Shown here: positions 1 through 64,000 of the stretch, piece by piece
Layout of the letters: the number at the start of each line of letters is the position of its first letter
Position numbering within the stretch: the first letter of the stretch is position 1
Assembly (NCBI GenBank): GCA_947482115.1
Contig: CANKII010000001.1
Coordinates: 124,001-188,000, forward strand
DNA: 64,000 nt
Direction: 5' to 3'
Source: Fibrobacterota bacterium
GTDB taxonomy: Bacteria; Fibrobacterota; Fibrobacteria; UBA11236
Translations under genes and position numbers: made by a program
Notes under the pieces: generated by a model
Told to the model about the DNA's origin: nothing
The model's database searches: none
What the model saw: only the letters and a program-made list of their open reading frames with translations

Positions 1-1074
1 CACATCGTCCATTCCATTGGTGAGGCCCCATGCCATCCGTTGATTGAAGCCGATGACGAGGCCCGGCAATCCAGGAACACTCACGCCATAGGCATTGATG
101 TTGCCGCCCTGCAACTGCGATTCATACCAGATGGACGGCAAAGAAAGATCCAGATGGGGATCATTGCCGAGAATGGGATGACCGGATGCGGTACGACTGC
201 CTGCGAGCACGAAATTGCTGGAACCCGCGCCGGGTTGGGGACGTGGGAAAATGGAATCGGTATTGGGTTGTAATTGTTGGGGCGGTTTCCCCCCGACCCC
301 CGCCGGGGGTGTTAAAACCGCCCCAACAGATTTAAAAACCGACGATGGAAAAATGGGTTCCGATCCGGGATTGCGCAGGGGAAACAGTTCCGCGAAAAAT
401 TCCGCGCCGAATTTTTCCAGAGTGCGGGTCAGGATATAGTCGTCGCTGCTCTTGGAAAGATTCCATTGCATGTTCTTCAACAAGGCCATGCTTTTCAAAG
501 GGGTCCATGCTTCGGGAGTGTAATCGAGCAATTTGAATTCAAGTGGATAGGTGGCAGGGGAGAGCGACGCAATCCACGCATTGACTCCCGCGGAATAAGC
601 ATCCAAGGCCAGATTGGAAATCGAATCCCTGCAGACCATGGCCAGTGATGTCTTCGCGGATGCAGCCATTCCCATACGGCGTCTTTCCAAATCGAAGCGC
701 AACAAATCGGATCCCATGATTTCGGAGAGCCGACCCAATCCCGCGCGGCTTTGAATATCCATTTGCCAAAGTCGATCGCGGGCCGTGGCATAACCCTGTG
801 CGTAGAACATGCCATACAGATTCTGTGCGAAGACATGGGGCACGCCGCGCTGGTCGTATTCCATTGCGACGTTGCCTGCCAGTTTTGGAACACGGACTTC
901 CTTGCTGTGTGGGGATACCATTTCGGCATTGCGCCAGAATCCTTCGAAGGGGCTGAAGAATTTTCCCAAAGGCGGAACAGGACCCAGCTTGTGGCTGAGC
1001 AGAAAGATCCATGAGGCTAGCAAGGCGAAACGAATCGCCGCTCCAAAGAGGGATTTTAGAATCGGAACATTCAT
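1..1074 (-). CDS. Penicillin acylase family protein (partial, N-terminal 358 residues)
   Basis: The reading frame runs from ATG at 1074 off the left edge without a stop. After an N-terminal hydrophobic segment (residues about 9-27) comes the alpha-chain region typical of peptidase family S45 (YDQRGVPHVFA at 73-83, then YATARDRLWQMD at 95-106). The autoprocessing site follows: GSSNFVLAGSRTASG (284-298) with Ser285 as the likely N-terminal nucleophile of the beta chain, and ILGNDPHL (301-308). The family hydrolyses amide bonds (penicillins, acyl-homoserine lactones, other N-acyl compounds); the substrate cannot be read from this part. Residues about 249-267 are encoded by a palindromic repeat inserted in frame in the linker just before the cleavage site. 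The gene starts 15 bp after a DinB-like gene, so the two are probably cotranscribed. The C-terminal half lies outside the window. Confidence 0.88.
   Translation of the reverse strand, partial: MNVPILKSLFGAAIRFALLASWIFLLSHKLGPVPPLGKFFSPFEGFWRNAEMVSPHSKEVRVPKLAGNVAMEYDQRGVPHVFAQNLYGMFYAQGYATARDRLWQMDIQSRAGLGRLSEIMGSDLLRFDLERRRMGMAASAKTSLAMVCRDSISNLALDAYSAGVNAWIASLSPATYPLEFKLLDYTPEAWTPLKSMALLKNMQWNLSKSSDDYILTRTLEKFGAEFFAELFPLRNPGSEPIFPSSVFKSVGAVLTPPAGVGGKPPQQLQPNTDSIFPRPQPGAGSSNFVLAGSRTASGHPILGNDPHLDLSLPSIWYESQLQGGNINAYGVSVPGLPGLVIGFNQRMAWGLTNGMDDV
275..328. repeat. Palindromic repeat inserted in a coding sequence
   Basis: Outer arms TGTTGGGGCGGTTT (275-288) and AAACCGCCCCAACA (315-328) are perfect inverted repeats; the centre is C/G-rich and can also fold. 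It lies inside the penicillin-acylase gene, keeps the frame, and codes for a Pro/Gly-rich stretch. A related imperfect copy lies at 37330-37357. Confidence 0.8.
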
Positions 1075-1089
1075 TTCAATTCATGAACC

Positions 1090-1578
1090 CTATACCAGTT
1101 TGCGCATGGCCGTCATAATGCCCAGATGCTGGCTTTCATGCCATGCGTTGAATGTCAGTGCGTCGGAGATGCAGGTGAGCCGAATCCCTGCGGAAGTTTC
1201 ATAAGGTTCATAAGTGACGAAGGCGTTTTTAAGCAGATCTTCGCGCAGGGTTTTCACGCTTTCCAACAGCCAGGTTTCAATGTCTTCCAAGTCCATAGTT
1301 CCTGTCCAATCAGAGGGAGACGTTCCCTTGCGAAAAGGCGCGAGAAAGTAAGCGGGGACGCGTAAAGGGACACTGCTCTTTTCGTAGCAGAGGATTTGCA
1401 AAGTGGCGATGACATGCCCGAGATTCCAGAGGAGGTTGTTTCGAAAGCCATTGGGGACGCGCAGCAATTGTTCGGAGGATAATCCCTCCACGACTTTCAG
1501 CATGCGTTGGCGGGTTTTCTCAATCAGGGCAACGGAGAATTCCACAGTCGGCGTGATTAAAGGGCAGGGGGCTTCCAT
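1090..1578 (-). CDS. DinB-like metal-binding four-helix protein
   Basis: 162 residues, the usual size for the DinB/YfiT superfamily. The three metal-ligand histidines are at the expected places: His55 in NLGHVIA, and His147 and His151 in the WHESQHLG motif near the C-terminus. Members bind a divalent metal and include thiol-dependent S-transferases, but no particular reaction can be assigned here. ATG at 1578 is the only reasonable start. It is the first gene of a probable two-gene minus-strand unit with the penicillin-acylase family gene 15 bp downstream. Confidence 0.75.
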   Translation of the reverse strand: MEAPCPLITPTVEFSVALIEKTRQRMLKVVEGLSSEQLLRVPNGFRNNLLWNLGHVIATLQILCYEKSSVPLRVPAYFLAPFRKGTSPSDWTGTMDLEDIETWLLESVKTLREDLLKNAFVTYEPYETSAGIRLTCISDALTFNAWHESQHLGIMTAMRKLV

Positions 1579-1720
1579 TGCGGTGTCCTCGGGTTCAGGA
1601 TTCGGGAATAAAAGACAAAGATCAAAATATTCCCGTCTTTTTTGGGCGGCTTGGATTTTCTCCCGTGGTTACCTTATCGTCAGGTTTCGCGTCTAAAGTC
1701 TGAAAATTCCGGAGGATTTC

Positions 1721-3577
1721 ATGAGCATGTTCGGTTTGCTGGCCAAGAAGCGATTTGCTCCCCTGTTCGGAGTCCAGTTTCTCGGGGCGTTGAACGACAA
1801 TCTGTTCAAAAACACCATGGTCATCATGATCGCCTTCAAAGCGGCTAATGAGGCCGAGTCGGGAATGTTGATCAATCTGGCGGCCGGGCTTTTTATCCTG
1901 CCCTTCTTCCTTTTCTCAACCGTGGCCGGGCAAATCTCGGACAAGTTCGAGAAGTCCCGGATCATGCGCATCATCAAGACTGCCGAAATCGGAATCATGG
2001 CCATTGGCGCGGTGGGTTTTTACACCGGACACAACGTATTGCTTTTCATAACGCTTTTTCTGATGGGCATCCACTCCGCATTTTTCGGTCCCGCCAAATA
2101 CAGCATCTTGCCCCAGCATCTCAAGGAAAGTGAATTGACCAACGGCAATGCCTTGGTGGAGATGGGTACCTTCCTCGCCATTCTCATCGGAACCTTGGCG
2201 GGCGGTTTGTTGGCTGGGAAACACAATGTTCATGCCATTTCAGCGGGGATACTCGGTGTGGCGATGGCCGGGTATCTGGCTTCGCGCTGGATTCCCATAG
2301 CTCCGGCCATGGCGCCGGATCTCAAGTTGCACTGGAATCCCTTCACGGAATCGCTGGCACTTACCCGCATCATTCGCAAGCAGCCCGCCGTATTCAATTC
2401 GATTCTGGGTATTTCCTGGTTCTGGTACTTCGGAGCGACTTTGCTGGCGCAACTGCCGAATTTCACCCGCCACATGTTGCTCGGGGACGAATCCGTCGTG
2501 ACATTATTGCTGGCCGTGTTTTCCATTTCCATCGGCATCGGTTCGGTGTTGTGCGCGAAGCTTTCGCATGATGAAATCGAACTCGGTCTGGTGCCGATCG
2601 GTGCATTGGGCATGACGGTGTTCACCGTCGATCTTTTCTTCATCCATTATCCCGCGGGCTCGGAACTTTTGGGCGCGAGCGCCATTCTTCACGGGGCGCG
2701 TTTCGCTCCCACCTTGCACGCCATCATCGATTTGGGAATGGTCGGAATCTTCAGCAGTCTTTTCATCGTGCCGCTTTACGCCCTGATTCAATCGCGTTCC
2801 AACGAGGATATGCGTTCCCGTGTCATTGCGGCTAACAATGTTTTTAACGCGGTGTTCATGGTCGGATCAGCATTGATTACCATGGCCCTGTTCAAGTTCG
2901 GTTTCAATACCATTCAAATTCTGCTCTTCACCGCCGTACTTAATCTTGCAGTCAGTGTTTACATCTGCCTGCTGATTCCGGAATTCCTGATGCGTTTTGT
3001 CATTTGGGTTTTGGCCAGTACCATTTACCGGATGCGTTACACCGGACGCGATCGAATCCCGCATCGTGGACCGGCCGTGATCGTCTGCAATCATGTCAGC
3101 TTCATCGACTGGTTTGTCATCACCGCCGGTTGCCGCCGCCCCGTATGCTTCATCATGGATCACAACATTTTCAAGAATCCGTTTCTGGGCTGGATTTTCA
3201 AATTATCCCGCGCCATTCCGATTGCGCCGGCCAGTGAAGATCCCGCTTTGCGTGACATCACCTTTGCCGCCATTTCGCGCGAACTCCGCGACGACAATCT
3301 GGTGTGCATTTTCCCGGAAGGGACGGTCACACGTGACGGCAACATGAACCGTTTCCGTCGTGGAGTGGAACTCATTCTCAAGAACGATCCGGTTCCCGTC
3401 ATTCCCATGGCGATTAACGGATTGTGGGGCAGCTTCTTCAGCCGCAAAAAAGGCAAGGCCATGTCCGGCATGCCCAAACCGTCACGTCGGGTGATTGGTT
3501 TGGCGATTGGAGAGCCCATGTCTGCGACTACATCCGCTGCGGATCTGGAAATCCAAGTGCGCGAGTTGCTCACATGA
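1721..3577 (+). CDS. MFS lysophospholipid transporter (LplT-like) fused to PlsC acyltransferase
   Basis: 618 residues. Residues 1 to about 430 form a major-facilitator transporter of the LplT type (FLGALNDNLFKN near the N-terminus, about 12 hydrophobic segments). Residues about 435-618 are a PlsC/LPLAT acyltransferase domain with the HX4D motif NHVSFID (His458) and the substrate motif FPEGTVTR. In E. coli, LplT imports lysophospholipids across the inner membrane and Aas re-acylates them; here transport and acyl transfer are on one chain, but the acyl-ACP synthetase (AMP-binding) domain of Aas is absent. The start has a clear ribosome-binding site (GGAGGA, spaced TTTC). The stop overlaps the start of the next gene (ATGA), which encodes an outer-membrane barrel, so a role in envelope lipid maintenance is likely. 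Confidence 0.88.
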   Translation: MSMFGLLAKKRFAPLFGVQFLGALNDNLFKNTMVIMIAFKAANEAESGMLINLAAGLFILPFFLFSTVAGQISDKFEKSRIMRIIKTAEIGIMAIGAVGFYTGHNVLLFITLFLMGIHSAFFGPAKYSILPQHLKESELTNGNALVEMGTFLAILIGTLAGGLLAGKHNVHAISAGILGVAMAGYLASRWIPIAPAMAPDLKLHWNPFTESLALTRIIRKQPAVFNSILGISWFWYFGATLLAQLPNFTRHMLLGDESVVTLLLAVFSISIGIGSVLCAKLSHDEIELGLVPIGALGMTVFTVDLFFIHYPAGSELLGASAILHGARFAPTLHAIIDLGMVGIFSSLFIVPLYALIQSRSNEDMRSRVIAANNVFNAVFMVGSALITMALFKFGFNTIQILLFTAVLNLAVSVYICLLIPEFLMRFVIWVLASTIYRMRYTGRDRIPHRGPAVIVCNHVSFIDWFVITAGCRRPVCFIMDHNIFKNPFLGWIFKLSRAIPIAPASEDPALRDITFAAISRELRDDNLVCIFPEGTVTRDGNMNRFRRGVELILKNDPVPVIPMAINGLWGSFFSRKKGKAMSGMPKPSRRVIGLAIGEPMSATTSAADLEIQVRELLT

Positions 3578-4704
3578 AACGGGGTTTGAAGGGAGTCCTC
3601 TTTGCAGGGGTGCTCATCTTGTGCTTTGGCAAACCCAGCCAAGCTGACAGCACGTCCGTCCAGGTATCCAAGCCCCAACATTGGGCCTTGGTGCCGATAT
3701 TGATTTCCAATGCGGAAACCGGTGTGCAACTGGGCGCGCTCGTAATGCGTTTCCTCAATCCGGAGGACACGCTCAACAAGCCTTCCACTATCGGTTTTGC
3801 GGCGCGGGTGTCCCAGAAGCTGCAGGTGGATGTGGATTTGTTTCCCGAATGGTATTTGCAAAACAACCGCTACCACATCACCGCCGATCTGGATTTCATC
3901 CGGTGGCCGGCTGATTTTTACGGACTCGGGAACGACACCAGCGACATCTCCAAGGAAAGCGCTGATCCGTATCTGGCGCAAGGGGTGAGCGGCAATCTGA
4001 CGGTGGAGCGGGAATGGTGGCCGAAGCTTTCCGCCGGACCCGAAGTGTTATTCAATTATGAAAAAATTGATCTGAAAAGTCGTCAATCCCTGTTTCCCGC
4101 CAACCTCCCGGGCAAACACGGTGGATTCACCAGCGGCCTCGGCGGTGTGATGACCTATGACCGGCGCGATGCCATTTACTGGGCGCGCAGCGGCTGCTTT
4201 TTACGGGGCAAAGCGGCTTGGTATCGAAGCCTGTGGGGGAGCGACTTCGACTATGACAGTTATTCGCTGGAAGTACGTCAATTCATTCCTGTCTTCGCCA
4301 CCGGCGCGCTCGGTTTTGCCGCCACTCTGGAACTTAAGGACGGAGATGTGCCGTTCCGCGATCTTTCCACACCCAATGGCGACAAGGCCATGCGCGGCAT
4401 GGTTCGGGGAAAATACCGCGACAGGGACATGCTCGTATTGCAAAGCGAATACAAAAGTTATTTGCCGGACTGGGGCTGGTTTCATTCCCGTCTGATTCGC
4501 AACCGGCTGGGATGGGCGGTGTTCGCCGAAGCTGGACAAGTGGCGCATACTACCCATGATTTTGCGTGGAGTGAATTCCGTCCGGCCTTCGGAGCGGGCT
4601 TGCGTTATGCCATGAATCCGTCCCAACGCATGAACATCCGCATCGACGTCGGGTATGTCGATCATTCCATTGCGCCCGCGATCAATATCAAAGAAGCTTT
4701 TTAA
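3574..4704 (+). CDS. BamA/surface-antigen-like outer-membrane beta-barrel protein
   Basis: 376 residues from ATG 3574, which overlaps the previous stop. A signal peptide (MKRGLKGVLFAGVLILC, cleavage near residue 24 after SQA) is followed by alternating aromatic beta-strands across the whole length, as in the Bac_surface_Ag barrel: GGVMTYDRRDAIYWARSG in the middle and FGAGLRYAMNP near the C-terminus. No POTRA domains are present, so this is a barrel-only member and not the essential BamA. Coupling with the LplT-PlsC fusion suggests a shared role in outer-membrane lipid or protein homeostasis (inference). The C-terminus ends in Phe, as is common for outer-membrane barrels. Confidence 0.8.
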   Translation: MKRGLKGVLFAGVLILCFGKPSQADSTSVQVSKPQHWALVPILISNAETGVQLGALVMRFLNPEDTLNKPSTIGFAARVSQKLQVDVDLFPEWYLQNNRYHITADLDFIRWPADFYGLGNDTSDISKESADPYLAQGVSGNLTVEREWWPKLSAGPEVLFNYEKIDLKSRQSLFPANLPGKHGGFTSGLGGVMTYDRRDAIYWARSGCFLRGKAAWYRSLWGSDFDYDSYSLEVRQFIPVFATGALGFAATLELKDGDVPFRDLSTPNGDKAMRGMVRGKYRDRDMLVLQSEYKSYLPDWGWFHSRLIRNRLGWAVFAEAGQVAHTTHDFAWSEFRPAFGAGLRYAMNPSQRMNIRIDVGYVDHSIAPAINIKEAF

Positions 4705-4799
4705 CTCGGAATATGACCTGTTATCGAAACGACGTTATCCAACGTTGTTAATACGTAATTGCATTGAGTTCCTTCCGGGTCTTTTTACCTTGGCCCTCC

Positions 4800-5990
4800 A
4801 TGTTAAAACGAATTTCATCGCGTGCATTTTGTTCTCTGTTTCTTTTTTCGATGCTTGCCACGGGCGTTTCGGTGCGGGCGGAAACGGGTGAAGAGGGGAT
4901 CATCGCATTAAAGCCGGGGCCGTGGGGCAGTCTGGAATATCTTCCCATTACCGTCGCCGCTCCCGAAGAACTTCTGAAAGTACGCGGGATCGAATCCACT
5001 CCCGTTACCTGGTTTTTCAAGGGCTTTTCCCGTGAGAGTCTCGCCAAACTTTTGAGCGATTTGGAAGTGCAACCTGTCGATCGGGAAAAGATGCTGGATC
5101 CTCAAACTCTGAGCGTCTTGGGCAAGGGCGTGTACATGACGCCTCCCCGTGAAGCATTGATGAACCTGACGCCGCGGGCGCGGCAGGGCATTTACAAAGC
5201 GCTGAGGAATTCCAGGGAAAACGAAGGAATGGAGTGGCAGTTTCTTTCGAAGAACCTGAACACCTTCCGCGATCTGGGCGTTTCGGAGGAAACCCTGGCG
5301 TTGTTGGACAGGTTGAGTTCGCAGAACGGGAAGTTCACCATTTGTTATTCCATGCCTTTTGTGTTCTCAGGAATATCCACCTATGAGGAAAAGGCCCGTC
5401 TGGCCGGGGCCCTGACCCAGCAGCAAACCATGCTGCTCAAACTGCGCGTGACTCCTGCCAGTGATATTCATGCGTTGATTTCCTATTGGGGAAAGGCCTT
5501 TTGGCACACGGATGTCAAGTCCATTCTGGAATCGATCAAGCGGCTGCCCGCGGGCGGGTTCCTCGATGTGATCGAACTGCTGCCTCCCAATCCGACGGCG
5601 CTCCTTTACAATTACCCGCTACCACAAAACAATTTGACAGGACCTGCCATTAGCATGAATTGCACGTGGACGGCCTTTAACTTTTTTCGGGATCCACCGG
5701 ACTCTGCGTTCGCCAATCCGAATTATGTGCTGGCAAAGTTGAAGACGGAATATTACCCGGTGCAATCGGATCCCCAATTCGGGGATGTGATCCTGTTTTT
5801 AACGCCGGGTGGGTACATGATTCATGCGGCCGTGTACATTGCCGATGACATCGTTTATTCCAAGAACGGGGATAATCCCTGGCATCCGTGGATCTTTACG
5901 AAGATTTCGGATTTGACGGAAAGCTTTTCTTTCAGCGTTCCGCAGGGGCAGCAGCTTTCGGTGCTTTATTTCCGGAACAAATATTATTGA
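4800..5990 (+). CDS. Secreted protein with NlpC/P60-like C-terminal region
   Basis: 396 residues from ATG 4800, chosen because it begins a clean signal peptide (MLKRISSRAFCSLFLFSML, cleaved near VRA); a TTG 12 codons upstream is less likely. The first about 260 residues match nothing I recognise. The C-terminal part has a candidate catalytic Cys (NCTWTAFNFF), then GDVILFLTPGG and IHAAVYIADD with a conserved His and VYSKNG, the order of elements in NlpC/P60 papain-fold enzymes that cut cell-wall peptides. The activity is inferred from these motifs only. A convergent terminator separates it from the tRNA downstream. Confidence 0.6.
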   Translation: MLKRISSRAFCSLFLFSMLATGVSVRAETGEEGIIALKPGPWGSLEYLPITVAAPEELLKVRGIESTPVTWFFKGFSRESLAKLLSDLEVQPVDREKMLDPQTLSVLGKGVYMTPPREALMNLTPRARQGIYKALRNSRENEGMEWQFLSKNLNTFRDLGVSEETLALLDRLSSQNGKFTICYSMPFVFSGISTYEEKARLAGALTQQQTMLLKLRVTPASDIHALISYWGKAFWHTDVKSILESIKRLPAGGFLDVIELLPPNPTALLYNYPLPQNNLTGPAISMNCTWTAFNFFRDPPDSAFANPNYVLAKLKTEYYPVQSDPQFGDVILFLTPGGYMIHAAVYIADDIVYSKNGDNPWHPWIFTKISDLTESFSFSVPQGQQLSVLYFRNKYY

Positions 5991-5993
5991 TTT

Positions 5994-6024
5994 GGTTTTT
6001 CCCCAATGAGCACGGGGGGAAAAT
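5994..6024. terminator. Bidirectional hairpin between NlpC/P60-like gene and tRNA-Ala
   Basis: TTTTTCCCC at 5996-6004 pairs with GGGGGGAAAA at 6014-6023 around an AATGAGCAC loop. The T-run on one side and A-run on the other let it serve both convergent transcripts. Confidence 0.55.
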
Positions 6025-6099
6025 GGTGGAGCTTAGGAGAGTCGAACTCCTGACCTCTTCATTGCGAACGAAGCGCTCTACCAACTGAGCTAAAGCCCC
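6024..6099 (-). tRNA. tRNA-Ala (anticodon CGC), CCA encoded
   Basis: The minus strand folds into a full cloverleaf: acceptor GGGGCTT/AAGCTCC, D-stem GCTC/GAGC, anticodon stem CTTCG/TGAAG with loop TTCGCAA (anticodon CGC, reading GCG), T-loop TTCGACT, discriminator A and encoded CCA. The G3:U70 wobble pair, the main identity element for alanyl-tRNA synthetase, is present. 76 nt including CCA. Confidence 0.95.
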
Positions 6100-6202
6100 A
6101 AAGGGACGTGCAAAAGAAGTTTTTTTCCGCCGAATTTCCAAGATCCAGCGTGAATTAAGACCCGATTCCCGGCTCTGTGCGTTGTATATTTGACCGAAAG
6201 GC

Positions 6203-8197
<1,995 letters not shown>

Positions 8198-8198
<1 letters not shown>

Positions 8199-8216
8199 AT
8201 ATTTCTTCGAAATATT
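8198..8216. terminator. Small hairpin after thiC
   Basis: AATATTTC-TTC-GAAATATT is a perfect inverted repeat overlapping the thiC stop. It has no long T-run, so termination is only possible. Confidence 0.3.
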
Positions 8217-8250
8217 CGGTTAGAAGTAACGGTACTGTTTTAGATACGGT

Positions 8251-8778
8251 CTAATGGGAATTGGCGCCAAATAATTCTTGAATGAACTTTAGCCTACCTA
8301 ATCCTACTCCTGCAACGAAGACTGCGAAAAATATGCCGACGAGCCAAATCCAGAAAGAGGATGGAACGTGATTGTAGAGCCAGCGAAGCGTCACTTTCTC
8401 CGGAGGCTGAAGTCGTGATTGTCCCGATTCTGCTGAGGTTGTTTGGATATTCAACTTGGAAAAAAGTTCCGGATTATTGGCCACTCGGGTTTTAACGGCT
8501 TTTAAAATACCAATGCATTTTTGGACTGAGTCGTAAGAGGACGATTCAAGAAAATTTTCGACACCGATATTATATTCTTTAACAATCAATTTGTCGTAGT
8601 TGGTGGCAGGAAGGTTGTCTCGAAACAACGCCTGAATTTCCAGAATCAACTGATAAAATTTAGACTGGTCGTTATTGGCGATCGATATGTCACTTTGTTT
8701 ATGCACAAAGCGGGACAGAATACCTTCCAAGTCGGTGCGATAGCTTTCCAGATGAGCAATGAATTCTACTTGCGTCAT
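8251..8778 (-). CDS. Hypothetical protein with C-terminal membrane anchor
   Basis: 175 residues from ATG 8778. Residues 1 to about 125 are soluble and mostly helical by composition (MTQVEFIAHLESYRTDLEGIL at the start). Near the C-terminus there is one strong membrane segment (FWIWLVGIFFAVFVAGVGLG, about 142-161) with a short tail, so the protein is probably tail-anchored with its bulk in the cytoplasm. I do not recognise the family. The surrounding 8.2-9.7 kb is AT-richer than thiC, which suggests accessory DNA. Confidence 0.6.
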   Translation of the reverse strand: MTQVEFIAHLESYRTDLEGILSRFVHKQSDISIANNDQSKFYQLILEIQALFRDNLPATNYDKLIVKEYNIGVENFLESSSYDSVQKCIGILKAVKTRVANNPELFSKLNIQTTSAESGQSRLQPPEKVTLRWLYNHVPSSFWIWLVGIFFAVFVAGVGLGRLKFIQELFGANSH

Positions 8779-8842
8779 ATCTTATCAAAAGTATCAATTA
8801 TGTCCGATAAGTGTGACCAGCTTAGAAAAGCTCAGTTTGTCT

Positions 8843-9469
8843 TCAAAGTTGAACCCAAGCCTTTAGGTCCAGTGTGCCAACCTTACACGACATTGGAAGA
8901 GTGATGCTTGGGGTGAAAGCGACTTCCACGACTTGCCCTGGCCGAAGTTTTGATCGGTTGATTGACCTGAATGTTTCTGCTGAACGGGGGCTAGGCTTTC
9001 CACCGGAGCATCTCGGAGAGCCGGAATTATAGCGGCAAACAAATGGTTCGCAGCGAGGATTCGCGGAGACCAGATCCAGAAATGGAATGCAGAGAATGCA
9101 TATGTCTTCTTTGCGGTATCGCTGAAAATGCCTGAGGCCATAGCCGATGGGAGAGATTGCATTACCGGGCCAAAAGAAGACGAATCTATTTAACTCTGCT
9201 ACCAAGTCTCCAAACGACCAGTTGGAACCTAAGGTTACATTGCCGGGATGGAGAGGAGCTTGATCGCGGATAGTAACCTGTTCACCCTCAACTGTAATGG
9301 TCTTATGATTTTTTCTGCGAACACTTGCCAAATCTTGGCGATGTGCGAGTTCAAACAGCCGGGCGGCTGAATGGATTTCTCGAATCTTGCGAATGTGTGG
9401 AATATTCGATGCAGCCGTAAGGTGATAGAGATAGGGCCGAAGGTGAATAAGCGATTCGAGAGGGGCCAA
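8843..9469 (-). CDS. DUF7002-like protein
   Basis: 208 residues from a TTG codon at 9469, with AGGA about 11 bp upstream; no ATG fits the domain start. The sequence opens with LYHLTAASNIPHIRKIREI and continues with TIRDQAPL and FVFFWPGN, a pattern I associate with the DUF7002 family. LYHLT-type openings also occur in ADP-ribosyltransferase-fold proteins such as DarT, so that fold is possible, but I cannot confirm a catalytic residue. Function is unknown. It lies between two other minus-strand genes of unknown role. Confidence 0.5.
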   Translation of the reverse strand: MAPLESLIHLRPYLYHLTAASNIPHIRKIREIHSAARLFELAHRQDLASVRRKNHKTITVEGEQVTIRDQAPLHPGNVTLGSNWSFGDLVAELNRFVFFWPGNAISPIGYGLRHFQRYRKEDICILCIPFLDLVSANPRCEPFVCRYNSGSPRCSGGKPSPRSAETFRSINRSKLRPGQVVEVAFTPSITLPMSCKVGTLDLKAWVQL

Positions 9470-9505
9470 GGTTGTGTTTCCTGTAAATAATTCTCATTCC
9501 TGTGA

Positions 9506-9712
9506 TCATTTAACCTGAAACAAAACCCCACAGCTCTCACACCTTACCATCCTCGTCTTCCAATCCATCAACGTAAACCCCGTCGAAACATCACTCAGTG
9601 TTTTTTCCCGATCATTAAAATGCGCCGCGTCGGAGAATTCCTCCCACGTCACAACACCTTCATGCCCGTTCGGACAGGTGATTCCCAAATCAAATTTCTC
9701 TGTGTCTGACAT
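9506..9712 (-). CDS. Small zinc-ribbon-like protein
   Basis: 68 residues, starting at ATG 9712 behind a strong GGAGGAAACCCG ribosome-binding site. Two cysteine knuckles, CPNGH (residues 13-17) and CESCG near the C-terminus, could form a Cys3His or Cys4-type metal site. No family is recognised. Confidence 0.6.
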   Translation of the reverse strand: MSDTEKFDLGITCPNGHEGVVTWEEFSDAAHFNDREKTLSDVSTGFTLMDWKTRMVRCESCGVLFQVK

Positions 9713-9757
9713 CGGGTTTCCTCCGGTATGCTGTACGACAGGCGGACAGCCCGTCCT

Positions 9758-10180
9758 TTACGGCAGAATTTCCACCGTTCCCGAATCATTGAACGTGAAT
9801 GTGCTTGATACATGCCGCGTCAACTTGAACTTCCCAGCCGTGGCGCTCGTCCACGTCATCCGGTAAATGTTCTCAAACCCCGCCGTGGGCGTCACCTCGG
9901 TCATGTCCACGAGGGAAGTGTCACCCCCATGCGCGTAAGTGTAGGTTCCGGTGGAAAGGACGGTCCCCGCCGAGTCGATGCCGGAGTAGGCCGAGGCCGA
10001 TGTGTAACTGAAATATTCCTTTTCGCCGTAGCTGCGGACGGTCTTGATCTTTTTGCCATTCAAATCGGACGGAGCCGTGCCGTTGCCGCTTTTGCTCCCG
10101 TTGTCGTTCGAGGTGGAGCTGTTGCAGGCCAGCAGCGAGAATGCGATGAAGAGGACGGGAAGCGAAGCCGATTTCCACAT
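9758..10180 (-). CDS. Small secreted lipoprotein
   Basis: 140 residues from ATG 10180, set by the AAGGAGACACC ribosome-binding site just upstream; longer in-frame versions extend into a neighbouring region without a leader. The N-terminus MWKSASLPVLFIAFSLLAC is a lipoprotein signal with lipobox LLAC and Cys19 as the lipidated residue, followed by a Ser/Asn/Gly-rich linker. The rest is beta-rich (YTSASAYSGID, GTYTYAHGG, TFTFNDSGTVEIL). It resembles short immunoglobulin-like or lipocalin-like lipoproteins, but no family is assigned. Confidence 0.7.
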   Translation of the reverse strand: MWKSASLPVLFIAFSLLACNSSTSNDNGSKSGNGTAPSDLNGKKIKTVRSYGEKEYFSYTSASAYSGIDSAGTVLSTGTYTYAHGGDTSLVDMTEVTPTAGFENIYRMTWTSATAGKFKLTRHVSSTFTFNDSGTVEILP

Positions 10181-10269
10181 TGAAGGTGTCTCCTTTTTGA
10201 AGGGCGTGAATGGATTAAGGTTTGTAAAACTCGGCAGCCTCGTCAAGCGGGGCATATGTTTGTGCGCGA

Positions 10270-10776
10270 CTAAGCCTTCGTTTCCCGAAAAATAATCCCC
10301 ATCGCAAAAAGAAACGCCACCATTGCCGTGATTTGCACAATGGCCAAAGCCGCTCCGTAGAGCGGAAAAGAGGGTGTCCAATAAGCCCCAAAAATATTCA
10401 GTATCAATAGCAACGCCGCGAACCATTGGATCCACAATGGAATGCGGATTCCCGTCGGCATGGAGGCTCCTGTGACTTTTCTTCGACGGCGGGGAAGAGT
10501 GGCGACGAAGATCAACAATGGGATGACAATCATGCCGCTGGCGATCCGCCATGCAAGAGCGTCACTCGTCGTAAAGGCGCGGAGGATTTGCGGAAGGATG
10601 GAGCCGATGGTCACGGTGAATCCGGTTTGCATGAAGGTCAGCACAAAATAGTTGTCGTATCTCTGCATGCCGCCGCCCGCCGTTTGCCGGAAAAAGATCA
10701 ACAGCGCAGAGAAGCCCACGAAGGTGATGGAAATGGTGGCCAGGCTGTAGAGATATGCGGCGCCTTGAATTTCCAT
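10270..10776 (-). CDS. Four-helix inner-membrane protein of unknown function
   Basis: 168 residues from ATG 10776, with an AAAGGAGAAATGAT ribosome-binding site. Four hydrophobic segments can be seen: LYSLATISITFVGFSALLIFF, an FVLTFMQTGFTVTIGSIL stretch, IASGMIVIPLLIFVATL and a final pair around FAALLLILNIFGAYW and LAIVQITAMVAFLFAMGII. A basic RRRR loop lies after the third. No catalytic motif is visible. It ends 89 bp before the lipoprotein gene start and may be cotranscribed with it. Confidence 0.65.
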   Translation of the reverse strand: MEIQGAAYLYSLATISITFVGFSALLIFFRQTAGGGMQRYDNYFVLTFMQTGFTVTIGSILPQILRAFTTSDALAWRIASGMIVIPLLIFVATLPRRRRKVTGASMPTGIRIPLWIQWFAALLLILNIFGAYWTPSFPLYGAALAIVQITAMVAFLFAMGIIFRETKA

Positions 10777-10928
10777 ATCATTTCTCCTTTGCCTGATTTC
10801 AACTCCAACAAGCCGAATCGATGCCGGGCCTCAAAATAGTATTCGTTCCGTTGCACTTTGAATCGCTCCCGCCGAAATGGAGTTGTACTTTAATCCAATC
10901 AATCGACAGGCATTAACCGGAAACGCAT

Positions 10929-12086
10929 ATGACCTTCTCTAAAATCCTGATTCCCTTCACCGTCATGCTGACGCTGACCTTTCTCCTGCACCGTTACATC
11001 TGGCTGCGGATGGTTCGAGATGTGGCTTGGACTGGTCCTTGGGGAAAAGTGTTCACCATTGCCATCTTCACCCTCGCCGCGCTGGTTCCGCTTGTATTCC
11101 TCACCATGCGAACCGCACCGCGAAGTTTTGCAGTGCCATTATCCTGGGTGGTTTACACGTGGATGGGATTCCTGTTTTATCTCTTCGTGTTCAGCGTTCT
11201 CAGCGACATGGGGAAGGGTGCGTCTCATATCGTTGGAATCATTCCACAGGATCCCGAACGGCGGCGATTTGTGGCGCGTGGCATCGCCATGTTCATCGGC
11301 ACAGCGGCGGGTGCGGTGGGGCTTACAGGCATGTATAACGTGGCGCGTGGATTTACTGTCAAACGTATTCGCGTGCCCATCGCCAAGTTGCCGCAAAGCG
11401 CATCTGGTTACAGCATTGTTCAACTCACGGATGTTCATGTCGGCCCGACCATTGGACGGAAGTTTGTGGAGTCGATGGTTGCGGAAACCAACGCGCTGAA
11501 TCCCGATATGATTGTCATCACCGGAGATATGGTTGATGGTTCGGTGGCAAACTTGAGCGAACTGGTGGAACCGTTGCGCGACTTGAAAGCGAAGGACGGG
11601 GTTTTCTTCGTCACCGGCAATCATGAATATTACTCCGGAGCCGATGAGTGGATTGCGCATATCCGGACTTTGGGGATTCGCGTGTTGCGCAACGAGCGTG
11701 TAGATGTGCGCGGCGCATTCGATCTCGTGGGTGTGGATGATGCGAGCGCGAGGAACATGCTCCCGGATCATGGGATGGATATTGAAGGTGCGGTGGAAGG
11801 TCGCGATGTTTCCAAAGCATTGGTGCTTTTGGCGCATCAACCGAAAGCTTTCAGCCATGCTTTGAAAGCGGGAGTGGATTTGCAGCTCTCCGGTCATGTG
11901 CATGGCGGGCAGATGATACCGTTCAACTGGTTGGCGCATATCGACCAACCCTTCATCGCCGATCTGCATCGCGTGGAAAACACTTGGATTTATGTGAGTG
12001 CGGGAACCGGGTATTGGGGGCCGCCCATGCGCGTCGGGACGCAGGCGGAGATTACCTGGATTGAGTTGATTTCATCGAGCGTTTAA
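10929..12086 (+). CDS. Membrane-anchored metallophosphoesterase (YaeI/YkuE type)
   Basis: 385 residues. Three or four N-terminal membrane segments (to about residue 145) precede a calcineurin-like phosphoesterase domain with the five metal motifs: QLTDVHVG, ITGDMVDG, TGNHEYY, a LLAHQP block and SGHVHGGQ. Related proteins act on phospholipids or lipid intermediates at the membrane; the closest known type by layout is YaeI/YkuE. The exact substrate is not evident. The gene stands alone between a divergent minus gene and the DUF1080 gene. Confidence 0.85.
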   Translation: MTFSKILIPFTVMLTLTFLLHRYIWLRMVRDVAWTGPWGKVFTIAIFTLAALVPLVFLTMRTAPRSFAVPLSWVVYTWMGFLFYLFVFSVLSDMGKGASHIVGIIPQDPERRRFVARGIAMFIGTAAGAVGLTGMYNVARGFTVKRIRVPIAKLPQSASGYSIVQLTDVHVGPTIGRKFVESMVAETNALNPDMIVITGDMVDGSVANLSELVEPLRDLKAKDGVFFVTGNHEYYSGADEWIAHIRTLGIRVLRNERVDVRGAFDLVGVDDASARNMLPDHGMDIEGAVEGRDVSKALVLLAHQPKAFSHALKAGVDLQLSGHVHGGQMIPFNWLAHIDQPFIADLHRVENTWIYVSAGTGYWGPPMRVGTQAEITWIELISSSV

Positions 12087-12137
12087 TCCGGATTTGCCGT
12101 ATCTTTAACGACGACTGATTTAAGTGACGGGAGATGC

Positions 12138-13220
12138 ATGCGCTTCATTAATCAATTTGGATCGAGTCACCTCGCAATGTTGATTGTCACCGCAGCACTG
12201 GCCTGTATGTCGAATACCCTTGCGCAACCGACCACAGCCACCAAGGCGGACTCCGGCTGGGTTTCCCTTTTCAACGGAACGGATTTTACCGGGTTCTACA
12301 TCTTTTCAAAGGAACGCGGCGCTGGGATTGTTGATACGCAAAAAATCTTTCAGGCTGACAGCGGAAGAATTCACAGTCCCAGCATCCCGAATTCCGAGTT
12401 CCATCTTATCACTTCGAAGGAGTATTCGTATTACAAAGTGCGCGTGGAGTACCGGTGGGGTCCGATCACCGGATCGCAAAACGCAGGGATGGTCATCCAT
12501 ATTGACAACACGCTTGCGCATGCCGGAACCTTGCCGGCGGGCACTTTGCGGCCCACTTCCATCGAAGTCCAAATGCTTCGCACCGACAACAACAACAATT
12601 CTCCATCGACGCTCTGGTCCGCCGTAAACCTGGGGCCTTATATCAGCACCACCGTGCAGTCGGGAACCATGAACTATTTGACAGGGGGAGTGGCCTGGAC
12701 CAATGATCCGTGGGGTTCCCGGACGATTTACACCACGGTGGCAAACCCGGAATACCCGGTGGGACAATGGAACCGCAGCCAGGCCGAGGTTTACGGCGAC
12801 AGCGGCGCGTTCTTTTTAAACGGTGTATTGCGGACACGAGGCTGGCATTTTCAGGTGAGAATAAATGCGAATGATGCCAGCGTCGCCAACCGGAAACGCT
12901 ACGCCAAGGGCGGAATTGGTTTGCAGCAGGAAGGCAATGAAATCTGGTATCGCAATTATGAAATCATGGAAATCGATTCGGCAACGGGACTGCCCATCAA
13001 TGCCAGACGGGGTTGCACAATCAGAACCGCTGCAAATTATGATCCCCGGGCTGTGGTGAACAACGGCACCTGCTCTTCGGTTGGAATTGGCAAGGCGATG
13101 GACAAACCTTCACTTCGTAAGATCGGATTCGGACCCTATTTTGATCTTCGGGGAAAATGGATTTCGGGACGTCCTCTCCCGTATGTTATTCCCGGGTTAT
13201 TCACCGAAACCCGTAAATAG
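12138..13220 (+). CDS. Secreted DUF1080 (3-keto-disaccharide hydrolase-like) protein
   Basis: 360 residues with a signal peptide (cleaved near TLAQ, residue about 30). The DUF1080 jelly-roll domain begins at GWVSLFNGTDFTGFYIF and contains QNAGMVIHID, EVQML and NRSQAEVYGDS. These domains bind or cleave glycosides such as 3-keto-sugars and occur in secreted polysaccharide-degrading proteins. After the domain, GCTIRTAANYDPRAVVNNGTC resembles the short Cys-bracketed GCTDPxAxNYDPxAxxDDGTC module of secreted FCB-group proteins. The tail (YFDLRGKWISGRPLPYV) looks like a C-terminal sorting or anchoring tail (inference). Confidence 0.8.
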   Translation: MRFINQFGSSHLAMLIVTAALACMSNTLAQPTTATKADSGWVSLFNGTDFTGFYIFSKERGAGIVDTQKIFQADSGRIHSPSIPNSEFHLITSKEYSYYKVRVEYRWGPITGSQNAGMVIHIDNTLAHAGTLPAGTLRPTSIEVQMLRTDNNNNSPSTLWSAVNLGPYISTTVQSGTMNYLTGGVAWTNDPWGSRTIYTTVANPEYPVGQWNRSQAEVYGDSGAFFLNGVLRTRGWHFQVRINANDASVANRKRYAKGGIGLQQEGNEIWYRNYEIMEIDSATGLPINARRGCTIRTAANYDPRAVVNNGTCSSVGIGKAMDKPSLRKIGFGPYFDLRGKWISGRPLPYVIPGLFTETRK

Positions 13221-13226
13221 TTCCTG

Positions 13227-13760
13227 TTACCAGATAGCTTCGTAATCCAGCGCGATCCATTTTTGCATGTTCGAGTCATAGACGTGAACCTTCTTCGTGT
13301 TCACCCGGACTCCCGCACTGTCCCGTTCCAAAACTCCGCCAGCATGTGTCCACGCCAGAATTCCGCCTTCGAGGTTTTGCACCGGTAAGTCACTCGATTG
13401 AAGCTGCGCGGCGTATTCTCCGCTGCGGAATCCCAAGGTGCAATAGGTCACCACGTGTTTGGTTTTAGGAAAACCTGTTTTGAATTTCTGTGAGAACTCA
13501 TAGGGAGTCAAAGCTCCGGGCAGCATGGAAACTATTTGTTCATTCGGCTGGCGCACATCTACGAGTATCAGGTTCGTGTCGCCGATCTCCGCTTTCAAAC
13601 TGTCCGCGATAATGGTGGGGACGTGGATTCTGACCGTGGCCTTCAGATATTCCTCACGCACCTTGGCCTTCCGCTTTTCCTCGCGGGAAGGCACTTGGGC
13701 AGAGGCGTTCCACACCAAAAGGGCCAATCCCAGCAGCGCCGTTTTTGAGAATAAAGTCAT
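13227..13760 (-). CDS. Secreted single-domain rhodanese-like protein
   Basis: 177 residues from ATG 13760, chosen because it starts a signal peptide (MTLFSKTALLGLALLVWNASA). The rhodanese domain has LILVDVRQPNE and the active-site loop CTLGFRSG with Cys107, so it should be competent for sulfur transfer or as a persulfide carrier in the periplasm. It converges on the DUF1080 gene with only 6 bp between stops and is divergent from rarA. Confidence 0.82.
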   Translation of the reverse strand: MTLFSKTALLGLALLVWNASAQVPSREEKRKAKVREEYLKATVRIHVPTIIADSLKAEIGDTNLILVDVRQPNEQIVSMLPGALTPYEFSQKFKTGFPKTKHVVTYCTLGFRSGEYAAQLQSSDLPVQNLEGGILAWTHAGGVLERDSAGVRVNTKKVHVYDSNMQKWIALDYEAIW

Positions 13761-13794
13761 AGCGATAAGATACACGCTTGCTATTCTTCCTCCC

Positions 13795-16002
13795 GTGAAA
13801 TCCCGCAAGGAAAATCCCCGCGATTTGTTCGCCGCAGGTGCAGAGAAGAACGCCCGAGCGCCTTTGGCCGAGCGTATGCGCCCACGAACGCTCGACGAAT
13901 TCGTCGGACAGGAGCATATTCTCGGTCCGGGAAGATTGTTGCGCCGTGCTATTCAGGCCGATCGATTAACGTCAGTGATTTTCTCCGGCCCGCCGGGAAC
14001 AGGGAAGACTACTCTCGCCCGCATTGTCGCCAACACCACCCAATCGCAATTCCTCGCCATCAACGCCGTACTGGCCGGAGTCAAGGATATTCGTGAGGCC
14101 ATTGAATCTGCCGCCGAGGCTCGCAAGATGCACGGTCAAGGGACTTTGCTCTTCATCGACGAGGTGCATCGCTTCAACAAGGCGCAACAAGATGCGCTGT
14201 TGCCGCATGTGGAAAACGGCTCCCTGATTCTGATCGGTGCGACCACGGAGAATCCTTACTTCGAGGTCAACAAAGCGTTGGTATCGCGTTCCCGTATTTT
14301 TCAGCTTCAACCTCTCGAAGATCGCCATGTGCGGCAGGCCTTGGAAAATGCATTGCGCGATTCCGAAAGGGGTTACGGTCATTTAAAAGTGGAAATGGAT
14401 TCGGGTGCACTGGAACATATGGTGCGTATGGCGCAGGGTGACGCGCGCAGTGCGATGAATGCCTTGGAGTTGGCGGTGGAAACCACGAAGCCGGATGAAC
14501 AGGGAATTGTTCGCATTAGCCTCAGTGTGGCCGAGGAAAGCATTCAGCGCAAGGCTGTGTTATACGACAAGGACGGTGATGCGCATTACGACACCATCTC
14601 CGCCTTCATCAAATCAGTGCGCGGTTCCGATCCCGATGCGGCGTTGTACTGGCTGGCGAAAATGGTGGAGGCAGGGGAGGATTCACGCTTCATTCTGCGG
14701 CGCATGATCATTCTCGCTGCGGAAGATATTGGCTTGGCGGATCCCAAAGCCTTGAACGTAGTGATGTCCGCCGCTGCGGCATTTGATTATGTCGGATTAC
14801 CGGAAGGACAGTTTCACTTGGCCGAAGCCTGTCTGTATCTCGCCACGGCTCCCAAGAGCAACAGTGCCATGGCCTATTTCGACGCGCTCTCTACGGTTCG
14901 CAAGGAACGTATTGGCGAAGTGCCTGATGGAATCAAGGACGCGAGCCGCGATGCGGATTTGGGACATGGTCAGGGTTATCTCTATCCTCATGCCTATCGC
15001 GATCATTGGGTGGAGCAACAATATTTGCCCGCGAGTTTGCGCGGCAAAATCTTTTATGAGCCCGGACAATTGGGACATGAAGCTGGCTTGCGCGAAGAAG
15101 TTTTGCGACGTCGTGAAGCGCAGGTCGCAGCGTTGGATGACAATGCGGAACAAGCGCGTTCGGCCCCGGCTTCCGCCCAATCGGGAATTTGGCTGGAGCG
15201 TGCCGCAGGTGTAGGTAGCGATGCATTACGCCATCTGCGCGATGACATGTGTGAAGCCGCGGGATTGCGTCGCGAGAGTTTGGTGCTGGATCTCGGCGGT
15301 CATCATGGATTTCTCACATGGGAACTTTCGCGTCGTTGTGTGGAAGGCGGGGTATGGTCCCGCTGTGAAAATCAAAGTGAAGAGGCTGAACTGGCGAAGT
15401 GGATGGACCGCATTGAACCCCTGAACAAGCCGCGACTCTGGATTGCACCGATGTCGTCCCTGTACGAGTCTATCGCAAGCCTTGTCGAAAAGCCAAGGTT
15501 TGATGTGATTGTGGGATTGGAAATGATTCCCCCCTTGAAGGGGGGGATAGGGGGGGTGGCAGAATGGATGAATGCTGTTCGGGAAACAATCGGACCTTCT
15601 GCGCGTTGGGTTCTGGCCTTTCGGCGTGAAGCAGAAAATCCTCCATGGAGCGAATGGCTTGCAGAGGCTCCAGCTGCATTGCGCGAAAAGGTGCTGTCCA
15701 TTCCGCATGTCAAACAAGAAGCTTCGACAGGGGAGAGGTTGGAGCAATCTTTGCAGGCTATGAGTGGTTGGCAGGTAAATCGAATTCAGAAGGGCTATGA
15801 AGACCGGCGACGTTTATCACCGGCACAAGCAAAAGAATGGATGAACCGGGCCGCATCGCGCAACAGCCATTTTGGAAATGTGCGCTCCGGTTTGGGTGTT
15901 GAAGGATGGGAACAATTACTCACCGCAATCTCGGTTTATTTTACCCGCGATGCCCGCAATTTTCCAGCGGAGTTCGACGTGCTGATTGCGGAGCCGAATT
16001 AA
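13795..16002 (+). CDS. rarA: RarA/MgsA replication-recombination ATPase fused to a methyltransferase-like domain
   Basis: 735 residues from GTG 13795; upstream codons in frame overlap the divergent rhodanese gene and show no leader. Residues 1 to about 430 are RarA: Walker A GPPGTGKT (65-72), Walker [11 protein letters not shown], sensor ATTENP, and the C-terminal tetramerisation region ([18 protein letters not shown]). RarA usually ends there. This protein continues for about 290 residues with [15 protein letters not shown] (Asp499), a class-I SAM-binding glycine motif, and [12 protein letters not shown], so it looks like a methyltransferase fold. Residues about 578-588 ([11 protein letters not shown]) are encoded by a palindromic repeat. 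RarA acts at stalled replication forks; the added domain's role is unknown. Confidence 0.9.
15526..15558. repeat. CCCCCCTTGAAGGGGGGG-type repeat inside rarA fusion
   Basis: CCCCCCTTGAAGGGGGG folds on itself and is followed by ATAGGGGGGG. It has the form of a dispersed bacterial palindromic repeat, keeps the reading frame and encodes [10 protein letters not shown] within the methyltransferase-like region. Confidence 0.7.
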
Positions 16003-16011
16003 AGTTTCAGT

Positions 16012-17280
16012 TCAATCTTCGGTGGAGTCTTCTTCATCAGAAGTGTTTGCCAGGGATTTCTTTCTCCATGTTTTGGAGCGCAATGCATCCTTGATATGCC
16101 ACTCAAACAGGTGAATGTTGGAAGGATTCATTCCTGAGGAGTGAAGCAGGGCCAGAGTGGAATCCTTCAACGCCTTGAGATTGCGCAACACCGCTTTGGG
16201 AGCCACACCCGAGTCGTTCATGATTTCCTTGCGAACACGGAGCGCCTCCACAAATACCGGGTAGAAGGAATAACCGTGCAAATCCATCGAGGTGTCCGGC
16301 GCATAGGAAGCGGAGGGGTGGGGATTGATTAATGTGTACTGATATTTGATTAGGTTCAGGTAGCGCGATCCAGAAAAATCCTCCGGTTCCACGGCGCGAA
16401 TGCGATGCTCCAAAGATTTTCGTGTTTTGGCCTGATAAAAACTGTCCGGATAGAAACAGAGGGATTCATCCCAGCGCACAAAGGTGTAATAGGCGGACTG
16501 CGGAAACGATTTGGAAAGGCTGCGAAAGATTTCGCGTTTCTCCTTGCGCAGTTCCTCGTCATAAGGGGAAAGAAACTGGATTAAAAACAACTGGCTTGCG
16601 ACCGAAGTGTACTGGCCGTCATATGCGGAACGCCGGAGAATGTCCAATCCTCCCGAAAGGCTCACCTGCCGCCCCATCATCTTAAGCGTGGCGCGAATCA
16701 TCAGCGGAGCATTTGCGGCTGTGCAGCGAAAAATTCCAAGTCCCATGTTGGCGTCCATCAAAGTGCTGTCGGCGTCCAACGCCCTTTCGAGATACTTCAA
16801 TGCTCCCAAGCCTTCCGACAAGGCTTTGGGCGGGTTGGATGAAATTTTAAGCGTCGCTTGAAAACCTTGAATGCCTCCCTGCATGAGTGAAAAGGTCGGA
16901 TATACGTCGCTTTCCTTGTCGGCCTTTTGGCATTCCCCGATGCCTTCCGCCGCCGCATCCGCGATGAGTTTGCGAAGCCGCTTTTCCTCTTTTGAGTTCT
17001 CAGCGTCATCGCGTTGTATCTGAATCACCGAAGTGGCCACCTGCAACAAACGGCTCAAGGGAGGAAGGCTGTCGCGATCTTCTATCGCATCGAGCGCAGT
17101 GAGGAGGCGTTCAGACTCTTTCGGGTTTCCGTTATAAAAAGCATCCAGCGCCTTGTGGGCCTGATGGCTTTGATCTTCTGTGATTCCCGGATAAAGGTGT
17201 GGGGAATGCGAAGCTGATTTTTGTCCTTTGGCATACAGCGAAAGCGCACATAGCGCGATTGAAAAGGCTAATTTCCTCAT
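16012..17280 (-). CDS. Secreted TPR-like protein
   Basis: 422 residues from ATG 17280, where a signal peptide begins (MRKLAFSIALCALSLYAKGQ). The body is helical with TPR-like helix pairs, for example AHKALDAFYNGNPKESERLL, and LKYLERALDADSTLMDANMGLG in the middle. No enzyme motif is visible. The C-terminus is acidic (SDEEDSTED). It converges on the rarA fusion with 9 bp between stops. Its start codon lies 3 bp from the GTG of the divergent yihY gene, so each promoter must lie within the other gene. Confidence 0.72.
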   Translation of the reverse strand: MRKLAFSIALCALSLYAKGQKSASHSPHLYPGITEDQSHQAHKALDAFYNGNPKESERLLTALDAIEDRDSLPPLSRLLQVATSVIQIQRDDAENSKEEKRLRKLIADAAAEGIGECQKADKESDVYPTFSLMQGGIQGFQATLKISSNPPKALSEGLGALKYLERALDADSTLMDANMGLGIFRCTAANAPLMIRATLKMMGRQVSLSGGLDILRRSAYDGQYTSVASQLFLIQFLSPYDEELRKEKREIFRSLSKSFPQSAYYTFVRWDESLCFYPDSFYQAKTRKSLEHRIRAVEPEDFSGSRYLNLIKYQYTLINPHPSASYAPDTSMDLHGYSFYPVFVEALRVRKEIMNDSGVAPKAVLRNLKALKDSTLALLHSSGMNPSNIHLFEWHIKDALRSKTWRKKSLANTSDEEDSTED

Positions 17281-17283
17281 GGA

Positions 17284-18306
17284 GTGAAACCTAGCATCTG
17301 GAAATTTCTGGAAAAAGCGGGAGCCCCTGAGAATCGGGGGTTTCGGGCTTTGGTTGCCCGCTGGGTGCGGGTCCTGTTGCTTTCCGCCGCGAGCTTTGCC
17401 GTGAATGAAATTCCGGTTCGCGCCGCCGCGCTCACCTTTACCACCTTGCTGGCCTTCATCCCCTTCGTCATCATTCTTTCTTCGGTGGCGGGAAAGTTGG
17501 GCTATCTCCATTTGCTGTCGAGATTGATTCCCTATTTCGCCGATTCCCTGAATCTGGATATTCCGTTGGATCCCATTCTCAACAGCATCAATCGCGCACA
17601 ACGCATCGGATTTCATAAGCTGGGATTGTGGGGAAGCGTGGGTTTGCTGTTCAGCTTTTTTCTTTCCATGGGCAACGTTGAGGCTGCCGTGAACAAGGTT
17701 TGGAATCTCAGGCCCCGACGGGGGTCGTTCAACCGTCTGAAAATGTACGCCCCCTTTTTGGTGCTGATGTTGCTGCTGGTTGCGGCGGGTGGATTGTTGT
17801 TGTTGCGCGCCCGGCATGGATTGGAAAAATGGGGATTCAAGGGCGTGCCCGTCCTGCGTCTTCATCACGGGGAATCCATTCTTTTTGGCGCCGCCGGCGT
17901 TTTGATTTTTCTCTGGCTGGCTTTATTACTGAGTATCCGGCTGCTCCCGAATACGAAGGTGAAAATGGGTTCGGCTCTGTTCGGAAGCACCGCAGCTGTT
18001 CTGCTCATTTACCTTCTTTCACGCCTGTTGTTTCTGTTCCCGAAACTTCTGTTGGATCAGAATCGTTTCCTATACGGTTCGCTGGCCATTTTCCCGGTGG
18101 CGCTGTTGCTGACCTATGTCTTTTGGGCTGCGGCCCTTTTTGGTGTGGCCGCATCCTTTATTCATCAGCGTCTTTATGGCGCTCACGGAGACAAGCCCGC
18201 AGAAACCAAACCGGAGGATCCGGCTGTTAAAATTGTGCGGCCCCGCAATGTCTGGCAGGAAGCCATTTACAACGTCCAAGTGATTTACTCGCGCCGGAAA
18301 ACATGA
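17284..18306 (+). CDS. YihY/BrkB family inner-membrane protein
   Basis: 340 residues from GTG 17284. About six membrane segments follow the family layout: an amphipathic start, RAAALTFTTLLAFIPFVIIL, then FFLSMGNVEAAVNKVWNL, the LVLMLLLVAAGGLLLL segment, and LTYVFWAAALFGVAASF. The family was once called RNase BN but is a membrane protein of uncertain function. The start is uncertain because the divergent gene begins 3 bp away; GTG 17366 is a possible alternative. The stop overlaps the next start (ATGA). Confidence 0.85.
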   Translation: MKPSIWKFLEKAGAPENRGFRALVARWVRVLLLSAASFAVNEIPVRAAALTFTTLLAFIPFVIILSSVAGKLGYLHLLSRLIPYFADSLNLDIPLDPILNSINRAQRIGFHKLGLWGSVGLLFSFFLSMGNVEAAVNKVWNLRPRRGSFNRLKMYAPFLVLMLLLVAAGGLLLLRARHGLEKWGFKGVPVLRLHHGESILFGAAGVLIFLWLALLLSIRLLPNTKVKMGSALFGSTAAVLLIYLLSRLLFLFPKLLLDQNRFLYGSLAIFPVALLLTYVFWAAALFGVAASFIHQRLYGAHGDKPAETKPEDPAVKIVRPRNVWQEAIYNVQVIYSRRKT

Positions 18307-19106
18307 CTTTGCCCCCGCCGCATTCGGCTGCGGTTTATTTTCTTCTCGTCGGCGCCGGACTCGTTGTTTCCTTTGTGAACTCCGTTTCCGGCGGCGGATC
18401 GATTCTCAGTTTGCCGTTGCTGATGGGGTTGGGCCTTTCTTCTGCGGTAGCCAATGGCACGAATCGTCTCGGCATCTGGATGGGTTCTTTGGGTTCCATA
18501 AGCGGATTCCGAAAAAAGGGGCTGTCCTATCCCCGCATGACGTTGCAGGTGGGGTTGCCTGGACTACTGGGCGCTGCGGCGGGATCGCTGTTGGGTGTGT
18601 CCCTCCCGGATGTTTTTTTCAAACCCATTTTGGCGGTGGTAATTCTGTTTGTGGCTTTTGAAACCATCCGTCCCCGAAGAAAAGGGATTGAGGATAAGTC
18701 GAATGCTTCCGAGCTTCACCTTCGATCTGGGGTACTCCCCTTTCTGGCTTATGTGGGAATCGGATTTTATGGCGGCCTTATTCAGGCTGGATCCGGATTG
18801 GTGATGATGTATGTGTTTTCCCGTCTGGGCAATCTTAATCTGATACAAATCAACGTATTGAAGGTTTCGAATACGCTTCTGTTCATCTCGCTTTCGCTGT
18901 TGATTTACGGATTGTTCGGCAAGGTTCAATGGGATTTGGCGGCGGCTCTGGCGTTGGGAAACGCCTTGGGTGGCTTTGCCGGAAGTGTGTTTCAGGTGCG
19001 CAAAGGGGAATCCTTTGTGCGATGGTTTGTGGCGATATCCGGATTGGTACTCGCCGTCAAATTGATTGCCGAAGCCATGTCCGCCATTTCCAGAAGTTAT
19101 TTTTGA
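18303..19106 (+). CDS. TauE/SafE family sulfite/sulfonate-exporter-like membrane protein
   Basis: 267 residues, eight or so hydrophobic segments in two repeats. The first repeat contains VSFVNSVSGGGSILSLPLL and the second IGFYGGLIQAGSGLVMMYVF, the paired glycine-rich motifs of the TauE family, which exports sulfite, sulfonates or other organic anions. Its start overlaps the yihY stop by 4 bp, so the two are translated together. No sulfur-metabolism gene lies beside it, so the substrate is open. Confidence 0.85.
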   Translation: MTLPPPHSAAVYFLLVGAGLVVSFVNSVSGGGSILSLPLLMGLGLSSAVANGTNRLGIWMGSLGSISGFRKKGLSYPRMTLQVGLPGLLGAAAGSLLGVSLPDVFFKPILAVVILFVAFETIRPRRKGIEDKSNASELHLRSGVLPFLAYVGIGFYGGLIQAGSGLVMMYVFSRLGNLNLIQINVLKVSNTLLFISLSLLIYGLFGKVQWDLAAALALGNALGGFAGSVFQVRKGESFVRWFVAISGLVLAVKLIAEAMSAISRSYF

Positions 19107-19140
19107 TGCCGAAGATGACTTTTAAAATGGGAACATCTCG

Positions 19141-19806
19141 GTGAAGTTATCCGCCCTTTGTTTTGCGGTGATGTTCATGCTTGCCGTGGGTTCATCCTTT
19201 GCCCAATACGAAGATTTGGTAAGTCCTCCCGACGCTCCGACACGACTCGCAGAACAGGAAAGCGTGATATGCACTTTGGAAGGTGTGCAAATTCTCAAGA
19301 AGGAAACCGGCGATGGCAACAAGGATGTGAACGTCGTTTTTCTGCTCACGCAAAAACCCTCTTCGTATTTCAACTATTACGATCCGCAGAAAAAAGCCGT
19401 GGTGTTTGATTTCTATGACACCCGTATTGGAGAAAGCATCATCGACTCGGTGCGTGAGCCGCCCATCACCACCAGCAAGGTGGAATCCTTCAAAATCGAT
19501 TTGAACAAGGAAGTGGAAGGACTCAAGCCGGACATTCGCGACGTGGTGCGCGTATCGTTGTACACCCCTTTTGATTTTGGATACGACATACAGGAGGACG
19601 AAGGCGTCATCACCATGAGTTTTAAATGGAGTGGGCGCACCGAAACCAAATTGAAGCGCCAGAAGAGCGCCTTTTACTGGCAGTTTCCCTTGGTGCTGGC
19701 TGTGGCAGGTGGTGCGGCGTTTGCAGCCTATGAGTTATGGCTGAAAAAGGAACCGGCTTCTGCAGACCCGTTGCCCTGTTGTCCCGACCATCCGATCGAT
19801 CCTTAA
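19141..19806 (+). CDS. Envelope protein with AMIN-like domain, copy 1
   Basis: 221 residues from GTG 19141. Signal peptide (cleavage after SSFA), then a beta-rich region with SYFNYYDPQKKAVVFDFYDT and VVRVSLYTPFDFGYD, which resembles an AMIN domain (the cell-wall-targeting domain of AmiC and PilQ). A C-terminal hydrophobic segment (FPLVLAVAGGAAFAAYELW) suggests an inner-membrane anchor with a short tail (PCCPDHP). It is a tandem paralogue of the next gene: both are 221 residues and share QYEDL, VVFDFYD, IDLNK and PDIRDVVR blocks. Confidence 0.65.
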   Translation: MKLSALCFAVMFMLAVGSSFAQYEDLVSPPDAPTRLAEQESVICTLEGVQILKKETGDGNKDVNVVFLLTQKPSSYFNYYDPQKKAVVFDFYDTRIGESIIDSVREPPITTSKVESFKIDLNKEVEGLKPDIRDVVRVSLYTPFDFGYDIQEDEGVITMSFKWSGRTETKLKRQKSAFYWQFPLVLAVAGGAAFAAYELWLKKEPASADPLPCCPDHPIDP

Positions 19807-19917
19807 TTCTCCTCTTTTTGGGCATTCTGGCAAATTAGGGACAAGGATTGTTTATTTTTATGCAGGTTTTGCATTCCAGACTTCTCAGGTAAGAGGATTT
19901 GGAAGGGAGAATATCGC

Positions 19918-20583
19918 GTGAATCGAACAGCCCGGTTATTCGCAGTTTTGCTCGGCTTTGCCGCCACGCATGTGTTCGCCCAATATGAAGATCTATCCAA
20001 CCTGCCGGGGTCCAAGGCTTCCGAGAAGGTGGCTCCCGTTTGCGCATTGCAAGGCATTCAGGTTATGAAGAAGGAAGGCTTGAAGGGCGCCAAGGAAGTC
20101 AGTATTGCCTTCCGGTTTGCAAGCAAACCCTCCGTCTTTTTCAATTATTACGACGCCCAAAAGAAAGCTGTGGTCTTTGACTTTTATGACGCGCATCTAG
20201 GTAAACTTGCTGTCAGTTCGGTGCAGGAAAGTCCCATTACCCGCAGCACGGTGGATTCGGTGCAAATCGATCTGAACAAGGATGCCAAGGGAATCGAACC
20301 GGATATTCGCGACGTAGTGCGCATCTCGCTGTACACGCCTTATGATTTGGAATATGATGCGCAGGGAAACGGCGCCACCACCACCATGAATTTCAAGTGG
20401 AGCCCCGCCAAGGAAGCGGAAATCAAGAAGAAAAAAAACGCCCTGTACTGGCAGTTGCCGCTTGCAGTTGGAGTCGCGGGTGGACTCGGGTTTGGCGCGT
20501 ACGAGTTTTTGAAAAAAGCCCCTGAAGAACCGGTACCCAACCCGCTCGGCGCCACACCCGGCGTTCATCCGCCTTCCCAATAA
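19918..20583 (+). CDS. Envelope protein with AMIN-like domain, copy 2
   Basis: 221 residues from GTG 19918, tandem paralogue of the gene at 19141. Signal peptide (cleavage after HVFA), QYEDL at the mature N-terminus, VFFNYYDAQKKAVVFDFYDA, then PDIRDVVRISLYTPYDLEYD, and a C-terminal membrane segment (PLAVGVAGGLGFGAYEFL). Between the AMIN-like part and the anchor is a Lys-rich stretch (AKEAEIKKKKNA). The copies differ most at the N-terminal linker and the tail, so this is an old duplication. The 111 bp between the genes contains no clear terminator. Function unknown; a periplasmic wall-binding role is inferred. Confidence 0.65.
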   Translation: MNRTARLFAVLLGFAATHVFAQYEDLSNLPGSKASEKVAPVCALQGIQVMKKEGLKGAKEVSIAFRFASKPSVFFNYYDAQKKAVVFDFYDAHLGKLAVSSVQESPITRSTVDSVQIDLNKDAKGIEPDIRDVVRISLYTPYDLEYDAQGNGATTTMNFKWSPAKEAEIKKKKNALYWQLPLAVGVAGGLGFGAYEFLKKAPEEPVPNPLGATPGVHPPSQ

Positions 20584-20646
20584 CGATTGAATCCCTGCGT
20601 GTTTGCGGCTAAATTTGTCCCGTTCCAAACCCCGGGGTAATACGCC

Positions 20647-21831
20647 ATGAATCGCATTCAAACACTGAACAACATTTCCCCGCAGGGGCTGAAGTTTTTC
20701 CCCGAGTCCTACGTTGTTTCTCCGACGACTGAAACCCCGGATGCCATTTTGGTGCGCAGCGCCCTTGTGGACACAGATGCTTATCCCTCCATTCAATGCA
20801 TTGCGCGGGCCGGAGCGGGAGTCAACAATATCTCCATCGACAAGGCCACGGAAAAAGGTGTTTGCGTTTTCAACACACCTGGAGCCAATGCCAACGCCGT
20901 AGCGGAACTGGTGTTCATCATGCTGGGCATTTCCGCCCGCCGCATCCATCACAGTCTGGATTTTTCCCGAACGCTTGCCGATGAAGCGGATGACAAGGCG
21001 ATTTCCGAGAAGGTGGAAAAAGGCAAGTCCAAATACACCGGTTTTGAACTCATGGGAAAAACCCTCGGTGTAATTGGGTTGGGGAAAATCGGTGTTCTGG
21101 TTGCCAATGCCGGAATCGATCGGGGAATGAACGTGATCGGTTATGATCCCTTCCCGACAGTCGGCAATGTTCATTACCTGAGCGGTAAAGTGGATTTGGC
21201 CCATAAACTGGAGTCTGTTTTAAAAGTCGCCGATGTAATTTCGGTGCACGTACCCCTATCCGACCAAACCCGGAACCTGATTGGGGCCAAACAGCTTCAA
21301 ATGGCCAAACAGGGTGTTATCCTGATGAATTATGCCCGCAAGGGTATTTATGACGATGCGGCCGTGCTCCAATCTCTGGCGGAAGGGAAAACCGGTGCTT
21401 ATATCACGGACTTCCCGTCCAAAGCCTTGCTCGGTCAGGACAAGGTGATTTGCACACCTCATTTGGGCGCAAGCACTGCCGAGTCCGAGGAAAACTGCGC
21501 AGTCATGGCGGTGAAACAGGTTCGCAATTATCTCGAATATGGCATCGTAGCTAACTCTGTGAATTTCCCTGTGATAGAGGCATTTCCGCAAGAGTCCACG
21601 CGAACGCGCTTGGTGGTGATTAACCGCGATATTCCCAACATGATTGCCAATGTAACGCAGGTTCTTGGCAACGCCGGACTCAACATCCAGTCCTTCACAA
21701 ACGCCAGTAATGGCAAGATCGGTTACAACATTATCGATTTGGAACAGGATCTTCCGGCGGATTTGGAGAGTGATTTGCGCGGGATTGAGAATGTGATCCG
21801 GGTCCGGGTGCTGCGCTTCCTCGGGAAGTGA
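20647..21831 (+). CDS. serA: D-3-phosphoglycerate dehydrogenase
   Basis: 394 residues, the short SerA form. It oxidises 3-phosphoglycerate to 3-phosphohydroxypyruvate, the first step of serine synthesis. Visible are the substrate-domain block RAGAGVNNI, the Rossmann motif GLGKIG, the catalytic region PHLGAST, and a C-terminal ACT domain (NMIANVTQVLGNAGLNIQSF) that usually binds serine for feedback control. The next enzyme of the pathway, SerC, is encoded at 50351 and not next to it. Confidence 0.93.
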   Translation: MNRIQTLNNISPQGLKFFPESYVVSPTTETPDAILVRSALVDTDAYPSIQCIARAGAGVNNISIDKATEKGVCVFNTPGANANAVAELVFIMLGISARRIHHSLDFSRTLADEADDKAISEKVEKGKSKYTGFELMGKTLGVIGLGKIGVLVANAGIDRGMNVIGYDPFPTVGNVHYLSGKVDLAHKLESVLKVADVISVHVPLSDQTRNLIGAKQLQMAKQGVILMNYARKGIYDDAAVLQSLAEGKTGAYITDFPSKALLGQDKVICTPHLGASTAESEENCAVMAVKQVRNYLEYGIVANSVNFPVIEAFPQESTRTRLVVINRDIPNMIANVTQVLGNAGLNIQSFTNASNGKIGYNIIDLEQDLPADLESDLRGIENVIRVRVLRFLGK

Positions 21832-21876
21832 GTTAGCCCGGGGCGGTGGTCTCCGGAATCTTAATTACATAAGTTC

Positions 21877-21904
21877 TTGACAATACCAAACTCCAAGATA
21901 TATT
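21877..21904 (+). promoter_or_regulatory. Sigma-70-like promoter before acidic protein and mltD
   Basis: TTGACA (21877-21882) and TATATT (21899-21904) separated by 16 bp, about 40 bp before the start of the small acidic gene. It follows serA closely, so the acidic gene and mltD probably have their own transcript. Confidence 0.55.
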
Positions 21905-21945
21905 TGGCATAAAAATCAGCATCCTTTCCACGAAAGGAGGAGTGT

Positions 21946-22149
21946 ATGACGCGAATCCAAGAAGCGGAATGGCAGTTCGGCCGCCGTCCCAAGCACGACG
22001 ACTTCGATGATTTGGAGCCGTTCGAAAGCGAAGAAGACGAAGTCGAAGAAGACGACGAAGAGGACGAAGAAGTGGATTTCGACAATCCGAAATTCAAAAA
22101 GTCCGACATGTGGAATGATTACGCCGAGGACCTGGATTTCGAGGAATGA
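21946..22149 (+). CDS. Small highly acidic protein
   Basis: 67 residues, start ATG 21946 after a near-perfect AAAGGAGG ribosome-binding site. About 30 residues are Asp or Glu, mostly in a block at 18-46 (including SEEDEVEEDDEEDEEVDFD), with short basic patches at the ends. No signal peptide and no known domain. It overlaps the probable start of mltD by 35 bp in another frame, which suggests translational coupling. Such acidic proteins can act as charge mimics or chaperone-like partners, but nothing more can be said here. Confidence 0.65.
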   Translation: MTRIQEAEWQFGRRPKHDDFDDLEPFESEEDEVEEDDEEDEEVDFDNPKFKKSDMWNDYAEDLDFEE

Positions 22150-24022
22150 CGGGAAGACGGGCGCCGGTTTTTTAACCGGCAGCATCCGTCTTCTTGTTGC
22201 TTCTGTTTGTGCGGTTTTGCTGGCTTCGTGCGCGGTTTCCAAATCTCCGCCTGTTGCATTCCAATCCTCCCAGCCTTTAAAAACGACAACACCGATTCCT
22301 GCGGTGAAAACCGTGTCGGTATTCGACACCGGTTTTCTCGCGTCTGAATTTGCATCGGATGCCGCCGAATACATCCAGCTCGGACGTGAAAGCGTACGTG
22401 ATTCGGAATGGTTTGATGCCGCCGAATATTTCGATAGCGCCATGGTTCATCTTGCGGACATGGAAGCGAATGACTCTCTGAATCCCGCCTTGCGATTGCA
22501 GGCCAGCGCCTATCAGGATTCCGTCCGGGAGTGGCTGGTGCAATCGGTGAGTCAGGCGGATCATCTCGGAGAAGCCGGGGATCTTTCGGAATTGTTGAAC
22601 AGGGAAATCGAGGAAGTCCCCGATTCCGAAGTGAAGGATTTGGATGCGGATCTGAAGGGGCTTCCCAAACACGATTTTGATTTGCCCCTGCCATCACCCT
22701 TGCCGCAACCGGTATTGCAGGCTTTGCGCGTGTTCACCGGTCCCGGTCGCGGATATTTCACCCGCTGGTTGCAACGCCGCAGCCGTTATGACAGCCTGAT
22801 CACCGGAAAGTTGGCGGAGCGAAATCTGCCCAAGGACCTCATTTATCTGGCCATGGTCGAAAGCGGTTTCAGTTCCAAGGCATGGAGCCATAAGAGTGCC
22901 AGCGGTTTGTGGCAGTTCATCAGTGGCACAGGACGGCGCTACGGCCTGAAGGATGATTGGTGGGAGGATCCGCGCCGCGACCCTGCGCGGGCCACGGATG
23001 CCGCCCTGGATTATCTCGAAGATTTGTACGCCGAATTCAGCGACTGGAATCTGGCCATGGCCGCATACAATTGCGGTGAAGGTCGAATTGAACGAGTCCG
23101 GGCGCGCTTTCCCCAGCAAAAGTATTGGGACATGCGGCTTCCGGAGGAAACCCGTCTTTACGTTCCCAAAATTCTCGCGGCGATGATCATCGGGCACAAT
23201 CCCGGATTTTTCGGTTTTCACCCTGAGGAAGCAGCGGAGCTGCCGATACGGTATGATACGGTCACGGTGCGGAACTGTCTTTCCTTGAAGAGCATTGCCA
23301 AAATAGTCGGCATTAGCGAGGATTCCCTGAAGGATTTGAACCCCGGCTTGCGTCGCTGGTGCACTCCCCCGGGAAGAAAAGAGTTTACGCTCAATCTGCC
23401 TGAAGGCAACCGGGACGCCTTTTACATGAACTACGATCGCATCGACACAGTAAAAGTGGCTGCGTGGAAAAGGCATGTGGTAAAGCGCAGGGAAACGCTG
23501 GCACGCATCGCCTCCCGTTACGGGGTGTCGGTGGCATCCATTCAGGAGGCGAACAATCTGAGCGGGCTAAAAGTCCACAAGGGACAGACCCTTTTGATTC
23601 CAACCATGACCGCCACGCGTGTGGAAAAATCATCTTCACTGGTGGCGGTATCCCGCTATAAGGTCCGCAAGGGTGAAAGTCTTTACGACGTAGCGCGGCG
23701 CTTTCAGGTTTCCGTGTATGCCCTGCGCGAAGCCAATAATCTGGATCGCGCTTCGCTTCTTCGCGCCGGAAAGGTGTTGCGTATTCCCGCAAAGCCCGCA
23801 GGTGTGGAACCGGATGACGATAGCGCCCTGCGGCCCATTCCCGCTTCAACCAAGCGCAAAATCCACGTGGTACGCAAGGGCGAAACCTTGTATTCCATAT
23901 CCCACAAGTTGGGGGTGAAGAAGGAAGACTTGCAGCGCTGGAACGGATTGCGCAATACCGAGCTGACTGCGGGGAAAAAGCTGGTGTATCATCCCTCTGC
24001 AAAAGCCGTAAAAGTCGAGTGA
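22115..24022 (+). CDS. mltD: Membrane-bound lytic murein transglycosylase D-like lipoprotein
   Basis: 635 residues from ATG 22115; the true start is uncertain because it overlaps the acidic gene. A lipobox LLASC puts the lipidated Cys at residue 39. The SLT domain has the catalytic Glu249 in AMVESGFSSKAWSHKSASG and the later AYNCGEGRIERV motif; it cuts glycan strands to 1,6-anhydro ends. The C-terminus carries three clear LysM repeats (HVVKRRETLARIASRYGVS, YKVRKGESLYDVARRFQVS, HVVRKGETLYSISHKLGVK) and one degenerate one before them. It is followed by sppA, 25 bp downstream. Confidence 0.9.
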   Translation: MITPRTWISRNDGKTGAGFLTGSIRLLVASVCAVLLASCAVSKSPPVAFQSSQPLKTTTPIPAVKTVSVFDTGFLASEFASDAAEYIQLGRESVRDSEWFDAAEYFDSAMVHLADMEANDSLNPALRLQASAYQDSVREWLVQSVSQADHLGEAGDLSELLNREIEEVPDSEVKDLDADLKGLPKHDFDLPLPSPLPQPVLQALRVFTGPGRGYFTRWLQRRSRYDSLITGKLAERNLPKDLIYLAMVESGFSSKAWSHKSASGLWQFISGTGRRYGLKDDWWEDPRRDPARATDAALDYLEDLYAEFSDWNLAMAAYNCGEGRIERVRARFPQQKYWDMRLPEETRLYVPKILAAMIIGHNPGFFGFHPEEAAELPIRYDTVTVRNCLSLKSIAKIVGISEDSLKDLNPGLRRWCTPPGRKEFTLNLPEGNRDAFYMNYDRIDTVKVAAWKRHVVKRRETLARIASRYGVSVASIQEANNLSGLKVHKGQTLLIPTMTATRVEKSSSLVAVSRYKVRKGESLYDVARRFQVSVYALREANNLDRASLLRAGKVLRIPAKPAGVEPDDDSALRPIPASTKRKIHVVRKGETLYSISHKLGVKKEDLQRWNGLRNTELTAGKKLVYHPSAKAVKVE

Positions 24023-24047
24023 CGTTCCGGGATAACAGATTCGAGGC

Positions 24048-24974
24048 ATGATGGAATCGCAAAAATCAGGTTTGTCCAAATTTTCCAAGGTCTTGATTCT
24101 TCTGGGAATCATCGCCGTGCTGGTTTTCTTTTCCATGATCAAATCGATCGCGGAGATGGTGGGTCGTTTGTCGGAGGGAACGACGGAGGTCAAGCGCGAT
24201 CATCTTACTCTGCTGCGGATTGAAGGGCCGATTATGGATGCCACTTCCACACTGGCCATTCTCCATCGCGTGGACAAGGATGATCATTGCAAGGGATTGC
24301 TGCTGCGTGTCGATTCGCCCGGAGGAGCCGTGGGCGCTTCGCAAGAGATTTATTCGGCGTTGAAGCGGTTGCGGGAAAAGGGATTGCCGCTCGTGGTGAG
24401 TTTTGGGAACATTGCCGCATCCGGCGGATACTATGTGTCTCTGGCCGGGGAGAAAATATTTTCCAATCCCGGGACATTGACAGGAAGCATTGGTGTGATT
24501 TTCCAGTTCCCCGAAGCAGAGAAGTTGCTCGAGAAAATAGGTGTCTCATTGCAAACGGTGAAAAGCGGGGCGCTCAAGGATGTGGGAAGTCCCGGCCGCA
24601 AACCTACACCGGAAGAACTCAAATATTTGCAAGGTGTCATCGATGATACCTACGCGCAGTTTTTGGACGACGTTTCTACTAACCGGCATTTGCCGCTGGA
24701 TTCCATTCGACCGATTGCCGATGGTCGCGTGATGACGGGCCGACAGGCTTTGCGCAGAGGTCTGGTGGACACTTTGGGTGGACTGGACGATGCCAAACGC
24801 TATCTGATTGCCCGTACCAAGGTCTCCGAAGATGTCTCTTGGACACAGGAACCCAAGCCGAAAAGCCGCGTGGAAAAACTGTTCGACCCCGAATCCGAAT
24901 CTTCGACTTTCATGCATTGGGTTTCCGGTATGAAGGAAGAATTGAAACCCGGGTCTTTTTTCATGTGGCCCTAA
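24048..24974 (+). CDS. sppA: Signal peptide peptidase SppA (short form)
   Basis: 308 residues, the short single-domain SppA. An N-terminal membrane anchor (VLILLGIIAVLVFFSMI) holds a periplasmic serine protease domain of family S49. The Ser/Lys dyad is visible: Ser125 in NIAASGGYYV and Lys177 in SGALKDVGSP. It degrades signal peptides left in the membrane after secretion. It is cotranscribed with mltD in all likelihood. Confidence 0.92.
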   Translation: MMESQKSGLSKFSKVLILLGIIAVLVFFSMIKSIAEMVGRLSEGTTEVKRDHLTLLRIEGPIMDATSTLAILHRVDKDDHCKGLLLRVDSPGGAVGASQEIYSALKRLREKGLPLVVSFGNIAASGGYYVSLAGEKIFSNPGTLTGSIGVIFQFPEAEKLLEKIGVSLQTVKSGALKDVGSPGRKPTPEELKYLQGVIDDTYAQFLDDVSTNRHLPLDSIRPIADGRVMTGRQALRRGLVDTLGGLDDAKRYLIARTKVSEDVSWTQEPKPKSRVEKLFDPESESSTFMHWVSGMKEELKPGSFFMWP

Positions 24975-24991
24975 GCCGTTGATTTGAAGCC

Positions 24992-25789
24992 ATGAAGTTC
25001 CCGGCTCTTTTCGTAAGTCATGGCGCACCCAGCCTTCTTCTTGATGACGGACCTGCAGCGCATTTTCTGAAATCATTGGGGCAAAAATTTCCCAAGCCCA
25101 AGGCTGTCATCTGCGTCTCCGCCCATTGGGAGGCTCGGGAGCCGTTGTTCACTACTTCGGAACGGCTCGATACCATTCACGACTTTTACGGTTTTCCCGA
25201 AGCCATGTACCAAATGCGCTATCCGGCAAAAGGCTCTTCGGAATTAGCGCAACGTGCCTTGGCGCTCTGTAAGTCTGCAGGAGTAAACGCGGGTTTGGAA
25301 TCCAGTCGGGGATTGGATCACGGAGCATGGATTCCCTTAATGGCGATGTATCCCGAGGTAGATGTCCCTGTAATTCAGGTAGCATTGCCTTTTGCACAAG
25401 GCCCTCGTGCGGTCTTTGCCTTGGGTCAGGCCTTGAGTCCGTTGCGCGATGAAGGTGTTTTGTTATTGGGCAGCGGAGGTTTTACCCATAATCTGGGTGC
25501 ATTGGCTTGGGGCGGGGGAGAGACTCCAATATGGGCCAAAGAGTTTCACGTTTGGGCTTCAACCGCATTGCGTGAAAACCGACGGGAGGATTTGCTGGAA
25601 GCGGAAACCCGGGCTCCGCATTTCCGTCAGAATCATCCACGTACTGAGCATTGGCTGCCTCTGTATTTTGCATTGGGCGCTGCTGGTTCGCCGTGGAATT
25701 GCGAAACGCTGTATACGGGTTTTGAATTCGGATCGCTGGCGATGGACGCATTTGCATTCACCCCTAGTGCTGGCCTCGATACAGCCTAA
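24992..25789 (+). CDS. DODA-type extradiol dioxygenase (YgiD-like)
   Basis: 265 residues, typical length. Zinc/iron-ligand histidines are in FVSHGAP, SAHWE and GFTHNLG, and RGLDHGAW is the family's active-site block. The type member YgiD is a 4,5-DOPA extradiol dioxygenase; the natural substrate in bacteria is often unknown. The gene follows sppA by 17 bp and precedes a DUF3293 gene by 30 bp, so the three may form one transcript. Confidence 0.87.
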   Translation: MKFPALFVSHGAPSLLLDDGPAAHFLKSLGQKFPKPKAVICVSAHWEAREPLFTTSERLDTIHDFYGFPEAMYQMRYPAKGSSELAQRALALCKSAGVNAGLESSRGLDHGAWIPLMAMYPEVDVPVIQVALPFAQGPRAVFALGQALSPLRDEGVLLLGSGGFTHNLGALAWGGGETPIWAKEFHVWASTALRENRREDLLEAETRAPHFRQNHPRTEHWLPLYFALGAAGSPWNCETLYTGFEFGSLAMDAFAFTPSAGLDTA

Positions 25790-25819
25790 CGGCCACTCGG
25801 CCAGCGACACTTCGCGATC

Positions 25820-26215
25820 ATGAACTTTATTTCACCAGAACTTTGGGAAAATTATCGCCGCTCGGAATATCGAATCGGTTCTCCGTTCAATCTGACTTTA
25901 CGGGTGAATCAACCCGCAACAGGATTACCTGATGGTCCGTGGGTCTTTTTGACAGCTTGGAATCCACGGTCAGAGCCGAAATCTGAATCTGAAAATCGTG
26001 CGAAGCAATTGGAACTGGAAGCATTGCTGCGCAACGAAGGGGTTCGTTGTGTTCCCGCTTTGGGTTGGGATCCGCTGCAGGAATGGGCGGATGAGGAATG
26101 CATATTGGCGTTGGGATTACAACGCGAACGAGCTTTGGAATTGGGACGTCAGTATGGGCAAAATGCCATATTGGTTGGGATAGGTGAAGGGATTGTGGAA
26201 TTGGTGAAGTGCTAA
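25820..26215 (+). CDS. DUF3293 domain protein
   Basis: 131 residues matching the DUF3293 pattern: an opening EYRI, then FLTAWNPRSEP, a helix of the form KQLELEALLRNEGV, and a final GRQYGQNAILVG block. The family is small, cytoplasmic and uncharacterised. Its stop codon directly abuts a palindromic repeat of the stop-adjacent family. Confidence 0.75.
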   Translation: MNFISPELWENYRRSEYRIGSPFNLTLRVNQPATGLPDGPWVFLTAWNPRSEPKSESENRAKQLELEALLRNEGVRCVPALGWDPLQEWADEECILALGLQRERALELGRQYGQNAILVGIGEGIVELVKC

Positions 26216-26275
26216 ACCACCCCATCCGTTTGGACCTTCCCCTTCAGGGGAAGGTCTTTCACATGGGTCTTTAAA
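26216..26275 (+). repeat. Stop-adjacent CACCCC-hairpin-TTTCACAT repeat, copy 1
   Basis: Starts right after the DUF3293 stop: ACCACCCCATCCGTTTGG, hairpin CCTTCCCCTTCAGGGGAAGG, then TCTTTCACAT. It aligns with the reverse complement of the element at 26303-26352 and with that at 45165-45217. The two copies here face each other between convergent genes. Confidence 0.75.
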
Positions 26276-26302
26276 GAACTGAAAAGCATACGAAGGAAAC
26301 CG

Positions 26303-26352
26303 ATGTGAAACTTCCTCCCCTCAGAAGGGGAGGAAGCAAAAAGGTGGGGTGA
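26303..26352 (-). repeat. Stop-adjacent CACCCC-hairpin-TTTCACAT repeat, copy 2
   Basis: On the minus strand, directly after the dapL stop: TCACCCCACC, a CTTCCTCCCC/GGGGAGGAAG hairpin, then TTTCACAT. Nearly the same as the copy that follows gyrA at 45165-45217. Confidence 0.8.
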
Positions 26353-27576
26353 TTACACCTCTTTAATCCTTCTCACGGCTTCTTCCACATTCTCCCGGAA
26401 CCCAAACGCCGACAACCGAAAATAACCTTCGCCGCAGGAGCCGAAGCCTGCGCCCGGTGTTCCGACCACATTGGCTTCACGCAGCAGTTTATCGAAGAAA
26501 TCCCATGAGGTTAAGCCACCGGGAACCTTGAGCCAGATATAGGGCGCATTCACACCGCCATACACGGTGAAACCTGCCGCTGCGAGTCCTTCGCGGATGA
26601 TGCGGGCGTTCTCCATGTAATAGGCAATATTGTCTTCCACGGCCTTTTTGCCTTCAGGCGAAAATACTGCTTCTGCAGCTTTCTGGATTGGATAGGACAC
26701 GCCGTTGAACTTGGTGGTTTGACGACGCAACCACAATCCATGCACGGCCACCAACTCACCTTTGTCATTATGGGCCTTCAAACTTTTCGGAACGACCGTG
26801 TAAGCGCAGCGGATGCCGGTGAACCCGGCAGTCTTGGACAAGCTGCGGAACTCGATGGCCACATCGCGCGCACCTTCGATTTCATAAATGGAATGAACCT
26901 GTCCCGGTTCGCGGATGAAAGCTTCGTAAGCTGCATCGAACAGAATGACGGCTTCATTGGCTTGCGCATAACGAACCCATTTTTCCAGTGAGCTGCGGGG
27001 CATGACTGCGCCGGTGGGATTGTTCGGAGAGCAGAGATAAACAATGTCCACCTTGCCTTCGGGCAGCGGAGGGTCGAATCCATTCTCCGCCGTGGTGGGC
27101 AGATACACCAATTTTCCATAACGCCCTAAATTTTCCGCAGCACCCGTGCGGCCTGCCATAACATTTGTGTCCACATAGACGGGATAAACCGGATCGGTGA
27201 CGGCAATGATATTGTCGGTGGCGAAGATTTCCTGAATGTTGGCCGTGTCGCATTTGGAACCGTCGGAGATGAACACCTCGTCGGCTTCCACGTTCGCACC
27301 CTGTGACTGATAATGTGCTGCGACAGCTTGCAGCAAGAAATCATATCCCTGTTCGGGTCCATATCCCTTGAAACTTTCCTTTTGGCTCATCTCATCTGCG
27401 GCGGTCTTGAGAGCCGAGATGATGGGCTCCGGCAAGGGAAGGACCACGTCGCCAATGCCGAGGCGCAGGATTTTTGCGGTGGGGTTTTCAGCGGCGAAGG
27501 CGCGTACGCGACGGCCGATTTCGGGGAACAGGTATCCGGCTTGGAGCTTCTGGTAATTCGAGTTGATTTTGGCCAT
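26353..27576 (-). CDS. dapL: LL-diaminopimelate aminotransferase
   Basis: 407 residues, the usual length. The PLP-dependent enzyme converts tetrahydrodipicolinate directly to LL-diaminopimelate, the short route to lysine and peptidoglycan precursor used in plants, Chlamydiae and FCB-related bacteria. The family start ([21 protein letters not shown]), [12 protein letters not shown] and the PLP-lysine region [13 protein letters not shown] are all present. It starts 59 bp from the divergent pyrB. Confidence 0.93.
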
Positions 27577-27635
27577 TTTGTCCCGGGGTTTTTAATGAGA
27601 AATCAAAATTAACAAGGCTAATTACCTTTGTCCCC

Positions 27636-28652
27636 ATGCCTGAATCCTCTTCGCGCCCCGAAAACGAATTCTTCCACGTTCTTAAAACCCAGCAATTTGA
27701 TCGCCCCCTTCTTGACGGCCTCTGCGAGCTGACCACAGCCATCCGCAAGTTCGCCAAACACAAGGAAGGTTTGCTGTTCTTGCGTAGTCTACTGGCTCAC
27801 AAACGGGCCATGTTGTACTTCACCCAACCTTCCACGCGTACCTTTCTTAGCTTCAACAATGCCTGCCAGATTTTGGGCATTCAAACCAGTGAGATTCGCG
27901 ATTCCTCAACTTCTTCTGAAATCAAGGGTGAAAGCCTGCTGGATTCCCTGCGCACCTTCAGTTCCTACGTCGATGTGATTGTGATGCGCACCAAGGAATC
28001 GGGATTGGCGGAATCGGCGGCGAAATTATTTGACCGTACCCATCGCCGTGTCCCCATCATCAACGCCGGAAGCGGCAAGGATCAGCATCCAACCCAGGCT
28101 TTGCTTGATATCTATACATTGGAGCGCAGTTTTCAGCATCGCGGCGGCATTGATGGCAAAACAATTGGCATGATGGGCGATCTCAAGCGCGGTCGCACGG
28201 TGCGTTCGCTGGGTTATCTCATGAAGAATTATCAGGACGTTAAACTGGTGTTTATCGCTCCGCCCGCCTTTCGCATGGAAGAAGACATCAAGGGACATTT
28301 GCGCGAATGCAACATTCCCTATGTGGAAACCGAGGATATGCAATCGGTGCTGCCCGAGCTGGATGCCATCTACATCACGCGCATTCAGGATGAACATGAC
28401 ATTGCCGGGGAATCCTCCAAAGTCGACACGAGTCAGTTCAAACTGGGGGTGAAACATTTATCCAGTATGAAGAAGGATGCGGTCATCATGCATCCGCTGC
28501 CGCGCCGCGATGAAATTCATCCCGATGTGGATGATGATCCGCGGGCCAAATACTGGCGTCAGGAGCGCAATGGGATGTGGATGCGGGTGGCGATTCTAAC
28601 GAAAATTTTCAAAATCGATCACCACATTCTGCACGCAAATTTATTGGATTAA
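27636..28652 (+). CDS. pyrB: Aspartate carbamoyltransferase catalytic chain
   Basis: 338 residues. It joins carbamoyl phosphate and aspartate in pyrimidine synthesis. The carbamoyl-phosphate motif STRT is at 66-69 (QPSTRTFLSF), the HPTQALLDIYTL block follows, and HPLPRRDEI near the C-terminus is the aspartate-binding loop that separates ATCase from ornithine carbamoyltransferase. No pyrI regulatory chain is next to it. Its stop overlaps the stop of the convergent rhomboid gene. pyrF is at 59439. Confidence 0.92.
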   Translation: MPESSSRPENEFFHVLKTQQFDRPLLDGLCELTTAIRKFAKHKEGLLFLRSLLAHKRAMLYFTQPSTRTFLSFNNACQILGIQTSEIRDSSTSSEIKGESLLDSLRTFSSYVDVIVMRTKESGLAESAAKLFDRTHRRVPIINAGSGKDQHPTQALLDIYTLERSFQHRGGIDGKTIGMMGDLKRGRTVRSLGYLMKNYQDVKLVFIAPPAFRMEEDIKGHLRECNIPYVETEDMQSVLPELDAIYITRIQDEHDIAGESSKVDTSQFKLGVKHLSSMKKDAVIMHPLPRRDEIHPDVDDDPRAKYWRQERNGMWMRVAILTKIFKIDHHILHANLLD

Positions 28653-29560
28653 CGTTGGGCCAAACCCCATGCGGCGACGTAAACCGCATACACCATCCCA
28701 ATCCCCGTAATTTGCCACACCGGTTTTCCGAACCGGCGTTCCAGCCATGATATGGCAGGAGAGAACACTGCGCCCATCCCAAATCCGATGAAGTGCGCCT
28801 TGATGTCCGATTTATCACCGATGCCCACCAGCACGGCCAAAAAGAACGCGGCAACCAGTGGAGACAGATTCCTCAATCCGCCAAGAGGATTACGGGGAAG
28901 CTTCAGTGTTTCGATTCCCGCCAAAAGACCCAGCGCCGCAAAGACCACGGTGGAGAAACCGATGGAGAAATAGCCCTGACTCGAAATTGCAGCCACGATG
29001 TAATTGGTGATTCCTGCAGCCAAAGTCAGCAACAGCATGGAAGTTCCAGGGCCGCAACGCCGCCTCAACAGATTCAAGATGAAGAATCCCGAAAGCATGT
29101 TGCCCATGAAATGTTCGTGATCCACATGCAAGGTGGTGGCCGTCAGGCAACGCCACCATTCGCCACTCAAAATGTGATGCGCATCCGCCCCGCCGCGTTG
29201 AGTGAGCCATCCGCCCCAGGGTTCTCCGGCCCAGAAGAATACGAGTACGGGAATGAGCAAATGCAGAAGAGGGGAGAGGTGCACTTCAACCGGCGGTACG
29301 GTGGCGGCTTCTGAATTCTGGAAGCTTTCGTTTTCCGTGTCGTATAGCTTTAGTATGGCGGAAGCTTCACCGGAATCGTCGGGTTCCAATGTGAGGATGA
29401 ACTGCACTCCGTCGAATTCAATCCAATGCTTGATACCTTGTGAAGAAAGCGCTAGCGATGCATCAAGGATAGGCTCCTTGTTTGTGGCCCGGCGAATCTC
29501 AACCCGATCCGGCCCCAATTCCTCAGCTTCACTTTCTACTTCTTCAGCTGATAAGCTCAT
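28649..29560 (-). CDS. Rhomboid family intramembrane serine protease
   Basis: 303 residues. The rhomboid core has HEHFMGNMLSG (HxxxxN-type motif), the catalytic Ser203 in GFSTVVF and the His256 in AHFIGFGMG, so the dyad is intact. Before the core is an acidic, soluble N-terminal extension of about 95 residues with a beta-rich part (IEFDGVQFILTLEPDD). Rhomboids cut membrane proteins within the bilayer; the substrate is unknown. Its ATG overlaps the hisA stop. Confidence 0.85.
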   Translation of the reverse strand: MSLSAEEVESEAEELGPDRVEIRRATNKEPILDASLALSSQGIKHWIEFDGVQFILTLEPDDSGEASAILKLYDTENESFQNSEAATVPPVEVHLSPLLHLLIPVLVFFWAGEPWGGWLTQRGGADAHHILSGEWWRCLTATTLHVDHEHFMGNMLSGFFILNLLRRRCGPGTSMLLLTLAAGITNYIVAAISSQGYFSIGFSTVVFAALGLLAGIETLKLPRNPLGGLRNLSPLVAAFFLAVLVGIGDKSDIKAHFIGFGMGAVFSPAISWLERRFGKPVWQITGIGMVYAVYVAAWGLAQR

Positions 29561-30402
29561 ATTGATTTCGTAAGACCGGCCCCTGAGCCTGCTTGCCCTG
29601 AGCTTGTCGAATGGGTCGAAGGGCGCCGGTTAAACTCCACACAATCCTGAAACCGGACTTCACTGCCGCCGAAAATATCCAGCGCACTTCCAATGGTTAA
29701 ATCGATACGCCCCTTGCTTTCAACTTGCATCCGTTCCAAATCGGACAACGATGATGCGCCTCCGGCATAGGTCAAAGGCTTGGCAGTGAGGGAACTCAAA
29801 TGCCGAACCAACTCCCAATCCAGTCCCTGTCTTAATCCTTCCACATCCGCCGCATGGATTAAATATTCCGCGCAAAACGAATCGAGGGATTTAAATAACG
29901 CAGCATCCAATTTGATTGGAGTAATCGTCTGCCAGCGATTGATCGCCACAAACCAATCTTCACCGACACGACGACAGCTCAAATCCACTACCAACCGTTT
30001 TTTCCCAACCAGATTGGAGAGCTCTTTCAATCGTTCCAGATCCAAATGAGCTGAACGGACTTGCCCTGAGCTTGTCGAAGGGAACAACCATGAGGTCACA
30101 ATGACGTGGCTCGCGCCTGCGTCCAGATATTCCTTCGCATTTCCCGGCTGAATTCCCCCGCCCACCTGTAATCCACCTGGAAAGGCCCGCAAGGCGGCTT
30201 TCGCTTCGCTTTCATTTCCTGGGCCCAACAGGATGACGTGGCCACCCATAAGTCCATTATCCCGATACAAACCGGCATAATACTCGGCATTCCGGTCCGA
30301 GACAAAGTTTGTTTTGGGCGTGGAATCGTCTTTCAGGCTGCCGCCCACAATTTGTTTGACGCGTCCTTCATGGAGGTCGATACAAGGCCGGAAAAGAGTC
30401 AT
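29557..30402 (-). CDS. hisA: Phosphoribosylformimino-AICAR ribotide isomerase, eukaryotic-type HisA
   Basis: 281 residues. The sequence follows the eukaryotic (HIS6-like) form of HisA: FRPCIDLHEGRVKQIVGGS, HVILLGPGNESEAKAALRAF, GGLQVGGGI, ASHVIVTSWLF, RLVVDLSCRRV, EYLIHAADVEGL and GSALDIFGG. It is unlike the common bacterial HisA and is likely a distant transfer or an old lineage trait. Two stretches are repeat-derived: PSTSSGQVRSA after TSWLF, and RRPSTHSTSSGQAGSGAG at the C-terminus, both from the TTCGACAAGCTCAG repeat. The first lies between the core motifs and keeps the frame. No other his genes are nearby. Confidence 0.88.
   Translation of the reverse strand: MTLFRPCIDLHEGRVKQIVGGSLKDDSTPKTNFVSDRNAEYYAGLYRDNGLMGGHVILLGPGNESEAKAALRAFPGGLQVGGGIQPGNAKEYLDAGASHVIVTSWLFPSTSSGQVRSAHLDLERLKELSNLVGKKRLVVDLSCRRVGEDWFVAINRWQTITPIKLDAALFKSLDSFCAEYLIHAADVEGLRQGLDWELVRHLSSLTAKPLTYAGGASSLSDLERMQVESKGRIDLTIGSALDIFGGSEVRFQDCVEFNRRPSTHSTSSGQAGSGAGLTKSI
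29595..29624. repeat. CTTCGACAAGCTCAGGG-type repeat at hisA 3' end
   Basis: GCCCTGAGCTTGTCGAATGGGTCGAAGGGC contains the common GAGCTTGTCGAA core and paired ends GCCCT.../...AGGGC. It encodes part of the hisA C-terminus in frame. Confidence 0.75.
30063..30082. repeat. CTTCGACAAGCTCAGGG-type repeat inside hisA
   Basis: GCCCTGAGCTTGTCGAAGGG, the same core as at 29595, 45079 and 60352. It codes for PSTSSGQ in frame within hisA. Confidence 0.75.
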
Positions 30403-30510
30403 GAGCGCGGTGTGGTTTCCTTTACAAGCTCAAAACTCACAAACTCGGCAGGGAATGGCAAACTCCTTGAGGCATGGCTGCAGCTTGCTAATTTGAACGT
30501 CCCGTTCCCT

Positions 30511-31518
30511 ATGCGCATCCTTCGCCTCATTTTCATCTGGACCTTCCGGGTTGTCAAATACACGTGGCTCACGATTTGGACGCTGTACCAAATTGCGTTG
30601 GGCGCTGTTTTGGTGGGTTTGGTATGGCTGGGTTTTCAGGGCTCACACCTTTTCTTTCAGTACACGCACCTGAAAGAAATCAAGACGTTGCAAAGTCATC
30701 CCCCGGATACCACAGCGTTTATCCAGGCTGAACGCAGGGTTTTAAAGGACAGCCTGCGGATAGCCCAACAGCGTGGGGCCCGGAATTTACCGGACACAAC
30801 CATTCGTTGGACGTGGATTCCCCTTGGCTCCATTCCGCAAACCCTGGTGGACATGGTTTTGGTGGCGGAAGACTCCAAGTTTTACACACATGAAGGTTTC
30901 GATGTGGAACAGATAGAATACGCCATTGTGGCCAATCACCAATCCGGACGTGCGGCACGGGGGGCGAGCACCATCACCCAGCAGGTGGCGAAGAATCTTT
31001 ACCTCTCCGGTGGCAAGGAAATGCAACGCAAGTTGCACGAGGCCGGGCTGGCATTGCTGCTCGAACATTATCTGAGCAAGGAACGTATCCTCGAGATTTA
31101 CCTCAACATTGCGCAGTTCGGACACGGTGTGTTCGGCATTCGTGAAGCCGCACGGTTTCATTTCAACAAGGAACCGGAAACATTGACTCAGGATGAAATG
31201 TTGAGCCTCGTGTGTCTGCTTCCTTCACCGGAACGCTGGAATCCGAAACGATCGAGTCCCGGATATTTGGCCCATAAGCAGCAGGTATTGCGGAATTACG
31301 CCCTGTTCCGCGGCATCCGCTCCATCGCTGACTCTGTTTCGCCGACATGGATGCATGATGTGTACGACAGTCTTGGAAATCTGATGGCCGAACAGCGTTG
31401 GAAAAAACTGAGAACCAATTCCGGAGTTCCTTATTCGGAAGTCGCGGGAGATTCCTCTTCCGGCGGAAGTGAGGAAGCGGGGCAGGATACGAGTGGAGTT
31501 GAAGGCGAAGGGCAGTAA
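30511..31518 (+). CDS. mtgA: Monofunctional peptidoglycan glycosyltransferase
   Basis: 335 residues from ATG 30511, where the membrane anchor begins; a longer in-frame reading overlaps hisA and is rejected. Membrane segment about 20-45, then the GT51 domain with catalytic Glu120 in VAEDSKFYTHEGFD, GASTITQQVAKNL and the ERILEIYLN motif. It polymerises lipid II into glycan strands. The C-terminal about 45 residues are Gly/Ser/Glu-rich and disordered, an addition to the usual MtgA. Confidence 0.9.
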   Translation: MRILRLIFIWTFRVVKYTWLTIWTLYQIALGAVLVGLVWLGFQGSHLFFQYTHLKEIKTLQSHPPDTTAFIQAERRVLKDSLRIAQQRGARNLPDTTIRWTWIPLGSIPQTLVDMVLVAEDSKFYTHEGFDVEQIEYAIVANHQSGRAARGASTITQQVAKNLYLSGGKEMQRKLHEAGLALLLEHYLSKERILEIYLNIAQFGHGVFGIREAARFHFNKEPETLTQDEMLSLVCLLPSPERWNPKRSSPGYLAHKQQVLRNYALFRGIRSIADSVSPTWMHDVYDSLGNLMAEQRWKKLRTNSGVPYSEVAGDSSSGGSEEAGQDTSGVEGEGQ

Positions 31519-31535
31519 GCATCTGCCCGCAATAA

Positions 31536-32834
31536 TTACGACGCCAGATATTCCTGAATAGCCGCTTTCAACCGCTGATAAAGCCATTGCATCCGCTCCG
31601 GATCTTCCTCCAACAAAGTGACGCGGAAGCCCAGCAGATCCGAGCAGAACGAAGAAATGGGAACAACACAAATTCCTGTTGCTGCCAGTGCATAGTACAC
31701 GAAGCGTTTGTCCAGCGGAACATTGTCTATCATGCCCTCCACCAGCTTGCGTGCCTTTTCATTCGGCACTTCAAGTTTCTGATGTGGCTTCAAAACACCC
31801 GGTTTGAATAAAATGGTGTTGTAAAACGCCCCGTAGGTTTTGTTCACCAGCAAACCGGGAACGTCCTTCAAGGTTTCAAACACGACGTCTCCACGACGTG
31901 CAATGGCTTCATTCAACGCCTTGCGATGCGCCGGGAATTCGGGATGGCTCAGGATGGGCGGAATGGCCATTTGCGGCAAGGTGGTGGAGCACACCTCCAG
32001 CATTTTCGCGTCTTCAATGGTCTTCACCAATTTGGCGAACTCGGAATCTTTTGAGGTATTGTAAAACTCGAGCCAGCCGCAGCGTGATCCGGGCCAAGGC
32101 AATTCCTTGGAAATGCCTTTCATGGCAATGCCGCAAACGTCGCCTATCACTTGCGCCAGCGGAACCGCTTTGGCCCCGTTGTAAGTGATGTGTGTGTAAA
32201 TCTCGTCAGCGATGATGAACAGTCCGTATTCCTTGGCGATGGCCACGATCTCGCGCAGGATGGGTTCGGGATACACCATGCCGGTGGGATTGTCGGGATT
32301 GATGATCAGAATGCCCACGATGCCGGGATTGAACTGCACCTTGCTCCGCAATTCCGCCATGTCCGGATACCAGTTGTTGGTCGGATCAAGTTTATAAGTG
32401 ATGGGCGGCTGGCTGGCGTGTCCGCCCTCCGCAGAACTGTGAGTGGAATACGCCGGCGAAGGTCCGATGACGCGGACGCCGGGGTCAAGATATTGGTACA
32501 CCTTGCTGATGGCATCGCCGACGCCGTTGCAGAACAGGATGTCCTCGGTAGTGATTTGCGTGCCACCCAGAGCATTGGTCCGTGCCGCCAGAAATTTACG
32601 GGTGTCTAGAACGCCCTTGGTGGGGCAATATCCGTAGCTGCGGGAATCCTGCGCCAGACCCGAGACGATGTCCTTCATCCATTCGGGAATGGGCGTACCC
32701 TTTTGCACAGGATCGCCGATGTTTTCCCAAAAAATTTCCACACCGGATTGCTGGAAAAGATGGGCTTTTTTGACAATCTCGCGGATTTCGTAAACAAGCT
32801 CGGTCGCACCGGCATGCAGTAAATTGCGTCGCAT
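31536..32834 (-). CDS. PLP-dependent class I aminotransferase
   Basis: 432 residues. Fold-type I aminotransferase with NPDNPTGMVYP (PLP-aspartate region), IIADEIYTHI and a PLP-lysine segment GISKELPWPGSRCGWLEF. It resembles the AlaA/tyrosine-aminotransferase branch more than DapL, but the amino acid used cannot be told from sequence. It converges on mtgA with 17 bp between stops. Confidence 0.8.
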   Translation of the reverse strand: MRRNLLHAGATELVYEIREIVKKAHLFQQSGVEIFWENIGDPVQKGTPIPEWMKDIVSGLAQDSRSYGYCPTKGVLDTRKFLAARTNALGGTQITTEDILFCNGVGDAISKVYQYLDPGVRVIGPSPAYSTHSSAEGGHASQPPITYKLDPTNNWYPDMAELRSKVQFNPGIVGILIINPDNPTGMVYPEPILREIVAIAKEYGLFIIADEIYTHITYNGAKAVPLAQVIGDVCGIAMKGISKELPWPGSRCGWLEFYNTSKDSEFAKLVKTIEDAKMLEVCSTTLPQMAIPPILSHPEFPAHRKALNEAIARRGDVVFETLKDVPGLLVNKTYGAFYNTILFKPGVLKPHQKLEVPNEKARKLVEGMIDNVPLDKRFVYYALAATGICVVPISSFCSDLLGFRVTLLEEDPERMQWLYQRLKAAIQEYLAS

Positions 32835-32848
32835 TCAGGGAAAGATAA

Positions 32849-32876
32849 TTCGGATTCCCGGTTGTGGGAATCCGAA
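32849..32876. terminator. Hairpin downstream of pentapeptide-repeat gene
   Basis: TTCGGATTCCC (32849-32859) pairs with GGGAATCCGAA (32866-32876). It lies 3 bp after the pentapeptide gene stop on the minus strand. There is no T-run, so it may be a terminator or only an mRNA 3'-end stabiliser. Confidence 0.45.
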
Positions 32877-32879
32877 GGG

Positions 32880-34088
32880 TTACTGCGCCGGTCCTATCGG
32901 ACGGTCTTCCTCGGGAGGAAGCGGGCTGGAGCGCTTTGCATTTGCTGGCACAGGTGCGGACGGCCGAGGAGCTTCTTGTTTCACTTGCTGTACGGGTTTG
33001 TTTGGCGGAGCGGGTTGTTGCACCTGCCGCACCTGTTGTGGCTGTTCCACGAGTTCCATCGGTTCCAGAGGTCTTGTGCTTACGCGTTGCATTTGTTTGG
33101 CATTGGGAACATAGCCGGGTGGAAAGCGTGTCTGGTCGTCATAGCGGTTCTTGTGAAGCTTTTTCGGATTCCACAAGATTCCGGAAAGATCCGCACCGCT
33201 GAAATCACAATTTGAAATCGAAGATTCGGAGAAATCAGCGGCTGTAAAAACGCTTCCGCTGAAATCCACATCCTCCACATCGGTTTTATGAAACGAAGCC
33301 TCCTTGAATTCGCCCTGTCGGAAATCGGCATTGTCCAAATGCGCATAGCTGAACTCCGCCTGGTTGAAGCGGCATTGCACGCATTTAAATCCGCGCAAAT
33401 CGGCTTCCACAAAATTCCCTGCAGTGAAATCGGCCGTGCGTCCGGCAGTGTTGCGAAGGTCGGCATCGGAGAATCCGCAACTGGCCAGATTCGTATGATC
33501 GAAAACCGCACCGCGGAAATCGGCATGATCAAATTTCACATCGCGAAACCGGGTGTTGTGGAAATTGGTTTGGGTGAAATCGGCATCTTCAAGACTGCTG
33601 TTGGAAAAAAGCGCACTGTCGAGATTGGCTTTTGAGAAATCCGTCTTGTCGGTGAATTTGGTTTCCGTGAACAGGGCTTTGATTAAGGACGCAGAGGTAA
33701 AGGAGGCTTTCCATAGAATCGCATGGCTGAAGTTAGCCGCATCCAGGGTCGCGTTTTGAAAGTTGACGCCGTGAAGCTCGGACATGGTGAAATTTGAATT
33801 TCGAAGCACGGCCGCTTTGAAATTGGCCGAGACAAAACCGCTGGAGTTGAAACGCGTGTAATCCCCGGAGGAACCCTGGAATGAAATGTTGGATCCTGAG
33901 GCGTTTTCGAATCCGGCAAAGTCCAGACGGCAATTCAGAAATTTCGTTCCGGTGAGGTCTTTCGCCGTGAAGGAGGCGTGAGAGAGGTTCTCGCCTTGAT
34001 ACGATTGTTCGATGGCGAAAGCGGTAACAGGGAACAGCATTCCAAGGAGGAGTGCCCCTAGCTTTTGGACCCTGAAGGTTTTTGTCAT
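32880..34088 (-). CDS. Secreted pentapeptide-repeat protein with Pro/Gln-rich tail
   Basis: 402 residues from ATG 34088, chosen for the signal peptide (MTKTFRVQKLGALLLGMLF..., cleaved near AFA). From about residue 40 to 310 there are continuous pentapeptide repeats of the A(D/N)FxxA form (ANFSHA, ADFRGAV, ADFSESS), which fold as a right-handed quadrilateral helix. The last about 70 residues are rich in Pro, Gln and Val (QQPQQVRQVQQPAPPNKP). Cytoplasmic relatives can mimic DNA and protect gyrase, but the signal peptide argues for a periplasmic or surface role here. Confidence 0.8.
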   Translation of the reverse strand: MTKTFRVQKLGALLLGMLFPVTAFAIEQSYQGENLSHASFTAKDLTGTKFLNCRLDFAGFENASGSNISFQGSSGDYTRFNSSGFVSANFKAAVLRNSNFTMSELHGVNFQNATLDAANFSHAILWKASFTSASLIKALFTETKFTDKTDFSKANLDSALFSNSSLEDADFTQTNFHNTRFRDVKFDHADFRGAVFDHTNLASCGFSDADLRNTAGRTADFTAGNFVEADLRGFKCVQCRFNQAEFSYAHLDNADFRQGEFKEASFHKTDVEDVDFSGSVFTAADFSESSISNCDFSGADLSGILWNPKKLHKNRYDDQTRFPPGYVPNAKQMQRVSTRPLEPMELVEQPQQVRQVQQPAPPNKPVQQVKQEAPRPSAPVPANAKRSSPLPPEEDRPIGPAQ

Positions 34089-34127
34089 TTGAATAAGGTA
34101 AATGGTTATTGAATAAAGTAAATATGG
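34089..34127. repeat. TTGAATAARGTAAAT direct repeat in divergent promoter region
   Basis: TTGAATAAGGTAAATGG and TTGAATAAAGTAAATATGG, 20 bp apart, sit between the divergent pentapeptide and alr starts. The near two-turn spacing would suit a regulator, but none is known. Confidence 0.5.
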
Positions 34128-34146
34128 ATAGGGTACGATTTTTTTT

Positions 34147-35271
34147 ATGAGGAAACAGCAAGCTTCACCCGGCCGAATTTGGCTGGAGATTCGCCTGGGG
34201 GCCATCCGCCGGAATTTTCTCCGCATCCAAAAGACAGTGAGCCCTGCCAGTGTGATGGCCGTGCTTAAGGCGGATGCTTATGGTTTGGGCGCGCTTCCGG
34301 TTGCGGAAGCCCTGGTAGAAGCAGGTGCAGCCCGTTTTGGGGTGGCAGGGCTTCGGGAAGCGATAACGCTTCGCCGCCGATTTTCTTTACCGATACAGAT
34401 TCTAAGTGGACTTCTTGAAAATGAAATACCGGAATGCGTAAAACGGAGGATTATCTGTCCCATTCCGGATTTACGAACGGCCCGACTTTTATCCAAAGAA
34501 GCTGTTCGGCAAAGGAAAAAAGTGACGGTGCATATCAAGGTGGACACGGGAATGGGCCGCCTTGGTATTCCTCATTTCGAAGCGCGCGAAACGATCGAAC
34601 GCATTCTCAAATTACCCGGGCTGGAATTCGAGGGCATCTTTTCGCATTTCGCCAATGCCAATCATCCCCAACATGCCAAGACAAGGGAACAAATCATCTT
34701 GTTCCAGAATCTGCTTCGCGATTTGGAAGCGAAAGGACATCATTTTCCCATTGTCCATCTCGCGAATTCCGACGGCATCAATAATTTTCCCGAGTCCTAT
34801 TTCAATATGGTGCGCACGGGCATCAATCTTTATGGTGTCTTTGACTTGTTGGGCTTTCGTGCTTATCAACTCTCTCCTTCGCTTAGCCTGAAAAGTGAAT
34901 TGATGGAGTGTCGTTTGTTGCCTGCAGGGTTCACCATTGGTTATGGAGGAACGCACACTCTTTTCCGCGACACGTGGGTGGGGACCATTCCTGCAGGCTA
35001 TGCAGACGGCGTGCCGCTGGCTGCGAGCAATTCCGGCAATGTGCTTATTCGCGGTCAAGCTTGTCCCATCATTGGACGCGTGTCTATGGACTATCTGACA
35101 GTGGATTTGACTGCTTGTCTGAAGGCGAAGGCGGGGGACGAGGTGGTGTTTGTGGGCCGTTCCGGTAAACAGGAAATCACGATTGAGGACTGGGCCCGCA
35201 TCAAACAGACTCATCCTTACGACATCATTTGCTCGCTGGGCCCGCGTGTGGATCGGATTTATTTGCCCTGA
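34147..35271 (+). CDS. alr: Alanine racemase
   Basis: 374 residues, standard length. Interconverts L- and D-alanine for peptidoglycan. PLP lysine is Lys41 in VLKADAYGLG; the second catalytic base is Tyr266 in IGYGGTHTLF. The RVSMDYLTVDLT block and the C-terminal GDEVVFVG region are standard. The first ten residues (MRKQQASPGR) are more basic than usual. Confidence 0.93.
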   Translation: MRKQQASPGRIWLEIRLGAIRRNFLRIQKTVSPASVMAVLKADAYGLGALPVAEALVEAGAARFGVAGLREAITLRRRFSLPIQILSGLLENEIPECVKRRIICPIPDLRTARLLSKEAVRQRKKVTVHIKVDTGMGRLGIPHFEARETIERILKLPGLEFEGIFSHFANANHPQHAKTREQIILFQNLLRDLEAKGHHFPIVHLANSDGINNFPESYFNMVRTGINLYGVFDLLGFRAYQLSPSLSLKSELMECRLLPAGFTIGYGGTHTLFRDTWVGTIPAGYADGVPLAASNSGNVLIRGQACPIIGRVSMDYLTVDLTACLKAKAGDEVVFVGRSGKQEITIEDWARIKQTHPYDIICSLGPRVDRIYLP

Positions 35272-35277
35272 TCCCGA

Positions 35278-35682
35278 TTAGGGGCGTTCGAGAAAAGCCT
35301 TGATTTGGGGGCCAAACTGGCGCAGCTCTTCGCGATGCGCGGTCGCCAGATTTTCAAGCACATCTTTTCCTTTTGAAGTGAGAATCACATACACTTCGCG
35401 ACGATCCTCAACTCCCACTTCCCGCTTCAACAAACCCTCAGTGACGGTTCGATTCACCAGACCTACTGCACTATGATGACGAATCTGTAATTGTTCGGCG
35501 AGTTCACCGATAGTGATTCTTTCGCGTCCGGGGAAACCCTGTACGGCCAACAGAGCCTGATATTGTTTGGGTTCAATGCCCAGACCTTCGGCAGCCTCTT
35601 CGCTAAAGCGAAAAAATTTGCGGAGAGCATATCGAAATTCGGCCAAAGCGACATAGTCTGTCTTTTTAATGCGCTTGCTCAT
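35278..35682 (-). CDS. MarR family transcriptional regulator
   Basis: 134 residues from ATG 35682. Winged-helix MarR domain: ITIGELAEQLQIRHHSAVGLVNRTVTEGLL is the recognition region, and DRREVYVILTSKGKDVLENL the wing and the following helix. MarR proteins are usually dimeric repressors that respond to small ligands. Just upstream of its start are two TGTAAC boxes 11 bp apart and a GCCAAATTGGC palindrome, either of which could be an operator. It converges on alr with 6 bp between stops. The Pycsar-like genes lie upstream on the same strand. Confidence 0.85.
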   Translation of the reverse strand: MSKRIKKTDYVALAEFRYALRKFFRFSEEAAEGLGIEPKQYQALLAVQGFPGRERITIGELAEQLQIRHHSAVGLVNRTVTEGLLKREVGVEDRREVYVILTSKGKDVLENLATAHREELRQFGPQIKAFLERP

Positions 35683-35732
35683 GAATGTCCCGTTGTAGCG
35701 ATGAAGCTTGAATTTCCGAACAATTCTCAGAT

Positions 35733-35749
35733 TGTAACAGAAATGTAAC
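35733..35749. promoter_or_regulatory. TGTAAC-N5-TGTAAC direct repeat upstream of marR
   Basis: Two TGTAAC boxes 11 bp apart (35733-35738 and 35744-35749), about one helical turn. Candidate operator for the MarR protein (inference). Confidence 0.35.
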
Positions 35750-35875
35750 GGGAAAGGCTGGCAATACCAAGTGGTTTTTAAGGCCAAATTGGCAAAAAAT
35801 GGCTTTTTTGGAAAAATCGCTCCAAAACGGGAACTTCAAACCCCGACTACTTGAGAAGATATGCCCGAATTGTGA

Positions 35876-36523
35876 CTAAGGGGAGAACAACAACAAAAGA
35901 ACGGTAGCAGACACTCCGATTGCTCCAGACCAAAGTCCGATTTTTAAAACAGCAAATTTTTCACGACAAATATCAGCGAGATCATGGACATGATTGAGTT
36001 TCGCTTCAATTAAATCTTGAACACAACATTGAAGGACATCGGTGGTATAGTCCTTTTTGGATTCAAATTCGGATATGGCACTGAAAAATAGTAGGCCACG
36101 TTTTGAGCCCCGCAATCTTGGAATTACAGCGTATAGGCATGCTAATGCAGATGCTGTCAGACCAATTGTGGCGGCAAAAGAAAGCATATTGGCGCACAAC
36201 CATTGTTTAGGAGAAATGAGCCAAATTTGAATAAGATGGGTTTTATACAGAAACGCGATTAGGGTAGTTGAACCTGCAAAGAAGAACGCTGCTTTCTGAT
36301 CGGCTTGTCTAATGTATTCGCGAATGTATTGGTGCGTTTCTTCAGCGAATTTCCACTGAAATTCTGTTGTCTTAGTAAGAGGTGCTTCAGCTTCCGACGA
36401 CCTGATGCTACTAGAACTAGGTTCTCCAGAACGTACTGATGATACAAGAGGGGCATTCTCGGCGCTTGGTGGAAGGGGCAATTCAGTCTGTAGATTTTGT
36501 CGGTGTTGAGTGGGGTTTGTCAT
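35876..36523 (-). CDS. Pycsar-type transmembrane effector (PycTM-like)
   Basis: 215 residues from ATG 36523; longer in-frame versions would overlap the cyclase. A Ser/Pro/Glu-rich disordered N-terminus (1-55) is followed by the pattern known for PycTM: IRQADQKAAFFFAGSTTLIA (71-90, first membrane segment), a second segment at about 112-135, PRLRGSKRGLLFFSAI, then a soluble helical part with KDYTTDVLQCC and KFAVLKIG, and a last membrane segment (about 194-213). In Pycsar, such effectors bind cyclic pyrimidine nucleotides made during phage infection and damage the membrane. It follows a class III cyclase gene by 8 bp on the same strand. Both are AT-richer than the neighbouring housekeeping genes. 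Confidence 0.75.
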   Translation of the reverse strand: MTNPTQHRQNLQTELPLPPSAENAPLVSSVRSGEPSSSSIRSSEAEAPLTKTTEFQWKFAEETHQYIREYIRQADQKAAFFFAGSTTLIAFLYKTHLIQIWLISPKQWLCANMLSFAATIGLTASALACLYAVIPRLRGSKRGLLFFSAISEFESKKDYTTDVLQCCVQDLIEAKLNHVHDLADICREKFAVLKIGLWSGAIGVSATVLLLLFSP

Positions 36524-36531
36524 TTTTTCAC

Positions 36532-37317
36532 CTATACCACACGGCTCCAACGCCCAAAATAACGATATAAAGAGTAGGGTTTGCCGTTTATCAGGTAAGT
36601 CCATCCAGTAATAATGGGCGTAAGTTCTGTCCAAGTTGTTTGCCAATCTTGGGGCAATTGTTTGTGAGCACTTTCTCCCATAACAATATCCCCGGCCTTT
36701 GCGTGCTTAAGCATTTTTGATGCAAAATTTGCAGTTGCACCAATCGCAGCGTTAGAATTGAAACGGCGTGGTGGACCCAGCCTGGCGATAGTCACAGAAC
36801 CATAATCAATTGATGTCCGAAATTCGATTTCTGTAGTGGGAGTATTGCGTAAGATTGGATTGATGAGATGTTTGTTAGCGGCTAGCATAGTCAAAGCACA
36901 AGCCACGGCTCGTTTAGTGCCTCGCTCTGGAGGATTCCCTTCACCATCATTGAAATAGATCAAAAGACCATCGCCAGTATTTTTCTCAACATTTCCACCA
37001 TATTCTTCTGCTATTCGAATCATTTCAGTAAAGAATAAATTCAATACACGAAGCGTAAGATCTTGCTCTTCTAAGGTTTCCATCGCACGATTCGAGAATC
37101 CACAGATATCGATAAACATGATGGCCATGGTAAGTCGTTTTCCGTCTCCAATTGAAAGAGATTCGTCGTCTGGAACCAAACGCCCTTCTCCTGATTTTGG
37201 TCTTGCACTAATTTTTTTTCGAAGATCTTCAATTCGCTCGGTTTGAGAGCGCCAGTAAGCAGCTGGAAGTCCGTCGTAATTCAAAAGCAACCGATTTCTT
37301 TCAGAGTATCTGCCCAT
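36532..37317 (-). CDS. Class III nucleotidyl cyclase of a Pycsar-like system (PycC-like)
   Basis: 261 residues. Residues about 60-215 are a class III cyclase homology domain: metal-binding Asp70 in IMFIDICGFS and Asp116 in NTGDGLLIYF, and Asn197 in IGATANFASK for the transition state. By comparison with adenylate cyclases, the base-specifying Asp position is Ala190, and the usual transition-state Arg is Lys201. This, and the PycTM-like gene 8 bp downstream, argue for a pyrimidine cyclase (cCMP or cUMP) and not a housekeeping adenylate cyclase. There is no clear Shine-Dalgarno in front of ATG 37317. A palindromic repeat lies 13 bp upstream. Confidence 0.78.
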   Translation of the reverse strand: MGRYSERNRLLLNYDGLPAAYWRSQTERIEDLRKKISARPKSGEGRLVPDDESLSIGDGKRLTMAIMFIDICGFSNRAMETLEEQDLTLRVLNLFFTEMIRIAEEYGGNVEKNTGDGLLIYFNDGEGNPPERGTKRAVACALTMLAANKHLINPILRNTPTTEIEFRTSIDYGSVTIARLGPPRRFNSNAAIGATANFASKMLKHAKAGDIVMGESAHKQLPQDWQTTWTELTPIITGWTYLINGKPYSLYRYFGRWSRVV

Positions 37318-37329
37318 TAAAAATTGAAA

Positions 37330-37357
37330 TGTTGGAGCGAGTTGCCCCGCCCCAACA
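37330..37357. repeat. TGTTGG...CCGCCCCAACA palindromic repeat
   Basis: TGTTGGAGCGAGTT pairs with GCCCCGCCCCAACA with two mismatches. It is related to the repeat inside the penicillin-acylase gene (275-328) and lies at the upstream edge of the cyclase gene. Confidence 0.6.
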
Positions 37358-37364
37358 AATTAAG

Positions 37365-37388
37365 ACGGCCTATTTTTTATTAGGCCGT
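37365..37388 (-). terminator. Hairpin overlapping stop of the 45-residue gene
   Basis: ACGGCCTA (37365-37372) and TAGGCCGT (37381-37388) are perfect 8-bp arms around an A/T loop. The stop codon is inside the stem. No T-run follows on the minus strand. Confidence 0.45.
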
Positions 37389-37507
37389 TGTGTCAGAGCA
37401 CTCGCAGCTGCGGATTTCGCCGCTGAAGATGAGCGCGGGTCGCGAAGCACTTTGGATGCGGCAGTAGCTGCTTTAGCCGAAGTGACTTCATTGTTCCCCT
37501 TTCTCAT
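37370..37507 (-). CDS. 45-residue basic, Ala/Ser/Lys-rich protein
   Basis: The start ATG 37507 follows an optimal GGAAAGGAGGTAAAT ribosome-binding site; a longer reading upstream has no such signal. The sequence runs MRKGNNEVTSAKAATAASK, then VLRDPRSSSAAKSAAASAL and a QRPNKK tail. Similar short proteins (SKVLRDxxSSxAAKSxAxSALSQ form) are frequent in bacteria and have no known function. It is likely cytoplasmic and helical. It lies directly upstream of the Pycsar-like genes on the same strand. Its leader contains the hairpin CAGATGA-GCACA-TCATCTG (37522-37540) just ahead of the ribosome-binding site. Confidence 0.7.
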   Translation of the reverse strand: MRKGNNEVTSAKAATAASKVLRDPRSSSAAKSAAASALTQRPNKK

Positions 37508-37539
37508 ATTTACCTCCTTTCCAGATGATGTGCTCATCT

Positions 37540-37675
37540 GTGTACTTACCGGAGGTCTCGAAAACTCACTATGTTCATGTTCCCAATACGAACCTGAGAT
37601 CGATTCCGGCAAACCGGATGAGAGGCTTAGACAAAAGGCACTGGTAGACACCAATGCCTTTTTTTTTGTTTTTGG
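37540..37675 (+). ncRNA. Possible structured RNA ending in an intrinsic terminator
   Basis: On the plus strand this stretch has nested pairing GGTCTC/GAGATC and GTTC/GAAC, a CCGG-CAAA-CCGG hairpin, and a strong terminator at 37633-37672. The nearest plus-strand gene upstream is alr, more than 2 kb away, so the terminator has no obvious mRNA to end. An RNA antisense to the leader of the 45-residue gene would explain it. It could also be that only the terminator matters, used by the minus-strand EVE gene. Confidence 0.3.
37633..37672. terminator. Intrinsic terminator AAAAGGCA-TGGT/ACCA-TGCCTTTTTTTTT
   Basis: AAAGGCA pairs with TGCCTTT, then one mismatch, then TGGT with ACCA around an AGAC loop; nine T follow on the plus strand and TTTTG on the minus strand. 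It can act strongly on plus-strand transcripts and weakly on the EVE gene's transcript. Confidence 0.75.
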
Positions 37676-37795
37676 CCTAATCAAGATCTAAGTACTAATA
37701 GCTTCCGGGACGAAAAGCTAATTTTACCCGTGTTTAAAATTCACATAAGTAGTTGATTTCAATCGAGATAAATTAGCAGAAGCTCCAATAGCTTT

Positions 37796-38263
37796 TTATT
37801 TCTTCTTCGCCATCCATTTCACAATGATCTGGTATTCCTTCGCAGTCACAGGTTGAACTGAGAGACGGGAACCTTTGCGTAGAACCACCATGGATTCTAA
37901 CCCGGGAATCGTCCGCATTTCTTCCATCGACAAAAGATTGGGGAAGGTCTTGACGAATTTCACATTCACCGCACGCCAGCGATTGCCGAGTTTTTCAGCT
38001 TTCGGATCGAAATAATGGGATTCGGGATCCATAGCCGTGGGATCGGGAAACGGTTCGGAAACGACTTCAGCCAAACCCGCAATGCCCGCAGGAGTAACGC
38101 TGCTGTGATGAAACAATACGGCATCTCCCGGGCGCATGGCTTGCAGATTATTCCGCGCCTGATAATTGCGGACTCCGGTCCATGGCTCGGTCTGTTTGGG
38201 CCTTGTTCTCAAATGCTCAATGCCGAATTCATCGGGTTCACTTTTCATCAGCCAATATTTCAT
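37796..38263 (-). CDS. EVE domain protein
   Basis: 155 residues from ATG 38263 behind AAGGGGG. A stand-alone EVE domain: YWLMKSEPDEFGIEHL, TEPWTGVRNYQARNNLQAM, GDAVLFHHSS and IAGLAEVVSEPFPDP are family signatures. EVE is a PUA-like fold that binds modified bases in DNA or RNA; stand-alone forms are widespread and their role unclear, while fused forms occur in restriction systems. It sits between the Pycsar-like island and mnmG, divergent from mnmG. Confidence 0.9.
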   Translation of the reverse strand: MKYWLMKSEPDEFGIEHLRTRPKQTEPWTGVRNYQARNNLQAMRPGDAVLFHHSSVTPAGIAGLAEVVSEPFPDPTAMDPESHYFDPKAEKLGNRWRAVNVKFVKTFPNLLSMEEMRTIPGLESMVVLRKGSRLSVQPVTAKEYQIIVKWMAKKK

Positions 38264-38344
38264 AAAAACCCCCTTGGATGCTCGTAAAACTGGGCAGTCT
38301 GACACTGCTTCAATATCTAATTTTACTCTCCCGGAATCACAGCT

Positions 38345-40210
38345 ATGAAGACAGTTTTTGACGTGGTGGTAATAGGTGGTGGCCATGCCGGCATCGAGGC
38401 GGCTCACGCGTCGGCGCGTCTGGGTTCCTCCACTGCCATGGTTACTTTGGATTTGGCGGCCATTGGCCGCATGTCCTGCAATCCTGCCATCGGTGGTGTG
38501 GCCAAGGGCCAGCTCGTGCGGGACATTGATGCCCTAGGCGGTTTGATGGGTGTGGTCGCCGATCAGGCGGGAATCCAGTTTCGCATGTTGAATCGATCCA
38601 AAGGTCCGGCGGTTTGGGGTCCCCGTGCGCAGATGGACATGGACGAATATGCGACCTTGATGCAGGATGCGTTAAGTCACACGCCAAATCTTTCCTTGGT
38701 TGCGGGTGAGTTACTCGATTTTAAACGCCAGATGAACGGCGGTTTCCTGCTGAGGCTGAGCGATGAACGGACCGTTGAAACTCAGACCTTAATTATCACT
38801 TCGGGAACCTTTCTCGGCGCCGTTATGTACACCGGTCTTCAAAGCACGGTAGGAGGTCGCATCGGCGAACCAGCTGCTGTAGAGCTGGCGAATACGCTGA
38901 AGGACATGGGTGTTAAAACACGCCGTCTTAAAACGGGAACTCCTGCTCGCCTCAAGGCCGACACATTGGATTATGGCGAAGTTGAAGTGCAGGAAGGGGA
39001 TGCCGAGCCTTTTCCGTTTTCTTTTCGCACCGAAGGCAAGTTGAAGAACCGGGCCGTGTGCTGGATTACGCGAACCCATGCCGGAACGCACGACATCCTT
39101 CGCACCGGTTTTGATCAAAGTCCCATGTTCACGGGCATGATTGACGGAATTGGCCCGCGCTATTGCCCATCCATCGAGGATAAAATCAGCCGTTTTGCGG
39201 AACGCGATTCGCACCAACTTTTTCTCGAACCTGAAGGGCTCAAAACCGGTCGCATTTATGTGAATGGTTTTTCCTCGAGTTTGCCGAAGGAAATTCAGGA
39301 TCAAGCCTTGCGCACCATTCCTGGTTTGAGGAATTGTGAGGTCCTGCGTTATGGCTACGCAGTGGAATATGATTCGGTGGACGCGACACAGCTTCACGCA
39401 ACGTTTGAGTGCCGTGAGATTCCAGGCTTGTACTTTGCAGGACAGGTGAATGGAACATCCGGTTATGAAGAGGCGGCGGCGCAGGGACTCATGGCGGGAA
39501 TCAACGCTGCTTTGCGCGTACAAGGACGGGAGCCGTTTTTGCTTTCCCGTGCCGAATCCTATATCGGTGTCTTGTCTGATGATTTGGTGAATCTGGAAAT
39601 CGACGAACCGTATCGCATGTTCACTTCCCGTGCAGAATATCGCCTGCATTTGCGTTCCGACAATGCCGAAGAGCGTTTGTTGGAAAAAGGTCATGCACAG
39701 GGTTTGGTGGAAGATGCGGTCCTGCTGAAGTATCAACGGCAACGTGAACGGGTGGAGGAGATGCGGAAGCGATTGCTTGAGACCAAGGTCACGCCGGAGT
39801 CCACAAATTCGTTTCTTGCAGCCAGTGGTGGCAGTGGATTGTCCGAGTCTGAGCACGCATTGGGATTGTTGCGTCGTCCCGAAGTCTCATTGCCGAGTCT
39901 GTTGACTCATCTTGGAATTGTCATGGATAATTGGTCCACTGCCGAGTTGGTGGCGTTGGAAGCCAGCGAACGCTACCGGGGTTTTCAGGAACGCCAGCGC
40001 AAGGATATTGAACGCAGCCAGCGGCTGGCGGAGTTACGCATTCCGGGGGGTTTCGATTATTCCACGGCGCTTTCTCTTTCGGTTGAGGCGCGCCAGAAAC
40101 TGGATCGTCGCCGGCCTTTGACCGTGGGTTTGGCACAACGCATTGCAGGGGTGACTCCGGCCGATATTTCCGGCCTCATTTTTCATCTTCAACAACGCCG
40201 TGCCGCGTAG
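38345..40210 (+). CDS. mnmG: tRNA uridine-5-carboxymethylaminomethyl modification enzyme MnmG
   Basis: 621 residues, full length. FAD-binding motif VVVIGGGHAGIEAA at the N-terminus, then MSCNPAIGGVAKGQLVRDIDALGG, and a conserved C-terminal helical region (DYSTALSLSVEARQKL). With MnmE it modifies the wobble uridine of certain tRNAs. MnmE is not in this window. The stop codon lies inside a perfect 18-bp palindrome. Confidence 0.96.
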   Translation: MKTVFDVVVIGGGHAGIEAAHASARLGSSTAMVTLDLAAIGRMSCNPAIGGVAKGQLVRDIDALGGLMGVVADQAGIQFRMLNRSKGPAVWGPRAQMDMDEYATLMQDALSHTPNLSLVAGELLDFKRQMNGGFLLRLSDERTVETQTLIITSGTFLGAVMYTGLQSTVGGRIGEPAAVELANTLKDMGVKTRRLKTGTPARLKADTLDYGEVEVQEGDAEPFPFSFRTEGKLKNRAVCWITRTHAGTHDILRTGFDQSPMFTGMIDGIGPRYCPSIEDKISRFAERDSHQLFLEPEGLKTGRIYVNGFSSSLPKEIQDQALRTIPGLRNCEVLRYGYAVEYDSVDATQLHATFECREIPGLYFAGQVNGTSGYEEAAAQGLMAGINAALRVQGREPFLLSRAESYIGVLSDDLVNLEIDEPYRMFTSRAEYRLHLRSDNAEERLLEKGHAQGLVEDAVLLKYQRQRERVEEMRKRLLETKVTPESTNSFLAASGGSGLSESEHALGLLRRPEVSLPSLLTHLGIVMDNWSTAELVALEASERYRGFQERQRKDIERSQRLAELRIPGGFDYSTALSLSVEARQKLDRRRPLTVGLAQRIAGVTPADISGLIFHLQQRRAA

Positions 40211-40242
40211 TAGGGGCGATTCGTGAATCGCCCCTACTACGC
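40205..40242. repeat. Perfect 18-bp palindrome GCGTAGTAGGGGCGATTC
   Basis: GCGTAGTAGGGGCGATTC (40205-40222), GT, GAATCGCCCCTACTACGC (40225-40242). It covers the mnmG stop and ends 1 bp before ATG of the next gene. The GTAGGGGCGATTC core is a widely dispersed bacterial repeat. Confidence 0.85.
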
Positions 40243-40243
40243 G

Positions 40244-42724
40244 ATGCGCACCTACGCGGTCATTTGGAATTTTCTGTTTTGTTTAATCCTCGGCCCGTTT
40301 GCGCCGTGGTTTGGTCATCTCCTTAAACTGCGCCGTGAAGGACGGAAGGTTCCGGGTGGATGGTTTCTTCCCTTCGCTTCTTTCATCATCGTATATCTCG
40401 CGTTATGGACTGCGCCTGTGCGGTGGGAATTCATGGTCGGAGCGTACCTTCTTTTGGGAACAGTTTCTTTTATTGTCTCTACTCGTGCAGTCGGATGGCA
40501 TGTTACGAGGCACGTTGATGAGAAAAGTTCATGGGGTGAATGTTTGGCGCTTGCTGCGCTGGTAGTGTATCCCGTTTTATTCGGATACGGGTTGTTGCGG
40601 GACATCAATGGCTTGCGTGGATTTTCCATTCATCTTCCTTCTTCCGTTTATATCGAGGCGCTGTTGTTTGCCGCGCGTTTCGGCACTCCTTCGGCAATTT
40701 TGCTTGCCTTTTTAGTCCGTCGATCCGGTCTCAAATCCGGTTTGCAGTTGATCCTGCATCTCTATATCGGTGCCATGGTGTTGATTTTTTGGATTGGAGT
40801 ATGCGAAAGGTTGTATCCCGTTGCCCTTTATCTTGCAGGAATTAAAGTGGTGGAACCCCTGCTCTTTGACGTTTACGGGGAAGCGTCCCTTCGTTCCATT
40901 TCGCACGGTATTTTTTATGCCGGCGGAATCCTGTTGGGAGTCGGTTATCTCGCCTGTGCATTGAATACCCGTAGTTTTGTGCGGCGATCTGTGTGGATGG
41001 GCGTTCCCGTATTTTTGGGATATGCCAATCTGATTCTATTGCTGGGGGAGGGTGGATATTTCCTTTCCGGGTTGCGGGATCATCTTTATCGCGAGGGACA
41101 TTACAACACCTATCGTACGGTGGCGAAACTGGAAATAGCACGACTGCCAAATGCCCTGCATGTTCCCGGTTTGATGATGGACTTGGGAGAGCTGGCCATC
41201 CTGCAAGGCAGGGGAGTGGAGGCGGCGCAATGGCATCGTCGCATTTTGAGATTGACACACGACAAACCCTATTTCAACTCGCTGCGTGAAAGGGTGTTGT
41301 GGGAGGATAATCAGCAGGGTTTCCATCCGGGTTGTATTCCTGTGGACTCGATGTTCCTCCTCCCCGTTCCGCGGGCGCGTTTTGGCGCGACTTTGGACGG
41401 TAACTGGTACGGATTGCTCAGTGCGGTTTCATTTTTCAGGCCCGGGTGGAGCGATTTTGATCTCAAGAAAAAATTGCTGGAGCTTTCCCCCGACATTCAA
41501 TTGTCCGTTTCCAATCTCGGTGGTGTTCCTTCCGTGGCGGAAGCGCTGGATGTTTTTGGAATTCCCTTCAGCCCTTGCTTTCTGGATTCCCTGCGATTGC
41601 ATGATGCCCTGAGGCAGCGAAAGATTCCATTCCTGAACATCGAGGGGCGCTGGGTGCCCGTGGTGGGATGGGATCCGTGTCGCAAAGGCTTCCTATGCTA
41701 TCGCTATCCCGATTCGCTGCAAAAAAATCCGTGGTTCGATCCGGCTGATAAGGATGCGGTGTTCAACGGTGGCCGCGGGGATTCGATTTCAAAAAAACCG
41801 GATATTCCCTATAATCTGATCGCTTTCGTTCCGGAAAGGGATCTGTTACAGCATCTTCATGACATCGGTGGCGTGGCCTTGATATTGGGCGACAGCACTT
41901 TTGCTTCTTCCACGGAGCGTCGTGCTGCTTACCTGACCGAGTTGGGAGATGTGTTGTATCAGGAACACGACGATAATGAAGATGCGGCGAAAGCCTATGC
42001 CAAAGCCCAAGCCTTGCATCCTTCCGATTACATCCTGGCCCGCATGGTTTATCTGGAGCGCCGCAAGATATGGGCGGAGGGCCCGAATTACGGTTGGGAC
42101 GCCATGTTCCGCGAAGAGGTCGGGAAGGAATTTTCCTTCGGACTGGATTCCATCGCACGGAATCGAATCACCGGAAAAATTCTGGATGGTGGAATGGGAC
42201 AATATCTTCTTCTCAACTGGCATGAAGCTGCGCCACGCTTTTTCGCCGGGAAGGATTCCATCGAACGGGATTCCGCAAGGACGATTTTTCAAACGTGGTT
42301 GCGATTGCAGCCAAACAATCCCGTTATTCTGGATTCACTGGCCACCGTTTTTCAGGCGCAGAGACGATGGGATTCGGCTGAGGTCTATTGCCGGCGTGAA
42401 CTTGGTTACTATCCGCTTGGAAACGAATACGCTGCTTATCGTCTGGCGTGGAATTTGTTCCAGCAGGAGCATTTCGAAGAACTGGACAAATGGCTGGATC
42501 GCAGCGAATCGTTTCAGGAAGATGCGCATTATCTGTTGATGCAGGCGGCCTTGGACTGGCACAAGGGACGTCGCCGTGCAGCGGTTTCAGAAATTCGAAA
42601 AAGCCTGAAGCTGGACAAGACTTTGTCTGAATCCCACAAGTGGATGGAGCGCATGGCGCTGGCAAAGGGGGATTCTTCCGGTGCGACGCTGAATCGTCGC
42701 TGGCAAGATAGGACGCGGCCGTGA
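40244..42724 (+). CDS. Eight-helix membrane protein with TPR-like region and degenerate C39-like peptidase domain
   Basis: 826 residues from ATG 40244; GTG 40223 would start inside the palindrome. About eight membrane segments fill residues 1-280 (NFLFCLILGPFAPWFGHLL first, VFLGYANLILLLGEGGYFL last). A soluble part follows with a region aligned to the C39-like domain of the next gene: FLNIEGRWVPVVGWDPC corresponds to its FIPGHVIAVFGYDKA. The catalytic His is Arg469 here and no Cys is seen in the equivalent place, so it looks inactive. The C-terminal about 230 residues are TPR-like (AKAYAKAQALHPSDYILARM, WDSAEVYCRRELGYYP). The stop overlaps the next start (GTGA), so the two are made together. 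Confidence 0.65.
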   Translation: MRTYAVIWNFLFCLILGPFAPWFGHLLKLRREGRKVPGGWFLPFASFIIVYLALWTAPVRWEFMVGAYLLLGTVSFIVSTRAVGWHVTRHVDEKSSWGECLALAALVVYPVLFGYGLLRDINGLRGFSIHLPSSVYIEALLFAARFGTPSAILLAFLVRRSGLKSGLQLILHLYIGAMVLIFWIGVCERLYPVALYLAGIKVVEPLLFDVYGEASLRSISHGIFYAGGILLGVGYLACALNTRSFVRRSVWMGVPVFLGYANLILLLGEGGYFLSGLRDHLYREGHYNTYRTVAKLEIARLPNALHVPGLMMDLGELAILQGRGVEAAQWHRRILRLTHDKPYFNSLRERVLWEDNQQGFHPGCIPVDSMFLLPVPRARFGATLDGNWYGLLSAVSFFRPGWSDFDLKKKLLELSPDIQLSVSNLGGVPSVAEALDVFGIPFSPCFLDSLRLHDALRQRKIPFLNIEGRWVPVVGWDPCRKGFLCYRYPDSLQKNPWFDPADKDAVFNGGRGDSISKKPDIPYNLIAFVPERDLLQHLHDIGGVALILGDSTFASSTERRAAYLTELGDVLYQEHDDNEDAAKAYAKAQALHPSDYILARMVYLERRKIWAEGPNYGWDAMFREEVGKEFSFGLDSIARNRITGKILDGGMGQYLLLNWHEAAPRFFAGKDSIERDSARTIFQTWLRLQPNNPVILDSLATVFQAQRRWDSAEVYCRRELGYYPLGNEYAAYRLAWNLFQQEHFEELDKWLDRSESFQEDAHYLLMQAALDWHKGRRRAAVSEIRKSLKLDKTLSESHKWMERMALAKGDSSGATLNRRWQDRTRP

Positions 42725-45078
42725 ATCAGGAACGTCCAGTCCTTCCGGTAACGATTCCGGGTTTTGTCTATCCACTGCTGTTTGTAGCGGGACCTTTGCC
42801 TTTATGGCCTTTTGCGCGAAGCCTGTCCACATTCACCCGCGTCGGGATTTTTCCGTTTCCCTATTTGATGTTCGCATTGCCGTTCCTGTTGTCGTGGAAC
42901 TGGCTTTTGCTGGCCAGCACTTTGGCGGCAGGCAACGGACTTTTCGCGCTCGTATTCTCTCTTCTGCATCCGCCGTATCGAATGGCAGCCTCAGACTCAT
43001 TGAAACCGGTGAAGAGCGGGAATCGATTCCGCGAGAGTTTGAGCATGATCGTCTGCGGCCTTCCCTTCGGATTGATTCTTGTGAGCGTGGAACAGTGGCT
43101 CACGGATGTGCTGTGGAGCGGGTTTTATCCCGTGAACGCCTCGATTGAATCCATCTCCTATGAAGTGGGCAGTGCGTGGATGTTGTTCGCCGCCGTGTTC
43201 GCCTTCACAGCATTTTATGTCTCGTCGGGTGTGGGTACAGTCACGCCGGTTCGGGTTTTGAAATTGCTGTTGGGGACTTTCCTCGCTTATTGTGCCGTGC
43301 ATCAACTCTATCTGCTGATCGTTGCGATACCGGAATGGCAAACCGAGATCCGTGAAATTTTTCCACCCTGGGTGATCGAACTTCGCGAAGCCGCTTTTCA
43401 TCTGCTGATTTACGCCGGAGTGCCTGTCACTTTGGGAAGCCTCTTTCTTTCACACAGAAACAGCAGGCCTTTCAGGGAATTTTTTGCGGGATTGATGTCG
43501 GTGGCTCTGGCGCTGGTCATGATGGCCTGGGTAAGCGGAATGCCGATTCATTATGCCCTGCTTCTGGGCCAGCGGGCGGAAAAAATTGGAAGACCCAACG
43601 ATGCGATTCCATGGTATTCCCGTGCCTTGACATGGAGCCATTCGGACAAGCTCAAGTCCTATCTCCAGTTTCGGGTCGGATTGTTGTACCGCAAGACAGG
43701 ACATTTGGAAGAGGCTCGTGACGCCTTTACGCGTGTGCTGGTGCGCTATCCACAGGATGAAACGCTGTTGGATGACGCGGACGAATTCAAGGAAAAACTT
43801 GCGGCGGGGAAAGCTACTTCCGGGCAACGTGTGGTGATTCCGGGCATCGAGGCGCGTACCGAATACAAAAGCGCCTATTGCGTTCCCAATTCATTGGGTC
43901 TGCTGCTCAACTTCTGGGGCGACCGTAGCGGAGCGAAGCGCATCGGTTCGGAGATCACCCAACTGGATCGCGGCAGCTTGATTACAGATGAAGTCTATTA
44001 CGCCGAGTCACGCGGGTTTGTCAGCCTCGTGGTGCCGCTTTGCAATCTGGAGCAGATGCACCGGCTCGTGGACGCAGGGATTCCCATGCTGGCCTTCATT
44101 CCAGGGCATGTGATTGCCGTATTCGGGTATGATAAGGCATTAGGGACCTTGGTGACTTATGATGTCAGCACTTTCGACATTTGGGATGATGAGCGAGTCA
44201 ATCACTTTGCCGCAGACTGGTCTCTGACTTGCAACACTTTGGGAATTGTGGTGCCCAAAAATCTGTTGTCCAAGGTTCGTGCTGTGTTGGGTACAGATGT
44301 AGAAAAGCGTTCCGAGTCCTATTTGCATTATCTCATGGCGCAGTTGGTCGAAACCAATCCGGATTTGCGCTTGAGCCATTTGCGAAGATCGCAAGGACAT
44401 GGATTTTTCCCTGCCAGTTGGGAATATCGTGCCATGGCGGGGGATACCTCGGGTGTAACATTTGAGGATTCTACTGCCAAGTCCTTTCTGTTGGGGCATG
44501 AAACAGATGAACAGACGCCTTTCATTTTCGCCATGGATGAAATCTGGCGTCATCACCCCGATTCGGCTTTTTCTTTTCTCAAGGAGCTAGGGGAAAGAAA
44601 ACCTTTAACGCCCGCTTTGGTTACGGCATTGGCAGGCTCGGGTTTACGCAATGGAAAAGCAGCGGATGCCGGAGAGATCCTGTTGCACTCGGTGGCGTTC
44701 GATAAAATGGAACCCGCTGCAGCCGCTTTTCTGCTGCGTCGTGCGCCGATGGAGAATGACGCGGTCGATTGGGTCGGACGTTTGAGCACGGAAGTTTTGA
44801 ATCGCAATGAATTACATGGGGATGAAGCTCGTTTGGCTTATCAAACATGGAGAGCTCTGGGTGCGCAAGGAAGCAATCTGGATGAAGCGCTTCAGCAGAT
44901 TCATTCTTATCTGGATCGGTGGAGCCCTTATGATACCACGGCGATTGGTGATTTATGGGATGCGCTGAAGCGCAAAACCTTCCGGCCTAATGAGGAAACG
45001 GACGAGCGGGTATGGAAGAAACAGTCGCGGGTACTGGACGTTCGCAGAGCGAGACTGCAATGGGCGAATGGGGGATGA
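42721..45078 (+). CDS. Eight-helix membrane protein with TPR and intact C39-like peptidase domain
   Basis: 785 residues from GTG 42721. About eight membrane segments span 1-285. A TPR-like segment (DAIPWYSRALTWSHSDKL, GHLEEARDAFTRVL) follows. At about 375-495 is a C39-like cysteine-peptidase domain with a candidate triad: Cys387 (YCVPNSLGLLLNFWG), His463 (GHVIAVFGYD) and Asp481 (TYDVST). C39 peptidases usually cut double-glycine leaders or are parts of toxin and bacteriocin exporters; here no ABC transporter domain is attached. The rest is helical. The upstream gene encodes a homologue with a degenerate domain. No known family covers the pair. Function unknown. Confidence 0.7.
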   Translation: MNQERPVLPVTIPGFVYPLLFVAGPLPLWPFARSLSTFTRVGIFPFPYLMFALPFLLSWNWLLLASTLAAGNGLFALVFSLLHPPYRMAASDSLKPVKSGNRFRESLSMIVCGLPFGLILVSVEQWLTDVLWSGFYPVNASIESISYEVGSAWMLFAAVFAFTAFYVSSGVGTVTPVRVLKLLLGTFLAYCAVHQLYLLIVAIPEWQTEIREIFPPWVIELREAAFHLLIYAGVPVTLGSLFLSHRNSRPFREFFAGLMSVALALVMMAWVSGMPIHYALLLGQRAEKIGRPNDAIPWYSRALTWSHSDKLKSYLQFRVGLLYRKTGHLEEARDAFTRVLVRYPQDETLLDDADEFKEKLAAGKATSGQRVVIPGIEARTEYKSAYCVPNSLGLLLNFWGDRSGAKRIGSEITQLDRGSLITDEVYYAESRGFVSLVVPLCNLEQMHRLVDAGIPMLAFIPGHVIAVFGYDKALGTLVTYDVSTFDIWDDERVNHFAADWSLTCNTLGIVVPKNLLSKVRAVLGTDVEKRSESYLHYLMAQLVETNPDLRLSHLRRSQGHGFFPASWEYRAMAGDTSGVTFEDSTAKSFLLGHETDEQTPFIFAMDEIWRHHPDSAFSFLKELGERKPLTPALVTALAGSGLRNGKAADAGEILLHSVAFDKMEPAAAAFLLRRAPMENDAVDWVGRLSTEVLNRNELHGDEARLAYQTWRALGAQGSNLDEALQQIHSYLDRWSPYDTTAIGDLWDALKRKTFRPNEETDERVWKKQSRVLDVRRARLQWANGG

Positions 45079-45103
45079 CCCTTCGACACTTCGACAAGCT
45101 CAG
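45079..45103. repeat. CTTCGACAAGCTCAG-type repeat
   Basis: CCCTTCGACACTTCGACAAGCTCAG immediately after the stop of the C39-like gene, the same core as in hisA and at 60352. Confidence 0.7.
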
Positions 45104-45164
45104 TGCAACGCAAGCTCAGAGCCCGGCGTCTACGAGTCTGGTTTAGCTGAGATAACCTAGGGAA

Positions 45165-45217
45165 CTAATGTGAAACTTCCTCCCCTCAAGTGGGGAGGAA
45201 GCAAATGGCGGGGTGAC
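45165..45217 (-). repeat. Stop-adjacent CACCCC-hairpin-TTTCACAT repeat, copy 3
   Basis: On the minus strand directly after the gyrA stop: GTCACCCCGCC, hairpin CTTCCTCCCC/GGGGAGGAAG, then TTTCACAT. Nearly identical to the element after dapL (26303-26352). Confidence 0.8.
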
Positions 45218-47767
45218 TTAAGTTTCCTCTTCCACCCCTTCATCACCCTCTTCATCCGAACCTTCAACAGCCGGACCGGCTTCTGCGGCCAGACGAACCT
45301 TCTCATCCTCCGCGGATTCCAGCGCGTCTAAATCCACATCTTCTTTCTCAACAACCGCAACGCCGGTAACAGCGTCTTCGTCGTCAAGACGGATGACACG
45401 GACGCCTTGTGTATCACGGCCAATGACGCTGATCTCCGCCACTTCAATGCGGATGATATTACCCAGACGGGTGATGACCAGAATCTCCTGATCCTCGCGC
45501 ACGGGAGCCAGACAAATGGCGGTTCCGGTTTTATCCGTGACCTTCAAGTTGCGAACGCCCTTGCCACCGCGGCCGGTGACGCGGTATTCATCCGGATCGG
45601 TGCGCTTGCCATAACCGTTTTCGGTGATGGTCAGAACGCGAATGCCCGGTTCGGCCAGAATCATTCCAATGACCAAATCACCTTCTTCAAGATTGATGCC
45701 GCGCACGCCGCGTGTGCCGCGACCCGTGAGACGAAATTTGCTCATGGAAAAGCGGATGGCCTGTCCCTGTTTGGTTCCAATCATCACATCATCCTGCTCG
45801 GAGGCCAGCGAAACGCAGGTGAGCTTGTCACCTTCGTCGAGGTTGATGGCGTTGATGCCGGAAGCGCGGGGGCGTGAGAAGGAACCCAAGGCCATTTTGT
45901 TGATGATACCCTTTTCAGTGGCCAGCACGATCGAGCGTGCATCTGCGAAATCGCGGACAGGCACGAAGGCACTGACGGTTTCGCCGGGCTGAAGCTGGAT
46001 CAAATTCACCAGCGCCTTGCCTTTGGCGGTACGCGCGGCTTCGGGGATCTCATACACTTTGAGCCAATGGCATCGGCCCATGTTGGTGAACACAAGGATG
46101 TATCCGTGTGTCCAGGCGATGAAGAGATGCTCGACGAAATCCTCATCCTTGAGTCCCGCTCCAGAAATGCCCTTGCCGCCGCGTCCCTGACTCTTGTAGG
46201 CGTCGGTTCCGATGCGCTTGATATAGCTGCCATGCGAAACGGTAATAACCATGGGCTCGTTGGCGATCAGATCGAGCGTGGTCAAATCATCGGCATGATC
46301 CTGAATCGCAGTACGGCGTTCATCTCCGTGTTTGGCGGCGATGTCGCGCAACTCCTGAGCGATGATTTCCATGCGGCGTTCCACGCGGGCAAGAATGTCC
46401 TTCAAGTCCGTGATGGTCTTCAACAGTTCCTGATATTCGTTCTCGATCTTGTCGCGTTCCAATCCAGTCAGACGCTGCAGGCGCATTTCCAGAATAGCTT
46501 CGGCTTGTTTTTCGGACAGGTTGAAAGTGCTTATCAATCCGGATTTGGCCGTGGCTGTATCGGGGCTTTGACGAATCAATTTCACGATGGCATCGATATG
46601 ATCCAATGCAATGCGTAGGCCTTCCAGAATATGGGCGCGATCCTCGGCCTTGCGCAATTCAAACTGCGTACGGCGTTCAATGACTTCGTGACGGTGCTCG
46701 ATGAAATATTTGATCATGGAACGCAAAGACAGCGTTTTGGGTTGGCCCTTCACCAAAGCGAGATTGTGGATGCCGAAAGTTTCCTGTAACTGGGTGTGCT
46801 TGTACAGACCGTTCAGCACGACTTCGGGAAAGGCATCCCTCTTCAACTCAATGATGATGCTCATTCCGCGGCGATCGCTTTCGTCGCGCAGATCGGAGAT
46901 GCCTTCGATTTCCTTGTCGCGCACCAGCGAGGCCATTTTTTCGAGCAAGGTCGTCTTGTTCACCTGATAGGGGATTTCGCTGACGATGATGCGATTGCGT
47001 CCGTTGTGCTCTTCGATTTCACAGCGCCCGCGGACCACCACACGGCCACGACCGGTGAGGTAGGCGTCGCGGATTCCGGAACGGCCATGAATGATGCCGC
47101 CAGTGGGGAAGTCGGGTCCACTTACAAGCGCCAGCAACTCCGCATCCGGCAATTCCGGGTTTTGGATCATGGCCAGACAGGCATTGACAATTTCACGCAG
47201 GTTGTGCGGGGGAATATTGGTCGCCATGCCCACAGCGATACCCGTACTGCCATTGACCAGCAGATTGGGAAGTGCGGAGGGAAGCACGGTCGGTTCCTGC
47301 AGTGACTCGTCGTAATTGGGAATGAAGTTGACGGTTTCCTTTTCCAAATCCTGGAGCATGTATTCGGCGATCTTGCTCATGCGCGCTTCAGTGTAACGCA
47401 TGGCTGCGGGAGGATCGCCGTCAATGGAACCGAAGTTACCTTGTCCATCCACAATGGGATAGCGCATGGAAAAATCCTGTGCCATGCGCACGATGGATTC
47501 GTAAATGGCCGAGTCGCCGTGGGGATGGTATTTGCCCATGACTTCACCGACAATGTTGGCAGACTTTTTGTACGGACGATCGCTGAACAGGGAAATGTTC
47601 TCCATGCCGTACAGAATGCGGCGATGCACGGGCTTGAGGCCGTCACGCACATCGGGAAGCGCGCGCGCCACGATCACGGACATCGAGTAGCGCAGGTAGG
47701 ATGTTTTCATCTCCTCTTCGATGGAGGAGTTTACGACTTTGCCAATCCCGGTCATTTCAATGGTCAT
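45218..47767 (-). CDS. gyrA: DNA gyrase subunit A
   Basis: 849 residues. Breaks and reseals DNA with GyrB. Active-site Tyr125 in AMRYTEARM. The quinolone-determining stretch is [10 protein letters not shown] (81-90), with Ser86 and Glu90 at the positions of E. coli Ser83 and Asp87, i.e. no known resistance change. The C-terminal beta-pinwheel has a GyrA box QGRGGKG (QRRGGKG in E. coli). The tail is long and acidic ([15 protein letters not shown]). surE lies upstream with an ATGA overlap. Confidence 0.96.
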
Positions 47768-48525
47768 GATCTTACCTCTTCCAAGCGAAGTCTTTCGAGT
47801 TCTGCTGTATTCGTCTGCGCAATTTGCAGTGGCGTAATGGCGATGCGTTTTTGCCGCAAGGCATAATCATCCGTGCCGGTCACAAATTTTTCCTTGGGCT
47901 TGCGCCCCAAAAGGCGATAGCCTTTAATCCCGTGTTCCGTGCGGACTTCTTCGTAATGATCGGTGAACATCACCGTGCTCATCGCAGTGAATTCGCTGCC
48001 GACAACTTCTTCCGGTGCGCATAACGGAAAATTGATGTTCCAAAGCGTATGAGGCGGAGGAAGTTCTTCCGGCTTTCGCAAAAGCTCCACAAGCCATTCC
48101 AAGGCAAAATCGATGTGCGCGTCCGTTTCGGCCATCAAACTGATGGCAAGGGCGGGAATTCCCCACAGAGCGGCTTCACGTGCTGCAGCCACCGTTCCGG
48201 AGTATACTGCGCTCACGCCGGCGTTTTCCCCGAGATTGATTCCGGAGACTACAAGGTCGGGAAGATTGTTCTGCATCAACTGCGAGATGGCAAACTTGAC
48301 GCAATCACAGGGGGTTCCGCCCACCTGAAATGCGGGGTAGGGCATTCCCTTTTCTTCGAGATACGTCAGCAATTTTTCAGGTCGATGCGTAAAGCCGTGG
48401 GACTTGCCACTTTGGTCGGTGGAAGGCGCCACCACGACAACTTCGTGTTCGGTTGCAAGGGCATCGGCAACGCGGTATAAAACCGGGCTTAAAATGCCAT
48501 CATCGTTGGTCAGAAGAATCCGCAT
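47764..48525 (-). CDS. surE: 5'/3'-nucleotidase SurE
   Basis: 253 residues. Family start [10 protein letters not shown] with metal-binding Asp pair, then [14 protein letters not shown] and a [12 protein letters not shown] motif. Hydrolyses nucleoside monophosphates and short polyphosphates under stress. Overlaps gyrA by 4 bp, so they share a transcript, an unusual but not unknown arrangement. Confidence 0.93.
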
Positions 48526-48607
48526 TCAGGCTGATTTATAAAGGGTTTTTAGAGCTTTCACAGATGCAAAAAAAGATAGCTTTTACACTACGTTTTCAAA
48601 GGATTTT

Positions 48608-49906
48608 ATGCCTCCGCAAGAGCACATTCAACCCCCTGTCCAGACCCCAAAAGGGACCCGGGATTTTTACCCCGAGGACATGCGAATTCAGAACCATTTG
48701 TTCGACGGGTGGCGAAAGACTTGTCACGCCTTTGGTTACGAAGAATACGAAGGCCCGACCTTTGAACATCTTGAACTTTACGTCGGGAAATCGGGTCCTG
48801 AAATTGTGGAACAACTCTACCATTTCAAGGACAAAGGCGACCGCGATTTGGCTCTGCGTCCTGAGCTGACGCCGACATTGGCGCGCATGGTGAACCAAAA
48901 GGGCAACAGCTTGCGCTTGCCCATCAAGTGGTTTTCCATTCCCCGCCTGTTTCGCTACGAGCGCGCCCAGCGCGGCCGTTTGCGGGAATTTTTCCAGCTC
49001 AACATGGACATCATTGGCTGCGACACCATTGCTGCGGAAGTGGATTTGATCAGCGCTGTCATTGAAATGTTAAAAGGCTTTGGGCTGGGATCGAATGACT
49101 TTGCTGTCCGTATTTCCAGCCGCAAACTGCTGTCGGAGTTTTTGGATCATTTGGGAATCGAAGCGGAAAAAAAGCCTGCGGTCTATACGGCACTCGACAA
49201 ACGCGCCAAGATCGGTGAAGAAAAATTTCGGGTTCTGTTGAGTGAACAGGGCATCAATACGGAAACAGCGAATCGTTTGGAAGCCTTCTTTCAATGCCGC
49301 AGCATTGAGGATATTGTTTCCCGTGTGGAGGGAATGAACGACCCTGCGGGATTATCCGAGTTGAAAGAGCTATTCGCATTGTTGGCCCAATTGGGCCATG
49401 GTGATTTCGTGTGCATTGATACGTCCGTTGTTCGTGGACTGGCATATTACACCGGTATTGTTTTTGAAGTGTTCGACAAGGGCCAGAACTTGAGGGCCAT
49501 TGCGGGCGGTGGACGTTACGACAGTTTGCTCTCCAGTTTGGGTGGACTGGCAATTCCTGCGGTTGGATTTGGCATGGGTGATGTCGTTCTTGCGGATCTG
49601 TTGAATGGAAAAGGATTACTGCCGATCAAAAGACAGGGACTGGATTATTATCTTGCCGATGTAGCCTCATCCGAGGGGCTGCCTCGAACTGAACTATTGA
49701 GTTTGGCCCAACGTTTACGGGTCAAAGGCCGCGCTGTCAGTTATTCCTTGAACGGTGGAAAACTCAAAAAACAACTGGCGGAAGCCAACGATCAAGGTGT
49801 CAGTCGTGTCCTTTTTCTCGGTTCGGATCGCGCTCCAGCCGGGTCCTATGAGATGAAAGATCTCACTAGCGGAGAACAAAAAATGGTAGGGGAGGAGGAA
49901 CTGTGA
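48608..49906 (+). CDS. hisS: Histidyl-tRNA synthetase
   Basis: 432 residues, class II synthetase. Motif 2-type block PRLFRYERAQRGRLREFFQLNMDIIG and histidine-binding LAYYTGIVFEVFD and IAGGGRYDSLL are intact. The C-terminal anticodon-binding domain is complete. Start ATG 48608. It overlaps queF by 4 bp (GTGA). Confidence 0.95.
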   Translation: MPPQEHIQPPVQTPKGTRDFYPEDMRIQNHLFDGWRKTCHAFGYEEYEGPTFEHLELYVGKSGPEIVEQLYHFKDKGDRDLALRPELTPTLARMVNQKGNSLRLPIKWFSIPRLFRYERAQRGRLREFFQLNMDIIGCDTIAAEVDLISAVIEMLKGFGLGSNDFAVRISSRKLLSEFLDHLGIEAEKKPAVYTALDKRAKIGEEKFRVLLSEQGINTETANRLEAFFQCRSIEDIVSRVEGMNDPAGLSELKELFALLAQLGHGDFVCIDTSVVRGLAYYTGIVFEVFDKGQNLRAIAGGGRYDSLLSSLGGLAIPAVGFGMGDVVLADLLNGKGLLPIKRQGLDYYLADVASSEGLPRTELLSLAQRLRVKGRAVSYSLNGGKLKKQLAEANDQGVSRVLFLGSDRAPAGSYEMKDLTSGEQKMVGEEEL

Positions 49907-50304
49907 GTCGCAAGAAAACAGAAGGCCAATACGAGGGGCGGCAGAATCACATCCCGAATCTCAAAACTCCCAAAATCGAATCGTGGAAATTCCAGTACCC
50001 GGGAAGTGAAACCTCCATCGAAGTTCAGATCCCGGAGTTCACCTGCATTTGTCCGAAGACTGGTTTGCCTGATTTTGCCACCTTGATGATTACCTACACT
50101 CCGGACAAACTTTGCCTGGAACTGAAAAGTCTCAAGGAGTACATCAACTTCTACCGCGATGTCGGAATTTTCCATGAACACGTGGTGAACAAATTTTTGG
50201 GAGACTGTGTTCAAGCCTGCAATCCCAAATCGATGGAAATCCGAGGTGTTTTTAATCCGCGTGGTGGTATTCAAACCACCGCCGTTGCAAAATTTATCCG
50301 ATAA
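49903..50304 (+). CDS. queF: NADPH-dependent 7-cyano-7-deazaguanine reductase QueF
   Basis: 133 residues, the short (unimodular) QueF form. It reduces preQ0 to preQ1 in queuosine synthesis. The catalytic Cys50 and Asp57 lie in FTCICPKTGLPDFATL; ELKSLKEYINFYRDVGIFHE is the second family block. Start GTG 49903 follows GGAGGAGG within hisS, indicating translational coupling. No other que genes are near. Confidence 0.94.
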   Translation: MSRKKTEGQYEGRQNHIPNLKTPKIESWKFQYPGSETSIEVQIPEFTCICPKTGLPDFATLMITYTPDKLCLELKSLKEYINFYRDVGIFHEHVVNKFLGDCVQACNPKSMEIRGVFNPRGGIQTTAVAKFIR

Positions 50305-50350
50305 ATTTCCAGGAATTATTTTTAATTCAAATCCAAACAAGGAATCCCCG

Positions 50351-51424
50351 ATGAACAAGGTCTATAACTTCAGCGCCGGTCCCGCCATTCTGCCCCGTGA
50401 GGCCATGGAAGCGGGTTCGCGCGCCTGTCTCGAATTCAACGGCATGGGGCTGTCCCTGCTGGAGATTTCCCATCGCAGCAAGGAATTCGAAGCGGTTTTA
50501 AACGACGCCCGTGCCATTGTCAAAGAGCTGTTGGGTGTCCCGGACGGTTATCAGGTGCTGTTTCTTCAGGGTGGAGCCAGCCTCCAGTTCGCCATGGTTC
50601 CCATGAACCTTTTGGATGAGGGCGAAACTGCCGCCTATCTCGACACGGGCGTCTGGGCCAACAAGGCTCTTAAGGAAGCCAAGCTTTTCGGGAATGCCAA
50701 GGCGGTGGCCTCGAGCAAGGAACAGAATTACACCTTCATTCCCAAGGAATATGAAGTTCCTGCAGATGCGAAGTACTTCCATGTGACTTCGAACAACACT
50801 ATTTACGGGACCCAGTTGCAGAGCTTTCCCGCTTCAGCCGTTCCACTGATTTCCGACATGAGCAGCGATATCTTCAGCCGCCCGGTGGATGTCTCCAAGT
50901 TCGGATTGATCTATGCCGGTTCGCAGAAGAACATGGGCATTGCCGGTACAACCCTTGTGATTATCCGGGATGACCTGATGGGGAAGGCCAAGCGCAAGCT
51001 ACCCTCCATGCTGGATTACAAGCTTCAGGCTGAGAATGACTCCATGTACAACACTCCTCCGGTTTTCGCCATTTATATGGCGCTGGAAACCCTCAAATGG
51101 GTGAAGTCCAAGGGTGGCGTGAGTGCCATGCAAAAGCTGAACGAAGAGAAGGCCGGCCGTCTCTATGCCGAGATCGATTCCAATCCTCTGTTCAAAGGCA
51201 CTTGTGCCGTTGAAGACCGTTCGCGAATGAACGTCACCTTTGTGATGAACAAACCCGAACTCGAAGGGGCTTTCCTCAAGGAGGCGGAAGCCGCAGGACT
51301 TTCCGGTCTCAAGGGACATCGGTCGGTCGGTGGTTTCCGCGCGAGCATTTACAACGCCATGGGAGTGGATGGAATCGATGCCTTGGTTTCCCTGATGCGG
51401 GATTTTTCCAAACGGAACAGCTAG
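50351..51424 (+). CDS. serC: Phosphoserine aminotransferase
   Basis: 357 residues from ATG 50351 (AAGGA ribosome-binding site). Converts 3-phosphohydroxypyruvate to phosphoserine, downstream of SerA. PLP lysine is Lys193 in AGSQKNMG; NFSAGPAILP at the start and GHRSVGGFRASIYNA near the end are family marks. It likely shares a transcript with hisS and queF and ends at a strong terminator. Confidence 0.95.
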   Translation: MNKVYNFSAGPAILPREAMEAGSRACLEFNGMGLSLLEISHRSKEFEAVLNDARAIVKELLGVPDGYQVLFLQGGASLQFAMVPMNLLDEGETAAYLDTGVWANKALKEAKLFGNAKAVASSKEQNYTFIPKEYEVPADAKYFHVTSNNTIYGTQLQSFPASAVPLISDMSSDIFSRPVDVSKFGLIYAGSQKNMGIAGTTLVIIRDDLMGKAKRKLPSMLDYKLQAENDSMYNTPPVFAIYMALETLKWVKSKGGVSAMQKLNEEKAGRLYAEIDSNPLFKGTCAVEDRSRMNVTFVMNKPELEGAFLKEAEAAGLSGLKGHRSVGGFRASIYNAMGVDGIDALVSLMRDFSKRNS

Positions 51425-51444
51425 AAGTTTTGAATTGAATCCAT

Positions 51445-51474
51445 AAAAAAGGCCCCGCTCAGCGGGGCCTTTTT
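51445..51474. terminator. Strong bidirectional intrinsic terminator after serC
   Basis: AAAAAAGGCCCCGCT-CAGCGGGGCCTTTTT: a perfect GC-rich stem with A-run and T-run on the two sides. It serves serC and the convergent surface-protein gene. Confidence 0.93.
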
Positions 51475-51493
51475 GTTTGCAATGGTATTTGGT

Positions 51494-54400
51494 TTATCTC
51501 ACGTATCCCGTGCGTCTCACCAGAGTCTCTTTACCATTGGGAGTCTCAAAGATGACGCTCCAGACGTAAACTCCCTGACCGGCCAGTTGATTCTTGGAAT
51601 CGCGTCCGTCCCAAACCAGGAAGGAAGTTACCCCGCTGTTGGACCGGCGGAATACGTTCTTCAGCTCGCCGTTAAAACCGAAATCCTGATTCCACGATTT
51701 CACGAAGTGCCCCAAGTGATCGGAGAGATGCACATGGGCGATGTACCGTCCGGAAGGCCCGCCTGCTGTAACGACTTGCAAGGTACTGAATCCCTTTGGC
51801 AGGGACTCTTTTACCTTGGAATCCGTTGCGGTAACAACCGTGTCAGAAATGACATGGGTCGCTTTCGGTGTGTAGGGGGCGCCAGCCACATAGTTGGCCG
51901 GAAAATCTTGCGGAGCCACCCATTCGATGTTTCCACTGGTGTTGGTGTTCACTGTGGATGTTCCCGTGGTGCTGTTGTTTGCAAGGTTAAAAGCCCGGCT
52001 TCCAGGTGTCAGTCCGGATACCGGTGGGTAGCCGTCTAAACCCTGTATGCTCTTCTTGGAGTTGCCACCGTTCAGTACAACGCCTCCCTTGCCGGGAATG
52101 TTGTGATCGAAATCGGTGAAGTTTCCGGTAAGCCCGTCCAGATAGATGCAATCACCGATTTGCGGAGTTTTTGCATTGCCACGATTATCCACGATCAATT
52201 GGAATATGGACTGCAATCCGTCCGAGGTCAGGGAATCCTTAAGATGGTGTATTTCCTGAACAGCAATGGTTGTCTTACCCGTATCCGGGATGGCGCAATT
52301 CGAAACTCCAGAACTGAAGCGGAAGAGGGTGTTAAAGAAGTGTGAGACACCCGATTGATCCACGCTGTCAATGGGTTCAGAAGTATTGATCAAGAGAGTA
52401 TCAGGGTTCACAATTTTTTGACCATTAGCGTCAATATATGCGACCTTCAAATCCGAGGGGAGTTTGCGGGCGGAGGCGGGAATCGGTCCCATGGCATCCA
52501 TCAGCGGCACACGCAATCCGTTGAAATATCCTCCGAGCGGGAATTTGACCATGGGAGGGTGGGCGGGATCCGGAATGCCTGTTTGATACAGGCCAAATGG
52601 CGTACTTGGATTCGGTACGGCCGAAAGCACGAGGCTGTCGGCAGTCATCGTGACGTTATACATCTTGTGGAGATAGCCGGGAGCCTCCTTGTTCCAATAA
52701 ACCGTGTCAATGGTATCGGGTTTGGCCGGGATCGGTCTTTCGAAAACAAGCACGACCAAATCACCGGCACCATCCCGGTCAATATCCTTGACATAACCGG
52801 CGAGCGCCTTGGGTTGAAGCAAATAGGTTGCAGAGAGTATGCGGCTGCGCAAGTACCCGACCTTGGATGCCAAGGCTTTGACGTTTCGCGTGGTTCCGAT
52901 GGAGAATTGGCCGGTGTACTGCTGGACGGGACCAATCAAGGGAATGGAACCATCAAGCGTATAATCGATCAACGCGCCGGTAGTCCCGGTTTGCAAAGTG
53001 ATATTAAGGCCCGCAACGAAGAAGGTATCAGGAGGAGTAGCGACAGGTGTAAGAACCTGTTGAATCACCTGCTGGAATTGGGTTCCATAAACCGGGTCTG
53101 TGTATTTCACAATTACGCCGCTGTCTACGGGGCATGTAAGCTTGGTATCCGTCGTGTTAGGCGTTCCAATATCGCGGACCAGCACGTCCGATATGTATCC
53201 ACCGGATGGAACTTGGGTGAAGTTCAGTTGAACAGAATCCGCCGTGCTGCCAATACAAAGAGCCGTGGCTGTGACGACGTCATTTGCAGCAACGCGCACA
53301 AAATTCTGATCCCGCAATGTGTCGATCAGACTGGAGGGGCCTGTCGGATCGGCGGCATTGGTCACGTCTGAAAAGTTAAGAGAGCCGGAGGAATCGGGAT
53401 AGGCGATGACCACGCTATCGGTCATGGTCTGATTGAGAAGCTCAGCCCCGGTACTGTCATGAGGATGGGCGGTGGCTGTTACTACGATACGATACGCGCC
53501 TTCTAAACGGCCGTTTGCGGCGGGAGCCAGGCTTTCTCCGAGAGGAATGCTATCCCTCCAATCCGCGAGATCTCCGTTGATCACTCTTTTTTGTCCTTGT
53601 ACCATGGACTCCGCGTCCTGACTTACAGTCTGCCCCAGTTTCGTGCTCCGAGCAGAAATTTGAACGGGTACCGAAGTGAAGTTGGTCTTGTTGAAATCGG
53701 TTACCGTCAGGTATACCTTGCCATTTGCTAATGACCAGAATTTTGTGTTCGGAATGACGGTGCCTGTTGGAAGGACGGCACCTGTCGCATCGGTGAATTG
53801 CATGTACGGAGTGAATTGCGGCGGCTGTCCAATTCCAGCCTGGCAGGTTGCTTGATCCAAATTAATCGGATCCGTGTAGGTTCCGAACATTTGATCACCG
53901 AGATTGGAATACTGCAACGTGCCATTATTCTGCTGCACCCCGGTTGTGGTTTGTACCAAGGTGAGACGTGCGTAGAAGAGTCCTGGAGTGGCAATGGACT
54001 GAGTGAGATTGATTACCTCCCGATCACCGCTGCGAAGAGTGATTGTAACCTGATAGGGGAAATGTGCCGGGTCTCCGCGTTGGTCTTTGACAATCACATA
54101 AGCTTGCGTGACTCCAAGTGCAAATTGGGAAATGTTCGTGGTGCCAAGACTGTCGTTGGAGAAGTATGCCGTGGCCTGCTTGTTGGTAGGATGAATGGGG
54201 ATAAGGTCACAAGCATTGTCCCTTGGATCGCGCGGGTTCTGCCAACACCCCTTTAACGTGTCTGAAATCTTGTTTTCCAAAGTCGTGTTTGCCGTGTTCG
54301 GTACTCCGATGGAGCCAAATGGTGCTGCAATGGGAATGGTTGCAGAGTAGCGGAGGGAATCTGTTCCTCTGGGAAGGGTAAGTGCTTTCAAAGTATCCGG

Positions 54401-55933
54401 GGGTGGAACGGATGTTCTGACCACGGGACGTATGGTAGCCAAGCCATTTTTGGATGTGGTGACCAGCACCTGAACCGTGGCATCGGAGTCTGTGAAATAT
54501 CCTGAAGCGGGACGAATTCCCGAAGAGTTCAGCCATTGCAAGCTCGTGGGATTGTAACACTTCGTGATGAGCCCTCCCAAAAAGGATGCGCCAGATCCTG
54601 CACCGACATTAAGTGCAAAATTTGCCGTGTCCGATTGAGTAATAACCGGAGTGGGAGGGGTGGTCGGTAAGGAGCTGAGTCTGGAAATGACCCGGATATT
54701 ATTCGTTCCTGTTTGTAAGGGAAGGACGCTGTCGAGAACAATTTTGTAGTTGCCGCCGCCTTGATCGATAAACTGGTTTGCGAGAGTTGCGCTACTGGTC
54801 ACATTCAAGGTGGTATTGGTAATAGTGAAAAGGGTGGGAGAATAGCTTGTAATGATCTTGTTTAGGATTGCTTTCATCACGCCGTTGATGCTGTCAGGGC
54901 GAGAAGGCGGTACCCGATAGAAATCCGAACCCAGTGGAACCCGTCCGCCGGGTCCACCTGTCTGGGCGGGACGGGTGGTGTCACACAAAGCCTCTAAGAC
55001 TCTGGTTTCCGCTGCAGTACCTCCAAGAAAGATTCCGTAAATGGGGATGGTTTTGTCTATGAACTTGTAGGTGCCGTTTAGATTCTTGGCAAAGCCATCG
55101 CTATCAGGATTGCTGGGTTGTCCATCGGATATAAACACAATGGCCCTCTTGGTCGGGTTTCTACCAAGATTCAAGGGCGTATTGAGCCATTGCTTTGCAG
55201 AATCCAAGGGCCTGTTATATATGGTTCCATATGAGGAATCGATGATAATTTTGTTTTTGAGGGTGGTGATATTAGCCGCTGTCAAAGTCAGGGGCCGTTG
55301 GCAATTCGCTGGAGTCCATATATCATGGGCGAATGGAATGTATCCGATCGTTGAATTCGTTGAGGTGCTGACGATGGCATCAATAGCCTTGCTAACCACT
55401 GTTGCCCGCACTTTAAAAGGATCGCCGGAAAGGCTGTTACAATTGGCATTGTTCTTAATGCTCCAAACTGTGACGGGTCCTGCAGCTGTTTGGATTGTAA
55501 CGGGAGTGGGATAGATGTTGCCACCAGGTGGCTTTCCGATTGCATTGGGAGCATCGGTACCAGGAATTGTGCATCCTCCATTGTCGGCATAGTAGATGGT
55601 ATCGCGCGGGGGATTGGGGTTTACATAGATAAAGGATAAGCCCATGCTTCCGCTTTGATCCAACACGAATAAGAAATCGGCATCGCCGCCCGTGGTGACT
55701 GATTTTGTGCACAGGGCAAGCCCCTGATTATCTATGCGCGTGACATTTGACGGAATGGCAATGGTTTGATTTTTGAGCGAAGCAACGTCCAGACATTGTT
55801 TGGCTGGCTGCCCATTGAGCGTCGTATCCTTACCGGCCAAATCGCAACGCTGCGCCGTTTGGGCTTGAATGGCCAGAGCGGCAAAAGCCATTAACAGGGC
55901 GGTTTTTATGGCCAGGTTTCGGGAGTTTTGCAT
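51494..55933 (-). CDS. Large secreted VWA-domain surface protein
   Basis: 1,479 residues from ATG 55933, where the signal peptide starts (cleavage near AIQA, residue about 24). A von Willebrand A domain follows with the MIDAS motif DQSGS (92-96) and FISDGQPSN. The middle is long and beta-rich with many Thr/Ser/Asn. A chitobiase-type region (IDYTLDGSIPLIGPVQQY, then VKALASKVGYLRS) lies in the second half. The end resembles a FlgD Ig-like domain (FLVWDGRDSKNQLAGQGVYVW) used for C-terminal sorting in FCB-group secreted proteins. Such proteins often act in adhesion or surface organisation. Function inferred from domains only. Confidence 0.75.
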   Translation of the reverse strand: MQNSRNLAIKTALLMAFAALAIQAQTAQRCDLAGKDTTLNGQPAKQCLDVASLKNQTIAIPSNVTRIDNQGLALCTKSVTTGGDADFLFVLDQSGSMGLSFIYVNPNPPRDTIYYADNGGCTIPGTDAPNAIGKPPGGNIYPTPVTIQTAAGPVTVWSIKNNANCNSLSGDPFKVRATVVSKAIDAIVSTSTNSTIGYIPFAHDIWTPANCQRPLTLTAANITTLKNKIIIDSSYGTIYNRPLDSAKQWLNTPLNLGRNPTKRAIVFISDGQPSNPDSDGFAKNLNGTYKFIDKTIPIYGIFLGGTAAETRVLEALCDTTRPAQTGGPGGRVPLGSDFYRVPPSRPDSINGVMKAILNKIITSYSPTLFTITNTTLNVTSSATLANQFIDQGGGNYKIVLDSVLPLQTGTNNIRVISRLSSLPTTPPTPVITQSDTANFALNVGAGSGASFLGGLITKCYNPTSLQWLNSSGIRPASGYFTDSDATVQVLVTTSKNGLATIRPVVRTSVPPPDTLKALTLPRGTDSLRYSATIPIAAPFGSIGVPNTANTTLENKISDTLKGCWQNPRDPRDNACDLIPIHPTNKQATAYFSNDSLGTTNISQFALGVTQAYVIVKDQRGDPAHFPYQVTITLRSGDREVINLTQSIATPGLFYARLTLVQTTTGVQQNNGTLQYSNLGDQMFGTYTDPINLDQATCQAGIGQPPQFTPYMQFTDATGAVLPTGTVIPNTKFWSLANGKVYLTVTDFNKTNFTSVPVQISARSTKLGQTVSQDAESMVQGQKRVINGDLADWRDSIPLGESLAPAANGRLEGAYRIVVTATAHPHDSTGAELLNQTMTDSVVIAYPDSSGSLNFSDVTNAADPTGPSSLIDTLRDQNFVRVAANDVVTATALCIGSTADSVQLNFTQVPSGGYISDVLVRDIGTPNTTDTKLTCPVDSGVIVKYTDPVYGTQFQQVIQQVLTPVATPPDTFFVAGLNITLQTGTTGALIDYTLDGSIPLIGPVQQYTGQFSIGTTRNVKALASKVGYLRSRILSATYLLQPKALAGYVKDIDRDGAGDLVVLVFERPIPAKPDTIDTVYWNKEAPGYLHKMYNVTMTADSLVLSAVPNPSTPFGLYQTGIPDPAHPPMVKFPLGGYFNGLRVPLMDAMGPIPASARKLPSDLKVAYIDANGQKIVNPDTLLINTSEPIDSVDQSGVSHFFNTLFRFSSGVSNCAIPDTGKTTIAVQEIHHLKDSLTSDGLQSIFQLIVDNRGNAKTPQIGDCIYLDGLTGNFTDFDHNIPGKGGVVLNGGNSKKSIQGLDGYPPVSGLTPGSRAFNLANNSTTGTSTVNTNTSGNIEWVAPQDFPANYVAGAPYTPKATHVISDTVVTATDSKVKESLPKGFSTLQVVTAGGPSGRYIAHVHLSDHLGHFVKSWNQDFGFNGELKNVFRRSNSGVTSFLVWDGRDSKNQLAGQGVYVWSVIFETPNGKETLVRRTGYVR

Positions 55934-56089
55934 GATGATCCTTCCAAGACTCGTACGCACGATCCAAATGGCTCCTTGGGATCGGAACCCGGACAAACTT
56001 TCATTATACCCGTAATCTAATCGTTTTGGGCCAAATAGGCTGGCAAAATCGGCGTTTAGCATGGAATTCAAACAGGCTTCAACCTGCAT

Positions 56090-57247
56090 TTACTGCTTTT
56101 CAGAAATTCGGGTATTTGTAAGCCCAGGTTGGAGACTAACTCTCTCATTTTGAGGTAACGGTATCGCACTATCCTGTGGAATTGCCTCGCTGAGGGAAAT
56201 AGAATCATGCGCTTCGGCCCGATGCCGCCGATTTGCGGCAGCTTGAGCCTTAAAGCCATTGTGTTCTTCGTTCGTAGCGGAGAAATAGTGTTGCCGCGAA
56301 CCGTCGTCTTTGGCGACAAAAAACATCATTGGGGTCTTTTTGGGGTGAAGCGCCGCCAAAAGGGCTTCGCGGCCAGGGTTGCAGACTGGACCCGGGGGCA
56401 GACCTGCAAAACGCCGCGTGTTGTATGGCGAGTTCGTGTTCAAGTCGGCCGCGGAAATGGGACCCGTCAATTTTTTCATGGCAAAGCGGGTGGTGGGGTC
56501 GGCACCCAAAGGCCAACCCAGACGGAGCCGGTTTGAAAAAACCCCGGCGATCAGTTTTTTCTCACTGCTAACGGCGGCCTCCTTTTCAACAATAGAGGCT
56601 AATGTGACCCAGCCATGTGGATTCGTCGCTTTTAAAGATTGAGAATCCTCGGGGAATTCGCCAGCGACTTGTTGAAAACGGGTAATCATGGTGCGCAAGA
56701 CATCGGCTTCGGTGATGCGCCAAGGGAGTATGTAGGTGTCGGGAAAGAGGTATCCCTCCACGCCGTGTGTTTCCATTCCCATGGAACGCGCAAATTCTGA
56801 ATCGTGGACCAGCCCCGCGAAACTCAATGAATCCAAGGAGAAATAGCGTTTCAGGATGCCGTATATTTCCCAACTCGTCTTGCCTTCAGGAATGGTGACG
56901 GTATGTGTGGCCATTTTTCCGGAAGAAAGTTTGAAGGCCATTTCGACGACAGAATTTCGGGGCTGGATGTAATAAAACCCGGCTCGAATGCGTTTTTCCT
57001 GGCCAGTCAGTCGAACGACCAGCTTGAAAATCCGGGGAAATCCGATCAATCCTTTTTCATGGAGGTCGCGCGCGAGGGAGGAAATGGATGCGTTTTTGGG
57101 GACTTCAAAGAGTACTTGTTCTTCACTCGAGGAAAATCCCAAAGGTCGGCCAAACAGGAGGTAGCCACAAAAACCAAGCGCCCCAAGGACGAGAAACCCG
57201 CCCCGCGCCTTTTTGGAAAACCCTTTGTTACCCTGGCTTTTTGCCAT
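56090..57247 (-). CDS. mltG: Endolytic murein transglycosylase MltG
   Basis: 385 residues. N-terminal membrane anchor (GFLVLGALGFCGYLLF), then the YceG/MltG domain with catalytic Glu in LASIVEKEAAVSSEK and the SPYNTRRFAGLPPGPVCNPG block. It cuts nascent glycan strands near the membrane and sets their length. The C-terminal about 50 residues are an extra, disordered addition. Upstream of the VWA gene on the same strand, 156 bp apart. Confidence 0.92.
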   Translation of the reverse strand: MAKSQGNKGFSKKARGGFLVLGALGFCGYLLFGRPLGFSSSEEQVLFEVPKNASISSLARDLHEKGLIGFPRIFKLVVRLTGQEKRIRAGFYYIQPRNSVVEMAFKLSSGKMATHTVTIPEGKTSWEIYGILKRYFSLDSLSFAGLVHDSEFARSMGMETHGVEGYLFPDTYILPWRITEADVLRTMITRFQQVAGEFPEDSQSLKATNPHGWVTLASIVEKEAAVSSEKKLIAGVFSNRLRLGWPLGADPTTRFAMKKLTGPISAADLNTNSPYNTRRFAGLPPGPVCNPGREALLAALHPKKTPMMFFVAKDDGSRQHYFSATNEEHNGFKAQAAANRRHRAEAHDSISLSEAIPQDSAIPLPQNERVSLQPGLTNTRISEKQ

Positions 57248-57352
57248 TTGGAATCATCCTAAGAGTCTGCTTTTTTAAGGATTTCCTTCAAATATATTGC
57301 AAAATATGGAACTTGGTTATATTGTCATGGTAGAAGAGGAAAGAAGGCTTTT

Positions 57353-57820
57353 ATGAACAAGCGTTTGATTTTGGTTTGTGGTATGCTCATGGCCGCAACT
57401 GCAGCCATGGCCAAGTCCAAACCTGCGGAAGCCGCCGAGGTGATTCGCATAAAGGACAACGGTACGGTTCTTTACAAGGCTGAGCTTTCTGGAGACAGCG
57501 ACAAGGCTGCTTCTCTGTCGGCGGACGAGGAAGTTCAACTTTTGAAGGAAGGCAAGTCGCGCTCACTCATCAAAAGCGGCGACAATAGGGGATGGGTGGA
57601 TAATTCAGCCCTCAAAAAAGTCAAGCTTTCTGGAAACACCTCGCGTAATTTGAAAGACATTGAAGTGCAGGGTTGGCTGGATAATCCTTCTGCTGTCTAC
57701 ATTCTCGACAACACCAGCGCGGAAGTATCGAATCTTCCTTTGGAGCGCAGTTTTGCAGCGGATATTGTGGAGTCCAAGGATCGCGAAGACGTCGAGCGGA
57801 CTTACGACGAAAACAAGTAA
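57353..57820 (+). CDS. Small secreted protein, SH3-like
   Basis: 155 residues with a signal peptide (MNKRLILVCGMLMAATAAMA). The mature part has a beta-rich core (EEVQLLKEGKSRSLIKSGDN, RGWVDNSALKK) like a bacterial SH3 domain, and an acidic C-terminus (ESKDREDVERTYDENK). The GWVDNSAL motif is typical for SH3b. No enzymatic motif. Probably periplasmic. Confidence 0.65.
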   Translation: MNKRLILVCGMLMAATAAMAKSKPAEAAEVIRIKDNGTVLYKAELSGDSDKAASLSADEEVQLLKEGKSRSLIKSGDNRGWVDNSALKKVKLSGNTSRNLKDIEVQGWLDNPSAVYILDNTSAEVSNLPLERSFAADIVESKDREDVERTYDENK

Positions 57821-57838
57821 GCTCCGAAGTTTAAAGCC

Positions 57839-58840
57839 TTAGCTTTCCCATCGATCGACATTGTCTTTTTGCTGCCTGGCAATCGCATAGGCAGCTTTTT
57901 TAAACTCTTCCAAACCCTGTCCGGTTATCGATGAAGTTTGGAAGATCTGGCATTTTTCCTTTTTAAACTTCACGCTGACTTTGATTTCCCCCAAATCCAC
58001 CTTGTTGAGCAGAATGAGTTTGGGTTTCTCCAAAAGCAGGGGGTGGAATTTTTCCAGTTCTGCGCGAATCACCTGATATTGTTTGTAAGGGTTTTCGCCA
58101 CTGCTATCGATGACGAATGCAAGGCAGCCGGTTCTTTCAATATGGCGTAGAAAGCGGTGACCCAACCCTTTTCCTTCAGCAGCGCCTTCGATGAGGCCGG
58201 GAATATCCACCAATACAAAACTGCGTCCCAACCCCATGCCCACAACTCCCAGAACGGGTTTGAGTGTGGTGAAGGGATAATCAGCCACTTTGGGGGTGGC
58301 GGCGGAAACGCGGCGCAACAGAGAACTTTTTCCAGCGTTGGGGAAACCTATCAAGGCGCAATCGGCAAGGAGTTTTAACTCAAGGGTAATTTTACGCTGG
58401 TCTCCGGGTTTTCCCGGTGTGGTCATGCGGGGAGTTTGGCGAATGGAATTGGCGAAAGCGGCATTACCCAATCCGCCTTTGCCACCCTCTGCTAAAATGG
58501 CTTTCTGGCCATCGGCCTTGAGATCCGCCAATAACTCGCCTGTTTCCGCATTCTTGATCAAAGTTCCGGCAGGAACAAGCAATATTTCATCGGGTCCATT
58601 GCGACCCGTACAATCCGAAGTTCCACCTTTTTGGCCGTCCTCGGCTTTGAAGATGCGGCGCTGGCCGATATCGTACAACGTATGCAGGTCTTTGCTGGCC
58701 TTGAGAATGACGTGGCCTCCGCGACCGCCATTGCCGCCGGAAGGGCCGCCGCGCGGCACGTATTTTTCACGGCGGAAGGAGACCATTCCGTCTCCGCCTT
58801 TGCCCGCCGCGATTTCAATCTGGGTTTCATCAATGAACAT
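57839..58840 (-). CDS. obg: GTPase Obg/CgtA
   Basis: 333 residues. The glycine-rich Obg fold opens with MFIDETQIEIAAGKGGDGMVSFRREKY-type sequence (GGDGMVSFRREKYVPRGG), then the G domain with G1 GFPNAGKSS, DIPGLIEG (G3) and NKVD (G4). Needed for late 50S ribosome assembly. The C-terminal OCT extension is short. Confidence 0.95.
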   Translation of the reverse strand: MFIDETQIEIAAGKGGDGMVSFRREKYVPRGGPSGGNGGRGGHVILKASKDLHTLYDIGQRRIFKAEDGQKGGTSDCTGRNGPDEILLVPAGTLIKNAETGELLADLKADGQKAILAEGGKGGLGNAAFANSIRQTPRMTTPGKPGDQRKITLELKLLADCALIGFPNAGKSSLLRRVSAATPKVADYPFTTLKPVLGVVGMGLGRSFVLVDIPGLIEGAAEGKGLGHRFLRHIERTGCLAFVIDSSGENPYKQYQVIRAELEKFHPLLLEKPKLILLNKVDLGEIKVSVKFKKEKCQIFQTSSITGQGLEEFKKAAYAIARQQKDNVDRWES

Positions 58841-58899
58841 GGGGAGGGAAAGTTAACTTTGATGGGCCTTGATAAGACATATTCTCCATATTCGACCTG

Positions 58900-59424
58900 A
58901 TGAAAATGACCAAACACCCTGAATTTCCCACCAAAGAGTCGTTTTTGGAGCAGGCCTTGCAACGTTTGCAGGCGGATGACATCGTCATACTTGAAGATTT
59001 CCTGACTTATCAAAATTCCCCGGCGCCTTTTTTTGACCGTGTGGAAGTGGCGCATGAATTTCTCGACTTGCTGACTTTCAAAATTAAGGAAAGCAAGTCG
59101 CGCATGGACAAGGATCTCCTCACCCAGTTTTCGCTGGATTTTTTGCGGGGCAGCCTCAAGCGTTATGGTTACAATCCCAAGTTTGTGGCCATTCAATGCA
59201 AGCCGCTCATCACTTATTACCAGAATCAGAAAAATCTTGAGAAGGCCATTGAGGTCTGTGAGTTTCTAATCCGCAACGGGATCAGCGACGACGATTCCAA
59301 AGGGTTTCATGTGCGTTTGGATGAACTCTATCGACTTAAAAAACGGGTGGAGGAAAAAGGTCTGGATCTCCGCTCCATCAAATTTGCGCCAGAGGCGGAA
59401 GATGATGAGGACGAGGATGGTTGA
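58900..59424 (+). CDS. Hypothetical cytoplasmic helical protein
   Basis: 174 residues, start ATG 58900. No signal peptide or membrane segment. Helical throughout (EQALQRLQADDIVILEDFL, EKAIEVCEFLIRNGISDDD), with TPR-like spacing in the second half and an acidic tail (EAEDDEDEDG). It precedes pyrF by 14 bp and is divergent from obg. No family recognised. Confidence 0.65.
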   Translation: MKMTKHPEFPTKESFLEQALQRLQADDIVILEDFLTYQNSPAPFFDRVEVAHEFLDLLTFKIKESKSRMDKDLLTQFSLDFLRGSLKRYGYNPKFVAIQCKPLITYYQNQKNLEKAIEVCEFLIRNGISDDDSKGFHVRLDELYRLKKRVEEKGLDLRSIKFAPEAEDDEDEDG

Positions 59425-59438
59425 TTCCTTGAAATCCC

Positions 59439-60323
59439 ATGTCTGAAGAAATTCTGAATTATCATCAACGCCTTTTGGCGCGAACCCGCAAGGTCGGGAA
59501 TTCCCTGTGCGTAGGCCTCGATCCAGTGTTGAAAAAACTTCCGCCCGCAGATGGCAATCCAGCCGATCGAATCAAACGGTTCTACACGGATCTTTTGGAA
59601 GTGATGGCGAAACGCCGGTTATATCCCGCAGCCGTGAAACCGAACATCGCCTATTTCGAAGCATTGGGAATCAAGGCGTTGGACGTTCTCTATAGTCTCA
59701 TTGCGGAATATCGCAGTGAAGGTATTCTTGTGGTGCTGGACGCGAAGCGCGGAGACATCAGTACATCTTCCGGAGCTTATGCTGAAGCGGCGTTTGAAAG
59801 CTACGGCGCGGATGCGGTTACGGCGGCTCCGTATATGGGTTCCGATTCCATTGGACCGTTTCAGGAAAAAGCGAGAGCAAACTCGCAGGGCATTTATGTT
59901 CTTGTCCGCACTTCGAATCCCGGTGCGAAGGATTTTCAGGATCTCGTGGTGGACTTGGGACAGGGAAGACGCCTGCCTTTATACAAGGTGGTGGCGGAGA
60001 AATTGGTGGAATGGGATCGCGGAGATCTGGGCGCGGTCGTAGGGGCCACAGCTCTGGGTGAATTGGAACAGCTTGTGACTTTCTGGCGTTCGCTTGGGAA
60101 AGAAATGCCGATGTTGATTCCCGGAATTTCCGTGGGTGGCATCGGACAGGGCGGCGATGTCAAGGAAATCATCCGAGCCATTCGGAATGGCGGGGGAGAT
60201 CCGAATCTGCATTTGCTGAACAGTTCTTCGGGTGTGAACTATGCCTATGAACGGTTTAGTCGATTATCCCCGGCCGAAGCATCGCTCAAGGCGATGGAGG
60301 AATTATTTGAAGGGATGAGGTAA
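59439..60323 (+). CDS. pyrF: Orotidine 5'-phosphate decarboxylase (type 2)
   Basis: 294 residues, the longer type 2 form. Catalytic motif VLDAKRGDISTSS with Lys103, and VKPNIAYFEALG in the substrate region. Last step of UMP synthesis; pyrB is about 31 kb away. Starts 14 bp after the helical hypothetical gene. Confidence 0.94.
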   Translation: MSEEILNYHQRLLARTRKVGNSLCVGLDPVLKKLPPADGNPADRIKRFYTDLLEVMAKRRLYPAAVKPNIAYFEALGIKALDVLYSLIAEYRSEGILVVLDAKRGDISTSSGAYAEAAFESYGADAVTAAPYMGSDSIGPFQEKARANSQGIYVLVRTSNPGAKDFQDLVVDLGQGRRLPLYKVVAEKLVEWDRGDLGAVVGATALGELEQLVTFWRSLGKEMPMLIPGISVGGIGQGGDVKEIIRAIRNGGGDPNLHLLNSSSGVNYAYERFSRLSPAEASLKAMEELFEGMR

Positions 60324-60342
60324 AATATTTTGGCCTTGTGTA

Positions 60343-60379
60343 CACACCGCGCTTCGACAAGCTCAGCGACCGGTGTGTC
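60343..60379. repeat. CTTCGACAAGCTCAG-type repeat with flanking arms
   Basis: Core CTTCGACAAGCTCAG (60352-60366) flanked by ACACACCG and CGGTGTGT, which pair. It lies between pyrF and the next gene. Confidence 0.75.
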
Positions 60380-60417
60380 TTAGTCAGAATCTTAATCATA
60401 TTACTTCGGAGCAGGAT

Positions 60418-60777
60418 ATGATTACAATGGAGTTATCGTGCATACTTACGGGGAAGAATTTTTCTCCCGCCTTGGCCGAGAGGTTGATCGGACACGAATT
60501 ATTTGAGAAGAATGAAAGTGGAGAGATCGCAAGAGTTGGGCGATATAAGGGACTCCCTTTTCCATACGGTAGTTGCACAATTCGTGATGACGCAAGTCTG
60601 AAAGTCGTTGTGGACTTTTTAGAAAAGAATCAGGCTGAATTGCTTGGGAATGGTGTTGAAGATATTGTTTTGCAGCTAAATGTGACTTATGAAGGCCAAT
60701 GTAATTTTGAATTGGATCCGCTATTCTTATCGCGCGTTGCAAAGCTTTCTCAAACGTTGTCTATATCGTGTTATTAA
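60418..60777 (+). CDS. DUF4279-like protein
   Basis: 119 residues from ATG 60418 (GGAGCAGG upstream). The blocks GRYKGLPFPYGS and QCNFELDPLFLSRVAKL, ending in ISCY, recall the DUF4279 family of small cytoplasmic proteins with no known function. The local base composition is AT-richer than pyrF, which suggests acquisition. It converges with the next gene with 22 bp between stops. Confidence 0.55.
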   Translation: MITMELSCILTGKNFSPALAERLIGHELFEKNESGEIARVGRYKGLPFPYGSCTIRDDASLKVVVDFLEKNQAELLGNGVEDIVLQLNVTYEGQCNFELDPLFLSRVAKLSQTLSISCY

Positions 60778-60799
60778 AAGGATTCGTAAAGCGGGTTTT

Positions 60800-61444
60800 T
60801 CAATACCCGACTGTAAACCTTTTTCTCAAATACTTCGGAACTTCCAGTTCATCAATCATCGCCATTGCGAAATCTTCGCACGAGATTTCGCTTTCACCGG
60901 TCTCACTGATTAAAACCCTGTCCGCACCTAAACGGAATTTACCGGTGCGTTCTCCAGGTTCCAGCAACATCGATGGACTCAAGAAGCTCCATTCCAGTTC
61001 TTTTTCCCCGCGGAATATGTTGAGAACATCGCGTCCGGCCAGTGCTCCGCCCTTGTATTCCGCCGGGAAGTCCGGGGAATCCACCACTTGTTTGCCGGGA
61101 GATGTTTCCAAGCTGCCCGCTCCGCCGACAACCAGTAATCTTTTCACACCGGATTTTTTCACTCCGGCCATGATGGTGCGATAGGCTGCGACCTGTATGT
61201 TGTAAATATCCGCATTGTCCCAGCCAGGATTGTACGCGCTGATAACCGCGTTGTGTCCGGCCACCAGCTTCGCGACTTCGGCTTCATCCCTCACATCGCC
61301 TTTTTGCACCGTGAGATTCGGATGTTGTAGCGTGATTTTTTCCGGATGCCGAACAATGGCCGTGACTTTGTGTCCACGATTCAAAGCTTCTTTTAAAATG
61401 AACGAGCCCACATAACCGCTCGCTCCGATGAGTACTGTCTTCAT
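60800..61444 (-). CDS. NAD(P)-binding NmrA-like/atypical SDR protein
   Basis: 214 residues. Rossmann motif VLIGASGYVGSFILKEAL at the N-terminus, then VTAIVRHPEK, VVGGAGSLE and a late FLSPSMLLEPGERTG block, as in the YwnB/NmrA-like atypical SDRs. These bind NAD(P) but often lack the Tyr-Lys catalytic pair, and many act as sensors or isomerases. It lies 5 bp after the thioesterase gene on the same strand. Confidence 0.82.
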   Translation of the reverse strand: MKTVLIGASGYVGSFILKEALNRGHKVTAIVRHPEKITLQHPNLTVQKGDVRDEAEVAKLVAGHNAVISAYNPGWDNADIYNIQVAAYRTIMAGVKKSGVKRLLVVGGAGSLETSPGKQVVDSPDFPAEYKGGALAGRDVLNIFRGEKELEWSFLSPSMLLEPGERTGKFRLGADRVLISETGESEISCEDFAMAMIDELEVPKYLRKRFTVGY

Positions 61445-61449
61445 GAATG

Positions 61450-61869
61450 CTATCCTTGAACGGCGTCTGGAAACAGTTCCGCCAAATGCACAGGGGGCCG
61501 CAGGGGTCTTCCCGCCGGGCTCATGAATGCATGCTCCGTAAAACCCTGTGTTAAGAGGGTTTCTTCCCCTTCCCGGCGGATTTCATAATCAAACCGGATG
61601 CGGGCCTTGCCCAAACGCGTGCGTACTGTGCGAATGATCAGCTTATCGCCATAACGCACGGGATTCAGGTATTCACAATGGGCGCGCAGCACGGGAATGA
61701 GTACGCCTTCTTTTTCCATTTCCCAATAAGGGTGACCGAGTTCGGCCAAAGCCGTGGTGCGGGCGACTTCGAAATACACCAGATAGTTTGCGTAATAGAC
61801 AAAACCCATCGCATCGGTTTCGGAATACCGCACTTCGACGAGAATATGACTGATATTATTCGGAGTCAA
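61450..61869 (-). CDS. Acyl-CoA thioesterase, YbgC/4HBT type
   Basis: 139 residues from TTG 61869 behind GGGGAAA. Hot-dog fold with catalytic Asp19 in YSETDAMGFVYYANYLVYFE. YbgC-type enzymes cleave short acyl-CoA or acyl-ACP thioesters and often cluster with the Tol-Pal system, which is not present here. Flanked by the MATE gene 18 bp upstream and an SDR 5 bp downstream, so the three form a minus-strand unit. Confidence 0.88.
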   Translation of the reverse strand: MTPNNISHILVEVRYSETDAMGFVYYANYLVYFEVARTTALAELGHPYWEMEKEGVLIPVLRAHCEYLNPVRYGDKLIIRTVRTRLGKARIRFDYEIRREGEETLLTQGFTEHAFMSPAGRPLRPPVHLAELFPDAVQG

Positions 61870-61887
61870 AATTTCCCCGCTGAGTTT

Positions 61888-63270
61888 TCAGAGAGCTTGA
61901 GAGACTTTTCGATGCAAGGTGTTGACCGTGGAAAGCAGCCACGAAACTGCAATAACGGTGGTGATCAGGGCGGCGATGACGGGCGCATAGTGCAATCCGT
62001 ATTCTCCAATGCGAAGGGAAAGCAAATAGGCCACGGGGAAGGTAATCACCAGCAAACGCAGGGTTGTCAGAAATAAAAACGGCAATCCGCGTCCCAAACC
62101 TTGAAAGGCACCGCTGCTGGCGATATTGATGCCGACAAGCCCATAGCCCAGACACTGGAAGCTGACATAGTGCAGCGCGGATGCGTTGACTATGTCGTTT
62201 TGGTGGAAAACATGAATGATGGAATGGCGTGCCGCGAACACGATGAGGGAAATGAAAGTCAGGGTGGCGAACGAGGTCAGCAGGCCGATGCGCACCGTTG
62301 CGCGTACCCGGTCATAATGCCTGGCTCCGTAATTCTGACCCACCAAAGTCAGCACCGAAGTCATGATGGCCAGCGCAGGAAACACCGAAAGCAAATCCAG
62401 TCGTCCTCCAATGCCAATGGCAGCCACAGCGGTGTCTCCAAAGTTTGCAGCGAGGCGGGTCATCAAAATCCAATTGATGCCGATCAGGATTTGGGAAATG
62501 CTGGAGGGAACGCCGACTTTGAAAATTCCCTTGACGCCTTCAAAGTCATCCCACTTGGGAAACTTCACCCAGCTCAATTGGGTTTTGCCGGCCATATACA
62601 AACGAACGATATAAAGGGTGGCCAATACATTGGCGGTAGTGGATGCGAGTCCCGCGCCTTTGACACCCCAACCCAATCCATGCCATTGCATTCCAAAGGC
62701 GTGAAAGTCCGTGAAGATGAAGAACGGCGCAACCAAGATGTTGATCAGCACGGCCGACATTTGTGCCGTAGCCAGGGCGCGCATGTTTCCTTCGGCACGC
62801 AGCGCGCCACCCAAAGACAGGGAAACAATGGTGAACGGCATGCCGATAAAAAGGAAGGTCAGAAACTGGTGGGTGAGCTGCGCAGTATTTTCACTGGCTT
62901 TGAGAAAGGCCAGATAGCGCGGCATGCCGAGTGGATAGAGGAGCACGGCGACGGCGAAGATGGCGAGGCAAATCCAGACGATTTGGCCCAGCGCCTTTTC
63001 AGCCTTGTCTTCCTGTTTCGCTCCGATATAGCGCGCGAGCATCGAATTGGTGCCGATGCTGATGCCGTTGAAGAAGGCAAAAAGCAAATAGAAGACGGGG
63101 AAGCCGTAATTCAGCACTGCCATGCTCGATTCCATGCCGAGCCGGCCGACATAAATGCCGTCCACAATGTTGAGCATCATTTGCGCCATCATGCCAAGCA
63201 TGATCGGCAACGACATGCGAGCAATGTGCGGGAAAATGGCTCCCTGTGTGAGATCTTTTCGCGGTTTCAA
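61888..63270 (-). CDS. MATE family multidrug/Na+ efflux protein
   Basis: 460 residues, 12 membrane segments in two halves. MATE marks: IMLGMMAQMMLNIVDGIYVGRLG at the start, YIGAKQEDKAEKALGQ in the first half and VLTLVGQNYGARHYDRVRATVRIG in the second. Exports cationic drugs or metabolites in exchange for Na+ or H+. First gene of the minus unit with the thioesterase. The start of lptC lies 18 bp away on the other strand. Confidence 0.92.
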   Translation of the reverse strand: MKPRKDLTQGAIFPHIARMSLPIMLGMMAQMMLNIVDGIYVGRLGMESSMAVLNYGFPVFYLLFAFFNGISIGTNSMLARYIGAKQEDKAEKALGQIVWICLAIFAVAVLLYPLGMPRYLAFLKASENTAQLTHQFLTFLFIGMPFTIVSLSLGGALRAEGNMRALATAQMSAVLINILVAPFFIFTDFHAFGMQWHGLGWGVKGAGLASTTANVLATLYIVRLYMAGKTQLSWVKFPKWDDFEGVKGIFKVGVPSSISQILIGINWILMTRLAANFGDTAVAAIGIGGRLDLLSVFPALAIMTSVLTLVGQNYGARHYDRVRATVRIGLLTSFATLTFISLIVFAARHSIIHVFHQNDIVNASALHYVSFQCLGYGLVGINIASSGAFQGLGRGLPFLFLTTLRLLVITFPVAYLLSLRIGEYGLHYAPVIAALITTVIAVSWLLSTVNTLHRKVSQAL

Positions 63271-63288
63271 GGAGGGTTGAATATAACA

Positions 63289-63891
63289 ATGGTATTTTTG
63301 CCTTCGATGTTTCGAATCGCCTTATTGATCGCTTTCGCGCTTGCATGGATGGGTTGTTCCAAGGGCGATTCCAAAACGGAAGGCAACGGCACGGCCAAAG
63401 ATCGCCCGCTTGCCGAATATCACGACACCACCGTGCTGGACATGCATGACGGCTCGCATTTAAGCTGGACATTGAAGACGCTGCATCTCGTGAAGTGGCC
63501 GAAAAGTGATCTCATTCGCGCCGAACCCGTCGATCTCGCGGTCTTCGACAGTCTGGGCGTTTCACAAATCTGGGTGACGGCGGATTCGGGTTCGGTGGAC
63601 GAACCGATGAACTTCCTGATCGCCAAAGGGCATGTGCACGGAAAATCGCGCAAGGGAATGGACTTGCAAACGGATTCCCTGCGCTGGAATCGAACCGGAA
63701 ATAATGTCAGCACCGAAGCCCGAGTGCGTGTGGTGTCTGAAGACGGGGATATTCTCACAGGCAAAGGTTTTGTCTCCGACGCCAATCTGAACAACTGGCA
63801 AATCCTTTCGGACGTGCACGGAGTTTTTCAAAAAGTGGATGAGCGTGCGGAGAAAATCGATTCCACACCGGCTACAGGTGGAAAACCTTGA
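63289..63891 (+). CDS. lptC: LPS export protein LptC-like lipoprotein
   Basis: 200 residues from ATG 63289 (AAGGAGGG upstream); ATG 63307 is an alternative. Lipobox LAWMGC places Cys23 as a possible lipidated residue, whereas E. coli LptC keeps its membrane anchor. The rest is the LptC beta-jellyroll (LIRAEPVDLAVFDSLG, WVTADSGSVDEPMNFLIAKGHV, ILTGKGFVSD). LptC takes LPS from LptB2FG and hands it to LptA. The gene overlaps the next, LptA-like gene. Confidence 0.85.
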   Translation: MVFLPSMFRIALLIAFALAWMGCSKGDSKTEGNGTAKDRPLAEYHDTTVLDMHDGSHLSWTLKTLHLVKWPKSDLIRAEPVDLAVFDSLGVSQIWVTADSGSVDEPMNFLIAKGHVHGKSRKGMDLQTDSLRWNRTGNNVSTEARVRVVSEDGDILTGKGFVSDANLNNWQILSDVHGVFQKVDERAEKIDSTPATGGKP

Positions 63892-64000
63892 AGGTGTACG
63901 TGACTCTTGGGTTGTTCGCATGTGGTGTTGCCGTGGGCGTTTCCTCATCGAAATCGAATCCCGATTTGGATCGGGAACCGCTGGTGATGGAAAACGCGGA
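63888..64000 (+). CDS. lptA: LptA/OstA-like periplasmic LPS transport protein (partial start)
   Basis: The frame opens with TTG 63888 (overlapping the lptC stop) or GTG 63894 and runs off the right edge. The visible part is a short hydrophobic leader (VTLGLFACGVAVGVS) and the beginning of a mature chain with DREPLVMENA, like the first strand of LptA/OstA. The position after lptC fits. Only about 37 codons are visible. Confidence 0.6.
   Translation, partial: MKVYVTLGLFACGVAVGVSSSKSNPDLDREPLVMENA

Follow-up and report, generated by a model that had tools for sequence, protein, structure and literature searches.

A probable Pycsar cyclase-effector pair in a variable interval of a Fibrobacterota genome

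The locus and its surroundings

The window analysed here is the whole of a 64,000-nucleotide stretch of a Fibrobacterota contig (CANKII010000001.1). On its minus strand lie two adjacent genes: pycC (36532..37317), which encodes a class III nucleotide cyclase of 261 codons counted from its ATG, and, downstream of it, pycTM (35876..36523), which encodes a membrane effector of 215 codons, likewise counted from ATG. The initial annotation had described a two-gene cyclase/effector block with 8 bp between the genes, richer in AT than its neighbours and placed between marR and an EVE gene, and each part of this description is borne out. Both minus-strand frames are open, and the gap between them is 8 bp, identical to the gap in the closest relative of the pair. 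The GC content of the two genes is 43.1%, compared with 52.0% for the window, which ranks the pair in the bottom 4 of 626 overlapping segments of matched size; GC3 is 0.35 in the pair and 0.47-0.57 in the neighbouring genes. The flanks consist of an alanine racemase gene and marR on one side and the EVE gene and mnmG on the other, and the identities of the MarR and EVE neighbours are backed by Pfam matches. The start of pycC may differ from the annotated one. The cyclases of its relatives begin at MNYDGL, and the codon of the window that aligns with this start is a TTG at 37284, which may be the true start rather than the annotated ATG at 37317.

Upstream of pycC, at a distance of 52 bp and on the same strand, there is a small Ala/Ser-rich open reading frame of 45 codons (MRKGNNEVTSAKAATAASKVLRDPRSSSAAKSAAASALTQRPNKK, 37370..37507), preceded by a strong Shine-Dalgarno sequence (AAAGGAGGTAAAT-ATG), of which the initial annotation made no mention. 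Its GC content is 52%, unlike that of the pair, and its product matches no family. Six further genomes of the phylum encode homologues, one of them 84% identical, and these are found near defence-like genes, such as an AAA ATPase gene at three loci. Between the small frame and pycC the minus strand carries two GC-rich inverted repeats, one at 37388-37365 and the other, after which comes a T-rich tract, at 37357-37330; these were called by a consensus scan only, which returned 7 terminator-like sites in the region as against 3.2 expected. The repeats are a possible terminator or attenuator, and the small frame itself a possible leader or third gene. As a fixed third component of a Pycsar system it is unsupported, being absent from the loci of the relatives.

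The interval between the racemase and EVE genes varies among related genomes. In one congener the racemase gene (alr) converges with the EVE gene and their ends overlap, with nothing between them, and in two others a desaturase gene and an epimerase gene lie between them; in the window, marR, pycTM, pycC and the small frame fill exactly this interval. That is, the same site (35271-37796 in the window) is found empty, occupied by desaturase and epimerase, or occupied by marR and the Pycsar genes. Since the pair is absent from relatives (an effector homologue was not found in any of 60 related genomes), is rich in AT, and corresponds to an empty site in a congener, its sequence and context indicate that it is horizontally acquired. 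When the effector was queried against plasmids and phages, no match was obtained.

Across the phylum, 12 of 168 genomes encode a PycTM-like protein, in some cases adjoining cyclases of other lineages. Two genomes of the same class (G046, locus L020; G142, locus L018) contain Pycsar loci that differ from the present one: one of these loci combines PycTM with two cyclases, one of them clade-D-like, and the other combines PycTM with a single cyclase. Pycsar has therefore reached this group more than once.

The effector and its pairing with the cyclase

The second gene had been assigned to PycTM from its membrane layout and motif order, with a profile comparison suggested as the check. This comparison agrees with the assignment: the protein matches Pfam PF18967, 'Pycsar effector protein', with 41.1 bits (curated cut-off 27.2), and it matches the PADLOC PycTM model at 2.3e-24. 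The three motifs that had been named, IRQADQKAAFFFAGS, PRLRGSKRGLLFF and KFAVLKIG, are all found in the protein. When 14 related effectors are compared, Tyr70, Asp75, Lys77, Pro135 and Lys189 are invariant, and the last four of these residues fall inside or beside the motifs. An AlphaFold2 model (pLDDT 78.8) consists of a disordered N-terminus (residues ~1-46) followed by long helices at 48-94, 110-133 and 168-213. Membrane spans are placed near residues 80-95, 112-134 and 195-213, of which the latter two are the most clearly hydrophobic; the segment 80-95 lies below the hydrophobicity threshold, and the model suggests that it spans the membrane nonetheless. A fold search of the PDB with the effector gave no significant match, as expected, because a sequence search of the PDB found no PycTM structure either.

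A search of the genome contigs with the cyclase sequence alone recovered no relatives. With a two-sequence alignment as the query, consisting of the cyclase and its homologue from Haloterrigena, relatives were recovered at 11 genomic loci and at 7 loci on viral contigs. The five closest cyclases are 80, 71, 70, 62 and 55% identical to ours and belong to Gallionellaceae, Kiritimatiellae, Burkholderiaceae, Gammaproteobacteria and Acidobacteria. In each of them a PycTM homologue lies immediately downstream of the cyclase, at an intergenic distance of about -4 to +9 bp, and the four downstream partners that were tested against Pfam all score above the cut-off. PycTM also neighbours the remoter cyclases of Chloroflexota, haloarchaea and viral contigs, with the order reversed, PycTM first, in the Chloroflexota relative and in two viral contigs. 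The partner of the Haloterrigena cyclase carries the annotation 'Pycsar system effector family protein'. As far as sequence can settle the matter, it is this conserved pairing with PycTM that decisively identifies the cyclase.

The PADLOC score of the cyclase, by comparison, proves little. The PADLOC PycC models do match it, with a best score of 74 bits on PDLC02367, the clade B model, but ordinary multidomain membrane cyclases from the phylum reach 60-89 bits with it as well, and so we dropped the score as proof of PycC. Indeed, PDLC02367 is matched in 142 of the 168 genomes of the phylum, mostly by ordinary multidomain cyclases, so that a PycC call would mostly be a false positive unless an effector gene lies next to it.

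Active site, base pocket and phylogeny of the cyclase

The cyclase contains Pfam PF00211 (36.7 bits, cut-off 21.9), and its AlphaFold2 model (pLDDT 82.4, pTM 0.83) has the class III cyclase fold. A fold search confirms this fold without telling PycC apart from ordinary cyclases; the adenylate/guanylate cyclases 2w01, 3r5g and 1wc1 rank above the PycC structures. Four active-site residues had been singled out beforehand, Asp70 and Asp116 as metal ligands and Ala190 and Lys201 as signs of a pyrimidine cyclase, and all four are located exactly at those positions. Both metal ligands are invariant throughout the lineage of the cyclase.

The two remaining residues differ in what they can tell us. 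Aligning 80 cyclase domains, 51 Pycsar-type and 29 ordinary, shows that the site of the transition-state Arg holds Lys (47) or His (4) in every Pycsar-type domain and Arg in every ordinary one. Lys201 occupies this position in our cyclase, as does Lys in the crystal sequences of PaPycC, BcPycC, AnPycC and EaPycC (6yii, 7r65, 8jsz, 8jsf), and it is thus a good clue to a pyrimidine cyclase. Ala190 had been offered as a second clue, at the position of the Asp that specifies adenine, but it is a weak one: 25 of the 29 ordinary cyclases also lack Asp there and have Thr, which rules out Ala190 as proof of a pyrimidine product.

The base pocket consists, by position, of Phe68, Lys112, Thr114, Gly117 and Leu119, together with Ala190. 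Lys112 corresponds to the adenine-contacting Lys of adenylate cyclases. It is common to 28 of the 29 ordinary cyclases and invariant in the lineage of the cyclase, and it is absent from this position in all 4 verified PycC references. The published pockets are Tyr50/Asp94/Arg97 for UTP in BcPycC, Phe60/Lys104/Phe109 for UTP in AnPycC and Phe100/Arg142/Gln144 for CTP in EaPycC (PMC11224242), and the residues Phe68/Lys112/Thr114/Gly117/Leu119 equal none of these sets. Every characterised PycC produces cCMP or cUMP (PMC11224242). A cyclic pyrimidine product is accordingly what family membership, and not the base pocket, would predict.

Clades were defined from PMC11224242 together with the best-matching PADLOC model of each crystallised PycC; the scores of these proteins on PDLC02366 (clade A), 02367 (B), 02369 (D) and 02370 (E) range from 210 to 292 bits. 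Three groups are well supported in a tree of 75 domains that omits the clade A protein PaPycC because of its long branch: ordinary cyclases (100/99), the clade E reference with its relatives (100/100), and clade D (100/98). The cyclase belongs to a lineage of 18 members (support 100/98), marked by the motif EKNTGDG, that holds no reference of clade A, B, D or E; PaPycC falls outside it in a quick tree. Its hosts are Pseudomonadota, Kiritimatiellota, Acidobacteriota, a Fibrobacterota-type host, Chloroflexota and haloarchaea, with further members on viral contigs. One outcome that would have counted against a Pycsar reading was a position among ordinary adenylate cyclases. The ordinary clade excludes the cyclase, though the AU test keeps a direct union possible: uniting the lineage with ordinary cyclases gives p 0.36, with clade E 0.44 and with clade B 0.15, and none of the three is rejected. 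A grouping with clade B or clade E is thus neither shown nor rejected by this test. Because the deep order of the lineages is not settled by it, the tree carries less weight for the Pycsar identity of the cyclase than do the effector, the conserved pairing and the Lys marker.

The two tandem cyclase domains typical of clade A are not found, as the protein of 261 aa has a single domain. On PDLC02368, a model assigned to clade C by elimination, the cyclase scores 23 bits, a low value that would argue against membership of clade C if this assignment is right. It resembles the clade B protein BcPycC (7r65, cUMP) in its size, its single domain, its adjacent effector and its Lys for Arg, but Phe68, Thr114 and Gly117 replace Tyr50, Asp94 and Arg97, and it scores 74 bits on the model that gives BcPycC 256. 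With the clade D protein AnPycC (8jsz, cUMP) it shares a PycTM partner and the Phe at position 68 (Phe60 in AnPycC); Lys104 and Phe109 are replaced by Thr114 and Leu119, the C-terminal region has no Cys and none of the zinc-finger Cys/His, and the score on the clade D model is 29 bits. Clade E, represented by EaPycC (8jsf, cCMP) and also including the E. coli PycC, likewise has a single class III domain adjoining PycTM, a Phe before the first metal Asp, a Lys for the transition-state Arg, and a basic residue four positions before the second Asp (Lys112 here, Arg142 in EaPycC). Unlike EaPycC, however, our protein is shorter, has Thr114 in place of Gln144, and scores 49 bits with the PADLOC model on which the EaPycC fragment reaches 210. 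It lies outside the clade E branch, and a sister relation to that clade is compatible with the AU test.

Two further comparisons bracket the cyclase. A plasmid locus of Haloterrigena salifodinae (NZ_CP069189.1) has the same arrangement of a cyclase followed by an annotated Pycsar effector, and its cyclase belongs to the same lineage and carries EKNTGDG; the identity is 27%, the two genes there overlap by 4 bp, and a second cyclase lies divergently upstream. The ordinary cyclases CyaB (3r5g), CyaC (1wc0) and Cya2 (2w01) share the fold and the pair of metal Asp residues, and CyaB and CyaC also have a Lys four positions before the second Asp. All three differ from our cyclase in keeping the transition-state Arg, in being domains of larger proteins, and in not being known as partners of PycTM.

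It is possible, although we hold this tentatively and at somewhat less than even confidence, that the 18 members form a PycC lineage outside clades A-E, whose Phe-Lys-Thr pocket, unlike the known UTP and CTP pockets, might go with a cyclic mononucleotide other than those expected or choose a pyrimidine in a new way.

Interpretation and alternatives

The pair is probably a horizontally acquired Pycsar operon acting against phages by abortive infection, with cUMP or cCMP as the most likely product of the cyclase. The initial annotation had read the locus as a Pycsar-like anti-phage pair, and the PycTM match, the conserved pairing, Lys201 and the position in the tree all support it in this. The architecture is ordinary for Pycsar, a type of system already known. 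By analogy with AnPycC/AnPycTM (PMC11224242), a pair that guards E. coli against phage T2 and is toxic on overexpression, phage infection would activate PycC, which would then cyclise UTP or CTP, these being the most likely of the nucleoside triphosphates. The resulting 3',5'-cyclic mononucleotide would bind the neighbouring PycTM, and PycTM would impair the inner membrane, so that the infected cell would stop growing before the phage progeny are mature. The phage trigger, the pyrimidine product and the damage to the membrane are all expected on this analogy. Phages counter Pycsar with the nuclease Apyc1 (PMC9117128).

A locus with the layout and purpose of Pycsar might nevertheless use a purine messenger, with cAMP or cGMP made in bulk on infection and sensed by PycTM. 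We consider this unlikely. The invariant Lys112, shared with ordinary cyclases and not with the verified PycC references, speaks for it, as does the AU test, which permits the lineage to stand directly beside ordinary cyclases; yet the characterised PycC proteins make pyrimidine products without exception, the Asp/Thr partner of adenine is Ala here, and the Arg of all ordinary cyclases is Lys. Moreover, the genome encodes two other class III cyclases of the ordinary type, with which a purine signal would cross-talk. It is far less probable still, and in our view can almost be set aside, that an ordinary adenylate cyclase of housekeeping signalling has come by chance to lie next to an unrelated small membrane protein. 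The class III fold, the metal ligands and the best fold matches, which are to ordinary cyclases, would suit such a reading, but the effector is PycTM by a curated profile, its adjacency to the cyclase is kept across several bacterial phyla and haloarchaea, the pair is absent from relatives, and Lys201 is present.

Two other possibilities concern the state and the extent of the operon. That the copy is decayed or silent seems to us very improbable: the species is represented by one genome, which leaves room for the suggestion, but both frames are intact and the catalytic and lineage-invariant residues are all kept. The locus might also be a three-gene unit, in which the protein of 45 aa, or its leader, controls pycC as a sensor, an inhibitor or an attenuator; this would add to the Pycsar reading and does not exclude it. 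The strand, strong Shine-Dalgarno sequence and proximity of the small frame are in its favour, together with the defence-like genes that adjoin its homologues in the phylum. The small frame is, however, not found upstream of pycC in any relative examined, possible terminator repeats intervene, and its GC content differs from that of the pair, so that we regard such a unit as doubtful.

Taken as a Pycsar system, the locus adds a well-supported pair for a further host group. It also exposes a lineage of cyclases whose scores on the current PycC models are no higher than those of ordinary cyclases, and annotation from profiles alone therefore cannot tell the two apart. The change from Arg to Lys provides a testable sequence marker of Pycsar cyclases, and the residue sets published for UTP and CTP do not allow the product of the base pocket to be predicted.

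In many of the relatives pycC is accompanied by a second cyclase-like gene (L044, L045, L046 at 2964-4004, L047, L048; L034 at 3363-4709; L031, L039 and L040). In viral contigs this gene encodes a cyclase-like type of 310-380 aa without a matching model, in Kiritimatiellae a clade-E-like protein of 448 aa, and in haloarchaea a divergent cyclase. Two cyclases together with one PycTM may thus be a recurrent arrangement.

Follow-up and report, generated by a model that had tools for sequence, protein, structure and literature searches.

A co-inherited pair of membrane TPR proteins with an intact and a degenerate C39-type domain suggests a possible envelope device of two parts for the processing of proteins

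The gene pair and its neighbourhood

The DNA analysed here is a stretch of 64,000 nucleotides (the window) from a 2.7-Mb Fibrobacterota genome, in which two adjacent genes encode large membrane proteins. Gene 1 (40244-42724, + strand) codes for a membrane TPR protein with a pseudo-C39 domain, and gene 2 (42721-45078, + strand) for a membrane TPR protein with an intact C39-type triad. An earlier reading, made from the letters of the DNA without database searches (the sequence-only reading), had described two forward-strand genes overlapping by GTGA, which was confirmed at positions 42721-42724 (+), where the stop codon of gene 1 meets the start codon of gene 2; an overlap or a close junction was also found in 12 other genomes. 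The pair lies downstream of mnmG (38345-40210; PF01134), and the gene that comes after it, assigned from its sequence as gyrA, is convergent.

The reading frame of gene 1 is also open from a GTG at position 40223, the start given by the ORF finder. The ATG at 40244, where the gene had previously been taken to begin, is the better start, since the GTG falls within a perfect 18-bp hairpin (40204-40243, unstranded) that belongs to a dispersed repeat. This hairpin spans the mnmG stop codon, ends just before gene 1 and has an RNA folding energy of -35.6 kcal/mol (z -8.2). Residue numbers used below for the features of gene 1 (e.g., 378-500, Trp395, Arg476 and Arg494) are counted from GTG 40223. The repeat (window 40204-40243; L134-L153; L024:6114) is a REP-like GTAGGGGCG...CGCCCCTAC palindrome, in which the outer arms (GTAGGGGCG/CGCCCCTAC) are constant and the inner stem varies on both sides with its pairing kept. 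Within 400 kb of the contig that holds the window, about 14 copies were observed, and a copy is also found at the mnmG/gene 1 junction of another genome carrying the pair (G002).

It had been noted that no ABC transporter is adjacent to the pair, and this is true at the window locus. Upstream, mnmG was found in eight genomes, and in a sister genus (g2) a sugar-transferase-like gene, assigned from its sequence, intervenes. Downstream, gene 2 is followed by a lipoprotein gene in genus g2 and in one further genome (G010); the lipoprotein gene of g2 is in turn followed by genes for an ABC-2 ATPase and permease. The lipoprotein, of ~220 aa and without a Pfam family (L026:6252-6917, L030:11555-14376, L031:3923-4570), is present in 115 of the 168 Fibrobacterota genomes and was not found in the genome or genus of the window. 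Because it is class-wide and occurs mostly without the pair, it is regarded as a resident neighbour that is not specific to the pair, and it was rejected as a third component. In Desulfatibacillum alkenivorans and in a second genome with a pair of the same type (G538), a gene for a small membrane protein without a Pfam family lies directly after the pair (L051:11791-12372, L086:11272-11862), and its product is a possible third component in these two genomes. No neighbour was common to all loci, and the unit consists of the two genes; likewise, no conserved neighbour names a substrate in the neighbourhoods examined.

These surroundings bear on the maturation and export of bacteriocins or RiPPs, the usual business of C39 domains. 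Such a role would be in keeping with the C39 fold and with the ABC-2 exporter located downstream in genus g2. However, no gene for a leader peptide was noted next to the pair, and neither protein has an ABC domain, so that the C39-ABC fusion by which PCAT/AMS proteins are recognised was not found. Moreover, the C39 domain is predicted to lie outside the cytoplasm, the g2 lipoprotein is the class-wide neighbour described above, and the Desulfatibacillum loci are without a conserved export neighbour. Bacteriocin maturation, already disfavoured, was rejected for want of a leader, an ABC fusion and a cytoplasmic location, and its probability is considered close to negligible.

Intact and lost triads in two paralogous proteins

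Both proteins have the same layout that had been recognised from their translations, in which about eight hydrophobic segments precede TPR-like helices and a C39-like region. The membrane part of gene 1 (40256-41047, +) was delimited from hydropathy profiles, computed both for the alignment and homologue by homologue. The averaged profile showed six segments and individual homologues had as many as nine, which fits about eight transmembrane (TM) helices. For gene 2 (42760-43548, +), hydropathy averaged over ten homologues revealed eight membrane segments, and a ninth peak within the C39 domain was discounted. The positively charged loops of gene 2 alternate, in that those after TM1, TM3, TM5 and TM7, which are expected to be cytoplasmic, sum to ~12.4 Lys+Arg per sequence, versus ~2.4 in the opposite inter-helix loops. 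By the positive-inside rule, this alternation would place all that follows TM8, including the TPR part and the C39 domain, on the non-cytoplasmic side, and a periplasmic location is thus predicted for these parts from composition and loop charge.

In gene 2, Pfam models detected TPR repeats and a weak Peptidase_C39_2 domain. The TPR part before the C39 domain (43546-43815, +; PF07719, E 1.5e-7) ranks with the regions of gene 2 that are under the strongest constraint, and the C39-type peptidase domain (43816-44280, +) is the most conserved one, with a mean column conservation of 0.67 in its core versus 0.42-0.56 elsewhere in gene 2. The Cys387/His463/Asp481 triad proposed earlier is present and invariant in 10/10 aligned homologues, the codon of the nucleophile Cys387 being located at 43879-43881 (+), that of His463 at 44107-44109 (+) and that of Asp481 at 44161-44163 (+). 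The C-terminal helical-repeat region (44470-45072, +) corresponds to helices 584-784 of the AlphaFold model.

Structure prediction, suggested beforehand as a check, answered in part. The order of elements in the models agrees with a C39-like one, but confidence is low around the gene 2 active site, where a helix (388-398) comes right after Cys387 and is followed by strands bearing, or ending near, His463 and Asp481. In gene 1, the model of the pseudo-domain has a helix at 393-405 followed by strands at 449-493, predicted at moderate to good confidence. Foldseek searches with both AlphaFold models retrieved TPR proteins only, and a PDB profile search with the two C39 cores returned nothing significant, with no solved C39 structure found.

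The chemistry of gene 2 was considered in the light of the C39 peptidase LahT, in which the oxyanion residue Gln21 stands six residues before the Cys (PMC6363468). This canonical Gln is absent from gene 2, where position -6 is Glu (Leu in the G092 homologue) and an invariant T-x-Y...YC context around the Cys takes its place, so that the enzyme might catalyse acyl transfer. Gene 2 could then encode a papain-like thiol enzyme other than a protease (an acyltransferase, a transglutaminase-like enzyme or an amidase), with gene 1 as its binding or regulatory partner. That a double-glycine substrate is not expected on the periplasmic side, and that the window protein scores only 16.6 bits against PF13529, below the curated cut-off, would agree with an enzyme of this kind. 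However, PF13529 (Peptidase_C39_2) matches 7/7 isolated gene 2 cores (best E 5.6e-9) and two full-length homologues, with scores of 28.3 and 32.7, exceed its curated cut-off of 24. The triad spacing is also C39-like, with 76 residues from Cys to His and 18 from His to Asp, as compared with 74 and 16 in LahT147 (Cys27, His101 and Asp117), and the LahT structure questions the role of the Gln itself (PMC6363468). A non-protease enzyme is held to be unlikely, although not negligibly so.

Gene 1 and gene 2 are ancient paralogues, alignable over 527 columns, through the membrane, TPR and C39 parts (hhalign E 1.2e-18), at an identity of ~13%, and their C39 cores alone align at E 1.3e-9 in a profile-profile comparison. 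The pseudo-C39 domain of gene 1 (residues 378-500; 41354-41722, +) was delimited by profile-profile alignment, a column table and the AlphaFold model, and it is followed by a long second TPR array (41903-42715, +), recognised by weak Pfam TPR models and by Foldseek matches to TPR superhelices. The Arg read at the His position was found as stated (Arg469 from ATG 40244, which equals Arg476 from GTG 40223), and the Asp position is occupied by Arg494. The parallel claim that gene 1 has no Cys holds for the catalytic helix, in which none is conserved, and fails for the protein as a whole, which has nine Cys elsewhere. Across ten gene 1 proteins, the His column reads R, R, H, R, T, V, S, L, S and Q, and the Asp column R, R, S, A, N, G, S, N, S and N; the full triad is absent from every gene 1 compared, none of the ten has a conserved catalytic-helix Cys, and Trp395 of the pseudo-catalytic helix is invariant.

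The loss of the triad is not accompanied by decay. In unsaturated pairs of genus g2, the pseudo-domain showed dN/dS values of 0.08-0.16, mostly the lowest among the domains of gene 1, which indicates that it is maintained under purifying selection, although these ratios are rough because synonymous sites are near saturation in g2 pairs. In the same genus, the first TPR part (TPR1) displayed values of 0.03-0.09 in gene 2 and of up to 0.40 in gene 1, and this asymmetry of constraint fits a fixed catalytic unit (gene 2) combined with a variable recruiter (gene 1). A fast-evolving TPR1 in gene 1 beside a highly constrained one in gene 2 would also be expected if gene 1 met variable ligands, as in a signalling device in which gene 1 senses the state of the envelope via its TPR/pseudo-C39 parts and switches on the gene 2 protease (regulated proteolysis). 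The selection that keeps the dead paralogue and the presence of two large TPR scaffolds are in line with signalling, but in the neighbourhoods examined no gene for a regulator, sigma factor or anti-sigma factor was found repeatedly next to the pair, and only a small share of belief is given to it.

Co-inheritance of the two genes

The sequence-only reading had made its proposal depend on the two genes being conserved together in relatives, and the outcome favoured the pair. The in-depth search covered two phyla, and at the thresholds used 14 of the 563 genomes carried both genes and none carried one alone, counts that do not represent independent events because they are confined to a handful of lineages. 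Gene 2 was found in 11 of the 168 Fibrobacterota genomes and gene 1 in the same 11 (including G005, in which gene 1 is cut by the contig end), and in the phylum of Desulfatibacillum alkenivorans the same three genomes (3/395) had both. The dead gene comes first, with an overlap or a close junction, at all 13 readable junctions, and the widest gap, in G171, is of ~66 bases. Both genes are absent from two genomes of the same genus as the window (G001 and G003), which have other genes beside mnmG, this gene lying at a contig end in G003. A scan of genome contigs retrieved no relative when a single protein was used and eight loci when the alignment was used, and the viral contigs and plasmids searched held no relatives of the pair.

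In a tree of 27 proteins, the gene 1 and gene 2 clades split once, with a support of 100/100. The two subtrees are broadly congruent, and their distance matrices are correlated with r=0.986, a result that would also follow from vertical descent or from joint transfer without contact between the proteins. Both subtrees set two Fibrobacterota genomes (G092 and G095) beside the Desulfobacterota pairs; thus, either the two genes were transferred as one unit or the unit predates these lineages.

The low identity between the two proteins and the long TPR array that gene 1 has of its own would suit paralogues that act separately, gene 1 being a mere TPR scaffold that kept its genomic place without sharing a complex. 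The lack of any genome with one gene alone among the 563, the joint loss of both genes and their usual overlap or tight junction speak against such separate action, which is judged distinctly improbable. The active/inactive pair described earlier and its obligate association are strongly supported by co-occurrence in two phyla, mirrored trees, an overlap or tight junction in nearly all cases and purifying selection on the pseudo-domain; the physical heterocomplex and the sensor or maturation role suggested with it are inferred.

Known C39 systems and the proposed device

Neither protein is covered over its whole length by a model of Pfam, NCBIfam, PHROGs or PADLOC. The pair had no PHROGs or PADLOC match, so that a phage origin and a known defence function are unsupported, and no description of such an active/dead pair was found in the set of papers searched.

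By its C39 core, gene 2 resembles PF13529 and the PA2778 cysteine peptidases, which share with it the Cys-His-Asp triad and alignable catalytic motifs. The NF033920 model (PA2778 family cysteine peptidase) gave a weak direct match, with E 0.0026 and 17.2 bits with the Desulfatibacillum gene 2, against a cut-off of 150, and did not match the window protein. The PA2778-like proteins aligned are stand-alone lipoproteins of ~180 aa that carry the Gln before the Cys, whereas gene 2 lacks this Gln, crosses the membrane with eight TM helices, has TPR parts on either side and is accompanied by a dead paralogue. Short C39 lipoproteins are frequent in the Desulfatibacillum phylum (L059, L061, L064 and L066), and two that were checked are near the PA2778 family, with 125-128 bits, below the cut-off of 150. 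The many short C39 matches of the Desulfobacterota scan were rejected as pair members, being PA2778-like lipoproteins where checked.

A precedent for the active half is FapD, a C39 protease of the Pseudomonas periplasm on which functional amyloid secretion depends and whose C38A mutant is inactive (PMC5557850). As predicted for the pair, it acts outside the cytoplasm and outside ABC transporters; however, it is a small Sec-exported protein encoded in the fap operon, with no TM bundle, TPR or described dead partner. The FapD model NF058616 (cut-off 330) matched neither the window proteins nor the gene 2 homologues, and no fap gene was recognised in the neighbourhoods examined. LahT, PCAT1 and ComA share with gene 2 the triad and its approximate spacing, but they are cytoplasmic, fused to ABC domains and equipped with the Gln, and they cleave double-glycine leaders.

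For gene 1, the precedent is the C39-like domain (CLD) of HlyB, in which the Cys is replaced by Tyr and which is nevertheless essential for secretion and binds the unfolded substrate (PMC6363468, PMC8277102). Both are degenerate C39 domains without the Cys, and the retention of the CLD for substrate binding offers a model for gene 1. On the other hand, the CLD is fused to an ABC transporter of type 1 secretion, lies on the cytoplasmic side and requires no paired active protein, whereas gene 1 is a membrane/TPR protein without an ABC domain.

CtpA is an envelope protease that works with a TPR partner, LbcA. The Foldseek TPR matches included 7rqf and 8sxf, which correspond to CtpA-LbcA of Pseudomonas; this system combines a serine protease with an unrelated lipoprotein adaptor, and its likeness to the pair is one of principle only.

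The reading that we favour, with moderate confidence, is that of an inner-membrane, periplasm-facing cysteine-protease device of two subunits, in which gene 2 is catalytic and gene 1 its dead partner. In this device, the membrane domain of gene 2 would anchor the catalytic subunit, its TPR part would present the substrate, and its C39-type domain would cleave via Cys387-His463-Asp481. Contacts between the membrane and TPR/C39 parts, which are homologous in the two proteins, would join gene 1 to gene 2 in a putative physical complex, in which gene 1 would use the degenerate groove of its C39 domain and its second, long TPR array to recruit, hold or gate the protein to be cut. By analogy with the inactive HlyB domain, gene 1 would be an indispensable partner that recruits the substrate or serves as a scaffold, and the substrate is likely an exported or envelope protein.

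A broader proposal, on which our judgement is evenly balanced, is that the pair represents an undescribed envelope proteolytic machine with its own substrate class, i.e., an obligate active/dead heterocomplex of TPR-bearing membrane C39 proteases that duplicated anciently and has since been inherited, or transferred between phyla, as a unit. The ingredients are known, namely the fold and the idea of a dead C39 domain, and it is the combination, the architecture and the obligate active/dead pairing that appear to be new. If the proposal is correct, a C39 protease would exist outside both ABC transporters and the small secreted type, within a polytopic membrane protein that is linked to an inactive version of itself. 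With an obligate active/dead C39 pair conserved across phyla, a single operon would allow a direct test of what a pseudoprotease does, and the pair would also point to a further class of envelope proteins that undergo processing in Fibrobacterota and Desulfobacterota.

Other genes of the window were observed on the opposite strand. A Pycsar anti-phage pair (35876-37317, -), comprising a class III nucleotidyl cyclase gene that overlaps a membrane effector gene, was recognised by PADLOC models (PycC, best E 1.9e-21; PycTM, best E 3.3e-24), and a gene for an EVE-domain protein (37796-38407, -; PF01878, E 1.4e-50) lies near it. A pentapeptide-repeat protein with a possible signal sequence is encoded at 32880-34226 (-), and its gene is syntenic beside alanine racemase in four genomes.
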